Of a stretch of DNA of 64,000 bases, positions 1-64,000 are shown one piece after another (the stretch's first letter is position 1; each line of letters begins with the position of its first letter). The DNA comes from Mytilus galloprovincialis (taxonomy: Eukaryota > Mollusca > Bivalvia > Mytilida > Mytilidae): positions 26,838,847 through 26,902,846 of the forward strand of contig NC_134851.1 of the NCBI RefSeq assembly GCF_965363235.1. Reading direction: 5' to 3'. The notes beneath the pieces are model-generated. The model searched no databases. It was not told the DNA's origin and was given only the letters and a program-made list of their open reading frames with translations. Made by a program: the position numbers and the translations under genes.

Positions 1-495
1 GTGTCACTTTATGCTATACAAAGTATTGATCAATCAATCAAATCATGATTCAAGTGATCAAATCATGATAAGTGATCAATCAATCAAGTTTTGATATCAA
101 ACAAGTAATGAATCAAGTGCAGATATCGAAAAAAACGTCCCCTTACCATTTTACAAGCTGCCTATCAGTCGATTAATCAATCAATCAAACGATTAATCAA
201 TCAATGATTGATCAATCATGATCACAAACCATCAATCAACCAATCCACATATCTTTTACGTTGAGTTTATGAAAGAAAATACCTTTAATTCTCTGTTGAA
301 CAATCGACTTTCGCGTATTATTATGTCACCCCTTTGATAAAGGGGGGATATATTGTTATTCTACGAATTTTTTCTTCCACACTTTTTGTCCAGCCGATTT
401 CTCGGAGATGCCTTGACATATATTTATAAAACTGCACCATAATGACAATCCCCATGTGCAAAGTTGCAATAAGCATGGAATGGTTCAAGATGGCC

Positions 496-515
496 GCCGT
501 TTCCATGGAAACGGC
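496..515. promoter_or_regulatory. 20-bp perfect palindrome with X-box-like core (first unit; repeated in every unit)
   Basis: GCCGTTTCCATGGAAACGGC reads the same on both strands. Its centre, GTTTCCATGGAAAC at 499-512, resembles the X-box bound by RFX transcription factors (two GTTNCC half-sites head to head). It is preceded by caagatggccgcc, which resembles a YY1-type site. The palindrome is present in all eleven units at the same offset. Binding is inference only. The motif could also simply be a structural feature of the repeat. Confidence 0.55.
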
Positions 516-624
516 AAAAATGTAAAAAACCGAAAAATGGTCCAAATTTAATGAAACTTTCAGAACTAATAACTCATCGTTAGAAGGCGTGACATCCATC
601 TTGAGAACTTTCAAAATGGCTACC

Positions 625-638
625 GTTGTCATGGAAAC
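625..638. promoter_or_regulatory. Second X-box-like motif in satellite unit
   Basis: GTTGTCATGGAAAC, a one-arm-imperfect form of the palindrome at 496-515, is embedded in aaaatggctacc. It occurs at the same offset in every unit. It is evidence that the unit contains diverged subrepeats of one ancestral module. Confidence 0.4.
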
Positions 639-783
639 AGTCCAAACGTGAAAAAAACGAAAATAAATCCTTAATTAATTCATAGAAAATAAACCGCTAC
701 AGATACGGCCAAAAAAACCGAAGTAGAAAACAGTAGAATAAACTGTAGAATGCATTGCCGTTGGAATTTTTAAGATAGCTGCT

Positions 784-800
784 GTTACCATAGAGATAAC
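784..800. promoter_or_regulatory. Third, most diverged X-box-like motif in satellite unit
   Basis: GTTACCATAGAGATAAC follows taagatagctgct, the diverged equivalent of the aagatggccgcc block. The half-site GTTACC is intact and the spacing is longer. It is the weakest of the four motifs per unit. Confidence 0.3.
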
Positions 801-929
801 ACTAAAAGTGCACATGGGACCCATATCGAAAAAAACGTCAAAGTAACATTTTCGTACAAATTTTAAGCTCATACCCGGTTAAATGCTATTGTATTGTCAT
901 CTGTCTTTGAAATTTTCAAAATGGCCGCC

Positions 930-943
930 GTTGTCATGGAAAC
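930..943. promoter_or_regulatory. Fourth X-box-like motif in satellite unit
   Basis: GTTGTCATGGAAAC directly follows aaaatggccgcc and lies just before the long A-run. It is identical to the second motif and occurs once per unit at the same offset. Confidence 0.4.
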
Positions 944-1401
944 AGATAAAAAAAAACAAAAAAAAAACTCGAAAATTTGAGACAAAATTCTGTGATTAAG
1001 ACTATGTGCAAAACATCTTCTAGAATATGCTAGAAGAAAACCAATATATAATTTAACGTGCTTCTTTCTATTCTATACAAAAATCGTGCTCTGAAGAGAA
1101 AATCGCCACTGAGAGAGAGAGAAACATGAAGAGTACACATAATTGACATTTCTGCACTTGCATTAAGGTACACATCCGTTAATCGAACACCTGCAAAAAT
1201 ATACACATTAGCTGAAATCAATCGATAAGCGTGTAATTAAATTGTACAAGATAAAATACATGTATCGTGTGATACGCGAGACAGTGAATAATAAAATGAA
1301 CAGTTAGTATGCCGCTCCGTCAATATATACACATGTTGTCTGTCCAAGGTCCCCTCTAAAAAGAATAGTAATGTACTAACTCCACGATAATATACTTTAG
1401 T

Positions 1402-1476
1402 ATCACGTGACACCACCTTTCTTCCTCAAGCGTGTGTCTAATTTAAGATTTTAAAGAGTTCCCCAACTATAAATAG
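1402..1476 (+). promoter_or_regulatory. E-box plus TATA-like block in satellite unit
   Basis: CACGTG lies at 1404-1409, and CTATAAATAG, a strong TATA-box match, at 1467-1476. A purine-rich stretch and the G-run follow. The block repeats in every unit, including the truncated last one (TATAAATAG near 19359). This arrangement could drive plus-strand transcription of the satellite, but no transcript is visible from sequence and the match may be chance. Confidence 0.3.
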
Positions 1477-1790
1477 ACATCACTCTTAGTCTACGAGAAG
1501 AGAAAAAGGGGGGGGGGGGGGTCAAAGGCATGTATACTAGACGTGCCATGTGACTTTGATACACTCAAACTGGTTGCTGCTACTGTGACAATGTCCAGAA
1601 CGGGGTGACATCCTCCGCTATTGCTTGCAATGGCAAATCTAGTGTTAGAATAACTCATTCGCAATTCATTTTTTCTGATGAGAAAACAGGAAATAGAGTA
1701 TTTTTCTCAATTTTACGTGTAAAATTGTTCACAGACATTTGTCACTGAACAGCACAAAACGTATAGACAAGGAATAAACCAATGCAAAAT

Positions 1791-3578
1791 GTGTCACTTT
1801 ATGCTATACAAAGTATTGATCAATCAATCAAATCATGATTCAAGTGATCAAATCATGATAAGTGATCAATCAATCAAGTTTTGATATCAAACAAGTAATG
1901 AATCAAGTGCAGATATCGAAAAAAACGTCCCCTTACCATTTTACAAACTGCCTATCAGTCGATTAATCAATCAATCAAACGATTAATCAATCAATGATTG
2001 ATCAATCATGATCACAAACCATCAATCAACCAATCCACATATCTTTTACGTTGAGTTTATGAAAGAAAATACCTTTAATTCTCTGTTGAACAATCGACTT
2101 TCGCGTATTATTATGTCACCCCTTTGATAAAGGGGGGATATATTGTTATTCTACGAATTTTTTCTTCCACACTTTTTGTCCAGCCGATTTCTCGGAGATG
2201 CCTTGACATATATTTATAAAACTGCACCATAATGACAATCCCCATGTGCAAAGTTGCAGTAAGCATGGAATGGTTCAAGATGGCCGCCGTTTCCATGGAA
2301 ACGGCAAAAATGTAAAAAACCGAAAAATGGTCCAAATTTAATGAAACTTTCAGAACTAATAACTCATCGTTAGAAGGCGTGACATCCATCTTGAGAACTT
2401 TCAAAATGGCTACCGTTGTCATGGAAACAGTCCAAACGTGAAAAAAACGAAAATAAATCCTTAATTAATTCATAGAAAATAAACCGCTACAGATACGGCC
2501 AAAAAAACCGAAGTAGAAAACAGTAGAATAAACTGTAGAATGCATTGCCGTTGGAATTTTTAAGATAGCTGCTGTTACCATAGAGATAACACTAAAAGTG
2601 CACATGGGACCCATATCGAAAAAAACGTCAAAGTAACATTTTCGTACAAATTTTAAGCTCATACCCGGTTAAATGCTATTGTATTGTCATCTGTCTTTGA
2701 AATTTTCAAAATGGCCGCCGTTGTCATGGAAACAGATAAAAAAAAAAAAAAAAAAAAAACTCGAAAATTTGAGACAAAATTCTGTGATTAAGACTATGTG
2801 CAAAACATCTTCTAGAATATGCTAGAAGAAAACCAATATATAATTTAACGTGCTTCTTTCTATTCTATACAAAAATCGTGCTCTGAAGAGAAAATCGCCA
2901 CTGAGAGAGAGAGAAACATGAAGAGTACACATAATTGACATTTCTGCACTTGCATTAAGGTACACATCCGTTAATCGAACACCTGCAAAAATATACACAT
3001 TAGCTGAAATCAATCGATAAGCGTGTAATTAAATTGTACAAGATAAAATACATGTATCGTGTGATACGCGAGACAGTGAATAATAAAATGAACAGTTAGT
3101 ATGCCGCTCCGTCAATATATACACATGTTGTCTGTCCAAGGTCCCCTCTAAAAAGAATAGTAATGTACTAACTCTACGATAATATACTTTAGTATCACGT
3201 GACACCACCTTTCTTCCTCAAGCGTGTGTCTAATTTAAGATTTTAAAGAGTTCCCCAACTATAAATAGACATCACTCTTAGTCTACGAGAAGAGAAAAAG
3301 GGGGGGGGGTCAAAGGCATGTATACTAGACGTGCCATGTGACTTTGATACACTCAAACTGGTTGCTGCTACTGTGACAATGTCCAGAACGGGGTGACATC
3401 CTCCGCTATTGCTTGCAATGGCAAATCTAGTGTTAGAATAACTCATTCGCAATTCATTTTTTCTGATGAGAAAACAGGAAATAGAGTATTTTTCTCAATT
3501 TTACGTGTAAAATTGTTCACAGACATTTGTCACTGAACAGCACAAAACGTATAGACAAGGAATAAACCAATGCAAAAT
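1791..3578. repeat. One representative satellite unit (second copy)
   Basis: A complete 1788-bp unit. In order it has a tetranucleotide-rich segment with repeated gatcaatcaatca; a segment containing atcgaaaaaaacgtc, which recurs about 690 bp later; four subrepeats of roughly 120-165 bp built around an ATGGCCGCCGTT..CATGGAAAC core; a long A-run; a GA microsatellite; a CACGTG box; a TATAAATAG box; a G-run; and a unique tail ending in caatgcaaaat. The recurring core suggests the unit grew from a shorter repeat before it was amplified as a 1.79-kb block. Confidence 0.9.
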
Positions 3579-6500
3579 GTGTCACTTTATGCTATACAAA
3601 GTATTGATCAATCAATCAAATCATGATTCAAGTGATCAAATCATGATAAGTGATCAATCAATCAAGTTTTGATATCAAACAAGTAATGAATCAAGTGCAG
3701 ATATCGAAAAAAACGTCCCCTTACCATTTTACAAACTGCCTATCAGTCGATTAATCAATCAATCAAACGATTAATCAATCAATGATTGATCAATCATGAT
3801 CACAAACCATCAATCAACCAATCCACATATCTTTTACGTTGAGTTTATGAAAGAAAATACCTTTAATTCTCTGTTGAACAATCGACTTTCGCGTATTATT
3901 ATGTCACCCCTTTGATAAAGGGGGGATATATTGTTATTCTACGAATTTTTTCTTCCACACTTTTTGTCCAGCCGATTTCTCGGAGATGCCTTGACATATA
4001 TTTATAAAACTGCACAATAATGACAATCCCCATGTGCAAAGTTGCAGTAAGCATGGAATGGTTCAAGATGGCCGCCGTTTCCATGGAAACGGCAAAAATG
4101 TAAAAAACCGAAAAATGGTCCAAATTTAATGAAACTTTCAGAACTAATAACTCATCGTTAGAAGGCGTGACATCCATCTTGAGAACTTTCAAAATGGCTA
4201 CCGTTGTCATGGAAACAGTCCAAACGTGAAAAAAACGAAAATAAATCCTTAATTAATTCATAGAAAATAAACCGCTACAGATACGGCCAAAAAAACCGTA
4301 AGTAGAAAACAGTAGAATAAACTGTAGAATGCATTGCCGTTGGAATTTTTAAGATAGCTGCTGTTACCATAGAGATAACACTAAAAGTGCACATGGGACC
4401 CATATCGAAAAAAACGTCAAAGTAACATTTTCGTACAAATTTTAAGCTCATACCCGGTTAAATGCTATTGTATTGTCATCTGTCTTTGAAATTTTCAAAA
4501 TGGCCGCCGTTGTCATGGAAACAGATAAAAAAAAAAAAAAAAAAAAACTCGAAAATTTGAGACAAAATTCTGTGATTAAGACTATGTGCAAAACATCTTC
4601 TAGAATATGCTAGAAGAAAACCAATATATAATTTAACGTGCTTCTTTCTATTCTATACAAAAATCGTGCTCTGAAGAGAAAATCGCCACTGAGAGAGAGA
4701 GAAACATGAAGAGTACACATAATTGACATTTCTGCACTTGCATTAAGGTACACATCCGTTAATCGAACACCTGCAAAAATATACACATTAGCTGAAATCA
4801 ATCGATAAGCGTGTAATTAAATTGTACAAGATAAAATACATGTATCGTGTGATACGCGAGACAGTGAATAATAAAATGAACAGTTAGTATGCCGCTCCGT
4901 CAATATATACACATGTTGTCTGTCCAAGGTCCCCTCTAAAAAGAATAGTAATGTACTAACTCTACGATAATATACTTTAGTATCACGTGACACCACCTTT
5001 CTTCCTCAAGCGTGTGTCTAATTTAAGATTTTAAAGAGTTCCCCAACTATAAATAGACATCACTCTTAGTCTACGAGAAGAGAAAAAGGGGGGGGTCAAA
5101 GGCATGTATACTAGACGTGCCATGTGACTTTGATACACTCAAACTGGTTGCTGCTACTGTGACAATGTCCAGAACGGGGTGACATCCTCCGCTATTGCTT
5201 GCAATGGCAAATCTAGTGTTAGAATAACTCATTCGCAATTCATTTTTTCTGATGAGAAAACAGGAAATAGAGTATTTTTTCTCAATTTTACGTGTAAAAT
5301 TGTTCACAGACATTTGTCACTGAACAGCACAAAACGTATAGACAAGGAATAAACCAATGCAAAATGTGTCACTTTATGCTATACAAAGTATTGATCAATC
5401 AATCAAATCATGATTCAAGTGATCAAATCATGATAAGTGATCAATCAATCAAGTTTTGATATCAAACAAGTAATGAATCAAGTGCAGATATCGAAAAAAA
5501 CGTCCCCTTACCATTTTACAAACTGCCTATCAGTCGATTAATCAATCAATCAAACGATTAATCAATCAATGATTGATCAATCATGATCACAAACCATCAA
5601 TCAACCAATCCACATATCTTTTACGTTGAGTTTATGAAAGAAAATACCTTTAATTCTCTGTTGAACAATCGACTTTCGCGTATTATTATGTCACCCCTTT
5701 GATAAAGGGGGGATATATTGTTATTCTACGAATTTTTTCTTCCACACTTTTTGTCCAGCCAATTTCTCGGAGATGCCTTGACATATATTTATAAAACTGC
5801 ACCATAATGACAATCCCCATGTGCAAAGTTGCAGTAAGCATGGAATGGTTCAAGATGGCCGCCGTTTCCATGGAAACGGCAAAAATGTAAAAAACCGAAA
5901 AATGGTCCAAATTTAATGAAACTTTCAGAACTAATAACTCATCGTTAGAAGGCGTGACATCCATCTTGAGAACTTTCAAAATGGCTACCGTTGTCATGGA
6001 AACAGTCCAAACGTGAAAAAAACGAAAATAAATCCTTAATTAATTCATAGAAAATAAACCGCTACAGATACGGCCAAAAAAACCGTAAGTAGAAAACAGT
6101 AGAATAAACTGTAGAATGCATTGCCGTTGGAATTTTTAAGATAGCTGCTGTTACCATAGAGATAACACTAAAAGTGCACATGGGACCCATATCGAAAAAA
6201 ACGTCAAAGTAACATTTTCGTACAAATTTTAAGCTCATACCCGGTTAAATGCTATTGTATTGTCATCTGTCTTTGAAATTTTCAAAATGGCCGCCGTTGT
6301 CATGGAAACAGATAAAAAAAAAAAAAAAAAAAAAACTCGAAAATTTGAGACAAAATTCTGTGATTAAGACTATGTGCAAAACATCTTCTAGAATATGCTA
6401 GAAGAAAACCAATATATAATTTAACGTGCTTCTTTCTATTCTATACAAAAATCGTGCTCTGAAGAGAAAATCGCCACTGAGAGAGAGAGAAACATGAAGA

Positions 6501-9500
6501 GTACACATAATTGACATTTCTGCACTTGCATTAAGGTACACATCCGTTAATCGAACACCTGCAAAAATATACACATTAGCTGAAATCAATCGATAAGCGT
6601 GTAATTAAATTGTACAAGATAAAATACATGTATCGTGTGATACGCGAGACAGTGAATAATAAAATGAACAGTTAGTATGCCGCTCCGTCAATATATACAC
6701 ATGTTGTCTGTCCAAGGTCCCCTCTAAAAAGAATAGTAATGTACTAACTCTACGATAATATACTTTAGTATCACGTGACACCACCTTTCTTCCTCAAGCG
6801 TGTGTCTAATTTAAGATTTTAAAGAGTTCCCCAACTATAAATAGACATCACTCTTAGTCTACGAGAAGAGAAAAAGGGGGGGGTCAAAGGCATGTATACT
6901 AGACGTGCCATGTGACTTTGATACACTCAAACTGGTTGCTGCTACTGTGACAATGTCCAGAACGGGGTGACATCCTCCGCTATTGCTTGCAATGGCAAAT
7001 CTAGTGTTAGAATAACTCATTCGCAATTCATTTTTTCTGATGAGAAAACAGGAAATAGAGTATTTTTTCTCAATTTTACGTGTAAAATTGTTCACAGACA
7101 TTTGTCACTGAACAGCACAAAACGTATAGACAAGGAATAAACCAATGCAAAATGTGTCACTTTATGCTATACAAAGTATTGATCAATCAATCAAATCATG
7201 ATTCAAGTGATCAAATCATGATAAGTGATCAATCAATCAAGTTTTGATATCAAACAAGTAATGAATCAAGTGCAGATATCGAAAAAAACGTCCCCTTACC
7301 ATTTTACAAACTGCCTATCAGTCGATTAATCAATCAATCAAACGATTAATCAATCAATGATTGATCAATCATGATCACAAACCATCAATCAACCAATCCA
7401 CATATCTTTTACGTTGAGTTTATGAAAGAAAATACCTTTAATTCTCTGTTGAACAATCGACTTTCGCGTATTATTATGTCACCCCTTTGATAAAGGGGGG
7501 ATATATTGTTATTCTACGAATTTTTTCTTCCACACTTTTTGTCCAGCCAATTTCTCGGAGATGCCTTGACATATATTTATAAAACTGCACCATAATGACA
7601 ATCCCCATGTGCAAAGTTGCAGTAAGCATGGAATGGTTCAAGATGGCCGCCGTTTCCATGGAAACGGCAAAAATGTAAAAAACCGAAAAATGGTCCAAAT
7701 TTAATGAAACTTTCAGAACTAATAACTCATCGTTAGAAGGCGTGACATCCATCTTGAGAACTTTCAAAATGGCTACCGTTGTCATGGAAACAGTCCAAAC
7801 GTGAAAAAAACGAAAATAAATCCTTAATTAATTCATAGAAAATAAACCGCTACAGATACGGCCAAAAAAACCGTAAGTAGAAAACAGTAGAATAAACTGT
7901 AGAATGCATTGCCGTTGGAATTTTTAAGATAGCTGCTGTTACCATAGAGATAACACTAAAAGTGCACATGGGACCCATATCGAAAAAAACGTCAAAGTAA
8001 CATTTTCGTACAAATTTTAAGCTCATACCCGGTTAAATGCTATTGTATTGTCATCTGTCTTTGAAATTTTCAAAATGGCCGCCGTTGTCATGGAAACAGA
8101 TAAAAAAAAAAAAAAAAAAAAAACTCGAAAATTTGAGACAAAATTCTGTGATTAAGACTATGTGCAAAACATCTTCTAGAATATGCTAGAAGAAAACCAA
8201 TATATAATTTAACGTGCTTCTTTCTATTCTATACAAAAATCGTGCTCTGAAGAGAAAATCGCCACTGAGAGAGAGAGAAACATGAAGAGTACACATAATT
8301 GACATTTCTGCACTTGCATTAAGGTACACATCCGTTAATCGAACACCTGCAAAAATATACACATTAGCTGAAATCAATCGATAAGCGTGTAATTAAATTG
8401 TACAAGATAAAATACATGTATCGTGTGATACGCGAGACAGTGAATAATAAAATGAACAGTTAGTATGCCGCTCCGTCAATATATACACATGTTGTCTGTC
8501 CAAGGTCCCCTCTAAAAAGAATAGTAATGTACTAACTCTACGATAATATACTTTAGTATCACGTGACACCACCTTTCATCCTCAAGCGTGTGTCTAATTT
8601 AAGATTTTAAAGAGTTCCCCAACTATAAATAGACATCACTCTTAGTCTACGAGAAGAGAAAAAGGGGGGGGTCAAAGGCATGTATACTAGACGTGCCATG
8701 TGACTTTGATACACTCAAACTGGTTGCTGCTACTGTGACAATGTCCAGAACGGGGTGACATCCTCCGCTATTGCTTGCAATGGCAAATCTAGTGTTAGAA
8801 TAACTCATTCGCAATTCATTTTTTCTGATGAGAAAACAGGAAATAGAGTATTTTTTCTCAATTTTACGTGTAAAATTGTTCACAGACATTTGTCACTGAA
8901 CAGCACAAAACGTATAGACAAGGAATAAACCAATGCAAAATGTGTCACTTTATGCTATACAAAGTATTGATCAATCAATCAAATCATGATTCAAGTGATC
9001 AAATCATGATAAGTGATCAATCAATCAAGTTTTGATATCAAACAAGTAATGAATCAAGTGCAGATATCGAAAAAAACGTCCCCTTACCATTTTACAAACT
9101 GCCTATCAGTCGATTAATCAATCAATCAAACGATTAATCAATCAATGATTGATCAATCATGATCACAAACCATCAATCAACCAATCCACATATCTTTTAC
9201 GTTGAGTTTATGAAAGAAAATACCTTTAATTCTCTGTTGAACAATCGACTTTCGCGTATTATTATGTCACCCCTTTGATAAAGGGGGGATATATTGTTAT
9301 TCTACGAATTTTTTCTTCCACACTTTTTGTCCAGCCAATTTCTCGGAGATGCCTTGACATATATTTATAAAACTGCACCATAATGACAATCCCCATGTGC
9401 AAAGTTGCAGTAAGCATGGAATGGTTCAAGATGGCCGCCGTTTCCATGGAAACGGCAAAAATGTAAAAAACCGAAAAATGGTCCAAATTTAATGAAACTT

Positions 9501-12500
9501 TCAGAACTAATAACTCATCGTTAGAAGGCGTGACATCCATCTTGAGAACTTTCAAAATGGCTACCGTTGTCATGGAAACAGTCCAAACGTGAAAAAAACG
9601 AAAATAAATCCTTAATTAATTCATAGAAAATAAACCGCTACAGATACGGCCAAAAAAACCGTAAGTAGAAAACAGTAGAATAAACTGTAGAATGCATTGC
9701 CGTTGGAATTTTTAAGATAGCTGCTGTTACCATAGAGATAACACTAAAAGTGCACATGGGACCCATATCGAAAAAAACGTCAAAGTAACATTTTCGTACA
9801 AATTTTAAGCTCATACCCGGTTAAATGCTATTGTATTGTCATCTGTCTTTGAAATTTTCAAAATGGCCGCCGTTGTCATGGAAACAGATAAAAAAAAAAA
9901 AAAAAAAAAAACTCGAAAATTTGAGACAAAATTCTGTGATTAAGACTATGTGCAAAACATCTTCTAGAATATGCTAGAAGAAAACCAATATATAATTTAA
10001 CGTGCTTCTTTCTATTCTATACAAAAATCGTGCTCTGAAGAGAAAATCGCCACTGAGAGAGAGAGAAACATGAAGAGTACACATAATTGACATTTCTGCA
10101 CTTGCATTAAGGTACACATCCGTTAATCGAACACCTGCAAAAATATACACATTAGCTGAAATCAATCGATAAGCGTGTAATTAAATTGTACAAGATAAAA
10201 TACATGTATCGTGTGATACGCGAGACAGTGAATAATAAAATGAACAGTTAGTATGCCGCTCCGTCAATATATACACATGTTGTCTGTCCAAGGTCCCCTC
10301 TAAAAAGAATAGTAATGTACTAACTCTACGATAATATACTTTAGTATCACGTGACACCACCTTTCTTCCTCAAGCGTGTGTCTAATTTAAGATTTTAAAG
10401 AGTTCCCCAACTATAAATAGACATCACTCTTAGTCTACGAGAAGAGAAAAAGGGGGGGGGGGTCAAAGGCATGTATACTAGACGTGCCATGTGACTTTGA
10501 TACACTCAAACTGGTTGCTGCTACTGTGACAATGTCCAGAACGGGGTGACATCCTCCGCTATTGCTTGCAATGGCAAATCTAGTGTTAGAATAACTCATT
10601 CGCAATTCATTTTTTCTGATGAGAAAACAGGAAATAGAGTATTTTTCTCAATTTTACGTGTAAAATTGTTCACAGACATTTGTCACTGAACAGCACAAAA
10701 CGTATAGACAAGGAATAAACCAATGCAAAATGTGTCACTTTATGCTATACAAAGTATTGATCAATCAATCAAATCATGATTCAAGTGATCAAATCATGAT
10801 AAGTGATCAATCAATCAAGTTTTGATATCAAACAAGTAATGAATCAAGTGCAGATATCGAAAAAAACGTCCCCTTACCATTTTACAAACTGCCTATCAGT
10901 CGATTAATCAATCAATCAAACGATTAATCAATCAATGATTGATCAATCATGATCACAAACCATCAATCAACCAATCCACATATCTTTTACGTTGAGTTTA
11001 TGAAAGAAAATACCTTTAATTCTCTGTTGAACAATCGACTTTCGCGTATTATTATGTCACCCCTTTGATAAAGGGGGGATATATTGTTATTCTACGAATT
11101 TTTTCTTCCACACTTTTTGTCCAGCCAATTTCTCGGAGATGCCTTGACATATATTTATAAAACTGCACCATAATGACAATCCCCATGTGCAAAGTTGCAG
11201 TAAGCATGGAATGGTTCAAGATGGCCGCCGTTTCCATGGAAACGGCAAAAATGTAAAAAACCGAAAAATGGTCCAAATTTAATGAAACTTTCAGAACTAA
11301 TAACTCATCGTTAGAAGGCGTGACATCCATCTTGAGAACTTTCAAAATGGCTACCGTTGTCATGGAAACAGTCCAAACGTGAAAATAAATCCTTAATTAA
11401 TTCATAGAAAATAAACCGCTACAGATACGGCCAAAAAAACCGTAAGTAGAAAACAGTAGAATAAACTGTAGAATGCATTGCCGTTGGAATTTTTAAGATA
11501 GCTGCTGTTACCATAGAGATAACACTAAAAGTGCACATGGGACCCATATCGAAAAAAACGTCAAAGTAACATTTTCGTACAAATTTTAAGCTCATACCCG
11601 GTTAAATGCTATTGTATTGTCATCTGTCTTTGAAATTTTCAAAATGGCCGCCGTTGTCATGGAAACAGATAAAAAAAAAAAAAAAAAAAAAACTCGAAAA
11701 TTTGAGACAAAATTCTGTGATTAAGACTATGTGCAAAACATCTTCTAGAATATGCTAGAAGAAAACCAATATATAATTTAACGTGCTTCTTTCTATTCTA
11801 TACAAAAATCGTGCTCTGAAGAGAAAATCGCCACTGAGAGAGAGAGAAACATGAAGAGTACACATAATTGACATTTCTGCACTTGCATTAAGGTACACAT
11901 CCGTTAATCGAACACCTGCAAAAATATACACATTAGCTGAAATCAATCGATAAGCGTGTAATTAAATTGTACAAGATAAAATACATGTATCGTGTGATAC
12001 GCGAGACAGTGAATAATAAAATGAACAGTTAGTATGCCGCTCCGTCAATATATACACATGTTGTCTGTCCAAGGTCCCCTCTAAAAAGAATAGTAATGTA
12101 CTAACTCTACGATAATATACTTTAGTATCACGTGACACCACCTTTCTTCCTCAAGCGTGTGTCTAATTTAAGATTTTACAGAGTTCCCCAACTATAAATA
12201 GACATCACTCTTAGTCTACGAGAAGAGAAAAAGGGGGGGGGGGTCAAAGGCATGTATACTAGACGTGCCATGTGACTTTGATACACTCAAACTGGTTGCT
12301 GCTACTGTGACAATGTCCAGAACGGGGTGACATCCTCCGCTATTGCTTGCAATGGCAAATCTAGTGTTAGAATAACTCATTCGCAATTCATTTTTTCTGA
12401 TGAGAAAACAGGAAATAGAGTATTTTTCTCAATTTTACGTGTAAAATTGTTCACAGACATTTGTCACTGAACAGCACAAAACGTATAGACAAGGAATAAA

Positions 12501-15500
12501 CCAATGCAAAATGTGTCACTTTATGCTATACAAAGTATTGATCAATCAATCAAATCATGATTCAAGTGATCAAATCATGATAAGTGATCAATCAATCAAG
12601 TTTTGATATCAAACAAGTAATGAATCAAGTGCAGATATCGAAAAAAACGTCCCCTTACCATTTTACAAACTGCCTATCAGTCGATTAATCAATCAATCAA
12701 ACGATTAATCAATCAATGATTGATCAATCATGATCACAAACCATCAATCAACCAATCCACATATCTTTTACGTTGAGTTTATGAAAGAAAATACCTTTAA
12801 TTCTCTGTTGAACAATCGACTTTCGCGTATTATTATGTCACCCCTTTGATAAAGGGGGGATATATTGTTATTCTACGAATTTTTTCTTCCACACTTTTTG
12901 TCCAGCCAATTTCTCGGAGATGCCTTGACATATATTTATAAAACTGCACCATAATGACAATCCCCATGTGCAAAGTTGCAGTAAGCATGGAATGGTTCAA
13001 GATGGCCGCCGTTTCCATGGAAACGGCAAAAATGTAAAAAACCGAAAAATGGTCCAAATTTAATGAAACTTTCAGAACTAATAACTCATCGTTAGAAGGC
13101 GTGACATCCATCTTGAGAACTTTCAAAATGGCTACCGTTGTCATGGAAACAGTCCAAACGTGAAAAAAACGAAAATAAATCCTTAATTAATTCATAGAAA
13201 ATAAACCGCTACAGATACGGCCAAAAAAACCGTAAGTAGAAAACAGTAGAATAAACTGTAGAATGCATTGCCGTTGGAATTTTTAAGATAGCTGCTGTTA
13301 CCATAGAGATAACACTAAAAGTGCACATGGGACCCATATCGAAAAAAAACGTCAAAGTAACATTTTCGTACAAATTTTAAGCTCATACCCGGTTAAATGC
13401 TATTGTATTGTCATCTGTCTTTGAAATTTTCAAAATGGCCGCCGTTGTCATGGAAACAGATAAAAAAAAAAAAAAAAAAAAAACTCGAAAATTTGAGACA
13501 AAATTCTGTGATTAAGACTATGTGCAAAACATCTTCTAGAATATGCTAGAAGAAAACCAATATATAATTTAACGTGCTTCTTTCTATTCTATACAAAAAT
13601 CGTGCTCTGAAGAGAAAATCGCCACTGAGAGAGAGAGAAACATGAAGAGTACACATAATTGACATTTCTGCACTTGCATTAAGGTACACATCCGTTAATC
13701 GAACACCTGCAAAAATATACACATTAGCTGAAATCAATCGATAAGCGTGTAATTAAATTGTACAAGATAAAATACATGTATCGTGTGATACGCGAGACAG
13801 TGAATAATAAAATGAACAGTTAGTATGCCGCTCCGTCAATATATACACATGTTGTCTGTCCAAGGTCCCCTCTAAAAAGAATAGTAATGTACTAACTCTA
13901 CGATAATATACTTTAGTATCACGTGACACCACCTTTCTTCCTCAAGCGTGTGTCTAATTTAAGATTTTAAAGAGTTCCCCAACTATAAATAGACATCACT
14001 CTTAGTCTACGAGAAGAGAAAAAGGGGGGGGGGGGTCAAAGGCATGTATACTAGACGTGCCATGTGACTTTGATACACTCAAACTGGTTGCTGCTACTGT
14101 GACAATGTCCAGAACGGGGTGACATCCTCCGCTATTGCTTGCAATGGCAAATCTAGTGTTAGAATAACTCATTCGCAATTCATTTTTTCTGATGAGAAAA
14201 CAGGAAATAGAGTATTTTTCTCAATTTTACGTGTAAAATTGTTCACAGACATTTGTCACTGAACAGCACAAAACGTATAGACAAGGAATAAACCAATGCA
14301 AAATGTGTCACTTTATGCTATACAAAGTATTGATCAATCAATCAAATCATGATTCAAGTGATCAAATCATGATAAGTGATCAATCAATCAAGTTTTGATA
14401 TCAAACAAGTAATGAATCAAGTGCAGATATCGAAAAAAACGTCCCCTTACCATTTTACAAACTGCCTATCAGTCGATTAATCAATCAATCAAACGATTAA
14501 TCAATCAATGATTGATCAATCATGATCACAAACCATCAATCAACCAATCCACATATCTTTTACGTTGAGTTTATGAAAGAAAATACCTTTAATTCTCTGT
14601 TGAACAATCGACTTTCGCGTATTATTATGTCACCCCTTTGATAAAGGGGGGATATATTGTTATTCTACGAATTTTTTCTTCCACACTTTTTGTCCAGCCA
14701 ATTTCTCGGAGATGCCTTGACATATATTTATAAAACTGCACCATAATGACAATCCCCATGTGCAAAGTTGCAGTAAGCATGGAATGGTTCAAGATGGCCG
14801 CCGTTTCCATGGAAACGGCAAAAATGTAAAAAACCGAAAAATGGTCCAAATTTAATGAAACTTTCAGAACTAATAACTCATCGTTAGAAGGCGTGACATC
14901 CATCTTGAGAACTTTCAAAATGGCTACCGTTGTCATGGAAACAGTCCAAACGTGAAAAAAACGAAAATAAATCCTTAATTAATTCATAGAAAATAAACCG
15001 CTACAGATACGGCCAAAAAAACCGTAAGTAGAAAACAGTAGAATAAACTGTAGAATGCATTGCCGTTGGAATTTTTAAGATAGCTGCTGTTACCATAGAG
15101 ATAACACTAAAAGTGCACATGGGACCCATATCGAAAAAAACGTCAAAGTAACATTTTCGTACAAATTTTAAGCTCATACCCGGTTAAATGCTATTGTATT
15201 GTCATCTGTCTTTGAAATTTTCAAAATGGCCGCCGTTGTCATGGAAACAGATAAAAAAAAAAAAAAAAAAAAACTCGAAAATTTGAGACAAAATTCTGTG
15301 ATTAAGACTATGTGCAAAACATCTTCTAGAATATGCTAGAAGAAAACCAATATATAATTTAACGTGCTTCTTTCTATTCTATACAAAAAATCGTGCTCTG
15401 AAGAGAAAATCGCCACTGAGAGAGAGAGAAACATGAAGAGTACACATAATTGACATTTCTGCACTTGCATTAAGGTACACATCCGTTAATCGAACACCTG

Positions 15501-18500
15501 CAAAAATATACACATTATCTGAAATCAATCGATAAGCGTGTAATTAAATTGTACAAGATAAAATACATGTATCGTGTGATACGCGAGACAGTGAATAATA
15601 AAATGAACAGTTAGTATGCCGCTCCGTCAATATATACACATGTTGTCTGTCCAAGGTCCCCTCTAAAAAGAATAGTAATGTACTAACTCTACGATAATAT
15701 ACTTTAGTATCACGTGACACCACCTTTCTTCCTCAAGCGTGTGTCTAATTTAAGATTTTAAAGAGTTCCCCAACTATAAATAGACATCACTCTTAGTCTA
15801 CGAGAAGAGAAAAAGGGGGGGGGGGGTCAAAGGCATGTATACTAGACGTGCTATGTGACTTTGATACACTCAAACTGGTTGCTGCTACTGTGACAATGTC
15901 CAGAACGGGGTGACATCCTCCGCTATTGCTTGCAATGGCAAATCTAGTGTTAGAATAACTCATTCGCAATTCATTTTTTCTGATGAGAAAACAGGAAATA
16001 GAGTATTTTTCTCAATTTTACGTGTAAAATTGTTCACAGACATTTGTCACTGAACAGCACAAAACGTATAGACAAGGAATAAACCAATGCAAAATGTGTC
16101 ACTTTATGCTATACAAAGTATTGATCAATCAATCAAATCATGATTCAAGTGATCAAATCATGATAAGTGATCAATCAATCAAGTTTTGATATCAAACAAG
16201 TAATGAATCAAGTGCAGATATCGAAAAAAACGTCCCCTTACCATTTTACAAACTGCCTATCAGTCGATTAATCAATCAATCAAACGATTAATCAATCAAT
16301 GATTGATCAATCATGATCACAAACCATCAATCAACCAATCCACATATCTTTTACGTTGAGTTGATGAAAGAAAATACCTTTAATTCTCTGTTGAACAATC
16401 GACTTTCGCGTATTATTATGTCACCCCTTTGATAAAGGGGGGATATATTGTTATTCTACGAATTTTTTCTTCCACACTTTTTGTCCAGCCAATTTCTCGG
16501 AGATGCCTTGACATATATTTATAAAACTGCACCATAATGACAATCCCCATGTGCAAAGTTGCAGTAAGCATGGAATGGTTCAAGATGGCCGCCGTTTCCA
16601 TGGAAACGGCAAAAATGTAAAAAACCGAAAAATGGTCCAAATTTAATGAAACTTTCAGAACTAATAACTCATCGTTAGAAGGCGTGACATCCATCTTGAG
16701 AACTTTCAAAATGGCTACCGTTGTCATGGAAACAGTCCAAACGTGAAAAAAACGAAAATAAATCCTTAATTAATTCATAGAAAATAAACCGCTACAGATA
16801 CGGCCAAAAAAACCGAAGTAGAAAACAGTAGAATAAACTGTAGAATGCATTGCCGTTGGAATTTTTAAGATAGCTGCTGTTACCATAGAGATAACACTAA
16901 AAGTGCACATGGGACCCATATCGAAAAAAACGTCAAAGTAACATTTTCGTACAAATTTTAAGCTCATACCCGGTTAAATGCTATTGTATTGTCATCTGTC
17001 TTTGAAATTTTCAAAATGGCCGCCGTTGTCATGGAAACAGATAAAAAAAAAAAAAAAAAAAAACTCGAAAATTTGAGACAAAATTCTGTGATTAAGACTA
17101 TGTGCAAAACATCTTCTAGAATATGCTAGAAGAAAACCAATATATAATTTAACGTGCTTCTTTCTATTCTATACAAAAATCGTGCTCTGAAGAGAAAATC
17201 GCCACTGAGAGAGAGAGAAACATGAAGAGTACACATAATTGACATTTCTGCACTTGCATTAAGGTACACATCCGTTAATCGAACACCTGCAAAAATATAC
17301 ACATTAGCTGAAATCAATCGATAAGCGTGTAATTAAATTGTACAAGATAAAATACATGTATCGTGTGATACGCGAGACAGTGAATAATAAAATGAACAGT
17401 TAGTATGCCGCTCCGTCAATATATACACATGTTGTCTGTCCAAGGTCCCCTCTAAAAAGAATAGTAATGTACTAACTCTACGATAATATACTTTAGTATC
17501 ACGTGACACCACCTTTCTTCCTCAAGCGTGTGTCTAATTTAAGATTTTAAAGAGTTCCCCAACTATAAATAGACATCACTCTTAGTCTACGAGAAGAGAA
17601 AAGGGGGGGGGGGGGGGGGTCAAAGGCATGTATACTAGACGTGCCATGTGACTTTGATACACTCAAACTGGTTGCTGCTACTGTGACAATGTCCAGAACG
17701 GGGTGACATCCTCCGCTATTGCTTGCAATGGCAAATCTAGTGTTAGAATAACTCATTCGCAATTCATTTTTTCTGATGAGAAAACAGGAAATAGAGTATT
17801 TTTCTCAATTTTACGTGTAAAATTGTTCACAGACATTTGTCACTGAACAGCACAAAACGTATAGACAAGGAATAAACCAATGCAAAATGTGTCACTTTAT
17901 GCTATACAAAGTATTGATCAATCAATCAAATCATGATTCAAGTGATCAAATCATGATAAGTGATCAATCAATCAAGTTTTGATATCAAACAAGTAATGAA
18001 TCAAGTGCAGATATCGAAAAAAACGTCCCCTTACCATTTTACAAACTGCCTATCAGTCGATTAATCAATCAATCAAACGATTAATCAATCAATGATTGAT
18101 CAATCATGATCACAAACCATCAATCAACCAATCCACATATCTTTTACGTTGAGTTTATGAAAGAAAATACCTTTAATTCTCTGTTGAACAATCGACTTTC
18201 GCGTATTATTATGTCACCCCTTTGATAAAGGGGGGATATATTGTTATTCTACGAATTTTTTCTTCCACACTTTTTGTCCAGCCAATTTCTCGGAGATGCC
18301 TTGACATATATTTATAAAACTGCACCATAATGACAATCCCCATGTGCAAAGTTGCAGTAAGCATGGAATGGTTCAAGATGGCCGCCGTTTCCATGGAAAC
18401 GGCAAAAATGTAAAAAACCGAAAAATGGTCCAAATTTAATGAAACTTTCAGAACTAATAACTCATCGTTAGAAGGCGTGACATCCATCTTGAGAACTTTC

Positions 18501-19427
18501 AAAATGGCTACCGTTGTCATGGAAACAGTCCAAACGTGAAAAAAACGAAAATAAATCCTTAATTAATTCATAGAAAATAAACCGCTACAGATACGGCCAA
18601 AAAAACCGTAAGTAGAAAACAGTAGAATAAACTGTAGAATGCATTGCCGTTGGAATTTTTAAGATAGCTGCTGTTACCATAGAGATAACACTAAAAGTGC
18701 ACATGGGACCCATATCGAAAAAAACGTCAAAGTAACATTTTCGTACAAATTTTAAGCTCATACCCGGTTAAATGCTATTGTATTGTCATCTGTCTTTGAA
18801 ATTTTCAAAATGGCCGCCGTTGTCATGGAAACAGATAAAAAAAAAAAAAAAAAAAAAAACTCGAAAATTTGAGACAAAATTCTGTGATTAAGACTATGTG
18901 CAAAACATCTTCTAGAATATGCTAGAAGAAAACCAATATATAATTTAACGTGCTTCTTTCTATTCTATACAAAAATCGTGCTCTGAAGAGAAAATCGCCA
19001 CTGAGAGAGAGAGAAACATGAAGAGTACACATAATTGACATTTCTGCACTTGCATTAAGGTACACATCCGTTAATCGAACACCTGCAAAAATATACACAT
19101 TAGCTGAAATCAATCGATAAGCGTGTAATTAAATTGTACAAGATAAAATACATGTATCGTGTGATACGCGAGACAGTGAATAATAAAATGAACAGTTAGT
19201 ATGCCGCTCCGTCAATATATACACATGTTGTCTGTCCAAGGTCCCCTCTAAAAAGAATAGTAATGTACTAACTCTACGATAATATACTTTAGTATCACGT
19301 GACACCACCTTTCTTCCTCAAGCGTGTGTCTAATTTAAGATTTTAAAGAGTTCCCCAACTATAAATAGACATCACTCTTAGTCTACGAGAAGAGAAAAAG
19401 GGGGGGGGGGTCAAAGGCATGTATACT

Positions 19428-19660
19428 TGACTATTCATTTGCATCCATTGCTACACATGCATTTATTTCTAAACATATTTTCACATTTGCATACAGATGC
19501 ATAATATTCCTTTTCAGCCTGTCTTGTGTCATGTAACAGGGTCTTTTATACATGTGGCTCACTAACTGCTTTTTGTTCAAATTAATCTTTTTAGACATTT
19601 GATATCTGGTGGAGAGTTGTCTTATTGGCATTGATCATACCCCAACTTTCTAATTTTCAT
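19428..19660 (-). repeat. Interspersed mussel repeat (family M1) abutting the satellite
   Basis: Reverse-complemented, this stretch reads gtatgatcaatgccaataag followed by acaactctccacc, the start of a repeat seen at least six more times in this window (for example 23545, 28125, 45970, 46525 and 60395). The satellite stops at 19427 in the middle of a unit and this sequence follows directly. No open frame here is credible as a gene. Confidence 0.55.
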
Positions 19661-20935
19661 ATTACTGAAAGGTAACTGTATTTATTACCTTAAATTGAAT
19701 AAATAACTACTTACAAAAAACAATTCCACATGTAAAAAAAATAAATGAAATATAATTTCAAATGATACAATGTAGTTAGCCTTATGGAATATTTTGTATG
19801 TTGTGCATCTCTTTTCTCCTTTTAGTGACGGGGGGCCTATTTTGTATGGTTGGCTGCTTCATATCTGGTGATGGAATATACATTTAGTTATGCAGTGTTG
19901 AATACTGGTCCCAACCCTCTAATTGATAGGAATAAACAAAACAAAAATTATTTCACTCAATCTCAACAACAAGGCAAAAGTGAAGTAAATCAATATAGGC
20001 ATACTACTGGTTCTGCCCGTTTTCTGCTCTTTGGTTGGGTTGTTATCTCTTTGACACATTGCCCATCTATATTCTCAATTTTAAAGATTATTCAAGTATG
20101 TGATATGTGATAAATATCCAAAAATGAGCTTATTTGATAAAATTCAGCCTTGATCCACAATTTCTTGAAAAAGTACCAAAGCAAAATACAACATGTGGGT
20201 ACATGTCTAATTTACCAGGAAAAAAGTTGAATAATTCTGGAATGGCAAAACTTGAATTTGCCCAAAACTAAAAGCGAGCTTTTTTAAATTACACTCATGC
20301 AAAATAAAAGGGAAACACTTGAGGCCAGAGGGAAGATATAATATTTGATTGTCAGAAGTATAAAATAAACGTGGAATCTTATTAGGTATATAACAGTGAA
20401 ATTGCTTAAAACAAAATATTCATGAAAACAACTGAGTCAATAATCTGATTTTTTTAATAAATATGGTGACATTTCACTTCTGCACTTTTTAATGTTGATG
20501 AGTCTCACATATTAAAAAAATCCTCTTGTTACTAAACTTTGGAGCCAATAGTCTGTTAAACTTTCATTTATTAAATCCTGCATTAGTTCAACAAAAATGT
20601 CCGCTTATAATCACTTGAACCACCTCGGATACCATTCTGTACATGAATATATCTCTCATAACAAATTTCATATAAATTGCTGATTCCAGGTATCAAAATT
20701 TTTATCCTCCAGTAAAATTATTCCTCTGACAGGATGTGTTGTCTACTGAAAATGAAATTTTTTGTTATTAAATTAAGTTTGTTAAGTCAATCTAAAAGTA
20801 ATGAAGAATGATAATTATAATATATTGTATTTCATTGTTATTGCCATCTATGACCTCAATACAGTCTGCTCAAGTCATTCTCTTATCTAAAAAAAACTAG
20901 ATGATTGAAAATTTCTTGCTATTGCACAATACTTA
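19661..20935. other. AT-rich non-coding stretch with a repeat fragment
   Basis: No gene is supported. At about 20000-20090 the sequence ggttgggttgttatctcttt, followed by gacacattgccc, matches the end of a mussel interspersed repeat also present near 40260 and 41980. The 86-codon open frame over it (19850-20110, plus) is therefore explained by the repeat. Confidence 0.5.
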
Positions 20936-20939
20936 ATAT

Positions 20940-21490
20940 AATAATTTTGGATCCTGATTTGGACCAACTTGAAAACTAGGCCCATAATAAAAAATCTAAG
21001 TACATGTTTAGATTCAGCATATCAAAGAAGCCCAAGAATTCAATTTTTGTTAAAATCAAACTTAGTTTAATTTTGGACCCTTTGGACTTTAATGTAGACC
21101 AATTTGAAAACGGGACAAAAAATTAAGAATCTACATACACAGTTAGATTTGACATATCGAAGAACCCCAATTAATCAATTTTTGATGAAATCAAACAAAG
21201 TTTAATTTTGGACTCCGATTTGGACCAACTTGAAAACTGGGCCAATAATAAAAAATCTAAGTATTTTTATAGATTCAGCATATCAAAGAACACTTGGCCA
21301 AGGATTCAATTTTTGTTAAAATCAAACTAAGTTTAATTTTGGACCCTTTGGACCTTAATGTAGACCAATTTGAAAACAGGACAAAAAAATTAAGAATCTA
21401 CATACACAGTTAGATTCGGCATATTGAAGAACCCCAATTATTCAATTATTGAAGAAATCAAACAAAGTTTAATTTTGGACCCTTTGGGCC
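20940..21490. repeat. Diverged tandem repeat, ~134-bp period
   Basis: The phrase tttaattttggac recurs at 21066, 21201, 21332 and 21468, a spacing of 131-136 bp. Alternate copies resemble each other more (those with gatttggaccaacttgaaaa versus those with tagaccaatttgaaaa), suggesting a two-copy higher-order unit of about 267 bp. Divergence between copies shows it is old. Confidence 0.75.
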
Positions 21491-22560
21491 CCTTATTCCT
21501 AGACTGTTTGGACAAAAACTTCGAAAATCAATCCCAACCTTCCTTTTATGGTCATAAACCTTGTGTTTAAATTTCATAGATTTCTATTGACTTATACTAA
21601 AGTTATGGTGCGAAAACCAAGAAAAATGCTTATTTGGGCCCCTTTTTGGCCCCTAATTCCTAAACTGCTCTGACCTCAACTCCCAAAATCAATCCCAACC
21701 TTCCTTTTGTGGTCATAAACCTTGTGTTTAAATTTCATTGATTTCTATTTACTTATACTAAAGTTATTGTGCGAAAACCAAGAATAATGCTTATTTGGGC
21801 CCTTTTTTGGCCCCTAATTCCTAAACTGTTGAAACCAAAACTCTCAAAATCAATCCCAACCTTTCTTTTGTGGTCATCAACCTTGTGTCAAAATTTCATA
21901 GATTTATATTGACTTAAGGATGTACTTAGGTGAGGTTAGGTGAAAATTAATAAATCAAGAATTTAAAATTGATACTATAAGCTGGTAGAGTATTCGTTTA
22001 GGATAAAAATAAGCTAAAAGTATTGATAGGTCATGGACCTCCTTTTCGAGATATTTGAGATTTAAAATTTGGCGGGAAAAGACTGACTCGGACTTTTACC
22101 TTATATTTGCATTGATATTATTTGGGTCTCAAAACAAAAGAAAAAAAATAAAGAATCTTCCAAAATTTTGGTAAATGACCTTTCATGAGCTATTAAGTCT
22201 AATATGAAAAAAATGAATGAGTGTTATGGGGCAAAATATTTTACCTTGTATTGTATGGAAAAACACCAAGGAGTCCGAACATTTGACATGAATTCCAAAA
22301 CCTCACCTAAGTACATCCTTAAACTAAAGTTATAGTGCGAAAACCAAGAAAATGCTTATTTAATTCCTAAAATGTTGGGACCAAAACTTCCAAAATCAAT
22401 CCCAACCTTCCTTTTGTGGTTATAAACCTTGTGTTAAAATTTCATAGATTTCTATTCACTTTTACTAAAGTTTTATTAAACTAAAAGTATTCGGACGACG
22501 ACGACGCCAACGTGATACCAATATACGACCAAAAAAATTTCAAATAAAAATGGTCAGATT
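21490..22560. repeat. Diverged tandem repeat, ~161-bp period, split by a MITE
   Basis: The phrase atcaatcccaacct recurs at 21527, 21688 and 21849, and again at 22395 after an inserted element. Copies contain tttgggcccctttttggccc and cttgtgtttaaatttcat. The array ends near gacgacgacgacgcc at about 22495. I recognise this as a widespread bivalve repeat. No coding capacity is evident. Confidence 0.75.
21914..22322. mobile_element. MITE of 401 bp flanked by TTAA, nested in the 161-bp repeat
   Basis: Perfect terminal inverted repeats of about 20 bp, GGATGTACTTAGGTGAGG... and ...CCTCACCTAAGTACATCC, bound 21918-22318. They are flanked on both sides by TTAA (21914-21917 and 22319-22322). Other copies of the host repeat read gacttatactaaag at this point, so removing the element and one TTAA restores a normal copy. 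A TTAA duplication suggests piggyBac-type mobilisation. Because TTAA is palindromic, a TA duplication (Tc1/mariner) cannot be excluded. There is no transposase, so it is non-autonomous. Confidence 0.8.
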
Positions 22561-23540
22561 TATTAAAACGCTTCATTTGCATGGATATGATGCACATCAT
22601 GTAAGAGTTAATTCCCTTATATTGTTTTTTTTTTATCATAAATTAAATTTAAATTATGGTACCCTTCATTCTTGAAATTAGGTTTTAAATCCAAATGTAA
22701 CTATCTTGACATTTATACAGCATAGATAACAGAATAAAATCTTTAAACTATTAAAAGAATACCATTCGGCCTTAAAGTCTGTGTATGATTCTTTTACCTA
22801 TATCTCATTAATTATAATTTCCATCCTCAATTTATTCCATTGGCAACTTTTATATATGAAAAAGAATAATTTAGTATTTAACTATGTCTGACTGTTAAAT
22901 GTAGATATTTTCAGTCTATTCCCTTATCATGCTTATGAAAACAGTCTGCATACCATGTATATTATGTTTTTGTTTCATACATTTTTTGTATTTGTGGGAT
23001 TGAAATCATAGCACACTGTAAATAACTGACTGTTTTTACCCTAAACAGACACTTTTGGATTACTTACCCTTAATATATTCTAGTCCTATTGTTTTCTATC
23101 AAAATCATTTTGCTTTCAACATTACTGAACACTGGTCGTTGACATTCCATTTGATTACTGTTTTCTTGTTGTATGTATATCACACATACACATGTACATG
23201 TACAAGTGTTTTTTGTTGATATATAAAAGTCCTATGTATTGAATTTTTGATTCTATTCATAGTGAACATCTTTCTCCTTCTTGTAAATATAAAGCAAATG
23301 TACATACAATTACTAAATAAATTATATACTAAATTATTCAAAGCAAAATTAAACTTTGCATAAATGTTATTATCAACACATTAATACAAATTTGCCATAT
23401 GAATTACCAAGAAAATACATGTTTTTACTAAGTATTATAAATAATTATGCCTCAAGCATTTTGCTCAATACATAAAAGTTAAAGGCAATAATGGGCAAAG
23501 AAAATATTTCCAAGTCTTGAAAATTTATTTTTTATGTATA
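22561..23540. other. AT-rich stretch, nothing recognised
   Basis: Only short, low-quality open frames are present. There is no splice-bounded coding signal, no repeat copy shared with the rest of the window and no RNA gene that I can recognise. Confidence 0.4.
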
Positions 23541-23544
23541 ATAT

Positions 23545-23865
23545 AAAAAAAAGAAGATGTGGTATGATTGCCAATGAGACAACTATCCACAAAAGACCAA
23601 AATGACACAGACATTAACAACTATAGGTCACTGTACAGCCTTCAACAATGAGCAAAGCCCATACCGCATAGTCAGCTATAAAGAGCCCCGATAAGACAAT
23701 GTAAAACAATTCAAACGAGAAAACTAACGGCCTTATTTATGAAAAAACGAAGAACAAATATGTAACACATAAACAAACGACAACCACTGAATTACAGGCT
23801 CCTGACTTGGGACAGGCACATACATAAATAATGTGGCGGTGTTAAACATGTTAGATAACAATGTT
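23545..23865 (+). repeat. Interspersed mussel repeat, family M1, long copy
   Basis: Begins at gaagatgtggtatgattgcc and runs through aatgagacaact, aactataggtcac, ccgcatagtcagctataaa and aactaacggcc to ggctcctgacttgggacagg and the final gttaaacatgtt. This is the most complete M1 copy in the window. Shorter or diverged copies lie at 19428, 28125, 33830 (minus), 39160, 45970, 46525 and 60395. No terminal repeats or protein are evident. Confidence 0.75.
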
Positions 23866-25335
23866 TAATATCATAACATGGAGCAGATTTGAGTGTTAAC
23901 AATCCTTTCATTAACATTTTTATATTCAATTATATTATAGTGTACATAAATATCATAAAATGTACAATACAAGCTAAAATTATATACATTTTGGGGGCAC
24001 TCACAACCCAGTTTTTCTCAATTAAAATCATGGAACCACCACTGTCATGACTATTGAGACCTTGTTGGAAAAATATTGGTTGATTATATAGGGACTGAAG
24101 CATGACTGGAGCCCCCCCCCCCTTTTATGAAAAGTTCTGGTTTTGCCACTGAAATTTGTTAGTTTCTGGTCTGACATGTAAATGTATGTCACTGTGTAAG
24201 CTCTCAAATGGGTGACGGGTGATTGGTTAATTACAATGGGGATACTACATGTATCTGGTTTATTTTTTTATAAATGGGAAAGAAGAGTATGGATAGTGAA
24301 CCCCCATTGTCAGAAACAATTGCCTATAATCCCTTTCCTTTGTATTGTATCAATTTGTGTTCATAAAAGATTTAATTTTTATAGATAAAATATTAAACTT
24401 GAGTGTACAAGACAAGACAAGACAAATACATGTACTTTATTAGAGTGTACATGTATTATACATGTTATATAAATGAAATCAGGGACATATAAAAGTTCAA
24501 AATTCTTTATTTTCCAATTAAGGGCCCCTGATGGGCAATAATGACAACAATACACAATACATTCTGATTCTTAACCATGTTAACACATAAACATATAATG
24601 AGTTTTGTCTCTTGCTTGTTCATGTTGTTATAAGTGTCAAAAGTGTTGGCTGTTATGTTTTATTGTTGTTTTGTTTTGTATATGTTTTTATATGTGTTCA
24701 TGTGTTTCAGCGATGATCCTTTTGTACTGGATTTTATCCTGAATAAAATTAGTTAGATAGTTAGTTTATAATGAAGATAAAATTAATTGTTCCCAGATAA
24801 AATGGGAATTTATTTATATAAGACCAGGTATAAAGTAGCCAAGAGTTAAAGTGAATATGTCTTACATTCTAATGATTTAGTACATGGACGTCTTTGACAT
24901 GCAGCAAAATTCATGGAGTACCCACCCACCCCACCCCCTTTTTTATAGAACTTACAGTCGGCATGAAACATTATCACCCACGCTTTCAAATTTGATTCGT
25001 TTTGGTCCGTATTTGCAGTTTCATGTTTACAATGTTCACAAAGTGATAGCGTGAATTATTTCCAGGGAGATCGTGAAGAACGCTTTTTTAAATTTTGTCT
25101 GTCCAGTTTGAAAACGGATGTTGACAGTGGGTATAATATTTCCGGAGACAAGGGCGGATACCCCAGACCGAAATCCGAATGTAATTAAATAATAGAAGTG
25201 ATAAATAGTAAATTCATTACATGAAAAGGAAATGATGAAAACTTGGATTTCAATATTCATGTTTTATATTATTTTACACTTTATTTTTGCCGTTTAAATC
25301 ATTTCTTGGGATACGACTTCTTTTAAAATAATTAC
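23866..25335. other. Non-coding stretch with simple repeats
   Basis: Holds a C-run at about 24112-24122, a gacaa pentamer repeat near 24408-24425 and a CA/C-rich patch near 24925. The 74-codon minus-strand frame at 25036-25260 has no family resemblance and would lie in the first intron of the candidate minus-strand gene at 25336-25479. Confidence 0.4.
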
Positions 25336-25479
25336 CTGCAATATCTGGAATAAAGCTTTATCTTTTATGTTGTGTGGCACAAAGTTTAAGCATCCAATAA
25401 TGTCATGAATGCAACTTTCAACGAGGAATGCCAAATCCGACGTCAAATAATGGCCGCCATGACGTGTTGACAACGTCGT
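25336..25479 (-). CDS. Candidate 5' coding exon of an unidentified minus-strand gene
   Basis: Read on the minus strand, a 48-codon open stretch ends ...CAG|GTAATT, a full consensus donor (last exon base 25336). The translation has a gene-like composition, including SDLAFLVESCIHDIIGCLNF and ending NIKDKALFQILQ. It looks like the start of a helical protein, and the NIKDK part is faintly reminiscent of the AMN1 N-terminus, though I cannot assign it. The block from 25400 to 25560 is unusually CpG-rich for this window and contains GGCGGCCAT and TGACGTC, typical of housekeeping promoters. No in-frame ATG lies inside the open stretch. A nearby ATG at 25460-25458 opens only a five-codon frame. Downstream exons (toward lower coordinates) were not found, so this may be a remnant or the start codon may lie in another exon. 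Confidence 0.3.
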
Positions 25480-25560
25480 CTAGTGAACCGTATCACTGAG
25501 CGCCGAAATCCTTACTCAGGCGCTTCCGGTTGTCCTACTGTTCGTCGTTTCAAAATTATT
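25400..25560. promoter_or_regulatory. CpG-rich promoter-like block
   Basis: In a very AT-rich region this block has many CpG dinucleotides, an aatggccgccat element resembling a YY1 site and two gacgt elements resembling CRE half-sites. It sits between the candidate minus-strand exon and C1q gene 1 and could be a divergent promoter. This is inference from composition only. Confidence 0.3.
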
Positions 25561-26180
25561 ATCAAATGTCATAGTTAGTTTCACATCCTATTTTAAGAAT
25601 AAGCTCAATTATCTCATTTTGCAATTCATTTTTTTATTAATTATATCTGTTGTCTGGTGTCTAAAATTATAGTATTACCCCATTTATTATAAAAGTACAG
25701 ATTTAATTCTCTTTTACAATCCAAACTAGTTTTGTAATTAAGTAAATTGATAGTTACCAATATTTATTTTACGTCATCAAGTGTTTTTTCTCCATCATCA
25801 ATTAAGGAGGAAATGTGTTTTTGAATATTTGTAACTCAATTGACCATGTTTTCTTTATTTGTTGCTTCATTATCTCAGTCATAACTAATCATTCCTCATG
25901 TTATCTTTTCTCTTTAAACATTAGGGTACTGTCTCAGGTGAAATGAATAGTACAGATAAACGTTTATGCATTCAATTTAAAACAATTAGTTAATTAGGAG
26001 TTTATATTGTTGCTAATTTAATGAAGAAGTATAATTCTTGTTTTGGATGATGTTGATTAACTAACACGCGTTCTTGTTTAATAAAGAATCATTATCGTAT
26101 TGTTTGTACTATTATTATACCAATTATGAATCATTTACCGTTATCACTTTTTCACACAAAAGTAGTGTACCTTCAATTGA

Positions 26181-26188
26181 TATAAAAG
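26181..26188 (+). promoter_or_regulatory. TATA box of C1q gene 1
   Basis: TATAAAAG lies 63 bp upstream of the ATG at 26251. The surrounding sequence (gtgtaccttcaattgatata, then aaaggaac and ctccgaacatcaa) is similar to the block around 56640 upstream of a second signal-peptide exon (gtgttacgttcacttgatata, then aaagttac and ctccacattcaa). That conservation supports a real core promoter. Confidence 0.6.
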
Positions 26189-26250
26189 GAACATTTCTCC
26201 GAACATCAATTATTTGAAAACATAGGACTGGTGCTTTTAATAAGGGAAAT

Positions 26251-29200
26251 ATGTTTTTGATGTTGTGTCTTGTATTGGTAGTTACCATGGTATTAACCAT
26301 ACCATATACAGTACTTGCTAGACCTTGTTCTAGTAAAGACTGTTTGGAAAATCGAAAGCCGTTAGTGTCCGATAACTGGAAGGCTCCGTTGATAGCCGAA
26401 CTAGACGTGTCAACTATGAACCAGCAACTGAAGGAATACATCGATGACAGCATTAATTATACATTCACTCACAATGTCGAGAAGGAAGACCTCGAATGGA
26501 AAAATAACATTACTGGATATTTCGGTAAGATTGTATTTCTATATTGTATATCCATTAACATTTCCCTAGTTAAGATTGCAGACAGAAAAACGCTGGTTTC
26601 AAATTCTCGAAAGCATATTTTAAAACAGTTTAAAATTAAGCTACTGTGAAAACAAATTAGATATTATTTATATACTGACATCATAGATTTAAATTATATA
26701 AGAGTGATCCAAATTTTTGATAATACGAATCTGATTTGATATTTTATAAAAGAGTTGGAAAACATACCAGAGGCACACTCAAACTTATAAATCGAAAATA
26801 TATTGGCAAATCGACAAACAATACATACGTGTACGCAGACATACTCCCCGTTATAATACATTACGATAAACGAACATCTTATTAGAAAAACAAAGTAAAA
26901 TAAGATGTTTATATAGAGTTATCATGGTTATGGCCAAATAAGATTGAAAATCAAAGAGAGTGATCTGTCATTTAGTATAAAGCTGTTATTAGTGACAGAC
27001 ATAGAAAATGATGAATGTATTAAAAAATCAAAATGTGCTTCTCATAATAATCTGTATTTTATACAAGCAATTATAAGTCAGAGAAACAATCGCACATCAG
27101 CTAACTGACCACTGCACATCAGTAAAAGGACCATATCACTTACGCAGAGACCTTCGTACATGATCATCGCCTTCAGCGTCCCTTCGCACATTCGAATTCT
27201 AAATATACATGATAGATATAAACTCAATATAGTATATTTTATATGAAACCCATTTAGACTATTTGTCGGTTGCTGAAGTTAAAACCTGCTGTTGTTGAAT
27301 TGTCTTTGGGAGGGAAAAATGTCACTTTATAAAAAAATCCTTCTGTTTAAAACAAAAAACAGATACCGTTTAAGACAGCCTTATATCTTGACTTACATAT
27401 AGAAATTGACAATGCTAGTTGGCTAAAAACGAAACTGTACGACAACAGAGATGACTTCAGCTTCCCAATTGGAATTTTTGTTCATTTCTATGTAACAATA
27501 TTCCGGCAGCGTCGGCATACAGAGGGCTTTTATTTACTTTATAGAAGGTTGCTCCTCACAAGGTATCGTTTAAATTAAGAGCTCCAAGTGGTGAAATAGA
27601 AATCATTCCTTCGTTTCACAGATGATAACAGATATGTTCTTAATGTCGTAAATACATTCCAGTCCAATTTCCCCCCAAATCAACTACCTTGTTAGACTTA
27701 CTACCGGGTATATACGAAAAAAAAAACACACCATGGGTGCCATATGTTGAGCAGGATCTGTTTACCCGTCCGGAGCAGCTGAACTCATCAACTAATGGCC
27801 GTTAATTTCTAAAACAATGTCGACTATTAGTTGTAAGCCGACAGAGGAATGTGTTTATCGATCTATGATTTGATTGGTGTCAAGTTTCAACGATTCAATC
27901 ATTATGTTTACCAATGCAAATTATAACAATGAAAGGACACCATTTATATGCTAATTCAAAGAAAAATGCTTGCAATTTCTATCGTTATGAGATAAATTAA
28001 ACAGATTTCAAATAAAGAAGCGAAGTTTTTTTAATCATAATTTGCTGGTTTGCTAAATGTAAATTGAGCAATGTGATTACGAAATGAAATACTAAACGAT
28101 AGGTGGACGAAAGCGATGTATTTATAAAAAGAAGATGTGTTATGATTGTCAATGAGACAACTTTAAGGTCACCGGACAACGTTCAACAATGCACGGAACC
28201 AATGCAGCATAATTAGCTACAAAGGCCCTAAATGACATATGCAAAACAATTCAAACTGAAAAACTTTTAACTTGATTGAAGGCGCCAACCCTCTTCTAAA
28301 ATGGAACAGTGATGTAACAGTACAGCCTCAGAACAAACTATAAAAATCAGGTGAAAAAGTCCTTACTCATCAAATGGATGGATGCAAATACAAGTACAAA
28401 AACAAATGTGCATCTACATGATCTAGTAAACGTTGACGAAGGATAATGTATCCCAACAACAAAAAACAAACCGTACAGATCTGAATGCACGCAGATCCTG
28501 AGAGCTAGTTCTAATCATATAACAATATGCATATTATACAATTACGTTTAGACTTTAATTTATCTTATTTCAGAATCAGTGATTGATTTAAAAATGTTAA
28601 ACTTGGAACGAAGAATAAGTGAGCAATCAAAAGCATCTGAAAATCTGCCAGAGGTAGTTCGTGAACATACACAGAAAGGTAAGCTGTACCATCAATGCAA
28701 TTTCCTAACAACTCACTATTAATTGATTAATAAATAATTCATGGAAGTCATAGATTTTTTGGACCTTTACACATGGCCTGAGCCGTAATATTCGAAGGAG
28801 TAGGGGCATTAAGACCTGGTTTTGGCCCTTGAAAATTAAATGTTTGATAACTTTTTCAAATTGGCAAATAATGTTTAGACATGCATAGTGTCAAAACATA
28901 TAAATAAAAAAACATTATGATTCGTATGTGATGACGTTACAATTACGTCATAATATGTACTACTTTCTATTTTTATATCTGTTGTGGAAACATCGTGCGC
29001 AGCCAAGAAAAAAAAAAATTTAACAAAAATTATTATAATTTTTGACAATATGTCACCAAATTTAAATTGTTTCTTGGGTGCGCACATACTTTTTCAATCT
29101 AAAAAATACAATTTGATGAAAAACAAGGAAAATCACGATATTTTAAAAAATATGCAAATTAAGGTACCAGTCTTGTATTTCAACAGTGCATTTTTTTCTG

Positions 29201-32200
29201 AATTTTTTTCTGAACTCAATTTATTATGTTTGATTATAGGTTTATGTTGAATTGAAATATATATATAGACTTTTAAAAAATCTTGCATCTTTTGGTGGGG
29301 ATCAATCCAGAAAAGTGGAAGGATATCATGTTTACTGGAAGTGGTGCGGCCTAGTAAAAACAGCAAACAGAAGTAGAAAAAAAATGTTTTGACTTCAGGA
29401 TTACGTAACTTTTTATTCCACTTTTTTTTCGATTAAATCACAATTTTACACTGGTACATACATGATATGAATATGATTTTTTTCTATGTAGCATTTTTAT
29501 TTTTTTATTTTCAAAGATCAGCTGTTTTACATGTAAGCCTATGAGGCATTCAATTAAAAGACTGCAACCTTAAGTCAGGATTTGTTGCCATGGTAACTTG
29601 TTCAATGTCAAAAATTGTTTTGTTTTTCTGAATACCTTTTACCTTAGATACTTTTCAGTAATTTGAAAATATGTACGATAACTTTTAAATTTGCGGTAAT
29701 TTTTGGGCCAAATAAGGGCCTTATTGTCCCTATCCTTTTATCCTGAGCGTCAGTGAATATCACGGCCCAGGCCATGTGTAAATGTCTAACAAAACTACGG
29801 CTTCCATGGATAATTTCGATTCTTATTAGACAAGCACGGTAATTTTATAACTGAATGTAAGGTTAGATTGCCATGGTAATGCTGTTATAATGTACCCTTT
29901 TCAAGACAAAAGCTACACATTTCAAATCAATCTAAGTCTTGCTTAAATTTTTACTTCAAAACTTGAAGGGAAATATGTGTTTAATCCTCATTATTCATAA
30001 CCCAAAAATGTTTTTCGTTTCCATGTATTTACTGTCAAATTCACAGCTGACATGTCGTAACTAATGAGTGAGTCGTTATGCTGACTTGCTGATACCGACA
30101 ATTTTTCAAATTATGCAATAGAAAGAAAAGGAACAACAACTGCCTCAAAACCCGATGTTAATGAGATATTTCTAGTATCCGATATTAGGTCGTATGCGTC
30201 ACGGAAAACGTTCAGCTTGACATGTTTCTTTCGTATGATCTAATTTTTTTAAATGACGTTAATAAGTCAAGTTTATATACGAGATTTCATGGAATTTATA
30301 TTCTTTCATTTTGTACATTTTTAAAGCTCTTGTGCATTATTTATTTTTATCATGCATTAATAGGAATAACGATTCTTTTGTTTCTTTCTAAATTTCAATT
30401 TGAACGCAACGAAATCAACATATCATTTGCATATAATTTACGAAACATGTGAATTTACGTGAGAGGTAAATAGTAACAGCAGTATGTTATCTCTGAGTCT
30501 GTGATAGTTAAAGATATATCGAGAATATTATCACACTGCTGTTTATTAAGGGAAAGACGCAGGCATATTAGACACTGTTAGAATTATATATAAATGTGTC
30601 CTTTGAATGTTTCATTGTCTTTTATATGTAACAAAATATTCATAGTAGTCGTCCAACCTCTACTCTACGAATAATTTGAACAAACAAAACCAAAAAAAAA
30701 ATGGAGATAAACAAAAAGGGAAATTGTGTTGTTTACTATGTCAAACGACTCTTTATTGTTTGTGAATGACGATTTGTATAATTACACATATGTACATCTT
30801 ACAACTAGTATACAAAGAGAGACAACTTAAGATGAAACATGTTCAGCAAGATAAGACCTAGAAATATTTCAACGTTATCGAAATAGTGACGTTCCCCGTA
30901 ATGGTATTTTTTCATCTTGTTGTTTTTTGCATTGTTATATCAACACATTACTATTAGATAGTAGGTAGAAAATAATAAACCAAAATGTTCAGTAATATGT
31001 TTGATCAACAAATTAGTCACAATACCAAAATGCTGTTGCAATATACTTATTTGAATTGTTGAGTCATTAGTTAATGATTTGCAACCAATTTTTGTGTAAC
31101 AATAGTTGAAAAAACAACTATTTATATCTCAAAAAGGCAAGTTAAACATGATCTACAAATAAATCAAGAAACTGTCATTAAATTATTAGTTTGAGTTATT
31201 GTCGATGATATTTACTCATATTTATGGGAAACAATATCCACCAAAAAACCAATTAGCATAAATAAGGAAAAAGTAACAGAGAATGATTTGAAGAAATATT
31301 ATTCCGTTCGAAATGTTTGTTACTTTCTCAAAAGAGTATAAAAGTAAAAAAAAATGTGTTTTTCTCATTAAAATGCAAAGCTCACTAAAATATATCCAAA
31401 ACAGTCATAAAGGTGTATAATTCTTTACATGATTGAGAGACCATTTCAATTATAAATTTGTCATTCCAAGTACAAATCGAATCTTGTACGTTTGTCTATT
31501 TGTCTGTTTGTCTTTTTTAGCCATGGCGTTGTCAGTTTATTTTCGAATCATAAGTTTGAATGGCCCTTTGATATCGTTCTCCTCTCCTTTCGAATACTTG
31601 TTAAAAGGAATGGTTTATTTAATCACATAAGAATGAACAAAATTAGTTGCTATGTGATGGTGTTCGAAAATGCGCTAATTTAACAATTGCTTGGTGTTAA
31701 GCATGTAAAGTATTACTGTAATGTGATTAGTAGTATGCCAATTAAAAGTGTCAACATCTTAATTCACTGCATGTAAATGACTGTACTATTTGGCAAAACA
31801 AGGTTTTGATAGTACTTTATACATTTGAATGATACAAGATACATCTAAGTACCGAATGTCAATAATAATTTTGAGTGAACAAAACCCGCACTAAATGTTT
31901 ATGTAAGTTGTAGCCAGAAAAAAAAATCTTATAAGCAAGTCATATACAAAATTTCATCGCAGCTGCCGTGTACTTTAAAGATAATCAAACAATATTTAGC
32001 ATAGGTTTACGTTGAAAGATAAATGCTGGGAACATTTGCAATTACCCCTGTGACAGTTTTACAAACTAAGATGCATCTGTGATTTAAGTAAAACGCGTAA
32101 AACAAAGAACGTTTTTTAAACGAAGTATAAAGATACATTCTATCGCAATCCAACAAAACCCCATTATGGAAATTGTAACTGGTTATATTCCTGTTTATCA

Positions 32201-32827
32201 ATAACCAATATATAACTTTTACACGTATATATACCTACCAATGACACGGAATAACATACAAACATATATTGAAAGTTGGATGTCACCATAATGCTCGATT
32301 CTAACTCTATGCACATGCTGTAAGGTTACATGTAATGCAAAAAGCACATTACCAAAAGTTATCATCATTGATTTTATACCTTTATAGAATACTATATTGG
32401 ATATCCGCTGTAGACTTTTTTCAGGATACCTATTGCAGTTTAACTATTGAAATTGTTTTCTATTTCAGCTGGATTCACAGCGTGTGAAGGACAAATGGGA
32501 TCTGACGGAAGAATACAGTTTACATCTGTTAAATCATCACATGGTATTTCTATGATATCTTCGTATCGCGATGGAAAGTTTATTGCTCCTAAAGCAGGAT
32601 TTTATCTTGTGTTATCGAATATCCTTTCAAACAGTCAACAGGGGTTTTTCATACGAAAGAATGGTACGGAAATAGCTATGGCTTGGTCCCACCATCGTGA
32701 TTTGAATACAATTTCATTGTACAACGCTCCTTTATTAGCGTTTACGGAATTGTCAGTTAATGATGTGATCACTGTTGAAGGACAAAGTTTAGATCATTCA
32801 AGCTGCCTTACAATAGTTCAGCTTTGA
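26251..32827 (+). CDS. C1q gene 1: secreted coiled-coil C1q-domain protein (245 aa, 3 exons)
   Basis: Exons are 26251-26524, 28574-28678 and 32469-32827. Donors are G|GTAAG at both introns and acceptors are TTTCAG. Both introns are phase 1, and the spliced length is 738 nt including the stop. An in-frame TGA 36 bases upstream supports the ATG. Residues 1-23 are a signal peptide (MFLMLCLVLVVTMVLTIPYT...), followed by RPCSSKDC, a likely inter-chain cysteine pair. Residues 60-126 are charged and helical, with the heptad-like stretch SVIDLKMLNLERRISEQ in exon 2. There are two N-glycosylation sequons (NYT, NIT). Residues 127-245 form one C1q jelly-roll domain: GFTACEG start, GKFIAPKAGFYLVL core, and an SSCLTIVQL end in place of the usual C1q C-terminus. 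Secreted C1q-domain proteins of mussels bind microbial surfaces, and such a role is likely here but inferred. Polyadenylation signals lie at 33066 and 33173. Confidence 0.85.
27395..27800 (+). mobile_element. Fossil reverse-transcriptase element fragment in intron 1 of gene 1
   Basis: Parts of the sequence resemble the C-terminal region of a reverse transcriptase common in bivalves (residues such as SWLKTKLYDNRDDFSFPIG). They are followed by a 3' untranslated block containing gagcaggatctgtttacccg, which recurs with a similar tail at about 41000, 42720 and 47360. The class (Penelope-like or other non-LTR) is uncertain. It is clearly broken and old. Confidence 0.45.
28125..28275 (+). repeat. 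Interspersed mussel repeat M1, diverged copy in intron 1 of gene 1
   Basis: gaagatgtgttatgattgtc, then aatgagacaact, gttcaacaatgca and agctacaaaggccct match the M1 consensus seen at 23545, with more substitutions. Confidence 0.65.
28739..29810. mobile_element. Non-autonomous TIR element, ~1.07 kb, in intron 2 of gene 1
   Basis: Ends form long imperfect inverted repeats of about 110 bp. The left end reads tcatggaagtcatagatttt ... ttacacatggcctgagccgt, and the right end is the complement of ccatggaagccgtagttttg ... ttacacatggcctgggccgt. They remain alignable through the ggccctt block. Target duplication is unclear and no transposase is seen. Short open frames inside are not supported. Superfamily unassigned. 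Confidence 0.6.
29811..31470. other. Intron 2 of gene 1, AT-rich, no gene recognised
   Basis: Low-complexity AT-rich sequence with scattered short frames. The 76-codon frame at 30222-30452 is hydrophobic by composition only. No splice-bounded coding block or repeat shared with the rest of the window was found. Confidence 0.4.
31478..31610 (+). mobile_element. 3' end fragment of the fossil reverse-transcriptase element family
   Basis: tttgtctgtttgtctttttt followed by agccatggcgttgtcagtttattttcg matches the 3' untranslated tails near 41150, 42870 and 47500. It explains the two overlapping open frames here. Broken fragment only. Confidence 0.5.
32469..32827 (+). CDS. Terminal C1q-domain exon of gene 1
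   Basis: A single 359-nt exon encodes the whole C1q head, beginning at phase 1 after TATTTCAG and ending with TGA. Visible C1q hallmarks are IQFTSVKSSHG in strand A/A', DGKFIAPKAGFYLVLSNIL in the conserved aromatic core, FFIRKNG, and a C-terminal strand containing SSCLTIVQL. The exon has exactly the same length and phase as the gene 2 head exon (43816-44174), showing direct paralogy. Confidence 0.9.
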
Positions 32828-33215
32828 CATATCTATATTAAGAGCTTAGAATGAAAATCTAATGATACGCAACATATCTGAAGTAGAACATTCATGAGTG
32901 AATATGACATAATATCAATAACAAACACTGTACAATGTCAACTAGATATTCAAATCTTTTAATTTTTCGCATCAGATTCACAATGTGTTTGATGAGTGTA
33001 AAATACGTTAGTTAATAGTATAGGCGGATACAGACTTTTCAATTGTTTGTGAATTTTGGCCAGAGAATAAATATCCATTTATGTAAAATCATGCACAGTC
33101 ATCCATTTAATATTACAATACAAGCCGTAGAGCAATAACGAGTAATTTTAGTCTGCACATTGTATATCATTCAATAAAGTATTCCAGAATGTTTATCTGT
33201 TTGTTCTTTTGTTTT

Positions 33216-33760
33216 TCATGTTTGACTGTGTGATTTATCCATTTTTATATCAAAAATCTCACCTTGGTCTTTGTGCATATTCAACAAAGCACACTCTCCA
33301 ACATTATAGACGGTAATTGAATCCTTGGCAAACATTTCTGTTTTGCTGATCTTGTGCTGCTGATTATTTAGCCAGATTATTTCACAACACAAAAGGGAAA
33401 AACATAAAAAAATCCTCATTTAGGGGCAACCACTCCCATACAGTCTTCTTACTATAACATACAAGTTTATCTCGTTTGTAGATCTTGACTTGCTGATTGT
33501 GTTTGTGATTTGAAAAGTCTTTTTATCTATTATATTTTTTATCATAAAAGGAAAAATGCAAAACAATGGCAAAAATCGTCATTAATGGGCAATAACTCCA
33601 ACAAAGAGTCATCAGACTACTTACTCTATAATGTTTTAATTACAATACTTGACTTGCTGATCAGTAACGGCCTGTACTCTCAGATCTGTACTCAGTGTCG
33701 TTTTTCTTGTAGGGATGTACACGTTCCAACCCACGTCAAATCTGTGATTTTGTAAGATGT
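33216..33760. repeat. Diverged repeat with recurring acttgctgat motif
   Basis: gcaaaacaatggcaaaaatc, cgtcattaatgggcaataac and ttgacttgctgatcagtaac belong to a mussel interspersed repeat I recognise. The motif cttgacttgctgat occurs twice, about 165 bp apart, suggesting two partial tandem units. It lies just downstream of gene 1's polyadenylation signals. No gene. Confidence 0.4.
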
Positions 33761-33829
33761 AAATTTATGTGTATCTATCTGAAAGGTTTTAAATACTTTT
33801 TCAACTGATTTTTATAGTTCTTTCTTATG

Positions 33830-34165
33830 TTGTACTGTAACACCACTGTCCCAGGTTAATGGAGGGCTAAAAGGATTAACCCCGCCACATTCTGTATATA
33901 TATGCCTATCCACAGTCAGGAGCCTGTAATTCAATGGTTGCAATTTGTTGCTGTGTTCAAATGGTGATATATATTTGTTTTTCGTTATTTTTTTATACAT
34001 AAATTGGGCCATTAGTTTGAGTTGTTTCACATTGTCATTTCGGGGTTATTTATAGCTGACTATGCGGTTTGGGCTTAGCACATTGATTAAGACCAAACGG
34101 TAACCTTTAGTTGTGAAATTCTGAGTCATTTGCTCTGTTGTGGAGTTTTCTTATAGGCAATCATA
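33830..34165 (-). repeat. Interspersed mussel repeat M1, minus-strand copy
   Basis: Plus-strand text ttaaccccgccacattctgt ... caggagcctgtaattcaatgg ... ttatttatagctgactatgc ... ataggcaatcatactgcat is the reverse complement of M1. It is well diverged and truncated. Confidence 0.6.
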
Positions 34166-34589
34166 CTGCATATTCTTTATATATATTAGGTAAATTATCA
34201 AAAATCAGTGAAAATCATATTACTATCTTAATCACAATAACAACAATTAACTATTTTAACAAAGAAACCGAAATGGCATACAGAAATTCGATTGACACAG
34301 AACATAGGCAAAGAAAGACAACATTAACATAATTGCTAAATGTATCAATACTCAGCCACGTCAAAAATATATTACCAAAAATGGAATAAACATATTCGAA
34401 ATACACAAAGACAAACATTGATGATCCAAATTTCCGAAAGTATTTGCCGAATACAGATAACTTTATCTATTCCTTAAGAAAATCAATATTATTTGGAGAA
34501 ATTCAATATGTTTACCAGTTTAATTACCAGCAGTTGATTATACATGTTTTTCCGATAATTCGTGTCAACACAGAAGTTATAACTAATAA

Positions 34590-35290
34590 TTAACTAGCTA
34601 TTGCTGTGACGCAGTGATTGTAAATAAACTCGTCATAGATACCAGGATTAAAACTTGTTTACGCCAGATGAACGTTTAATCTACATAGGCTTATTAGTGA
34701 AATATATTTCTATTACTGAGGTAGAAAATTCCTCTTATTTCGAAAAATTTAAAGTTTAATTAACAGTTGATTTATGATTATGACCATTTAAGTTTTGATT
34801 CATGTCAACACAGAAGTGTTGATTTAATATTGACATAACATTATTAATAAACAACTTGAATTATATTTTTTTAAATTGTCTGGTTTCTGTTTTTATAGAT
34901 TAATGATATAAATCGTATATGGTGTACTTAAATAATGATTTATGTTCATGTAATATTGTCAGTTTCCTTATGTAATATCATTTCGGATGTTTAACAAAAT
35001 TTCTTGTTTCCCGTTTTCGAGGAGTTATCATAAAAATCGTAAGAATTTTGCACCAAAAACAACAATTTTGTAGTCATTCAGTTTTGTCAATTTCCTTTCA
35101 CAATCCTATTTGTGAGTTTCAAATAAAAACATCATGAATACCAGGACTATAATTGGGTAAACCAGAGGCGTGTTTTGTCTACAAAAGACTCATACGTAAC
35201 ATTCAAATCAACCAGTTTATAACATGTATTAGGCAAAAACGTTCTTACAGGTAAGAAGAGTAGATTAAATCATTATAAATAAGACAAATC
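34590..35290 (-). repeat. Decayed fragments of the hammerhead (retrozyme) repeat family
   Basis: Two fragments carry the family signature in worn form: 34600-34700 (cgtcatagataccaggatta, then tacgccag and tctacata) and 35128-35215 (gaataccaggactataattg, then gtgttttgtctacaaaagactcat). The catalytic core is no longer recognisable in either. The second fragment sits inside the segment shared with the downstream flank of gene 2. Confidence 0.5.
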
Positions 35291-36030
35291 TATGTTACAC
35301 TGTAGTAAAACCAATTAGGGAGTCGCATGAACTCTAAGTGTAGCAAGAACGGTTGAGTTGATAGAGTAACCGAGTCCTATTATGTATGAATAACACGCCA
35401 TGTAACTCGGCCAAAAAGTATTACAATTAAAAATAGGACACAATAAGTAACTTACATCTTAGACAACTATTCTAGTATCTAAAGATCTAATACTGCATAA
35501 GCATTTCGCTTGTGAGTTAGACAGAGACATATCGTGTCGGCCAAAAGGCGTCCCTGCCAATACCTCCTTTGTTTTTGTTTGCACGAACGTTTAGTATCAA
35601 TTTTTGTCTTTAAACACCATACAATTAGAAAGAATGTTAGTGCTTAGAAATGGGAAGTTTAAAATTTGAAAGTTCAAATCATTACGATAATCATAGATTC
35701 GAACAGAAACTACCACACGATAGGACACTACTTTAATGTTAACTTAACAGAACTAACGTATTGTAAATATATTTAAGAACTTTTATCTTTAATCCTATCA
35801 CAAAAATAGGTTATATTTAGATTGATCGGTTGATTGGTTAATTATTGTTTGCTCAAAATTAAATGGGAAACGCATAACTCATATTTTGATGGAGAATACG
35901 TTAACGGGGTTAAAGTCTAAAATTCCTACAGGAACATTCATAGTCATAATTCAGTTTGTACCGCCAAGCGAAAATCATTTCTGCCAAGGGATTTTACTCA
36001 ATGGTACCATATTTCTATATCCATGTCTAT
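34870..36030. repeat. Segmental paralogue A (downstream flank of gene 1)
   Basis: Aligns colinearly, with moderate divergence, to about 44640-45740 downstream of gene 2. Shared landmarks are ctgtttttatagattaatgat, gttttcgaggagttatcata, gagtcgcatgaactctaa, gtagcaagaacggttga, ccctgccaatacctcc, cacacgataggac and tttctatatccatgtct. It is non-coding and marks the boundary of an ancient duplication that carried the C1q gene. Confidence 0.7.
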
Positions 36031-36621
36031 CCTTGAGGGACACATTTTTGTCGGAAATATTATAAAAACCGGCGCCATAATTAAAACGATCTCCAATCTT
36101 AGCTTCAGAACATGTAACTATATATATCAAAAAATAAAAGAAGTCAAACACTGCGATTTCGAAAGGTTTTGTCTTATGTTCGGCAAAAATAAATACATAA
36201 GACAAAATGAGTTCAACTGATTTTTTTCAGAAAATTTGTTTTACCGAAACGACATAAATCATTCTTGCTAGAGAAACTTACTTCAACATCAGTGAACAGA
36301 AATGTGTAACAGTTTGACTCCCTGGACATGCATTATTAAATGAATGTTGCTTGCTAAACATCGAATGAGGATTTGTATGAAATGTCTGTACCTAAAATAA
36401 TTAATTTGGTAAAATTAGCCATACTCTTCAAACCAGTGTATTGGTAAACACATAACGCAATGCACTTTAAATATAAACTTATGTCAGTAAAACTATGATT
36501 ATTGTTAGACAAAGGGGAAATTGAACACTTATCCATCTTCCGATGCACTTAATAATATTGATAACTCTTACACACTATTTGAATTACAGGGCCATTGTGC
36601 ACAGCACTGGAATTGAACATA

Positions 36622-36629
36622 TATAAAAG
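36622..36629 (+). promoter_or_regulatory. TATA-like element touching the gene 2 start codon
   Basis: TATAAAAG ends directly at the ATG of 36630. If used as a TATA box, transcription would start about 25-30 bp downstream and skip this ATG. If it is part of a 5' untranslated exon, the match is chance (an acceptor-like attacag lies at 36583-36589). Confidence 0.25.
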
Positions 36630-39600
36630 ATGGATTCTAGAATACAAATGCATGAATATGAAGATACCATTACATATAAAGACGGGCACACATATGAACC
36701 CATCAAGACTGTTCAGAAGGAACATGCTGTTGTTATATCGTGGAAACAATGGTCCATTATTTTTATCTTGATATTCGTAGTATCCTTGGTGTATTCTTCT
36801 ATAGGACTAGCTGTGACTTATTTTACGTCACGAAAGTTAAATTACATACATTTTGTTTTGGGCGGTTTCTACATTTTGGAAGGATTAATGTATATTATGT
36901 GATAGCCCTTTACATTTAAATGCCAAAGTGAATAAATGGCCATTGTACACTTTTATATTGTATTTTTAATAATACATTTCACACTATAATGTACTATTGG
37001 TAATTTTATTGTGAGTACCTATAAACCTGAAATAAAGTCCGGTCATTTGTTAAATTTCCATTCTTTATGATATGGTTAGCCAATCAAACAGTTAAGCGTA
37101 CACTGTTATAAATATTACTCAGAACGGTTGTACTTTGAAACGGGGCATCATTCTCTTAAATTCAGCCTCTTTAATTTTGTAGAACTTGCAGTTTATTCAC
37201 TTCGTTTTACAGACGCTGTGACAAAGATAACTACAATGAAGATCATTTATGGAATTTCGCTCTTCTGTATCTATAAGGGACGGTGCAATATTTATCAAGC
37301 AGGGGGGACCGGTGCAAATCGCAAAACCTGTTTGGAAAAAAGTATTGTCCCATGCTGATGTGATAGGAAAAAAAGTTATGTCCCATGACCTATATTCATT
37401 AAAAAAGTATGTGTCCCATGAATATCATGAATATATTGAGTGAATAAAAACACAATATGTAACTTAAATAACGTAAAGCAACAATATTTATTGTGATATA
37501 AATGTTTTTGACAATCATTTTAACATTCTCGTCTTGACCTTCAAATTTAGTTTGACTGGTGTGAATCAGCCCATCCAACTAAATTAAATATTGATCTAAC
37601 AAATTCAAGCTTATTAGGTAGTTTGATTTATTGCTGTGAAATGAAAGAATTTAATTTTACAATAGGTAAAAATAAAAATTATTATATAAATTCAGATAGG
37701 CATCTTTAATTTTTTTTATAACTTTTTCAAATCAACTTGGATTTTCATCAAATTATGCAGCTATCTTAGATATATATTAAGCTTACTGAATCCCAGGTCA
37801 TTTTGTTTTTTGTTGTATTGCTGTCAAATTCAAGAATTAAATCAATCTAGGTAAAAAAAAGCTAGAATTTGCATCATAGATGGGCTGATTTACACCAGTC
37901 AAAACTAAAATTGTTCATCATATTCTGTTTCTGTTTGAATGTTTCTTGTGTGTATTTTTGGGCTAATTAAAATAAAATGTTTACTACTTAAGCATTTGTC
38001 CCATGCATTAAGATAATGAAAAACATCAGGTCCCACTACTTTGCACGTTGAAAAAAGTACATGTCCCCTTACCATTTGCACCGGTCCCCCTGCTTGATAA
38101 ATAATGCACCGTCCCTAAATGCGTTAACGTAAAACATTCATTGATTGAAATGAAAATGGCAAACATAGATAGAAGAATAGATGAGCTATTACAGTCCAAT
38201 ACTTCGATAGCTGAAATCAAAAAGATGGTTCTTAAAAATTTAGAGAGAGGTACACTATAAAAAGGTATTGCAATTACCAACAGCGTCATATTTGTGTTTA
38301 TTTTCCTTTCAATCAATCTGGACATTTATTTTTATCGTGAAAGTCGTATTTCAGTGACCACCACGCGATTAATAATAAAATAAAAAAAAAGATTTATATC
38401 AGAAAACTGAATAATATTTTGTCCGTAGGTCACGTTTCTCGTGCTAAAAATTTCCAATACAATAGCATAAGTATAGAACTAGACGTACCTATCTAAGCTG
38501 ACTGAAATAAACAGTGTTTGTGTTGATGATACAATGTATAGATAAACAAGTTTCTTAAAAAGAATAATATAAGAACGTATGTTACGAATTAAACAGTGTG
38601 GCTTTGTTTAACTGGAATGCTATAATGCTAAATGAATCCAAATACATCGTTGTTAAAAAAAAAGACACAAATCTGGCAAAGTCTGTCATTAAGCTTGAGG
38701 AATATTGACTTATATTTATATTATCTTGTTTTTTTTTGTATCTAAGAAGCAAATAAAATAATATAATTAGATACCGATGCACTATGGCATGTTGATGTTT
38801 GCCTTTTTTTTTTTACTTTTTTTCAACGGTGTGCCGAATATCACGATTTGGTGCAACGCTTAAAATTTAAATACCGTCTTGATTTAAAATAAGTTTTCAT
38901 CATAGAACTATGTAGTTTGATTATATAGAATACATAGTTTGCTAGCATATGATATCTAATGGATTGTAAGTAAGTAGATAATATAAATTAAAAATACACA
39001 TAAATGTATATTCATTACATATGAAACAGGAACATGTGTACAAAAGACAATGTGCCCGCTCAAGGTTTCACATTTCCATGTTAATTGAACCCTTTAATCC
39101 TTGTCATACACAGGATTATGAATTTAATATAGGATGGACGAACATACAATATCAAATCCTTTATTTTAATTTAAGGTTTAGTAGGAAAAGAAAATGATCA
39201 TTCTTAACAATTTTAGATCATTATACAGAATATATTATAACCGTATAGTCAGCTTTAAAAGTCAATGACTTAAAAAATATGAAATGATTCAAACGAAAAA
39301 ATTTCAGGCTAATTTATACAATACATTTTGCCCAAAAAATTACAGAAAAGAACTAGCGTCTACCATTGAATAACAGGCTCCTGACCCGGACAGGTACATA
39401 AATAATTTTGGCAGGGTTAAACATGTTCGTGAGCACTCTGAACCTCTCTTACCTGAGACAGAGTTGTTACGATACAACAAAAGAACACACAGTCAAAATC
39501 AGTTGCAAATAACCTAACTCAATAAATCGGTACGAAGCATACACAAACTTATAAAACTACTAACATAAAACATTATAGACAGAAAGCAACTAGATTATTT

Positions 39601-42600
39601 TGCAGTTTCAAAAAGATAGTTCTGAGCCAATTATAACTAATTAGAAAGTATGCTAATAAATTCTCAAACATATAAGTTTTCAGATATATTGTTTAAGTTA
39701 AGCGTGATATATTTCCTTAAAACAATGTAACTCAATTGCGTTAATAAAGTACACAGGAAGACTTTACCTAGAACCCATGCATCATTATAATTGCATCCGC
39801 TTACTTTCGAGCAGATAAAGTATATTGATATATATATTTTCCACATTCGATACTTAAAGTTCATTCTAAAAAGAATTACATTTTAATTACATGATTTATT
39901 AGAAACATACACTTCTGACATCGGACTGGGACTTCGCTTGAACTAAATTTTCCTTTGGGTATTGTTATGCGTTTACTTTTCTACATTGGCTAGATGTATA
40001 CGGGGAGTTTTGAGATCTCGAAAAACATGTTTAACCCCGCCACATTTTTGCGCCTGTCCCAAGTCAGGAGCATCTGGCCTTTGTTAGTCTTGTATGTTTT
40101 TTTTATTTTAGTTTCTTGTGTATAATTTGGAGTTTAGTATAGCGTCCATTATCACTGAACTAGTATATATATTTGTTTAGGGGACAGCTTAAGGACTCAT
40201 CCGGTTCGGGAATTTCTCGGGAAAGACCCATTGGTGACCTTCTGCTGTTGTCTGTGATATGGTTGGGTTTTTGTCTCTTTGACAGACTCCCCATTTTCAT
40301 TCTTATTTTTTTTTTAATTTAGATGCGATCTTTGAAAGAAAAATAGAATACCTTGAAGGACGGATAACTGAATTGGAAAAAACGCCCAATATGGCATCGG
40401 AACAAATAAACGTTACTGGATTATCCCAGAAAGGTAATTTCAGAATTTGTCTTATATTAATAATTATGAGATGTTAAACACTTGTCAGTGAGTTGATAAC
40501 CAAACAGAAAAAGTAGCTGGTTACCATAAGATACAAAAAAGACAGACAACAAAAACCAAATAAATTCTTAAAAGAAAAACAAAAATTATCAGGACTAAAC
40601 GGTTTACTAAACACTACGCATATACAAAAACAACAACAAGAACGTCACAAAAGACTTGGTATGATCTCAGGTTGTTGCTAAGGGTATGAAGATCCTTCAC
40701 TGCTAGTAACATCCGTTGTATGATATTCTGAATACAAAGGACTGTGCGGCATGTTTTCAACAATTTCTTGCCCCTACCTTCATACATTTTAAACTTATTC
40801 CATAATTCTGTAATACCATACCTTCAAATGGTGAAGTTGAAATCATCCCTTCGTAAATTTTACGGACGCAATCACGAGTTGGTTGACCGTTATTGAATAA
40901 CCGTTTCACATATAATATCGGATATGTTCCTTACGTCGTAACTACAATCCCCTTCCCTATCATGAATGTGACCTACCGAATTAGACTATTTACTGGATTT
41001 GTTATATAATGAGCAACACGACGGGTGTCACATGTGGATCATTACCTCCTTAACCTACCGGAGCACCTGAGATCACCCCTACTTTTTAGTGGGGTTCGTG
41101 TTGCTTATTCTGTAGTTTTCTTTTTTGTGTCATGTGTACTATTGTTTTGTCTGTTTGTCTTTTCATTTTTAGCCATGACGTTTTCAGTTTATTTTCGATT
41201 TATGAGTTTAACTGTCCCTCTTTCACTTTGTGCCTACTTCAGAAATCAATTTCACTGCATCATTTTTATACTGTTAACATTCCAAAGTTATGTCTCTATG
41301 ATATCAAACATCTCTTGAAACCAGTATGTGAAAAAAAAAAGAAAAATCTATGAATATCATATATCTCCCCAAAAGAGGCGTTACAATAGAAACAGCTGTA
41401 TATACAGTTTTGTTTATTGGTCCTAATTATTGTTTTGGTTTCCCTTACAAATGCGAAGACTTTTCAATTGCTTTATTTTGGGTTGTTTTCTTTTGTAAAA
41501 TACATTATAAGGTTAAGGGGAATGCAACTCTAGGCCCACAATATTGAACATTTGGTTTTCATACAAAATTAATTGAAAATCCTTGTTTTATTTCCTTGAC
41601 TTTGTTGGTCTTTTTCTAACTTATGTGTTTTGATTCTTCTTTTGGTGTTGTCCGACTGATTTGTTGATATCTTCAATATTTCAGATTTTCTTTTATACTT
41701 AAGGCTTGGTCGCAGTCACATTTCAAACTTTTATGTTAGTAAAATATGTTGTCCACAAAATAAACTGCAACTCCTACAGCCCCTGGATGGTGTAAACTTC
41801 CCAAAAAAACGTGTATGTTATAATGGTGTATGGCATATGGTGCAATGGTGTAAGGTGTATGGTGCTATGGTGTATGATGTAAGAGGAATGGTGTAATGGT
41901 GTATGAGGAATGGTGTGATTGTGTAACGTGCGATCGGGAAAGACCCATTGGTGACCTTCTGCTGTTGTCTGTGATATGGTTGGGTTTGTGTCTCTTTGAC
42001 AGACTCCCCATTTTCATTCTTATTTTTTTTTAATTTAGATGCGATCTTTGAAAGAAAAATAGAATACCTTGAAGGACGGATAACTGAATTGGAAAAAACG
42101 CCCAATATGGCATCGGAACAAATAAACGTTACTGGATTATCCCAGAAAGGTAATTTCAGAATTTGTCTTATATTAATAATTATGAGATGTTAAACACTTG
42201 TCAGTTAGTTGATAACCAAACAGAAAAAGTAGCTGGTTACCATAAGATACAAAAAAGACAGACAACAAAAACCAAATAAATTCTTAAAAGAAAAACAAAA
42301 ATTATCAGGACTAAACGGTTTACTAAACACTACGCATATACAAAAACAACAACAAGAACGTCACAAAAGACTTGGTATGATCTCAGGTTGTTGCTAAGGG
42401 TATGAAGATCCTTCACTGCTAGTAACATCCGTTGTAGGATTAATCTGAATGCATAGGACTGTGCGGCATGTTTTCAACAATAACTTGCCCCTACCTTCAT
42501 ACATTTTAAACTTATTCCAAAATTCTGTAATATTATACCTGTAAATGGTGAAGTTGAAATCATCCCTTCGTAAATTTTACGGACGCAATCACGAGTTGGT

Positions 42601-44174
42601 TGACCGTTATGGAATAACCGTTTCACATATAATATCGGATATGTTCCTTACGTCGTAACTACAATCCCCTTCCCTATCATGAATGTGAACTACCGAATTA
42701 GACTATTTACTTGATTTGTTATATAATGAGCAACATGACGGGTGTCACATGTGGAGCATGATCTCCTTACCCTACCGGAGCACCTGAGATCACCTCTAGT
42801 TTTAGTGGGGTTTGTGTTGCTTAGTCTGTAGTTTTCTTTTTTGTGTCATGTGTACTATTGTTTTGTCTGTTTGTCTTTTTCATTTTTAGCCATGACGTTT
42901 TCAGTTTATTTTCGATTTATGAGTTTAACTGTCCCTCTTTTACTTTGTGCCTACTTCAGAATTCAATTTTCACTGCATCATTTTTATACTGTTAACATTC
43001 CAAAGTTATGTCTCTATGATATCAAACAAAGATATTATATCTTGGAACCAGTATGTGAAAAAAAAAGAAAAATCTATGAATAACATATATCACCCCAAAA
43101 GAGGCGTTACAATAGAAACAGCTGTATATACTGTTTTGTTTATTGGTCCTAATTATTGTTTTGGTTTCTCTTACAAGTACGGAGGCTTTTCGATTGCTTT
43201 ATTTTGGGTTGTTTTCTTTTGTAAAGTACATTATAAGGTAAAGGGTAATGCAACTCTAGGCCCACAATATTGAACAATAGGTTTTCATATGAAATTAATT
43301 GAAAATCCTTTATTTGTCTCCTTGACTTTGTTGGTCTTTTTCTAACTTATGTGTTTTGATTCTACTTTTGGTCTTGTCCGACTTATTTTATATTTATTGT
43401 GATTTGTTGATATCTGCAATATTTTAGATTTTCTTTTATTCTTAAGGCTTGGTCGCATTCACATTTCAAACTTTAACGTTAGTTAAATATGTTGTCCACA
43501 AAAGAAACTGCAATTCCTATGTCAGGCTTTAAATTCAGAACATACCTCTTGAATCGAGATTACTAAGCCAAATAATAATCGAGTGTATTTGTTGAAGTTA
43601 TCCATGTGAATGTACACAAATGTTAGTTTACTTTTATGCTATTGTAAGCCTTATCACAGATTACATTGAACCATACTACTAAATCATGAATGGCATATAA
43701 ACGATAATGCAGTGGCTTAAAAAGGGTATACCCGTTTCCAGGTCTACATAGATTTGCGTAAATTGGTTTAAACTTGTTAAATATTAAAAACGTAATTTTA
43801 TTTATCTTTTTTCAGTCGGTTTTACATCATTTGGTGGAGAAATTGCATCTGAGAGCAGAATTAAGTTTACATCTCTGAAATCATCTCATGGTATTAATGT
43901 CACATCTTCGTATGACGAAGGACAGTTGTCTCCTCATAAAGCAGGATTTTATTTAGTGCTGTCTAATATTCTCTCAAATAGCCAGGACAGCTATTTCATT
44001 CGGAAGAATGGTAAAGAAATAGCAAGGGCTTGGACTCACTATAGTGACTCGCATGTCACTCCAAGATACACTGTCCCACTGGCAGCCTTTATGCAATTGT
44101 CTTTAAATGATCTTATTACAATAGAAGGCAAAAGTGTTGATTTTTCAAGCTGTCTTACAATAGTACAGCTTTAA
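36630..44174 (+). CDS. C1q gene 2: membrane-anchored coiled-coil C1q-domain protein (5 exons, one interrupted)
   Basis: Exons are 36630-36864, 37213-38249 (interrupted by a transposable element at 37277-38115), 40323-40433, 42039-42149 and 43816-44174. All junctions are phase 1. Without the element the spliced frame is 1011 nt, 336 aa. Residues 1-40 are polar and cytoplasmic. Residues 41-65 (WSIIFILIFVVSLVYSSIGL...) form a single transmembrane signal-anchor, so the C1q head faces outside (type II). Exon 2 carries SLIEMKMANIDRRIDELL, homologous to the gene 1 coiled coil. Exons 3 and 4 are identical 37-residue coiled-coil units (FERKIEYLEGRITELEK, with an NVT sequon). Residues 218-336 are the C1q domain. 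The first donor (G|GTTTCT) is weak but is the only GT in the right phase. The inserted element introduces stops, so whether a full-length protein is made depends on splicing or on a haplotype without the insertion. Confidence 0.65.
37213..38249 (+). CDS. Gene 2 coiled-coil exon split by a transposon
   Basis: Coding parts are 37213-37276 and 38119-38249 (64 + 131 nt = 65 codons, phase 1 at both ends). The acceptor is cgttttacag and the donor AGAG|GTACAC. Across the empty site the frame is continuous (...TGT ATC TAT AA|A TGC GTT AAC...), giving CIYKCVNVKHSLIEMKMANI. The second half matches exon 2 of gene 1 (SVIDLKMLNLERRISE). The insertion is therefore in coding sequence, not in an intron. Confidence 0.7.
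37277..38115. mobile_element. PIF/Harbinger-type MITE (839 bp) inserted in gene 2 exon 2
   Basis: Terminal inverted repeats begin GGGACGGTGCA and continue for about 45 bp (left ...tatttatcaagcaggggggaccggtgcaaat, right its near-perfect complement). Flanks are TAA at 37274-37276 and TAA at 38116-38118. GGG-starting ends with a 3-bp TAA duplication fit PIF/Harbinger. Inner arms also pair (gactggtgtgaatcagccca at about 37557 against its complement at about 37875), so the element can fold back over much of its length. There is no transposase frame. The last AG lies about 58 bp before the right end, so clean intron-like removal at its edges looks unlikely. Confidence 0.85.
38250..39155. other. Intron of gene 2, nothing recognised
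   Basis: AT-rich sequence with poly-T tracts near 38808. No repeat shared with the rest of the window and no coding signal. Confidence 0.4.
39160..39435 (+). repeat. Interspersed mussel repeat M1, diverged copy in gene 2 intron
   Basis: ccgtatagtcagctttaaaa, aaatgattcaaacgaaaaaa, acaggctcctgacccggaca and cagggttaaacatgtt follow M1 order with many substitutions. Confidence 0.55.
40027..40310. repeat. Mussel repeat immediately upstream of the duplicated exon
   Basis: tgtttaaccccgccacattt, cctgtcccaagtcaggagca, tttaggggacagcttaagga and tgaccttctgctgttgtctg form a recognisable mussel interspersed repeat ending in the cccattttcattctta tail. Its last ~95 bp is part of the duplicated segment and supplies the polypyrimidine tract of the exon acceptor at 40323, so a transposon-derived tail now serves as splice signal. 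Confidence 0.55.
40323..40433 (+). CDS. Gene 2 coiled-coil exon, first copy
   Basis: Acceptor ttaatttag, donor CAGAAAG|GTAATT, phase 1-1, 37 codons. Encodes DAIFERKIEYLEGRITELEK and then TPNMASEQINVTGLSQK. Heptads of isoleucine and leucine support a short parallel coiled coil, as used for C1q-type trimers. It is identical in sequence to 42039-42149. Confidence 0.75.
40640..41560 (+). mobile_element. Fossil reverse-transcriptase element tail, copy within duplication unit 1
   Basis: About 40810-40950 resembles the extreme C-terminus of a bivalve reverse transcriptase (residues such as KSSLRKFYGRNHELVDRY). It is followed by a long 3' untranslated block (gagcaacacgacgggtgtca ... agccatgacgttttcagttt). 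Class uncertain. Broken, inherited by both duplication copies. Confidence 0.5.
41795..41932. repeat. Minisatellite rich in atggtgtaa/atggtgtat
   Basis: Irregular repeats of a 7-10-bp motif (tatggtgcaatggtgtaagg, tatggtgctatggtgtatga) lie exactly between the two duplication copies. Such a low-complexity junction could have mediated the duplication. Confidence 0.8.
42039..42149 (+). CDS. Gene 2 coiled-coil exon, duplicated copy
   Basis: Same 111 nt as 40323-40433, same acceptor and donor, phase 1-1. Inclusion of both copies lengthens the stalk by 37 residues without changing frame. Alternative inclusion of one or both is equally compatible with the reading frame. Confidence 0.75.
42370..43280 (+). 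mobile_element. Fossil reverse-transcriptase element tail, copy within duplication unit 2
   Basis: Parallel to 40640-41560, with the same C-terminal RT-like stretch and 3' untranslated block. It explains the overlapping open frames at 42841-43273. Broken and class uncertain. Confidence 0.5.
43816..44174 (+). CDS. Terminal C1q-domain exon of gene 2
   Basis: Acceptor ctttttttcag, phase 1, 359 nt to TAA. Encodes VGFTSFGGEIASESRIKFTS and then the C1q core GQLSPHKAGFYLVLSNILSN, YFIRKNGKEIARAW and the SSCLTIVQL end. It is closely related to the gene 1 head, with most differences in surface loops. The FTSFGG start lacks the cysteine of FTACEG in gene 1. Polyadenylation signal candidate at 44485. 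Confidence 0.88.
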
Positions 44175-44639
44175 AACAGCAGAAATAGGATTACATTGTA
44201 GACTATCAGTATCGGAAAGTTGAGATATAACTAACATTTGTTAATCAGAGAAATCATAAGCAGAACATTTCAAGTTGATTTCTAGGAGTGTATATGGAAT
44301 CATATATATGCACATGTCATTGTGTCTGCTTTATTTAGATCGGAGATTGATTCCTGTAAATTTCATTTGGACAAAACAGGTGACGAAAATTCAAGATATT
44401 AAGGAAAAGACATGCAATATTAAAAAATGGTTGTCACTTATTTTGGATAACCGATTTTACTACCAGATTAGATTGAAGACTACAAATAAAGAACTGGATT
44501 TTAAAGTCATCATTGATTAAAAGTGTCTTTTCAATATGTATATATTTATATATACAATTTTGAATATTCAAAATTATTTGATATATAATGTGTATTACAT
44601 GGACATAAAATTTGTCAAAGTAAGCATCTATTACATTTT

Positions 44640-45740
44640 AAAAATTGTCGGGCTTTCCTGTTTTTGTAGATTTTAATGATAAAAATAGTAAATTTTGACT
44701 GAATATAACGATGTTTGTTCATTAAATGATTTAAGTTTCCTTATGTTATCATAAATCTGATATTTGACAAAGGTTTCACTTTCCTGTTTTCGGATATTTT
44801 ATAATAAAAATCTCATTTTTTGCATAAAAAAGAAAACTTTATCATTCGGTTTTGTAAGTGTCCTCATACAATCATGTTTACGGAGTTTCGAGTAAACTCA
44901 TCAACGATACCAAGGTTTAAATTATGTATGAAAGACGCGCAAACCACAAAAGTTTAAAAGGTCAAATCATTGAGGACCCAAAATTTCGATAGGTTCTACA
45001 AAATACAGCTAAAAAGAGTTAAATAAAGCAACAGCAGTGCACCGATGTTCAAGTCTCATAAATTTTATAAATAAGACGAATCTTGGTAACAAACTAAAAA
45101 CAACTGAATGAGTCGCACGAACTCTAAAAGTAGCAAAAATGGTTGAATCGACGGGGCAATCATATCCTGTGGTTCATGGTGCATGAATAGTCCACTATAC
45201 GAATCAACACTCTGTCAAAAATTGTGTCACAAATCCGGAAAAGGACACAAAAGGGACCAAATATATTATACATCAGTCATCAATTTGTTGGACAAGTTTT
45301 TGTGTAGAAGTGCATTCCTGCCAATACACCAGTTTAGTGTGCACGAGTGTAAAATATCAATTGCGATCTGTAATCGCCGTACGATTGAGAAGTTGTTAAC
45401 TACTTGAAAATTGGAAGTAAATAATTGGAAAGTTTAAGTATCACGTTAATCACAGACAAAACTAGCATGCGATAGGACCTATCTTGAAATAATCTTCACC
45501 AAATTACTAATGCATTTTAAATCAATTTAAAAATGTCCATGTTTGTTCATACCATACGAAAATTGCATTTTTGGATCGATTGAATGATTACTTGATCGAT
45601 GTTTACTTATCATTTAAAATGCATAATTCATATTCAGATGCAGAACATGTTAACGGGTCTTACGTCTTTTAATTTCATAAGGACATCATTTCTGTCAATG
45701 GATTTAACCCTATGGTATTGTATTTCTATATTCATGTCAA
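44640..45740. repeat. Segmental paralogue B (downstream flank of gene 2)
   Basis: Counterpart of 34870-36030. It contains gagtcgcacgaactctaaaa, gtagcaaaaatggttgaa, cctgccaatacaccag, gcatgcgataggac and atttctatattcatgtc in the same order. A worn retrozyme-family fragment (gataccaaggtttaaattat, then gaaagacgcgc) lies at about 44905-45060, at the same relative position as in paralogue A. The 74-codon frame at 45183-45407 is not preserved in the paralogue and is not a gene. Confidence 0.7.
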
Positions 45741-45969
45741 ATCTGAGATATATATTTTTTTTTTAAACAAGACTAAACAATTCATAATACACAAGTTATC
45801 AATAAGAGTTCATATTAAAGCGTTGGTCATATTTGAGCTAAACGTTTGCTCTATGATGAAATTGTATTAACTAAATACCTAACAAAAGTAAATAAACACT
45901 TCCACAAGACAAGAAATCAGGTTATCCGACTGTGTAAAACAATTCTGCTTCAAGTAGTTCGTAATAACT

Positions 45970-46175
45970 ATAAAAACGAAGATTTGGAATGATTGCCAAT
46001 GAGACAACTTTCCACAAGAGAGCACAATGACACAGAAATTAACAACTATAGGTCACCGTACAGCCTTCAACTATGAGCAAAGACCGTACCGCATAATCAG
46101 CATTAAAAGGCTCCTAAATGACAATGTAGAACAATTAAAACAAGAAAACTAACGGCCTAATTTATGTAACGTCAT
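45970..46175 (+). repeat. Interspersed mussel repeat M1
   Basis: gaatgattgccaatgagaca, aactataggtcaccgtacag, ccgcataatcagcattaaaa and aaactaacggcctaattta match M1. Confidence 0.7.
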
Positions 46176-46519
46176 ATTTTAAGCAGACATGTCTGCTGAA
46201 ATGTTTATACAGATAAATAAAGTAAAGTAGAAGTTGTACAATGGCATATGTCATAAAGAATCCGGAAAAGTTTAATCAAAATATATTATTAACCCTTATT
46301 CTCTTTCATTCTGTTATTTTGTTGCATTTTCATTCAAATCCCCTTCTTTTAAGATTTTTGTTAATAATAAAACGACGATGTAATTGTACTGATATGAATT
46401 TATTCATTTTTTCCCGTGGCCCTATTGTTTTTTTTATACTTTGAAATTTCATTATGATAGATATCGTCTCATATTCTATCTGAACATGCTTATCATTCTA
46501 TAGTTTAGTTTTCTATATA

Positions 46520-46595
46520 TAAAAAAAGAAGATGTGGTATGATTGCCAATGAGACAACTCTTCACAAGAGACAAAATGACACAGACATTTATAAT
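46520..46595 (+). repeat. Interspersed mussel repeat M1, 5' fragment
   Basis: aagaagatgtggtatgattg then ccaatgagacaactcttcac and gacacagacattt. Only the first ~75 bp of M1 is present. Confidence 0.7.
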
Positions 46596-46689
46596 CTACA
46601 TTGATGCAAATTAATAATAAAGAATATATAGATTCTTATTAAGACTTTCTTACTTACTTTAGGATTGTTGACAAATATAATAAGTTTTA

Positions 46690-46820
46690 AAAAAACGAAT
46701 GAACTACCAAAAGACAAACAACAATAAACCTATAGAAAATTAAAGACTGAGTACCACACACCACACCAAAAACAGGTGGTAATCTTAGGTGATCCTGAAG
46801 GGTGACCATAATCTGCTACG
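46690..46820 (-). mobile_element. 3' fragment of fossil reverse-transcriptase element family, minus strand
   Basis: The reverse complement resembles the tail block (acctgtttttggtgtggtgt then gtggtactcagtcttta) seen on the plus strand near 41080 and 47430. Weak, diverged, broken. Confidence 0.3.
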
Positions 46821-47339
46821 CTTGTGTCACCTGTAATTGTGTTACTCAAGTAATTACAAACCTTGTGATAAGTCTGATTTGGTAGGTCACATTCGAGAAA
46901 ATGTTTTTTTGGGTTTCGACAATTGGAACATATAAAGTGTACACAATGTCCAAGTTGATGCAGTACACTCTTTCACGTTCATACAATTCATACTGCATAT
47001 GTTGTGTTGTGCTCCCACCAACAAAGACTGTTCAATTCGAGTTTTGAGCAAGGAAGACTTCAATCGAAAATACATTGATTTCTTGGTCATTATCAAGAAT
47101 TGGTTAAAGATACGATATGTATATGTCTAAAACTCAAATGCGACACGTTTCTGCAACGTTAGAACTTCATTAACCACAAAAGTTGTAACTGCGGGTTTAA
47201 CAATGTTGTCCTCACTGTCACTGTTTATCTTTCCGCGTGGGAGAGTGATGCATCCATAGCGGAGGGGCTTACTCTGACGACACACCCGATATATCTTTTA
47301 TAAGCATTTTATTTGATTCTCTTGTTTACCATTTTTTTT

Positions 47340-47570
47340 AATAACATTAGCAATACGACTGGTGCTAAATGGGGAACAGGATCTGCTTACCCTTTCGGAG
47401 CACCATAGATCATCCCCATATTTTGTTGGAGTTCTTGTTGCTTTCTGTTCAGTTTTCTATGATGTGTCTTGTGCACTATTATTTGTCTTTTTTCTTTTTC
47501 TTGTTTAGCCATGGCGTTATCGGGTTATTCTTTATCTTTGAGTTTGATTGTCCCTCTTTTCAAACGCATA
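47340..47570 (+). mobile_element. 3' fragment of fossil reverse-transcriptase element family
   Basis: gggaacaggatctgcttacc, ctttcggagcaccatagatc and tttagccatggcgttatcgg match the tail of the elements at 41010 and 42720. This explains the 68-codon open frame here. Broken fragment. Confidence 0.5.
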
Positions 47571-48480
47571 CATAAGCATAGGGTGACGTACATGATACTG
47601 GTACTAGAGTACTTTTAATACCGAATGACGGTTGGTACTAGAACACATTTGAACTAAAAATGTAAAATACATAGATCGCTAAGTTATTTACCTGTCAAAA
47701 ACTTTAAAAGATGGATCATCAACTTTTGGTATTCGTCTGTTTTTGTTACAATCGATATTCCTGCTTGGATCTAAACTGTTTCAAACAGTTCTGCTAATTT
47801 CTTATGTATATATCTATATCACAGCTATAGAAACTGCTTTATCTCTGTAAACATTTATACAGATAGTAAGTCAGTCATTCAATCTGTAAATAAGTAAGGT
47901 AAGTACATTGTAATTAAATAATTTGTTATAGTGACAGTCATGACTAACAAACTACTTTTTTTTTAAACTCTCAGTAGAAACAGAGTTTGAAATCATGACG
48001 AAACTGAGGTTCAAACTCACTAAGGGATTTAAGGCACTTTTGGAATGCTTTCATCATGTTAAATGTTTATGTTTAACAATTTTAGCTTAAATTGATGAAA
48101 GTAGAAGTAAGCGCATAATCGAAACGATCAATAATTTTTAAGATGTATTTTCTTTTCTTTAAAAATCTGTGAAAAAAATATGCTTCATATGTTTTTGAAA
48201 TATTGCTACAAAAACATGTCAACACATTTGTTTCTTACTACACATGACGTATACAAAACATAAAAATCGGCTTAACATTTTGTATGCCAAATTAGTGTCA
48301 ACAGACGACCCACAAGTCTGTCGAATAAAAAAAAATAAACAGTTATATAAAATTCGAAGTTGAATTGCACTCAGGACCCAATTTTCCTAAATGATATTCT
48401 CGCGAAAATAAGGTAGATATGTTAAACTATTTTCTCATCGAGTACAAGGTCATTTAAACACAATTTCTGTATCACTATTA
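47571..48480. other. Upstream region of gene 3
   Basis: AT-rich, non-coding. The only element I would flag is TATAAAAT at 48482-48489, about 160 bp before the gene 3 ATG, as a possible TATA box. Confidence 0.35.
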
Positions 48481-48644
48481 GTATAAAATAGGTTCAAGTG
48501 TAAAGATTTACTATATATATTTATTAAATAAAATTATCTAATCAGTTAACATGTTTATGAACAAACATAACTGCACACCTACCAGTATCTTACCGGTAAT
48601 TTATCAGGACATTTCTAATTCGGACTTCAAAAAGTCTAATTGAA

Positions 48645-49299
48645 ATGTCAAAATTTTTGGTGTTTAAAATTTTAGTCTTTTCCTTGGTTTGCCAAGCTGG
48701 ATACGCGTTTCTGCTAGACGGGAGTACCGTCAGACCTAATGATGGAAGTCAGTACTTAACCATGCGTCATTATGTACAACTGATGGACTCACTTTACGAC
48801 GAAAAGCAAGCACGGCATCAATTGGAACAAATTGTTGCAACGCTTCAAACAAAAATGGATGCCATGAATAACAATGGCGGACAAACAGCGGTAAATCTAA
48901 CAACATACATTCAACCATATATTTCCCGTGTAGAAAACCAGGAGAGAGAGCTTAAAGCTGTTCGAACAAAATATGATAGTCTTCTCCAGACCAAGGAAGC
49001 CGAGATAGCTAAATTAAGTACAACAGTGACAGTTTTAGAACAAAATTATACAAGATTGTTACACGATAGCACGGTGACTCAGACAGACTACCACAGACTG
49101 AAGCTGGAAGTAGACAGCTTGAAGCAAATTAAAAATTTGGACGTGGCTAATGGTTTGCAGGAAACTAAAAACGATATTAACATGTTAAAAGCAAGTAATC
49201 AAGCCAGAAGTCAGGATTTTCTTGCTCTGTACAATTTGACAATATCCGCTAAAAAGGACATCAGCATAACCACAAAAGAACTCGACAACATTAATAATG
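48645..49299 (+). CDS. Gene 3 first exon: signal peptide and main coiled coil
   Basis: 218 codons in one exon ending AATAATG|GTAAGT. The signal peptide is followed by FLLDGSTVRPNDGSQYLTMR, a short linker, then long helical repeats with regularly spaced leucine, isoleucine and valine. This is much longer than the stalk of genes 1 and 2, giving an extended rod. The minus-strand frame at 48736-48918 is its shadow. Confidence 0.8.
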
Positions 49300-52200
49300 G
49301 TAAGTGAAATAAAAAGTATAAATATGACTAAACAAACAAAAATCAAATATTAATGAATTTATTTTTTTCTAATGAGATAAAAGATAGTTAGCAAAAGTTG
49401 TGATCATGACAATGCTACATGCATTCATTAGTAAAACCTTTATATAACAGTAGTATTTTGTTAGATTACAACTATGTTGTTTTTCAAATTAAACTTGTTT
49501 TCGATTTACAGGATCAGTAACTAAGATACAAGATTTAAATGACAAGATATCTCGGCTAGAAATGTCCCATAATTTGACATCTCTGCAAGTTAACACGAAT
49601 GTTAAGAAGGGTAAGTTTTAAGATTTCTACATTGATCAGATTAACTAAAATTTAGAATAGAAATGGGAAATGTTTCATAGAGTCAACAACCCGAATAAAG
49701 AGTAGACAACAACCGCAAGCCCCTTATATGTCATAAACGCAGCGAGAGCAAATCTTGCACCGGGAGGCGTGCTTCAGCTGGACCCTAAACAAAAATGTAT
49801 ACTAATTCAGAGAACATGTCCTCATACGAAACTCCAAAATATACACAACTTACTAAAATTAAAAATTAAACAAGAATAACAAAGGGCAGAGCCTCCCGTC
49901 TTGGGACAGGCGAAAAAATTTGGTAGGGTGTGTATTGACAGAAGTAGATTGTTTAAATTGTCGTAATTATTATTAACGGACTTTCTAAACATACTTTTAA
50001 TCTACAAACCAAAACGAGGCACCTCACTTCAAATGTATAATATCTTCGCCAAAAAATAATAAGTCATTCATTAAAACTCAACTGATGTTGTTGTATTCTA
50101 TTTCTTTATGTAATTTTGCAAAGACAATTTAAACTATGTTAAACCAAGTGTCTAGTTGTAAATGATTGGGGAAAGATTTTTCAAATTCATTTTCATTGGG
50201 TCTTATTGTACGTACGGAATTTTAATAATGTTGATACATGTATCTGACACAACTTTACAAGTACCCTTATATTTCTCAATACAGATTCAGTAATAGACAC
50301 TGAGATAAGAGGCTTGAATGACAAGATGACTCGGCTAGAAAATTCACAGAATTTGATCAGTATGCAAGTAAACACAACAGTTCGATCTTTATCTACAAGG
50401 GGTAAGTTTTATCTTTATCAAAAGTGTATCTTCCGAACGGCTATTTTGCATCACCATGACTGATAGTACTAGGATCTCACACATCTCCTTACATCTAAGC
50501 GTATTAACGCATTCATGAATTTCAAATGTTTGGGTTTGAGCGTTCCTGATGACGGAAAACCGAAAAAGGCGATTCGGACGAGCGATTTGTATTTCAAACT
50601 TTCTTTCTAATCGACAACTATACCAACAAAAAATTTAAATGTTGTGTATTTCTTGGCAAAAGAAGTTGCAATCTTTTTTCATTACAATAACATCAATCGT
50701 TGTATATATAATGCATCAGAATGATAGACTCATAAGTATCCTCCTGCTCGTGAATTTATCTGTTTGCCCCATGGACAAACCCTGATAACCCTAGTTGCAT
50801 TTGTATTTTATGACCGTTTCACCAAACTAAATCGTCTTGTTAATTTACAATATTTTCATATCTCTTCTTAGTGTAGGAAGTATATTTATCCACTCGAGAC
50901 AGTTAAGTTTTCAAATTTAAAACGCGAGGCTCGCCGAGCGTTTTAAATATTTAAAATTTAACTGTCGAGAGTGGATAAATATCGTATTACACGAGATTAT
51001 GTGGTGGATTTTGTTTCTCTTCTGTGTTCTTTCTATGTGCCGTCACAATAGGAAATTCAGAGGAAAAAAAGAATATTCGACGTGATAATCGGATTTCATA
51101 AACCAATGAAGAACTGAGATCAAACGAACCACACATTGATTAAATTTTTTGTATACAATGGATGCAGAAAAAGATAAATTGACGAAGAATGAGAGAAATA
51201 TATATATTTTTAAACTTACGAATTTATATACAATATAATAAACATGAGACCTGAATCTTTAAAGGCTTTTTAATAAAATGATAAAAGTTTGAAGCCTGGT
51301 AAGGGTCATTCAACTGGTGATAGCGTCTTTTAATCTTTCGAAGGAATGACTTCCCCTTTACACCTTGGACCTCTTTTTTCAAACGTTACAGAGCTGTTTA
51401 TTTAAAAATCAATGTCCGGTGAGGAGAAAGAACGAAAGTTTTGCATTAGGGAGATATATTCCTAAATTCAGAATGATTTCCTTATTATAATTAAAAAGTA
51501 TTCGTATTTATAACATGTATAATGACTTTTGATTTTTAATCCAAGAAATCCACCTCTTCGAAATGTTCGAGTAGATATAAGATATTGGCTGCATGACGTT
51601 ACAATGTTATTGTTAATTTTCACATATTACATCCCCCAAAAACATCAAATAAGTAGATCATACCTTGAACATCACCAGCAGTTTACGGTTATTATATTTA
51701 TAATCAAATTAGCAACGTTAATTGACAATCAATACCTCTCTGTTCTGTTTTAATACTAACGCTTAAGCACCAAGACGTGTCTTCTCTAAAGAGAATTAAA
51801 AGTTACACGGTACAGTAAGTACCTCCTAGTTTCAATCTAGATTGTTCGTGCAAGTTCTTTTTTCAGAAAACGAATTACAAAGTTCCGATATATAGGTGTC
51901 ATGTTATTGATAGCTACACACTGTTTCCAATGGTAAAATGTCCCCAAATACTTAAAATTGAAATAAAGGAGAACATACTAACCTTACTTTAAGTTGTTTG
52001 CAGTGTCTTATGATCGAATTAATTTAATACCAATTCCAATCAATTGCGTGTTTGTGTTCCTGTACTTTTGTAAAAGAGAGGTTACATGAAGCTACTCCTT
52101 CAATAATATTGATAGACACTAAACAGAACACAAAACAAAACATAGGGTGTTTAATACTGAGTAACACAAACCCAAGCAAACACCGGTATATTAGTTTCAT

Positions 52201-55200
52201 AGCGGCCTGATATGCGTTGATAAATAGTATTATTATTATCGGGCGATCCTAACATAACATCCAGCTACAGACTTTAAATTTATATCTTCATTCAATATTG
52301 CAGCTATGTGCGTCCTTTTTTCATATTTTCATGGGTAACAATTTAAAGAATATAACAATGCTAATATCCAAAGGGAGAAGCGTCCGGATGATTGAAGAAG
52401 AACAAAAAATATAATAACTTTTTTTTACTGAAAAATAATAAAGTCTTTGAGCAAGAGATTTCGTCACATGAGTTGTTGATCCTATTAGAGATATATTCAG
52501 GTTCCTGGCGATACCTTTGTAATATATCTGCATTTAAAATTTAAATGACTAGAATCATAGCTTTTACTTGATTTTCGTTTTGCCTTCTTAGAATTATTGT
52601 CATCCGTTATTTAAGAACATGAAGTTTGATTTAAAATCTGTGAGGGCAGCTCTCTGTTGATCAAAGCTATATTTAAAATATTTATGATTGTTCAAAGCCA
52701 GCTTAGTGTTCTCCTTAAATCACTTTACTTGATCTTATTATTGACGTTGTTATTTCAAAATATGATTAAGTATAATGGGAGTCTGCATGTGATATTAACC
52801 ATATTGTTTAAGATTAAGCAAAAAAGTAGGCTCAATCAAAAGTCACACTTCGTTATTCATTCAAAAATAAAATTGTTAAGCCAACATAGAAATTGGGCAT
52901 ACTAGTTATTTCGATTTGGATGTCAATTTTGTGAGTTATTTGTTGACATTTTAGGGACATCTGTTTTTTTGTCGATTTAAAAGAAATCCTATCCACAATG
53001 ATCCTTCAATTTGTTTGGTGCTAAATGGAGATTTATCAAGTAACCGCATTTAGGAAATAAAAAGCTACCCATCCTCATTATACTCAATAGTATAGTTGTA
53101 TCTTAGTTTATTGTATTTACTCCACTTCCCATTAAATTACACAATGGTGCCACATTGCTCTTAACATGAATGCATATTCTTTAGTTCATTAATAAATCAA
53201 TATTATTTGTTTTATATACCATTTCAAAAAGTATCACTACCAATGATAAATTGCATGTCCGTGAAAGTAATGAAAACACTAGATGTGTTTTGATGCTGTT
53301 GTTTCAAACAAAAATGGGTACGCCTCGAGAAAACAGCATGTTTAATGGAAAAACAATATGGGATATCCATTCATGACATAAAATCAACACATGCAGAGCA
53401 AAAAAATAAATAAAAATAAAAACGTACACAAAAAGGAACAGAGCTTTTATTGCTGTTCTTCATTTCAAAGTCACAGTCAGGGCTACAACAGGGAGCAAAA
53501 ACCGACCACCTCACTGGAAGTTTAAGACGGCTAATAGCACCGGCTTGAGCGGAAGTCATTGCAAAAAACAATTTGGTTTAAATTTGTTAGATGTTACACA
53601 ACATAATCGGGCCCGGTCAAAAAATAGCATACCGGAGTGTAGTACATATTTTTAACAAAATAGCTATCATTTTAATAATACTTAGTTAAATGCTCAATTC
53701 AAAAGTGTCTAATTGTTTTTTTAAAGGATTGATGAGAGTAAAAAACTTTTGTAACTGAAATATCTTCAATGTCAAAATTTAGAAATTTAGAAATTTAGAA
53801 ATTTAGAAATTTGAACTTCGAAATTGCAGCAGCAAACACAATTACAAAATATATCAATATATAAAAACTAGTGTTGTCAACGGTTAATCGGTTAACCGTT
53901 CGAACGACCGAATACCGAATACCAAAAACGCTAACCGGTTAACCGGACGTTTATTCAATTTTAATAGATTTGATATAAATTTGTATTGAAATCATTAAAT
54001 AGTTATGTTTGCTTTAAAAATTGTCGTCGTGGTAATTAATTTGACGGATCAATTGTCCAGTATGTTGATTGCTATTGTTAATCCAAAAATATAAAATTAA
54101 TTAGAACTTGTCTCTCAGCTCGGGGTATCATGTGTATGTAAAGACCGTGATTGAGTACTCATCTGTTTGAAACACTTGGCAGACCAATATATTGCCAAAC
54201 ATTTTTGTCATATCCATTAACCGACTCATAACAACATTCTAAATTGAAATTAAATATTCGCATTTTTATCGTTTTTATTTTAATGACTAATATAGTGGCA
54301 TCTAAATGTTGTGTTTCAACCCTAGACATACGAACATCAAATAGTAATATCTGAATAAGTATATAAGGAAGGTAATTCTGATGGGCATTTGCTACATCAA
54401 ATTTTAATCGAACGGCTCTAATAATGACCATAATCATACATGTTGAAATATATATTTAGATAAACTCGTTTTCTCCTTGCTGTTCATTTGAACCATTTGG
54501 ACAACAATTGATTTTTAACTCTATTTTTGTCAGATATGATTTTATGAATATGTGAGTAATATTTCCTTAAGAAATAACATTCATTGAAATACATTTGTTA
54601 TACAAAGATGTAAACAGATCATATACACGTTCTCCCAAAAAAACACGGTGATCTTTGATTGCGGCCAATACGGTCTTAAAGAGAGTGCACATTTTAATTG
54701 TTTATTACGCCATTAAACATTTTAAGTGTTTTAATGCGTCTGATTTTGTTAGTTGTAAATTAGTCAGATAATTAACACATTATAGAATAAAATTTTTCAT
54801 TTTATAATTAAATTTAGATATTGCAGTAACTACATGACAATTAGAATACTTATATTTCTACTTCCGTTGGATTTACCGTATGTGAAGGATATATAGTATC
54901 AGCGGGTAGAATGAATAAAGTTTACATCTGTGAAATCATTTCATGGTATTTCTATGGTTTCTTCGTATCATGATGGAAAGTTTATTGCTCCGAAAGCAGG
55001 ATTTTATCTAGTGTTATCAAATATACTTTCAAAAAGCCAGGATGGTTTTTACATTCGAAAAAATGGCAAAGAAATATCAAGGACTTGGTCTGATTATTAC
55101 GATTCAAACATAGATTCATATTATTTAGCTCCGTTATCAGCCTTTTTGAAATTATATGTAGATGATGTGATTACTATTGAAGGCGAAAGTTTAAATCCTG

Positions 55201-57810
55201 TAAGCTTTCTCTCAATAGTTCAACTTTAACATTACTTACATGAGTGCCTTTAGTTCAGTATTAATATCCCCTAACATTAAATGAAAATATATTTAATACA
55301 ACATACGGGATTAGAAAAGAAGATCGGAATCGCTTATTAATCATAGATCAGTAGTTGATGTATGTCATTTCTTTACGTTTTTGTAATTGGCGCAATTGGG
55401 TGTTAATGGCCTGTTGTTGCTATGCACACTTTAAAAGGAAGTTCGCTTCTCATGTTTTTGATTTCTTAAAAGAAAAAGGTGTCAATGATAAATGTATGAA
55501 AAGTCTAAATAGAATTATATCCCGCAAAATTTACAATGACTTATATCTTAAAAACAAGCACACGGACACTTAATTTGTTTTTGCTTGTTTAGTTTCTTTA
55601 TTTACATACTATCAATGTGTATTAGTTTATTTAAAAGCTTGATATTTTGTAACGAAATAGCGAACATCCTTAAGGTTTTTATATTTTACTATTATAGACT
55701 CGAACAGATTAAGAGTTTGACATAATGTAAAGGCACTTGTCTGTTATTTAAGACTGTTTGTGATCATTGTATAGTCTTCTGATGTTTTTGCACATCATAT
55801 TTGGTTTAGTCATTTGCGCATTTCATGTGTCCGTTTATAAGGATTTCGAACCTTTTTTTCTTTCTAAAATTAGAAATGTAAATATGTTATGAATGGATAT
55901 CAAATATTATATTCAAGATTTTTTACAGGAATTTTCTGATGTAGAAAACGGTGGATTAAACCTGGTTTAAAAGCTAGAGCTAAACCTCTCACTTGTTTGA
56001 CAGTCGCATCAAATTCTATTATATTGAGATGTTATATCCTAAAAATCCCAAATCAATGATTATTATACGCATAGCAAGACGACTTCAAACAAGAATGTAC
56101 GAGAAACGTGATCCAATTTCAAACATTCCATTTATTAGCACTACCATCATATCCATCTCTTAAAAAATTCAAAAAGCCTGAACCATTATCTCTTCACTTG
56201 TTTGGATTGTTACCAAATTTCTTTCCAAGTTATAAAAACCTGTTCTCTCTTTCTTAAATTAAATAAGAAGTGAGATGCATTAACATTTATTGTGAAATAT
56301 ATTTTAATTGGCAACACCATTATCGCATAATAAATCATGATACAATGAGAAGAGTAATATGGTAATAGCTCATAAATTTAAAGTGCAGATTTAAGCTTTT
56401 CCGCATTTAACTATTAAATATATTTTCTTGGCAATAAATGTAATGGAAAGTTTAAGACATTGCCAAGTAAATATCTAAGTCGTCAACGTTTTCAACAGAT
56501 TAAAAAAATTACGAACGATATGTGTTAAATATTTTCAATTAAGAAAACAGCTATAAAATATTTCCTTACTCTTAACCATAACTATCAAAGCTCTGAATGA
56601 TCATTTTTTTGTAGAGAGTATAGTGTTACGTTCACTTGATATAAAAGTTACAAACACAAATTTTCTCCACATTCAATCGCCGAGTACATATAATAGTTAA
56701 CTTGAGTTCTTTTTATTACCAAACATTTGTTTCCACGATACATGGTGAAACATGTTTTCGCAGATTTGGCGTACGGTTTCACTGTTGTTAACGATTCAAC
56801 ACTTGATAGTCGCTAAACCTTGTTCGTCCAAAGGTTGTTTAGTATCATTACTTTCGACATACAAAAAGCAAAATTAGAAATAAAAAAAACAAAGTCTTTC
56901 ATAATGTTTCACATGTTACACTAGAAAACTCGTTGCATGAGTGGTATCAGTAGTAAAATTATATAACAACTAGCCTGTCATTAATGAGATTATGAGTTTA
57001 ATTGAGCAGGTGGCAAATGTGTTCGGCTCTTGTTTGTGGTTCTCTCGGAGCTGTCCGGCTTCCTCATCCAAGAAAACTGGACACTACTAAATAGATTGTT
57101 GTGCTAAAAGTGGTGATAAACACACAAACTACGAAATTGATATAACAGAGAAGTGAAACATATCAAAATGATACTCTCTCTCATTATTCATTAACAATTT
57201 ATAATTGGCAATAGTGATCTAAATTTTTTTTAATTTACGGATGACCATTTTTTTTTGCCTAGATAAAAAATGACTAACAAACAAAACAAATAGGGAAACA
57301 TTGTTTAGACATCAATTTTTATATTTCATCTTTTATCTCCCAGTAAAAAATCTAATTTCAGTAATGTTTATTGTTTTTTAGGCTTCATATACAAATGATA
57401 TACTTATACAAAAGTATTTAGTCTTAACTATTTATTTTATAGCTGGCTTTACGGTTTGTTCTGCATACTATGTACCTGGAAATAGAATGAAGTTTATACA
57501 AGTAGTAGCAGCTTATGGTCTGTCTGATCCTCCTCCTTATGCTGACGGAAACTTTCGTGTCGAAAAAGCTGGATTTTATCTTGTTATTGTTAATATACTG
57601 TCGAAAGATATGAACGCATTTTATATTAAAGTAAATGGACGTTATCTATCAAGAACTTACTCTCACTACTTAGATTCTCATGGTGATGACGAAAAATTCA
57701 CTGCATCTACATCAGTTTTAATCAAGGCTGCAGTCAGAGATGTTATATCAATCGAAGGATCCGGTGGAGATTTAGAACAAGGAAGCTGTCTTACAGTCTT
57801 AAAACTTTAA
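48645..57810 (+). CDS. C1q gene 3: secreted protein with long coiled coil; C1q head assignment uncertain
   Basis: Exons are 48645-49299, 49512-49610 and 50285-50401, then most likely the C1q exon at 57443-57810 (spliced 1239 nt, 412 aa). All junctions are phase 1 with GTAAG donors. An in-frame TAA lies shortly upstream of the ATG. Residues 1-21 are a signal peptide (MSKFLVFKILVFSLVCQAGYA). Residues 50-215 are strongly helical and charged with heptads (VENQERELKAVRTKYDSLL) and carry sequons NLT and NYT. Exons 2 and 3 are related short coiled-coil units (LNDKISRLEMSHNLTSLQVN and LNDKMTRLENSQNLISMQVN). The nearer C1q exon at 54867-55229 is decayed, so full-length protein requires skipping it across a 7-kb intron. 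Alternatively that head belongs to gene 4 and gene 3 has lost its own. The coiled-coil exons are certain, the joining is not. Confidence 0.55.
49512..49610 (+). CDS. Gene 3 second exon, 33-residue coiled-coil module
   Basis: Acceptor gatttacag, donor AAGG|GTAAGT, phase 1-1. Encodes SVTKIQDLNDKISRLEMSHN plus a short tail. Its pattern SV..I..LNDK.(S/T)RLE.S.NL.S.QVNT is repeated in the next exon, indicating an in-frame exon duplication older than that in gene 2. Confidence 0.75.
49690..49935 (+). repeat. Mussel interspersed repeat fragment in gene 3 intron
   Basis: gacaacaaccgcaagcccct, agcctcccgtcttgggacag and aaatttggtagggtgt resemble, in the opposite orientation, the repeat at 40027-40260 (cctgtcccaagtcaggag). 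Diverged. Confidence 0.4.
50285..50401 (+). CDS. Gene 3 third exon, 39-residue coiled-coil module
   Basis: Acceptor tctcaatacag, donor CAAGGG|GTAAG, phase 1-1. Encodes DSVIDTEIRGLNDKMTRLEN and then SQNLISMQVNT, homologous to the previous exon but six codons longer at the 3' end. Confidence 0.75.
50871..50992. repeat. Large imperfect palindrome (fold-back, ~122 bp)
   Basis: gtgtaggaagtatatttatc ... ttaaaacgcgaggc pairs with gccgagcgttttaaat ... gataaatatcgtattacac. Each arm is about 58 bp with roughly 85 percent pairing and almost no loop. It is a solo hairpin, possibly the whole of a tiny fold-back MITE or one end of a larger element whose partner is not in view. Confidence 0.7.
51000..53770. 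other. Long non-coding stretch (intron of gene 3 or intergenic)
   Basis: No gene supported. A strong acceptor-like tract, ttctttttttcag, ends near 51867 and is followed by only nine open codons, so it may be a dead exon. About 52105-52170 (minus) resembles the fossil reverse-transcriptase 3' tail. About 53440-53575 is GC-richer than its surroundings (cagtcagggctacaacaggg, cggcttgagcggaagtcatt), and its 66-codon minus frame may be repeat-derived, but I cannot name it. Confidence 0.35.
53778..53817. repeat. Octamer tandem repeat (aaatttag)n
   Basis: About five uninterrupted copies of aaatttag. Simple repeat. Confidence 0.85.
53868..53950. repeat. Palindrome-rich block resembling a hAT-type end
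   Basis: Contains CGGTTAACCG at 53889-53898 and CCGGTTAACCGG at 53935-53946, preceded by ctagtgttgtcaacgg, which resembles hAT-family terminal sequences. The other end of any element was not located, so this may be a solo end or chance. Confidence 0.3.
54867..55229 (+). pseudogene. Decayed C1q-domain exon
   Basis: Homologous throughout to the gene 1 and gene 2 head exons (same phase, 363 versus 359 nt). Two lesions are visible. The acceptor position reads CG instead of AG (ttctacttccg|TTGGATTT). A 4-bp tandem duplication of GAAT at about 54910-54917 shifts the frame where gene 2 reads AGAATTAAGTTT. In the restored downstream frame the domain is otherwise open (GKFIAPKAGFYLVLSNIL, FYIRKNGKEISRTW) to a TAA. 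The C-terminal SSCL motif has become VSFLSIVQL, losing the cysteine kept by all three intact heads. Few lesions imply recent loss. It probably was the original head exon of gene 3. Confidence 0.8.
55230..56600. other. Intergenic or intronic stretch with one repeat fragment
   Basis: At about 55925-56040 the block gatgtagaaaacggtggatt, cctctcacttgtttgacagt and ttctattatattgaga belongs to a mussel interspersed repeat (family M4) also at 62680-62775. The 72-codon frame at 55355-55573 shows no recognisable domain. Confidence 0.45.
56640..56647 (+). promoter_or_regulatory. TATA box upstream of gene 4 signal-peptide exon
   Basis: TATAAAAG lies 104 bp before the ATG at 56752, in a context similar to the gene 1 promoter (cacttgatataaaag versus caattgatataaaag), with matching ctccacattcaa / ctccgaacatcaa downstream. 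Confidence 0.5.
56752..57810 (+). CDS. C1q gene 4 (alternative model): minimal secreted C1q-domain protein, 149 aa
   Basis: Exon 1 is 56752-56833 and exon 2 is 57443-57810. Exon 1 encodes MFSQIWRTVSLLLTIQHLIV, then AKPCSSK, closely matching the first exon of gene 1 (VLARPCSSKDCL). It can splice at AAAG|GTTGTT, a weak donor in the right phase (1), onto the C1q exon, giving 450 nt. Unspliced, it runs 41 codons to a TAG at 56875. The model yields a signal peptide followed directly by the C1q head with no coiled coil, a layout common in mussels. The conserved TATA block at 56640 favours this model over a dead remnant. It competes with gene 3 for the same head exon. Confidence 0.45.
57443..57810 (+). 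CDS. C1q-domain exon at 57.4 kb (head of gene 3 or gene 4)
   Basis: Acceptor tttattttatag, phase 1, 368 nt to TAA. Encodes GFTVCSAYYVPGNRMKFIQV and then GNFRVEKAGFYLVIVNILSK, FYIKVNGRYLSRTYSHYLDS and an SCLTVLKL end. It is intact and the most diverged of the three live heads. A polyadenylation signal candidate lies at 58248. Confidence 0.85.
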
Positions 57811-58034
57811 TCATAGAAATATTTAAGGGATCAATAGAAACTGTTGATGTAGTTGTAGTATTTGAAATTTCAAAGGCATAACGAAATTGTATATTTTTAT
57901 TTACATAAAACAAATTTCAATTAGAAATAGATCTTATACATCGGCCACAGCAGAAAATCACAGATAATTTTTTTCTGTAAAGTTGAAAGATCATCACAGA
58001 TTAAGAAGACAGCACAATCGTGGTCAATAACTAA

Positions 58035-58061
58035 ATGTGTGTGTGTGTGTGTGTGTGTGTG
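58035..58061. repeat. (TG)n microsatellite
   Basis: About 13 TG dinucleotides (gtgtgtgtgtgtgtgtgtgt) just downstream of the C1q exon. Confidence 0.95.
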
Positions 58062-58171
58062 AAACATCCTCTTATATATGTTTTAGTGGTATTTGGCACA
58101 ACTTTTTGAAATTTTGTGTATTCAATGCTCTACAACAATATACTTGTTTGGCTATTTAACTAATTTGATCT

Positions 58172-58217
58172 GCACGTCACTGATGAGTCGTATGTAGACG
58201 AAACGCGCGACTGGCTT
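58172..58217 (+). ncRNA. Solo hammerhead ribozyme remnant (plus strand)
   Basis: CTGATGA (58180-58186), stem II GTC-loop-GAC (58187-58199) and GAAA (58200-58203) are intact. The cleavage-site triplet reads GAC where active family members have GTC, so self-cleavage is not expected. It is oriented opposite to the array that follows at 58559. Confidence 0.6.
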
Positions 58218-58580
58218 ATCAAATTATTTACTACATTAACAGACACTAATAAATGATGACTAAATGTAAAGTTAAGATATCCTTTTTGTGTCCTTCGATA
58301 ACCGTCAGAAATGCTAATGGAGTACAGTATGCTTCCGTTGACATTGATATGATATCTGTGTTTTGGGAAATCACGAATATGTTCAACTTGTTGTAACCCC
58401 TAAATTGTCTCTTTGCCTTTGGTTTGGACAAAACCATATACAATTTTCATAGGCCTAGTGTTTGACACTTTTTGTTTTTACATGATATATAATTGATGTT
58501 TATTTTCTGTACTATTAGTTTACCATTTTTAGAATGTTTGACTAGTCGAAAGGCAAATAGTACCAGGATTATAATTTTAT

Positions 58581-58626
58581 ACGCCAGACGCGCGTTTTGT
58601 CTACATAAGACTCATCAGTGACGCTC
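58581..58626 (-). ncRNA. Hammerhead ribozyme, array unit 1
   Basis: On the minus strand: stem I GCGUCA/UGGCGU, core CUGAUGA, stem II GUCU-UAUGU-AGAC, stem III ACG/CGU and cleavage after GUC, between 58587 and 58586. The GAAA box reads AAAA here (G12 position changed), which should abolish or strongly reduce activity. Confidence 0.75.
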
Positions 58627-58936
58627 AGATCAAAATAGTTAAAAAGCCAAATAAATACAAAGTTGAAGAGCATTGAGGATCAAAAATTCCTAAAATTTGT
58701 GCCAAATATGGCTAAGGTAATCTACTCCTGGGGTAAGAAAATCCCTAGTTTTTCAAAAAATTCAAAGTTTTGTAAACAGAAAATTTATAAAATGACCATA
58801 TAATTGATATTCATGTTAACACCGAAGTGCTGACTACTGGGCTGGTGATACCCTCGGGGACGAAACGTCCACTAGCAGTGGCATCGACCCAGTGGTGTTA
58901 ATAGTTATCAAAAGTACCAGGATTATATAATTTTAT

Positions 58937-58982
58937 ACGCCAGACGCGCGTTTCGTCTACATAAGACTCATCGGTGACGCTC
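58937..58982 (-). ncRNA. Hammerhead ribozyme, array unit 2
   Basis: All stems and the GAAA box are intact. The first core box reads CCGAUGA instead of CUGAUGA (U4 position), shared with units 3 and 4. Activity likely reduced. Confidence 0.75.
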
Positions 58983-59292
58983 AGATCAAAATAGTTAAAA
59001 AGCCAAATAAATACAAAGTTGAAGAGCATTGAGGATAAAAAATTCCAAAAAGTTGTGCCAAATATGGCTAAGGTTATCTACTCCTGGGGTAAGAAAATCC
59101 TTAGTTTTTCAAAAAATTCAAAGTTTTGTAAACAGAAAATTTATAAAATGACCATATAATTGATATTCATGTTAACACCGAAGTGCTGACTACTGGGCTG
59201 GTGATACCCTCGGGGACGAAACGTCCACCAGCAGTGGCATCGACCCAGTGGTGTAAATAGTTATCAAAAGTACCAGGATTATATAATTTTAT

Positions 59293-59338
59293 ACGCCAGA
59301 CGCGCGTTTCGTCTACATAAGACTCATCGGTGACGCTC
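59293..59338 (-). ncRNA. Hammerhead ribozyme, array unit 3
   Basis: Same sequence as unit 2: intact stems and GAAA, CCGAUGA variant of the first core box, GUC cleavage triplet. Confidence 0.75.
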
Positions 59339-59648
59339 AGATCAAAATAGTTAAAAAGCCAAATAAATACAAAGTTGAAGAGCATTGAGGATAAAAAATT
59401 CCAAAAAGTTGTGCCAAATATGGCTAAGGTTATCTACTCCTGGGGTAAGAAAATCCTTAGTTTTTCAAAAAATTCAAAGTTTTGTAAACAGAAAATTTAT
59501 AAAATGACCATATAATTGATATTCATGTTAACACCGAAGTGCTGACTACTGGGCTGGTGATACCCTCGGGGACGAAACGTCCACCAGCAGTGGCATCGAC
59601 CCAGTGGTGTAAATAGTTATCAAAAGTACCAGGATTATATAATTTTAT

Positions 59649-59694
59649 ACGCCAGACGCGCGTTTCGTCTACATAAGACTCATCGGTGACGCTC
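59649..59694 (-). ncRNA. Hammerhead ribozyme, array unit 4
   Basis: Same as units 2 and 3, including the CCGAUGA variant. Confidence 0.75.
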
Positions 59695-60002
59695 AGATCA
59701 AAATAGTTAAAAAGCCAAATAAATACAAAGTTGAAGAGCATTGAGGATAAAAAATTCCAAAAAGTTGTGCCAAATATGGCTAAGGTTATCTACTCCTGGG
59801 GTAAGAAAATCCTTAGTTTTTCAAAAAATTCAAAGTTTTGTAAACAGAAAATTTATAAAATGACCATATAATTGATATTCATGTCAACACCGAAGTGCTG
59901 ACTACTGGGCTGGTGATACCCTCGGGGACGAAACGTCCACCAGCAGTGGCATCGACCCAGTGGTGTAAATAGTTATCAAAAGTACCAGGATTATAATTTT
60001 AT

Positions 60003-60048
60003 ACGCCAGACGCGCGTTTCGTATACATAAGACTCATCAGTGACGCTC
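60003..60048 (-). ncRNA. Hammerhead ribozyme, array unit 5
   Basis: Both core boxes (CUGAUGA, GAAA) and the GUC cleavage site match consensus. Stem II has one mismatch (GUCU against AUAC). It is the most likely of the five to retain activity. Confidence 0.78.
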
Positions 60049-60394
60049 AGATCAAAATAGTTAAAAAGCCAAATAAATACAAAGTTGAAGAGCATTGAGG
60101 ATCAAAAATTCCTAAAAGTTGTGCCCAATATGGCTAAGATAATCTACTCCTGGGGTAAGAAAATCCTTAGTTTTTCGAAAAATTCAAAGTTTTGTACTAT
60201 TAGTTTACCATTTTTATAATGTTTGACTAGTCGAAAGGCAAATATTTTCCTTAAACCATGTATACAATTGCCTCAAACGTTTCTTTGTCACAAATTATCT
60301 GATTTAGATGTTCTTCAATTTTGTTTGTTGGTTCTTTCAAATGTTTAAATACGAAAGCCACTAAAGAAACCCACGTATGTACATAAGTTAGAAT

Positions 60395-60580
60395 AAAAAA
60401 GAAGATGTGGTATGATTGCCAATATGACAACTGTCCACAAGAGACCAAAATAACACAGACATTAACAACTATAGGTCACCGTACGGCCTTTAACAAAGAG
60501 CAAAACCCATACCGAATAGTCAGCTATAAAAGGTCCTGATATAACAATGTAAAACATTTCAAACGGGAAAACCGTCTTTG
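60395..60580 (+). repeat. Interspersed mussel repeat M1
   Basis: gaagatgtggtatgattgcc, aactataggtcaccgtacgg, ccgaatagtcagctataaaa. It is close to the 23545 copy and relatively young. Confidence 0.75.
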
Positions 60581-61375
60581 CTGAGTTTAAATCATTCAAT
60601 TTTGCGGACAGATGCTCATTACGAATATTGTGTTTAGTGATGGTCGAGGACAAATATAAAAAAACAAAAATCTGATTAAAAAAAAAACAAGCGAATACAC
60701 TAAAAGTAGTATATAAAACTTTTTGCAAGTATTAAAAGCTTTGAAGGATGGAGATTATTCCATAATTTGAAGAAAAATCCCATTTTCAACAGCAAATTTT
60801 GAATTAACGATCTCTTTATTTTTATGTCTTTACACAATTGTTGGGAACTGAGCCTGTGATACACAAGCAAACCTGCAGTAAACCTGTAGAGTTATCGACC
60901 AAGCTGAAGCAAGAATATCAACAGTTTAAATATTACTGCACCAGATATGCTTTTTTACCTTTTTTGTCTTTTCAATGGAAATCGATAACAAATATTTGCA
61001 AATCTGAAAAAAAGAGCTAATACATGTTATAAACCAGACAAAGACATCAAGTATAACAAATGTGTGAACGGGATACGAGTTTTTTATTGGGAGAAATACT
61101 AGAACTCCTTAAATAAAATAATAAATAGGCATCACAGAGATTGTATTAAAACGCAAAGAACACATTGAGTCGTTTTTAAATGTCTGGAAAAAGATTCTAG
61201 GTTTCTTTGTTTTAGTTGTCAATGTTAATTCTTGTGCTTTTTTATCTTCAATTTTGATTTTCAAAAATGAAAGCCAAGACTTTTACCGGCTGTTTTTACC
61301 GGAAGTATTCTTGATTTTTCTTTGTTCTAAAGTCACAAATCGATTCAGTGTAAACAAATCCGGGTTACAAACTGA
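60581..61375. other. Non-coding stretch, nothing recognised
   Basis: Short frames at 60462-60728 (minus) and 60838-61020 (plus) have no domain resemblance and no supporting splice context. The first overlaps the M1 repeat. Confidence 0.4.
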
Positions 61376-61379
61376 AATC

Positions 61380-61535
61380 GAGGGAAACACATTAAGTATA
61401 TGATTAAAACGAAGAACCAATAGGAAAACTAAAGTGTAACAAAAACGAACGTCAGCATACAAAGAAACGATCTAATTGATAACTGACACCTGTCATATTC
61501 CTGACTTAGTACAGGACATTTAAAACTTTATAATA
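61380..61535 (+). repeat. Mussel repeat family M4 fragment
   Basis: aaacgaacgtcagcatacaa, attgataactgacacctgtc and atattcctgacttagtacag resemble the block at 62575-62670 (aattgataacaactgtcatg, ttcccgacttgataaaagca). Confidence 0.4.
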
Positions 61536-61844
61536 TTTTTTTGATCATGGTAGGTAAGATTCCGTTTCATTTATGTAGCGACTAATTGCTACAGGCATTG
61601 GATCAACTATAATACTTTATAAATGTCGTCATTTTTAAAAACGACCACTAGTTTAAAACATTTTTCTATAAAATAAAATTGAGAATAAAAATTGAGAATA
61701 GTTGAAAGGAACAACAACCCGACCAATGAGCCTGAAACAACCTAAAATCACCAACGGGTCTTATGTACGGCGTGAAAATGACACTTGCCCCTTAACAAAA
61801 ATGTGGACTAGTTTAGTGAAAATAGACGTCACATTTCACTCCGA

Positions 61845-61960
61845 ATCAAATACTGTGGATTCATTATTATTCGTTGGATACCAATTTTCGTGGTTTTCGT
61901 GGGTAAAGTTGAACCACGAATTCAAATGTCCAACTAATAGCATATTTTCAATAGGCTTTA
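61845..61960. repeat. Short bivalve interspersed repeat
   Basis: tgtggattcattattattcg, ttggataccaattttcgtgg and gtgggtaaagttgaaccacg form a conserved short repeat I recognise from bivalve DNA. The 87-codon frame at 61702-61965 is explained by it. Only one copy in this window. Confidence 0.4.
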
Positions 61961-61999
61961 TATAGAATATGGACAGACGAAAATATGAGGGTACAAATG

Positions 62000-62290
62000 T
62001 ATATAATACCTGTTCAAATTATGATTAAGAGTGGCGAAACATACAAAGAGACATTCAAACGCATAAGTCGAAAATAAACTGACAATGTCATCGCTAAAAA
62101 GGAAAAGAAACAACAAGACCAAAAATGGTATATAAAACACTACAGGAAACAACTTATACACTGAGCAACACGAACCCAATAGAACAGCGGGTGTTCTCAA
62201 ATGCTATGGAAGGGTAAGCAGATCTGTCTCTACATGTGGCTTCATTTGTGTTGCTCATTTTAGTACAAATCCTGCAATAAGACTTATTCG
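62000..62290 (-). mobile_element. 3' fragment of fossil reverse-transcriptase element family, minus strand
   Basis: acattcaaacgcataagtcg, aaaataaactgacaatgtca, ctgagcaacacgaacccaat and gggtaagcagatc are the reverse complement of the tail seen at 41010-41230 and 47340-47570. Broken fragment. Confidence 0.5.
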
Positions 62291-62539
62291 ATAGGAAACA
62301 TTCGGGGAAAGGATAGATTAATTCATCGAAGGTCGACTTTTCCTGAGAGAGTCGAAACCTTAGTTTTTGAAAGTTTCAAAGTTTATCAATGGACGATTTT
62401 AGAAAGATATATTATGCAACATCTCTGCACCCTAGTAGTGATTTTTGTTTAGCTGATGACGCCCACAGGGTCAGATAGTCTATAAGCAGAGGTAACCATA
62501 AAATGCTGTAAAAAGGAAGAAAAAAAACACGTTTGAAAA

Positions 62540-62900
62540 AATAAAAATAACAAAAATACGTAACTCCGAGGAAAATTCAAACCGGAAATTTCCTAACCAA
62601 ATGGCAAAAATCAAAAGCTAAAACATTTCAAACGAATTGATAACAACTGTCATGTTCCCGACTTGATAAAAGCATTCTCTTATGTAGAAAATGTTTGATT
62701 AAATCTGGTTTAATAGCTAGGTCAACCACTCACTTGTATGACAGTCGCATATAATTTCATTATATTGACAACAATGTTTAAACAAAACAAACAAACATAC
62801 TAAGTAAAAATGTCAAACATAGAGGTACATCCGTCAACATTAAGTTATAGGTATAATCTATATCAGTATGATAACAAGCAAACACATCAACATGAAAAAC
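62540..62900 (+). repeat. Mussel repeat family M4, longer copy
   Basis: gtaactccgaggaaaattca, ttgataacaactgtcatgtt, gtagaaaatgtttgattaaa, cactcacttgtatgacagtc and attgacaacaatgtttaaac are in order. Shorter copies lie at 61380, 55925 and, on the minus strand, 63725-63830. Confidence 0.5.
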
Positions 62901-63132
62901 AAAAATGCAAACAGACAAAGCACATTAGCATAAACGAAAGAATACACATTTGTTGACCATCGCATAAAAAACACGAATAATACAATGACGGGATGTATAA
63001 AGGCAGAGCCACGTCAAATATATATTATCGAAATAAAACTTAACAGTTAAAGTTATGATTAACAAAGAAAAATGAAAGAATTCAATTACACGTTATTAAC
63101 TTAAGATGATTAACAACATCAGTACCTATAAT

Positions 63133-63295
63133 CTATACGTTAAGATCATTGTGTATTATACATGAAGTTAATTCGGAATATTTATCAACAAAGTCTTGAT
63201 ACATGTTTCTTTCGGTGAACCTTTTCCGAAAAAGGACGAGACGTTCTTTGGCATATCCCTGGTTCATAACTTTCTGCTCAGACACTGTTGACGTT
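63133..63295 (-). mobile_element. Fossil reverse-transcriptase C-terminal fragment
   Basis: The minus-strand translation includes KVMNQGYAKERLVLFRKRF and QDFVDKYSEL, resembling the C-terminal end of retroelement reverse transcriptases of the type seen at 40810. It sits directly next to a hammerhead-bearing repeat (63300-63710), an arrangement compatible with a Penelope-like element. Fragmentary and old, class uncertain. Confidence 0.35.
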
Positions 63296-63299
63296 TTAC

Positions 63300-63715
63300 A
63301 AAGTATGAGTAGCAGCTTAAAGCTTAGAGCTGTATAAAAAATTGTTAAGGCCAAATAAAGTACGAAGTTGAGGAGCATTAAAGACCAAAAATTCCAAAAA
63401 GTTTTGCCAAACACTAGTACAGCTAAGGTAATATATTTCTGAGGTAGAAAAGCCTTAGTATTTCATATATTCAAAGTTTTGTTAACAGTTGATTTATAAT
63501 TATGAACATATCAATGATATTTCAAGTCAACACAGAAGTGATGACTACAGTGTTGGTGATACCCTCGAGGAATTAAAACTCCACCAGCAGTGGCATCGAC
63601 CCAGTGGTTGTGAATAAACTCATCATAGATACCAGGATTGAAATTTTATATTTACACTAGACGCGCGTTTCGTCTACAAATGACTCATCAGTGACGCTCG
63701 AATAAAAAAATGTTA
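63300..63715 (-). repeat. Solo diverged retrozyme-family unit
   Basis: Follows the 356-bp unit in order (gttaaggccaaataaagtac, gaggagcattaaagaccaaa, gataccctcgaggaattaaa, gcagtggcatcgacccagtg, ataccaggattgaaatttta), with many substitutions, ending in the hammerhead at 63654-63699. Confidence 0.7.
63654..63699 (-). ncRNA. Hammerhead ribozyme with intact core, solo unit
   Basis: CUGAUGA, stem II GUC-AUUUGUA-GAC, GAAA and the GUC cleavage site are all consensus. Stem I is weakened because the strand after the cleavage site reads UAGUGU instead of UGGCGU. It may be weakly active. Confidence 0.7.
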
Positions 63716-63724
63716 AACAGTTTG

Positions 63725-63830
63725 AGCTTTTAATTTTGCCATTTGATTAGGGACTTTCCGTTTTGAATTTTCCTCGGAGTTCAGTTTTTTTTGTGTTTTT
63801 ACTTTTTCCTATATTCGCTTTCTTTGAACT
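63725..63830 (-). repeat. Mussel repeat family M4, minus-strand fragment
   Basis: gcttttaattttgccatttg, ggactttccgttttgaattt and cctcggagttcag are the reverse complement of the block at 62565-62625 (ctccgaggaaaattcaaacc). Confidence 0.55.
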
Positions 63831-64000
63831 TTGTGAATATACGTCTTGACAATCATAACACATATTGGAATCTTATGAAATTAAAAACATTTTTGCTTTG
63901 CTAAATAAATTGTATGATAATATATTTAGAATGCGACTAAAAATGATATAAAATTTGACAGAAGTTTGCATTGTAATAGGTCCCTTAATAAAAACCAAAG

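Follow-up and report, generated by a model that had tools for sequence, protein, structure and literature searches.

The window analysed here is a stretch of 64,000 nucleotides from Mytilus galloprovincialis (contig NC_134851.1), and it carries a retrozyme array whose RNA sense is the minus strand. The features of the array and of two diverged copies are as follows, in coordinates of the window; the hammerhead E-values were computed for 2201 searched bases.

58560-60192, minus strand (RNA sense): retrozyme array, 4.6 units of 356 bp (tandem-repeat span 58554-60196; 98% matches at the tandem period).
58581-58624, minus strand: hammerhead of unit 1, RF00163 26.5 bits, E 0.0011; G12A (GAAA to AAAA), a CpG-type change.
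58937-58980, minus strand: hammerhead of unit 2, RF00163 29.8 bits, E 8.9e-5; U4C (CUGAUGA to CCGAUGA).
59293-59336, minus strand: hammerhead of unit 3, RF00163 29.8 bits, E 8.9e-5; U4C.
59649-59692, minus strand: hammerhead of unit 4, RF00163 29.8 bits, E 8.9e-5; U4C.
60003-60046, minus strand: hammerhead of unit 5, RF00163 28.4 bits, E 2.6e-4; core intact, stem II mismatch (AGAC to AUAC).
59526-59609, minus strand: hairpin domain of unit 3, directly 3' of the putative reverse-transcription start.
About 58814-58897, 59170-59253 and 59882-59965, minus strand: the same hairpin domain in units 1, 2 and 4; the truncated unit 5 has none.
59611-59617, minus strand: AACTATT, array-internal copy of the putative reverse-transcription start, the motif where related arrays end.
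60193-60244, strand not applicable: target-site duplication on the 5' side of the RNA sense, 51 of 52 positions identical to the other copy.
58508-58559, strand not applicable: target-site duplication on the 3' side of the RNA sense, partner of the 60193-60244 copy.
58090-58230, plus strand: diverged retrozyme fragment, 85% identity, with its own hammerhead-like relic at 58174-58217 (23.0 bits, E 0.017).
63338-63720, minus strand: diverged retrozyme copy, 79% identity, with a hammerhead at 63654-63697 (25.7 bits, E 0.0034) and a hairpin domain at 63526-63611.

The original prediction placed a type I hammerhead on the minus strand of every unit, and a covariance-model check bore this out with five RF00163 matches; the letters and deviations it named (G12A in unit 1, U4C in units 2-4, a stem II mismatch in unit 5) are exact. 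An Rfam scan of the whole window at the gathering threshold was empty because all five scores (26.5-29.8) lie below the gathering score of 34; although sub-threshold, five regularly spaced matches with E of 8.9e-5 to 1.1e-3 are not due to chance. Elsewhere in the genome, 29 of the 37 other Hammerhead_1 matches listed score above 34 bits (74 of 224653 candidates scored). The assignment to a retrozyme-type hammerhead array is likewise upheld by the tandem structure, the hammerheads and the description of this kind of element from mussel (PMC7229834, main text). The 356-bp unit falls in the retrozyme range of 150-450 bp, and GC content is low (35.8% in 58001-60000). Animal non-LTR retrozymes have been reported from Mytilus with about 5000 hammerheads and abundant circular RNAs (Cervera and de la Pena 2020, PMC7229834, main text). 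As described there for M. galloprovincialis, they resemble the array in having one type I hammerhead per unit, tandem units of 350-390 bp, low GC and, when present, target duplications of more than 4 bp (52 bp in the window); two hammerhead families occur there as here, a likeness that lies in their number. Unlike that type, the window copy has no fully intact hammerhead. Plant LTR retrozymes, as portrayed in passages of the literature, share with the mussel elements a non-autonomous hammerhead design and circular RNA intermediates but differ in their type III hammerhead, LTRs, tRNA primer site and 4-bp target duplications.

The relic hammerheads at 58174-58217 (plus strand) and 63654-63697 (minus strand) were absent from the original prediction. 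Scattered, diverged retrozyme-like pieces (72-76% identity, minus strand) also lie at 34416-35211, and positions 1-19431 hold a tandem repeat of 1.79 kb, ten successive copies of which are 98.8-99.9% identical, with no Rfam match at the gathering threshold.

As to Penelope-like coding capacity, none of the three open reading frames of at least 110 aa in the window overlaps the array, and a Pfam search with these three gave no match. The array is flanked by a direct repeat of 52 bp with one mismatch, which had previously gone unmentioned and which fits a single insertion event. Structure prediction of the tandem units, proposed earlier as a check, was uninformative: one unit has no unusual stability (z -0.68; 24 of 100 shuffles equally good), and none of the five hammerhead stretches takes the three-helix form at minimum energy (stem II does form in 59289-59340), so that folding by itself gives no support.

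Alignment of the units gives five private changes in unit 1, five held jointly by units 2-4 (one of them a 2-nt insertion) and three over 222 nt in unit 5. The earlier claim of one deviation per unit was right as to positions but overstated their independence, since units 2 and 3 are identical and unit 4 is one base away from both. Changes common to several lineages (one in units 1-4, one in units 1-3) suggest exchange between units. The 5, 5 and 3 private changes per lineage are consistent in age with the single mismatch in 52 positions of the duplication. The simplest history suggested by the alignment is that a copy of about 2.6 units would have been inserted once, with the 52-bp duplication, that its three lineages would each have lost a perfect hammerhead by decay, and that the middle, U4C unit would recently have been multiplied locally to three. 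With the private changes that the three lineages have, neutral decay would hit the 45-nt hammerhead in all of them with a probability of 0.12; a non-random pattern of deviations was rejected as an explanation (p about 0.12, for three lineages, not five), and the deviations are explained by ordinary decay with local duplication of units, not by design.

For comparison we assembled 40 arrays in hammerhead sense, namely the window and 39 places matching a window unit. The exact 45-nt hammerhead consensus is found in 105 of 124 hammerheads across the 40 arrays, the window accounting for five of the 19 inexact ones, and in 105 of 119 across the other 39, by a count that misses copies with more than nine differences (L053, with nine full units, yielded seven hammerheads). 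Five arrays, the window included, lack any exact copy. Internal divergence of the window array (0.0157) is the second largest among the 18 arrays with at least two full units, after L053 (0.0208). The window array is probably inactive; it is ordinary as an array and atypical within its family in its 3' end, about 14 nt early, and its 52-bp duplication.

It had been suggested that multimeric circles might arise from this array. That the array is still expressed, with only unit 5 cleaving and multimeric circles released in consequence, seems to us very improbable. Unit 5 does retain CUGAUGA and GAAA, its sole defect being the stem II mismatch, but the catalytic core of units 1-4 is altered by G12A or U4C, and the effect of both changes on the hammerhead core is known from hammerhead mutagenesis. 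Two cleavages are needed for a circle and the intact catalytic core occurs in unit 5 only, which lies at the 5' end in RNA order; a single cut there would presumably yield a linear RNA whose 3' end is an ordinary one, a 3' part that could not be closed. Since only unit 5 has an intact core, the array is expected to release no circle, and the exact hammerheads elsewhere (105 of the 119) make other arrays better circle sources. Cleavage as a dimer had been suggested originally, but a requirement for dimers is not supported: co-transcriptional self-cleavage of a mussel genomic repeat has been reported, at about 0.1 per min, and it is for amphibian hammerhead motifs that the dimer requirement is reported (both PMC7229834, main text).

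A search of the 1.38-Gb genome (331 contigs) with a window unit gave 3806 candidates; the 40 that were scored yielded at least 140 matches, which indicates a dispersed multicopy family; a 21-mer end motif occurs 4064 times and its reversed control not at all. A second family differs in its spacer, in a unit length of 350 bp and in its hammerhead, which reads CUGAAGA and has a palindrome of its own; Rfam matched this hammerhead in one of three sources (L100, 31.2 bits), leaving L106 unmatched with the same hammerhead letters. Among the 18 arrays with at least two full units, seven have a within-array distance of 0.002 or less and ten one of 0.003 or less, against a between-array mean of 0.0176, and units of one array share their differences from the family consensus; alike units with common differences fit repeated copying of one RNA. 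Counting against this, within-array distance reaches at least 0.011 in five of the 18, the window among them.

Unit number also changes after insertion. In another subfamily, at least 16 listed places have both junction positions in common yet hold 2.3 (nine places), 3.3 (five), 4.3 (one) or 5.3 (one) units, and two further listed places match in the 5' junction and differ in the 3' junction. Five of the 16 were inspected: their 3' flanks are identical in sequence, and the whole 5' flank is common to four, L024 agreeing with them just in the few dozen bases closest to the array. That one insertion occurs with different unit numbers points to gain or loss of units at the DNA level. At L024 and L090-L097 the retrozyme array is nested in a repeated element found on several contigs with differing unit numbers. 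On contig C1, the region 433-448 kb (its ends in L098 and L099) holds at least 43 listed family-2 units at 350-bp spacing, and at L100 a family-1 3' end comes no more than about 150 bp after the end of a family-2 array, a case of clustered insertions.

In RNA sense the arrays have a common 3' end, which in 37 of 40 consists of GATAACTA, with up to one mismatch, and another 0-6 bases that match. Of the three others, the window and L085 end at GGTAC followed by TATT, stopping about 14 nt before the usual site or skipping TTTTGATAAC, and L057 ends within the hairpin domain. Measured from the cleavage site, the end site lies 41 nt downstream in the family-1 consensus, 43 nt in window units 2-4 and 33 nt in family 2. 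The 5' ends are spread across the unit, not quite uniformly (KS p 0.02; 40 arrays). The search query began exactly at the end site, so the sample is biased to arrays complete in that phase, and two checks address this bias: places of the 21-mer taken in order of position on contig C1, and family 2. The 21-mer is followed by NNACACC in 1736 of its 4064 occurrences. At the first 100 listed places, all on C1, it continues into a next unit in 22 of 23 inner copies, 3 of 19 copies last in their array and 5 of 58 solitary copies (Fisher p 1.7e-14); the corresponding family-2 counts are 35/41, 3/17 and 9/42 (p 7e-11). Among five family-2 3' sides fetched, four stop at the equivalent place, and the stretch from L103 is too short to reach the end. 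This comparison of inner, last and solitary copies was used because a spacer control for the motif failed, its contrast of 1879 vs 186 being confounded by subfamily polymorphism. The family thus has a fixed 3' end, supported in two families, and this end may mark the start of reverse transcription.

Clustering of 5' ends just after a full turn was considered and dropped: it was seen in 14 of 40 arrays, in a sample that favours arrays slightly over one unit long, but in 5 of 19 arrays of at least two units (p 0.22). The 5' starts of L059, L077, L079, L080 and L081 nearly coincide, about 15-20 nt beyond whole turns, which makes four or five of 40, as L081 borders on the edge of its fetched stretch, where the start may have been cut off.

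Directly beyond the end site lies a domain of about 85 nt conserved in both families. Its two hairpins keep their pairing despite changed letters between the families: hairpin one reads GUCAGCAC-UUCG-GUGUUGAC in one and GCCAGUAC-UUCG-GUACUGGC in the other, and hairpin two GGACGUUUCGUCC vs GGACUAUUAGUCC (letters from the first 100 listed of 8096 and of 8674 places). In a covariation set of 29 sequences, hand-chosen from 52 distinct copies, 96.1% of cells pair, and 26 cells show change on both sides, compared with 7.3 on average after shuffling and with 0-10 in slid versions. Two of the five covariation measures were unremarkable (both-sided pairs were reached in 25 of 500 shuffles and further pair types in 246 of 500), and the signal is mostly one split between the two families. 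Across 30 diverse loci, difference from consensus is 0.074 in the domain, 0.080 in the hammerhead, 0.148 in the spacer and 0.143 in the stretch from hammerhead to 3' end; as the loci were found via the hammerhead model, only the contrast of domain with spacer is free of bias. The domain covaries as RNA, and a role in copying may be proposed for it from its position. A vestigial plus-strand hammerhead within the domain (CUGGUGA...GAAACGUC) was rejected, there being no Rfam match at that place at E up to 10, and family 2 retains the stem but loses GAAA.

Alternatively, the elements might be plain satellite DNA, or a Helitron-like or extrachromosomal DNA circle element, spreading by DNA alone, and such a route would accommodate the changes of unit number at one insertion, the lack of a clear target duplication at most insertions and the fixity of one end. 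We regard it as improbable, because the hammerhead and the hairpin domain change slowly (the hammerhead figure being biased as noted), because the domain covaries as RNA and commonly contains a G-U pair that would be C-A on the opposite strand, because dispersed short copies have a common 3' end and scattered 5' ends, and because circular RNAs are reported from mussel (PMC7229834, main text).

We consider it likely that the window array is an aged, inactive non-LTR retrozyme whose family is copied by the reverse transcriptase of a host retroelement from a circle, with a fixed internal start beside the hairpin domain. It is proposed that an active array elsewhere would be transcribed, that its hammerheads would cut the RNA into monomers of about 350 nt, and that these would be closed into circles. 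The reverse transcriptase would bind the conserved hairpin domain, use a nick in genomic DNA as primer and begin copying at the fixed site just upstream of that domain, after which it would circle the RNA one or more times and fall off. A fixed start followed by a run around the circle until fall-off would yield tandem units with a constant 3' end and a variable 5' end. Units would subsequently mutate, and whole units would be gained or lost at the DNA level. In this scheme the circular template, the role of the hairpin domain and the enzyme are inferred.

Were a linear, hammerhead-cut monomer the template, its end would be at GUC; the end that is observed therefore means that copying crossed the cleavage site; the position of the end fits copying that started internally on a circle or an uncut multimer, or at another RNA 3' end. 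Within a retrozyme cycle, the template might accordingly have been a linear uncut multimer copied by an ordinary LINE enzyme, its 3' end produced by another cut beside the hairpin. DNA alone cannot separate circle from multimer, and the arrays are like LINE products in their variable 5' ends and in their loose joints with the target. We nevertheless find this route rather unlikely, as no poly(A) run directly follows any of the 40 junctions (a TA run does so at L063), a hammerhead-cut monomer would end 33-41 nt earlier, and a Penelope-like element is documented to start internally, close to a stem-loop (PMC11167929, main text).

Target duplications count against the preferred reading, copying from a circle at a fixed start, in that most arrays have no convincing one. 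Long duplications occur in two of 40 arrays, the window (52 bp) and L087 (29 nt). A first test gave no excess (mean score 4.75 for 20 arrays, the window excluded; null 4.2), and a tighter one a mild excess (score of at least 6 in 11 of 39 arrays vs 4.45 expected; at least 4 in 25 vs 22). L087 consists of a truncated unit, 29 nt of target, a full unit and the same 29 nt, both retrozyme pieces having identical changes near the 3' end, and represents either a double insertion into a single site or a switch of template.

The pattern fits, by analogy, target-primed reverse transcription from a fixed internal start, as seen in vitro for a Penelope-like element (PMC11167929, main text). In that element, Poseidon of Anolis, copying begins at an internal site that lies within a stem-loop 3' of the hammerhead, and the first 172 nt of the ORF must be part of the template. 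With its features as given in the same text, Poseidon resembles the retrozyme family in the geometry of a hammerhead shortly upstream of a start beside a stem-loop, in RNA required for binding just downstream (start and binding being putative in the retrozymes), and in its tandem copies; unlike the retrozymes it encodes its own protein, and hammerhead cutting is unneeded for its insertion in vitro. It is tentatively suggested that retrozymes mimic the template of Penelope-like elements, the domain recruiting a Penelope-type reverse transcriptase to the circle and setting the start 33-41 nt past the cut, so that one priming would give many copies; we hold this possible, with more doubt than confidence. 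In search of the mobilising enzyme, the genome was scanned for GIY-YIG domains with a cut-off of E 1e-6; of 1001 candidates, 150 were scored and none matched.

Elements of this kind are already known (PMC7229834, main text); what is new here is the common 3' end site of the arrays together with the adjoining, covarying hairpin domain, neither of which is found in the sections consulted of that main text. A statement of a fixed retrozyme end was likewise not found in the sections consulted of PMC11167929 or in passages of PMC7761336 and PMC8490949. A fixed insertion end with an adjoining conserved RNA domain is a candidate clue to the enzyme that moves retrozymes, and Penelope mimicry, if true, would identify the machinery, so far missing, that mobilises animal retrozymes.
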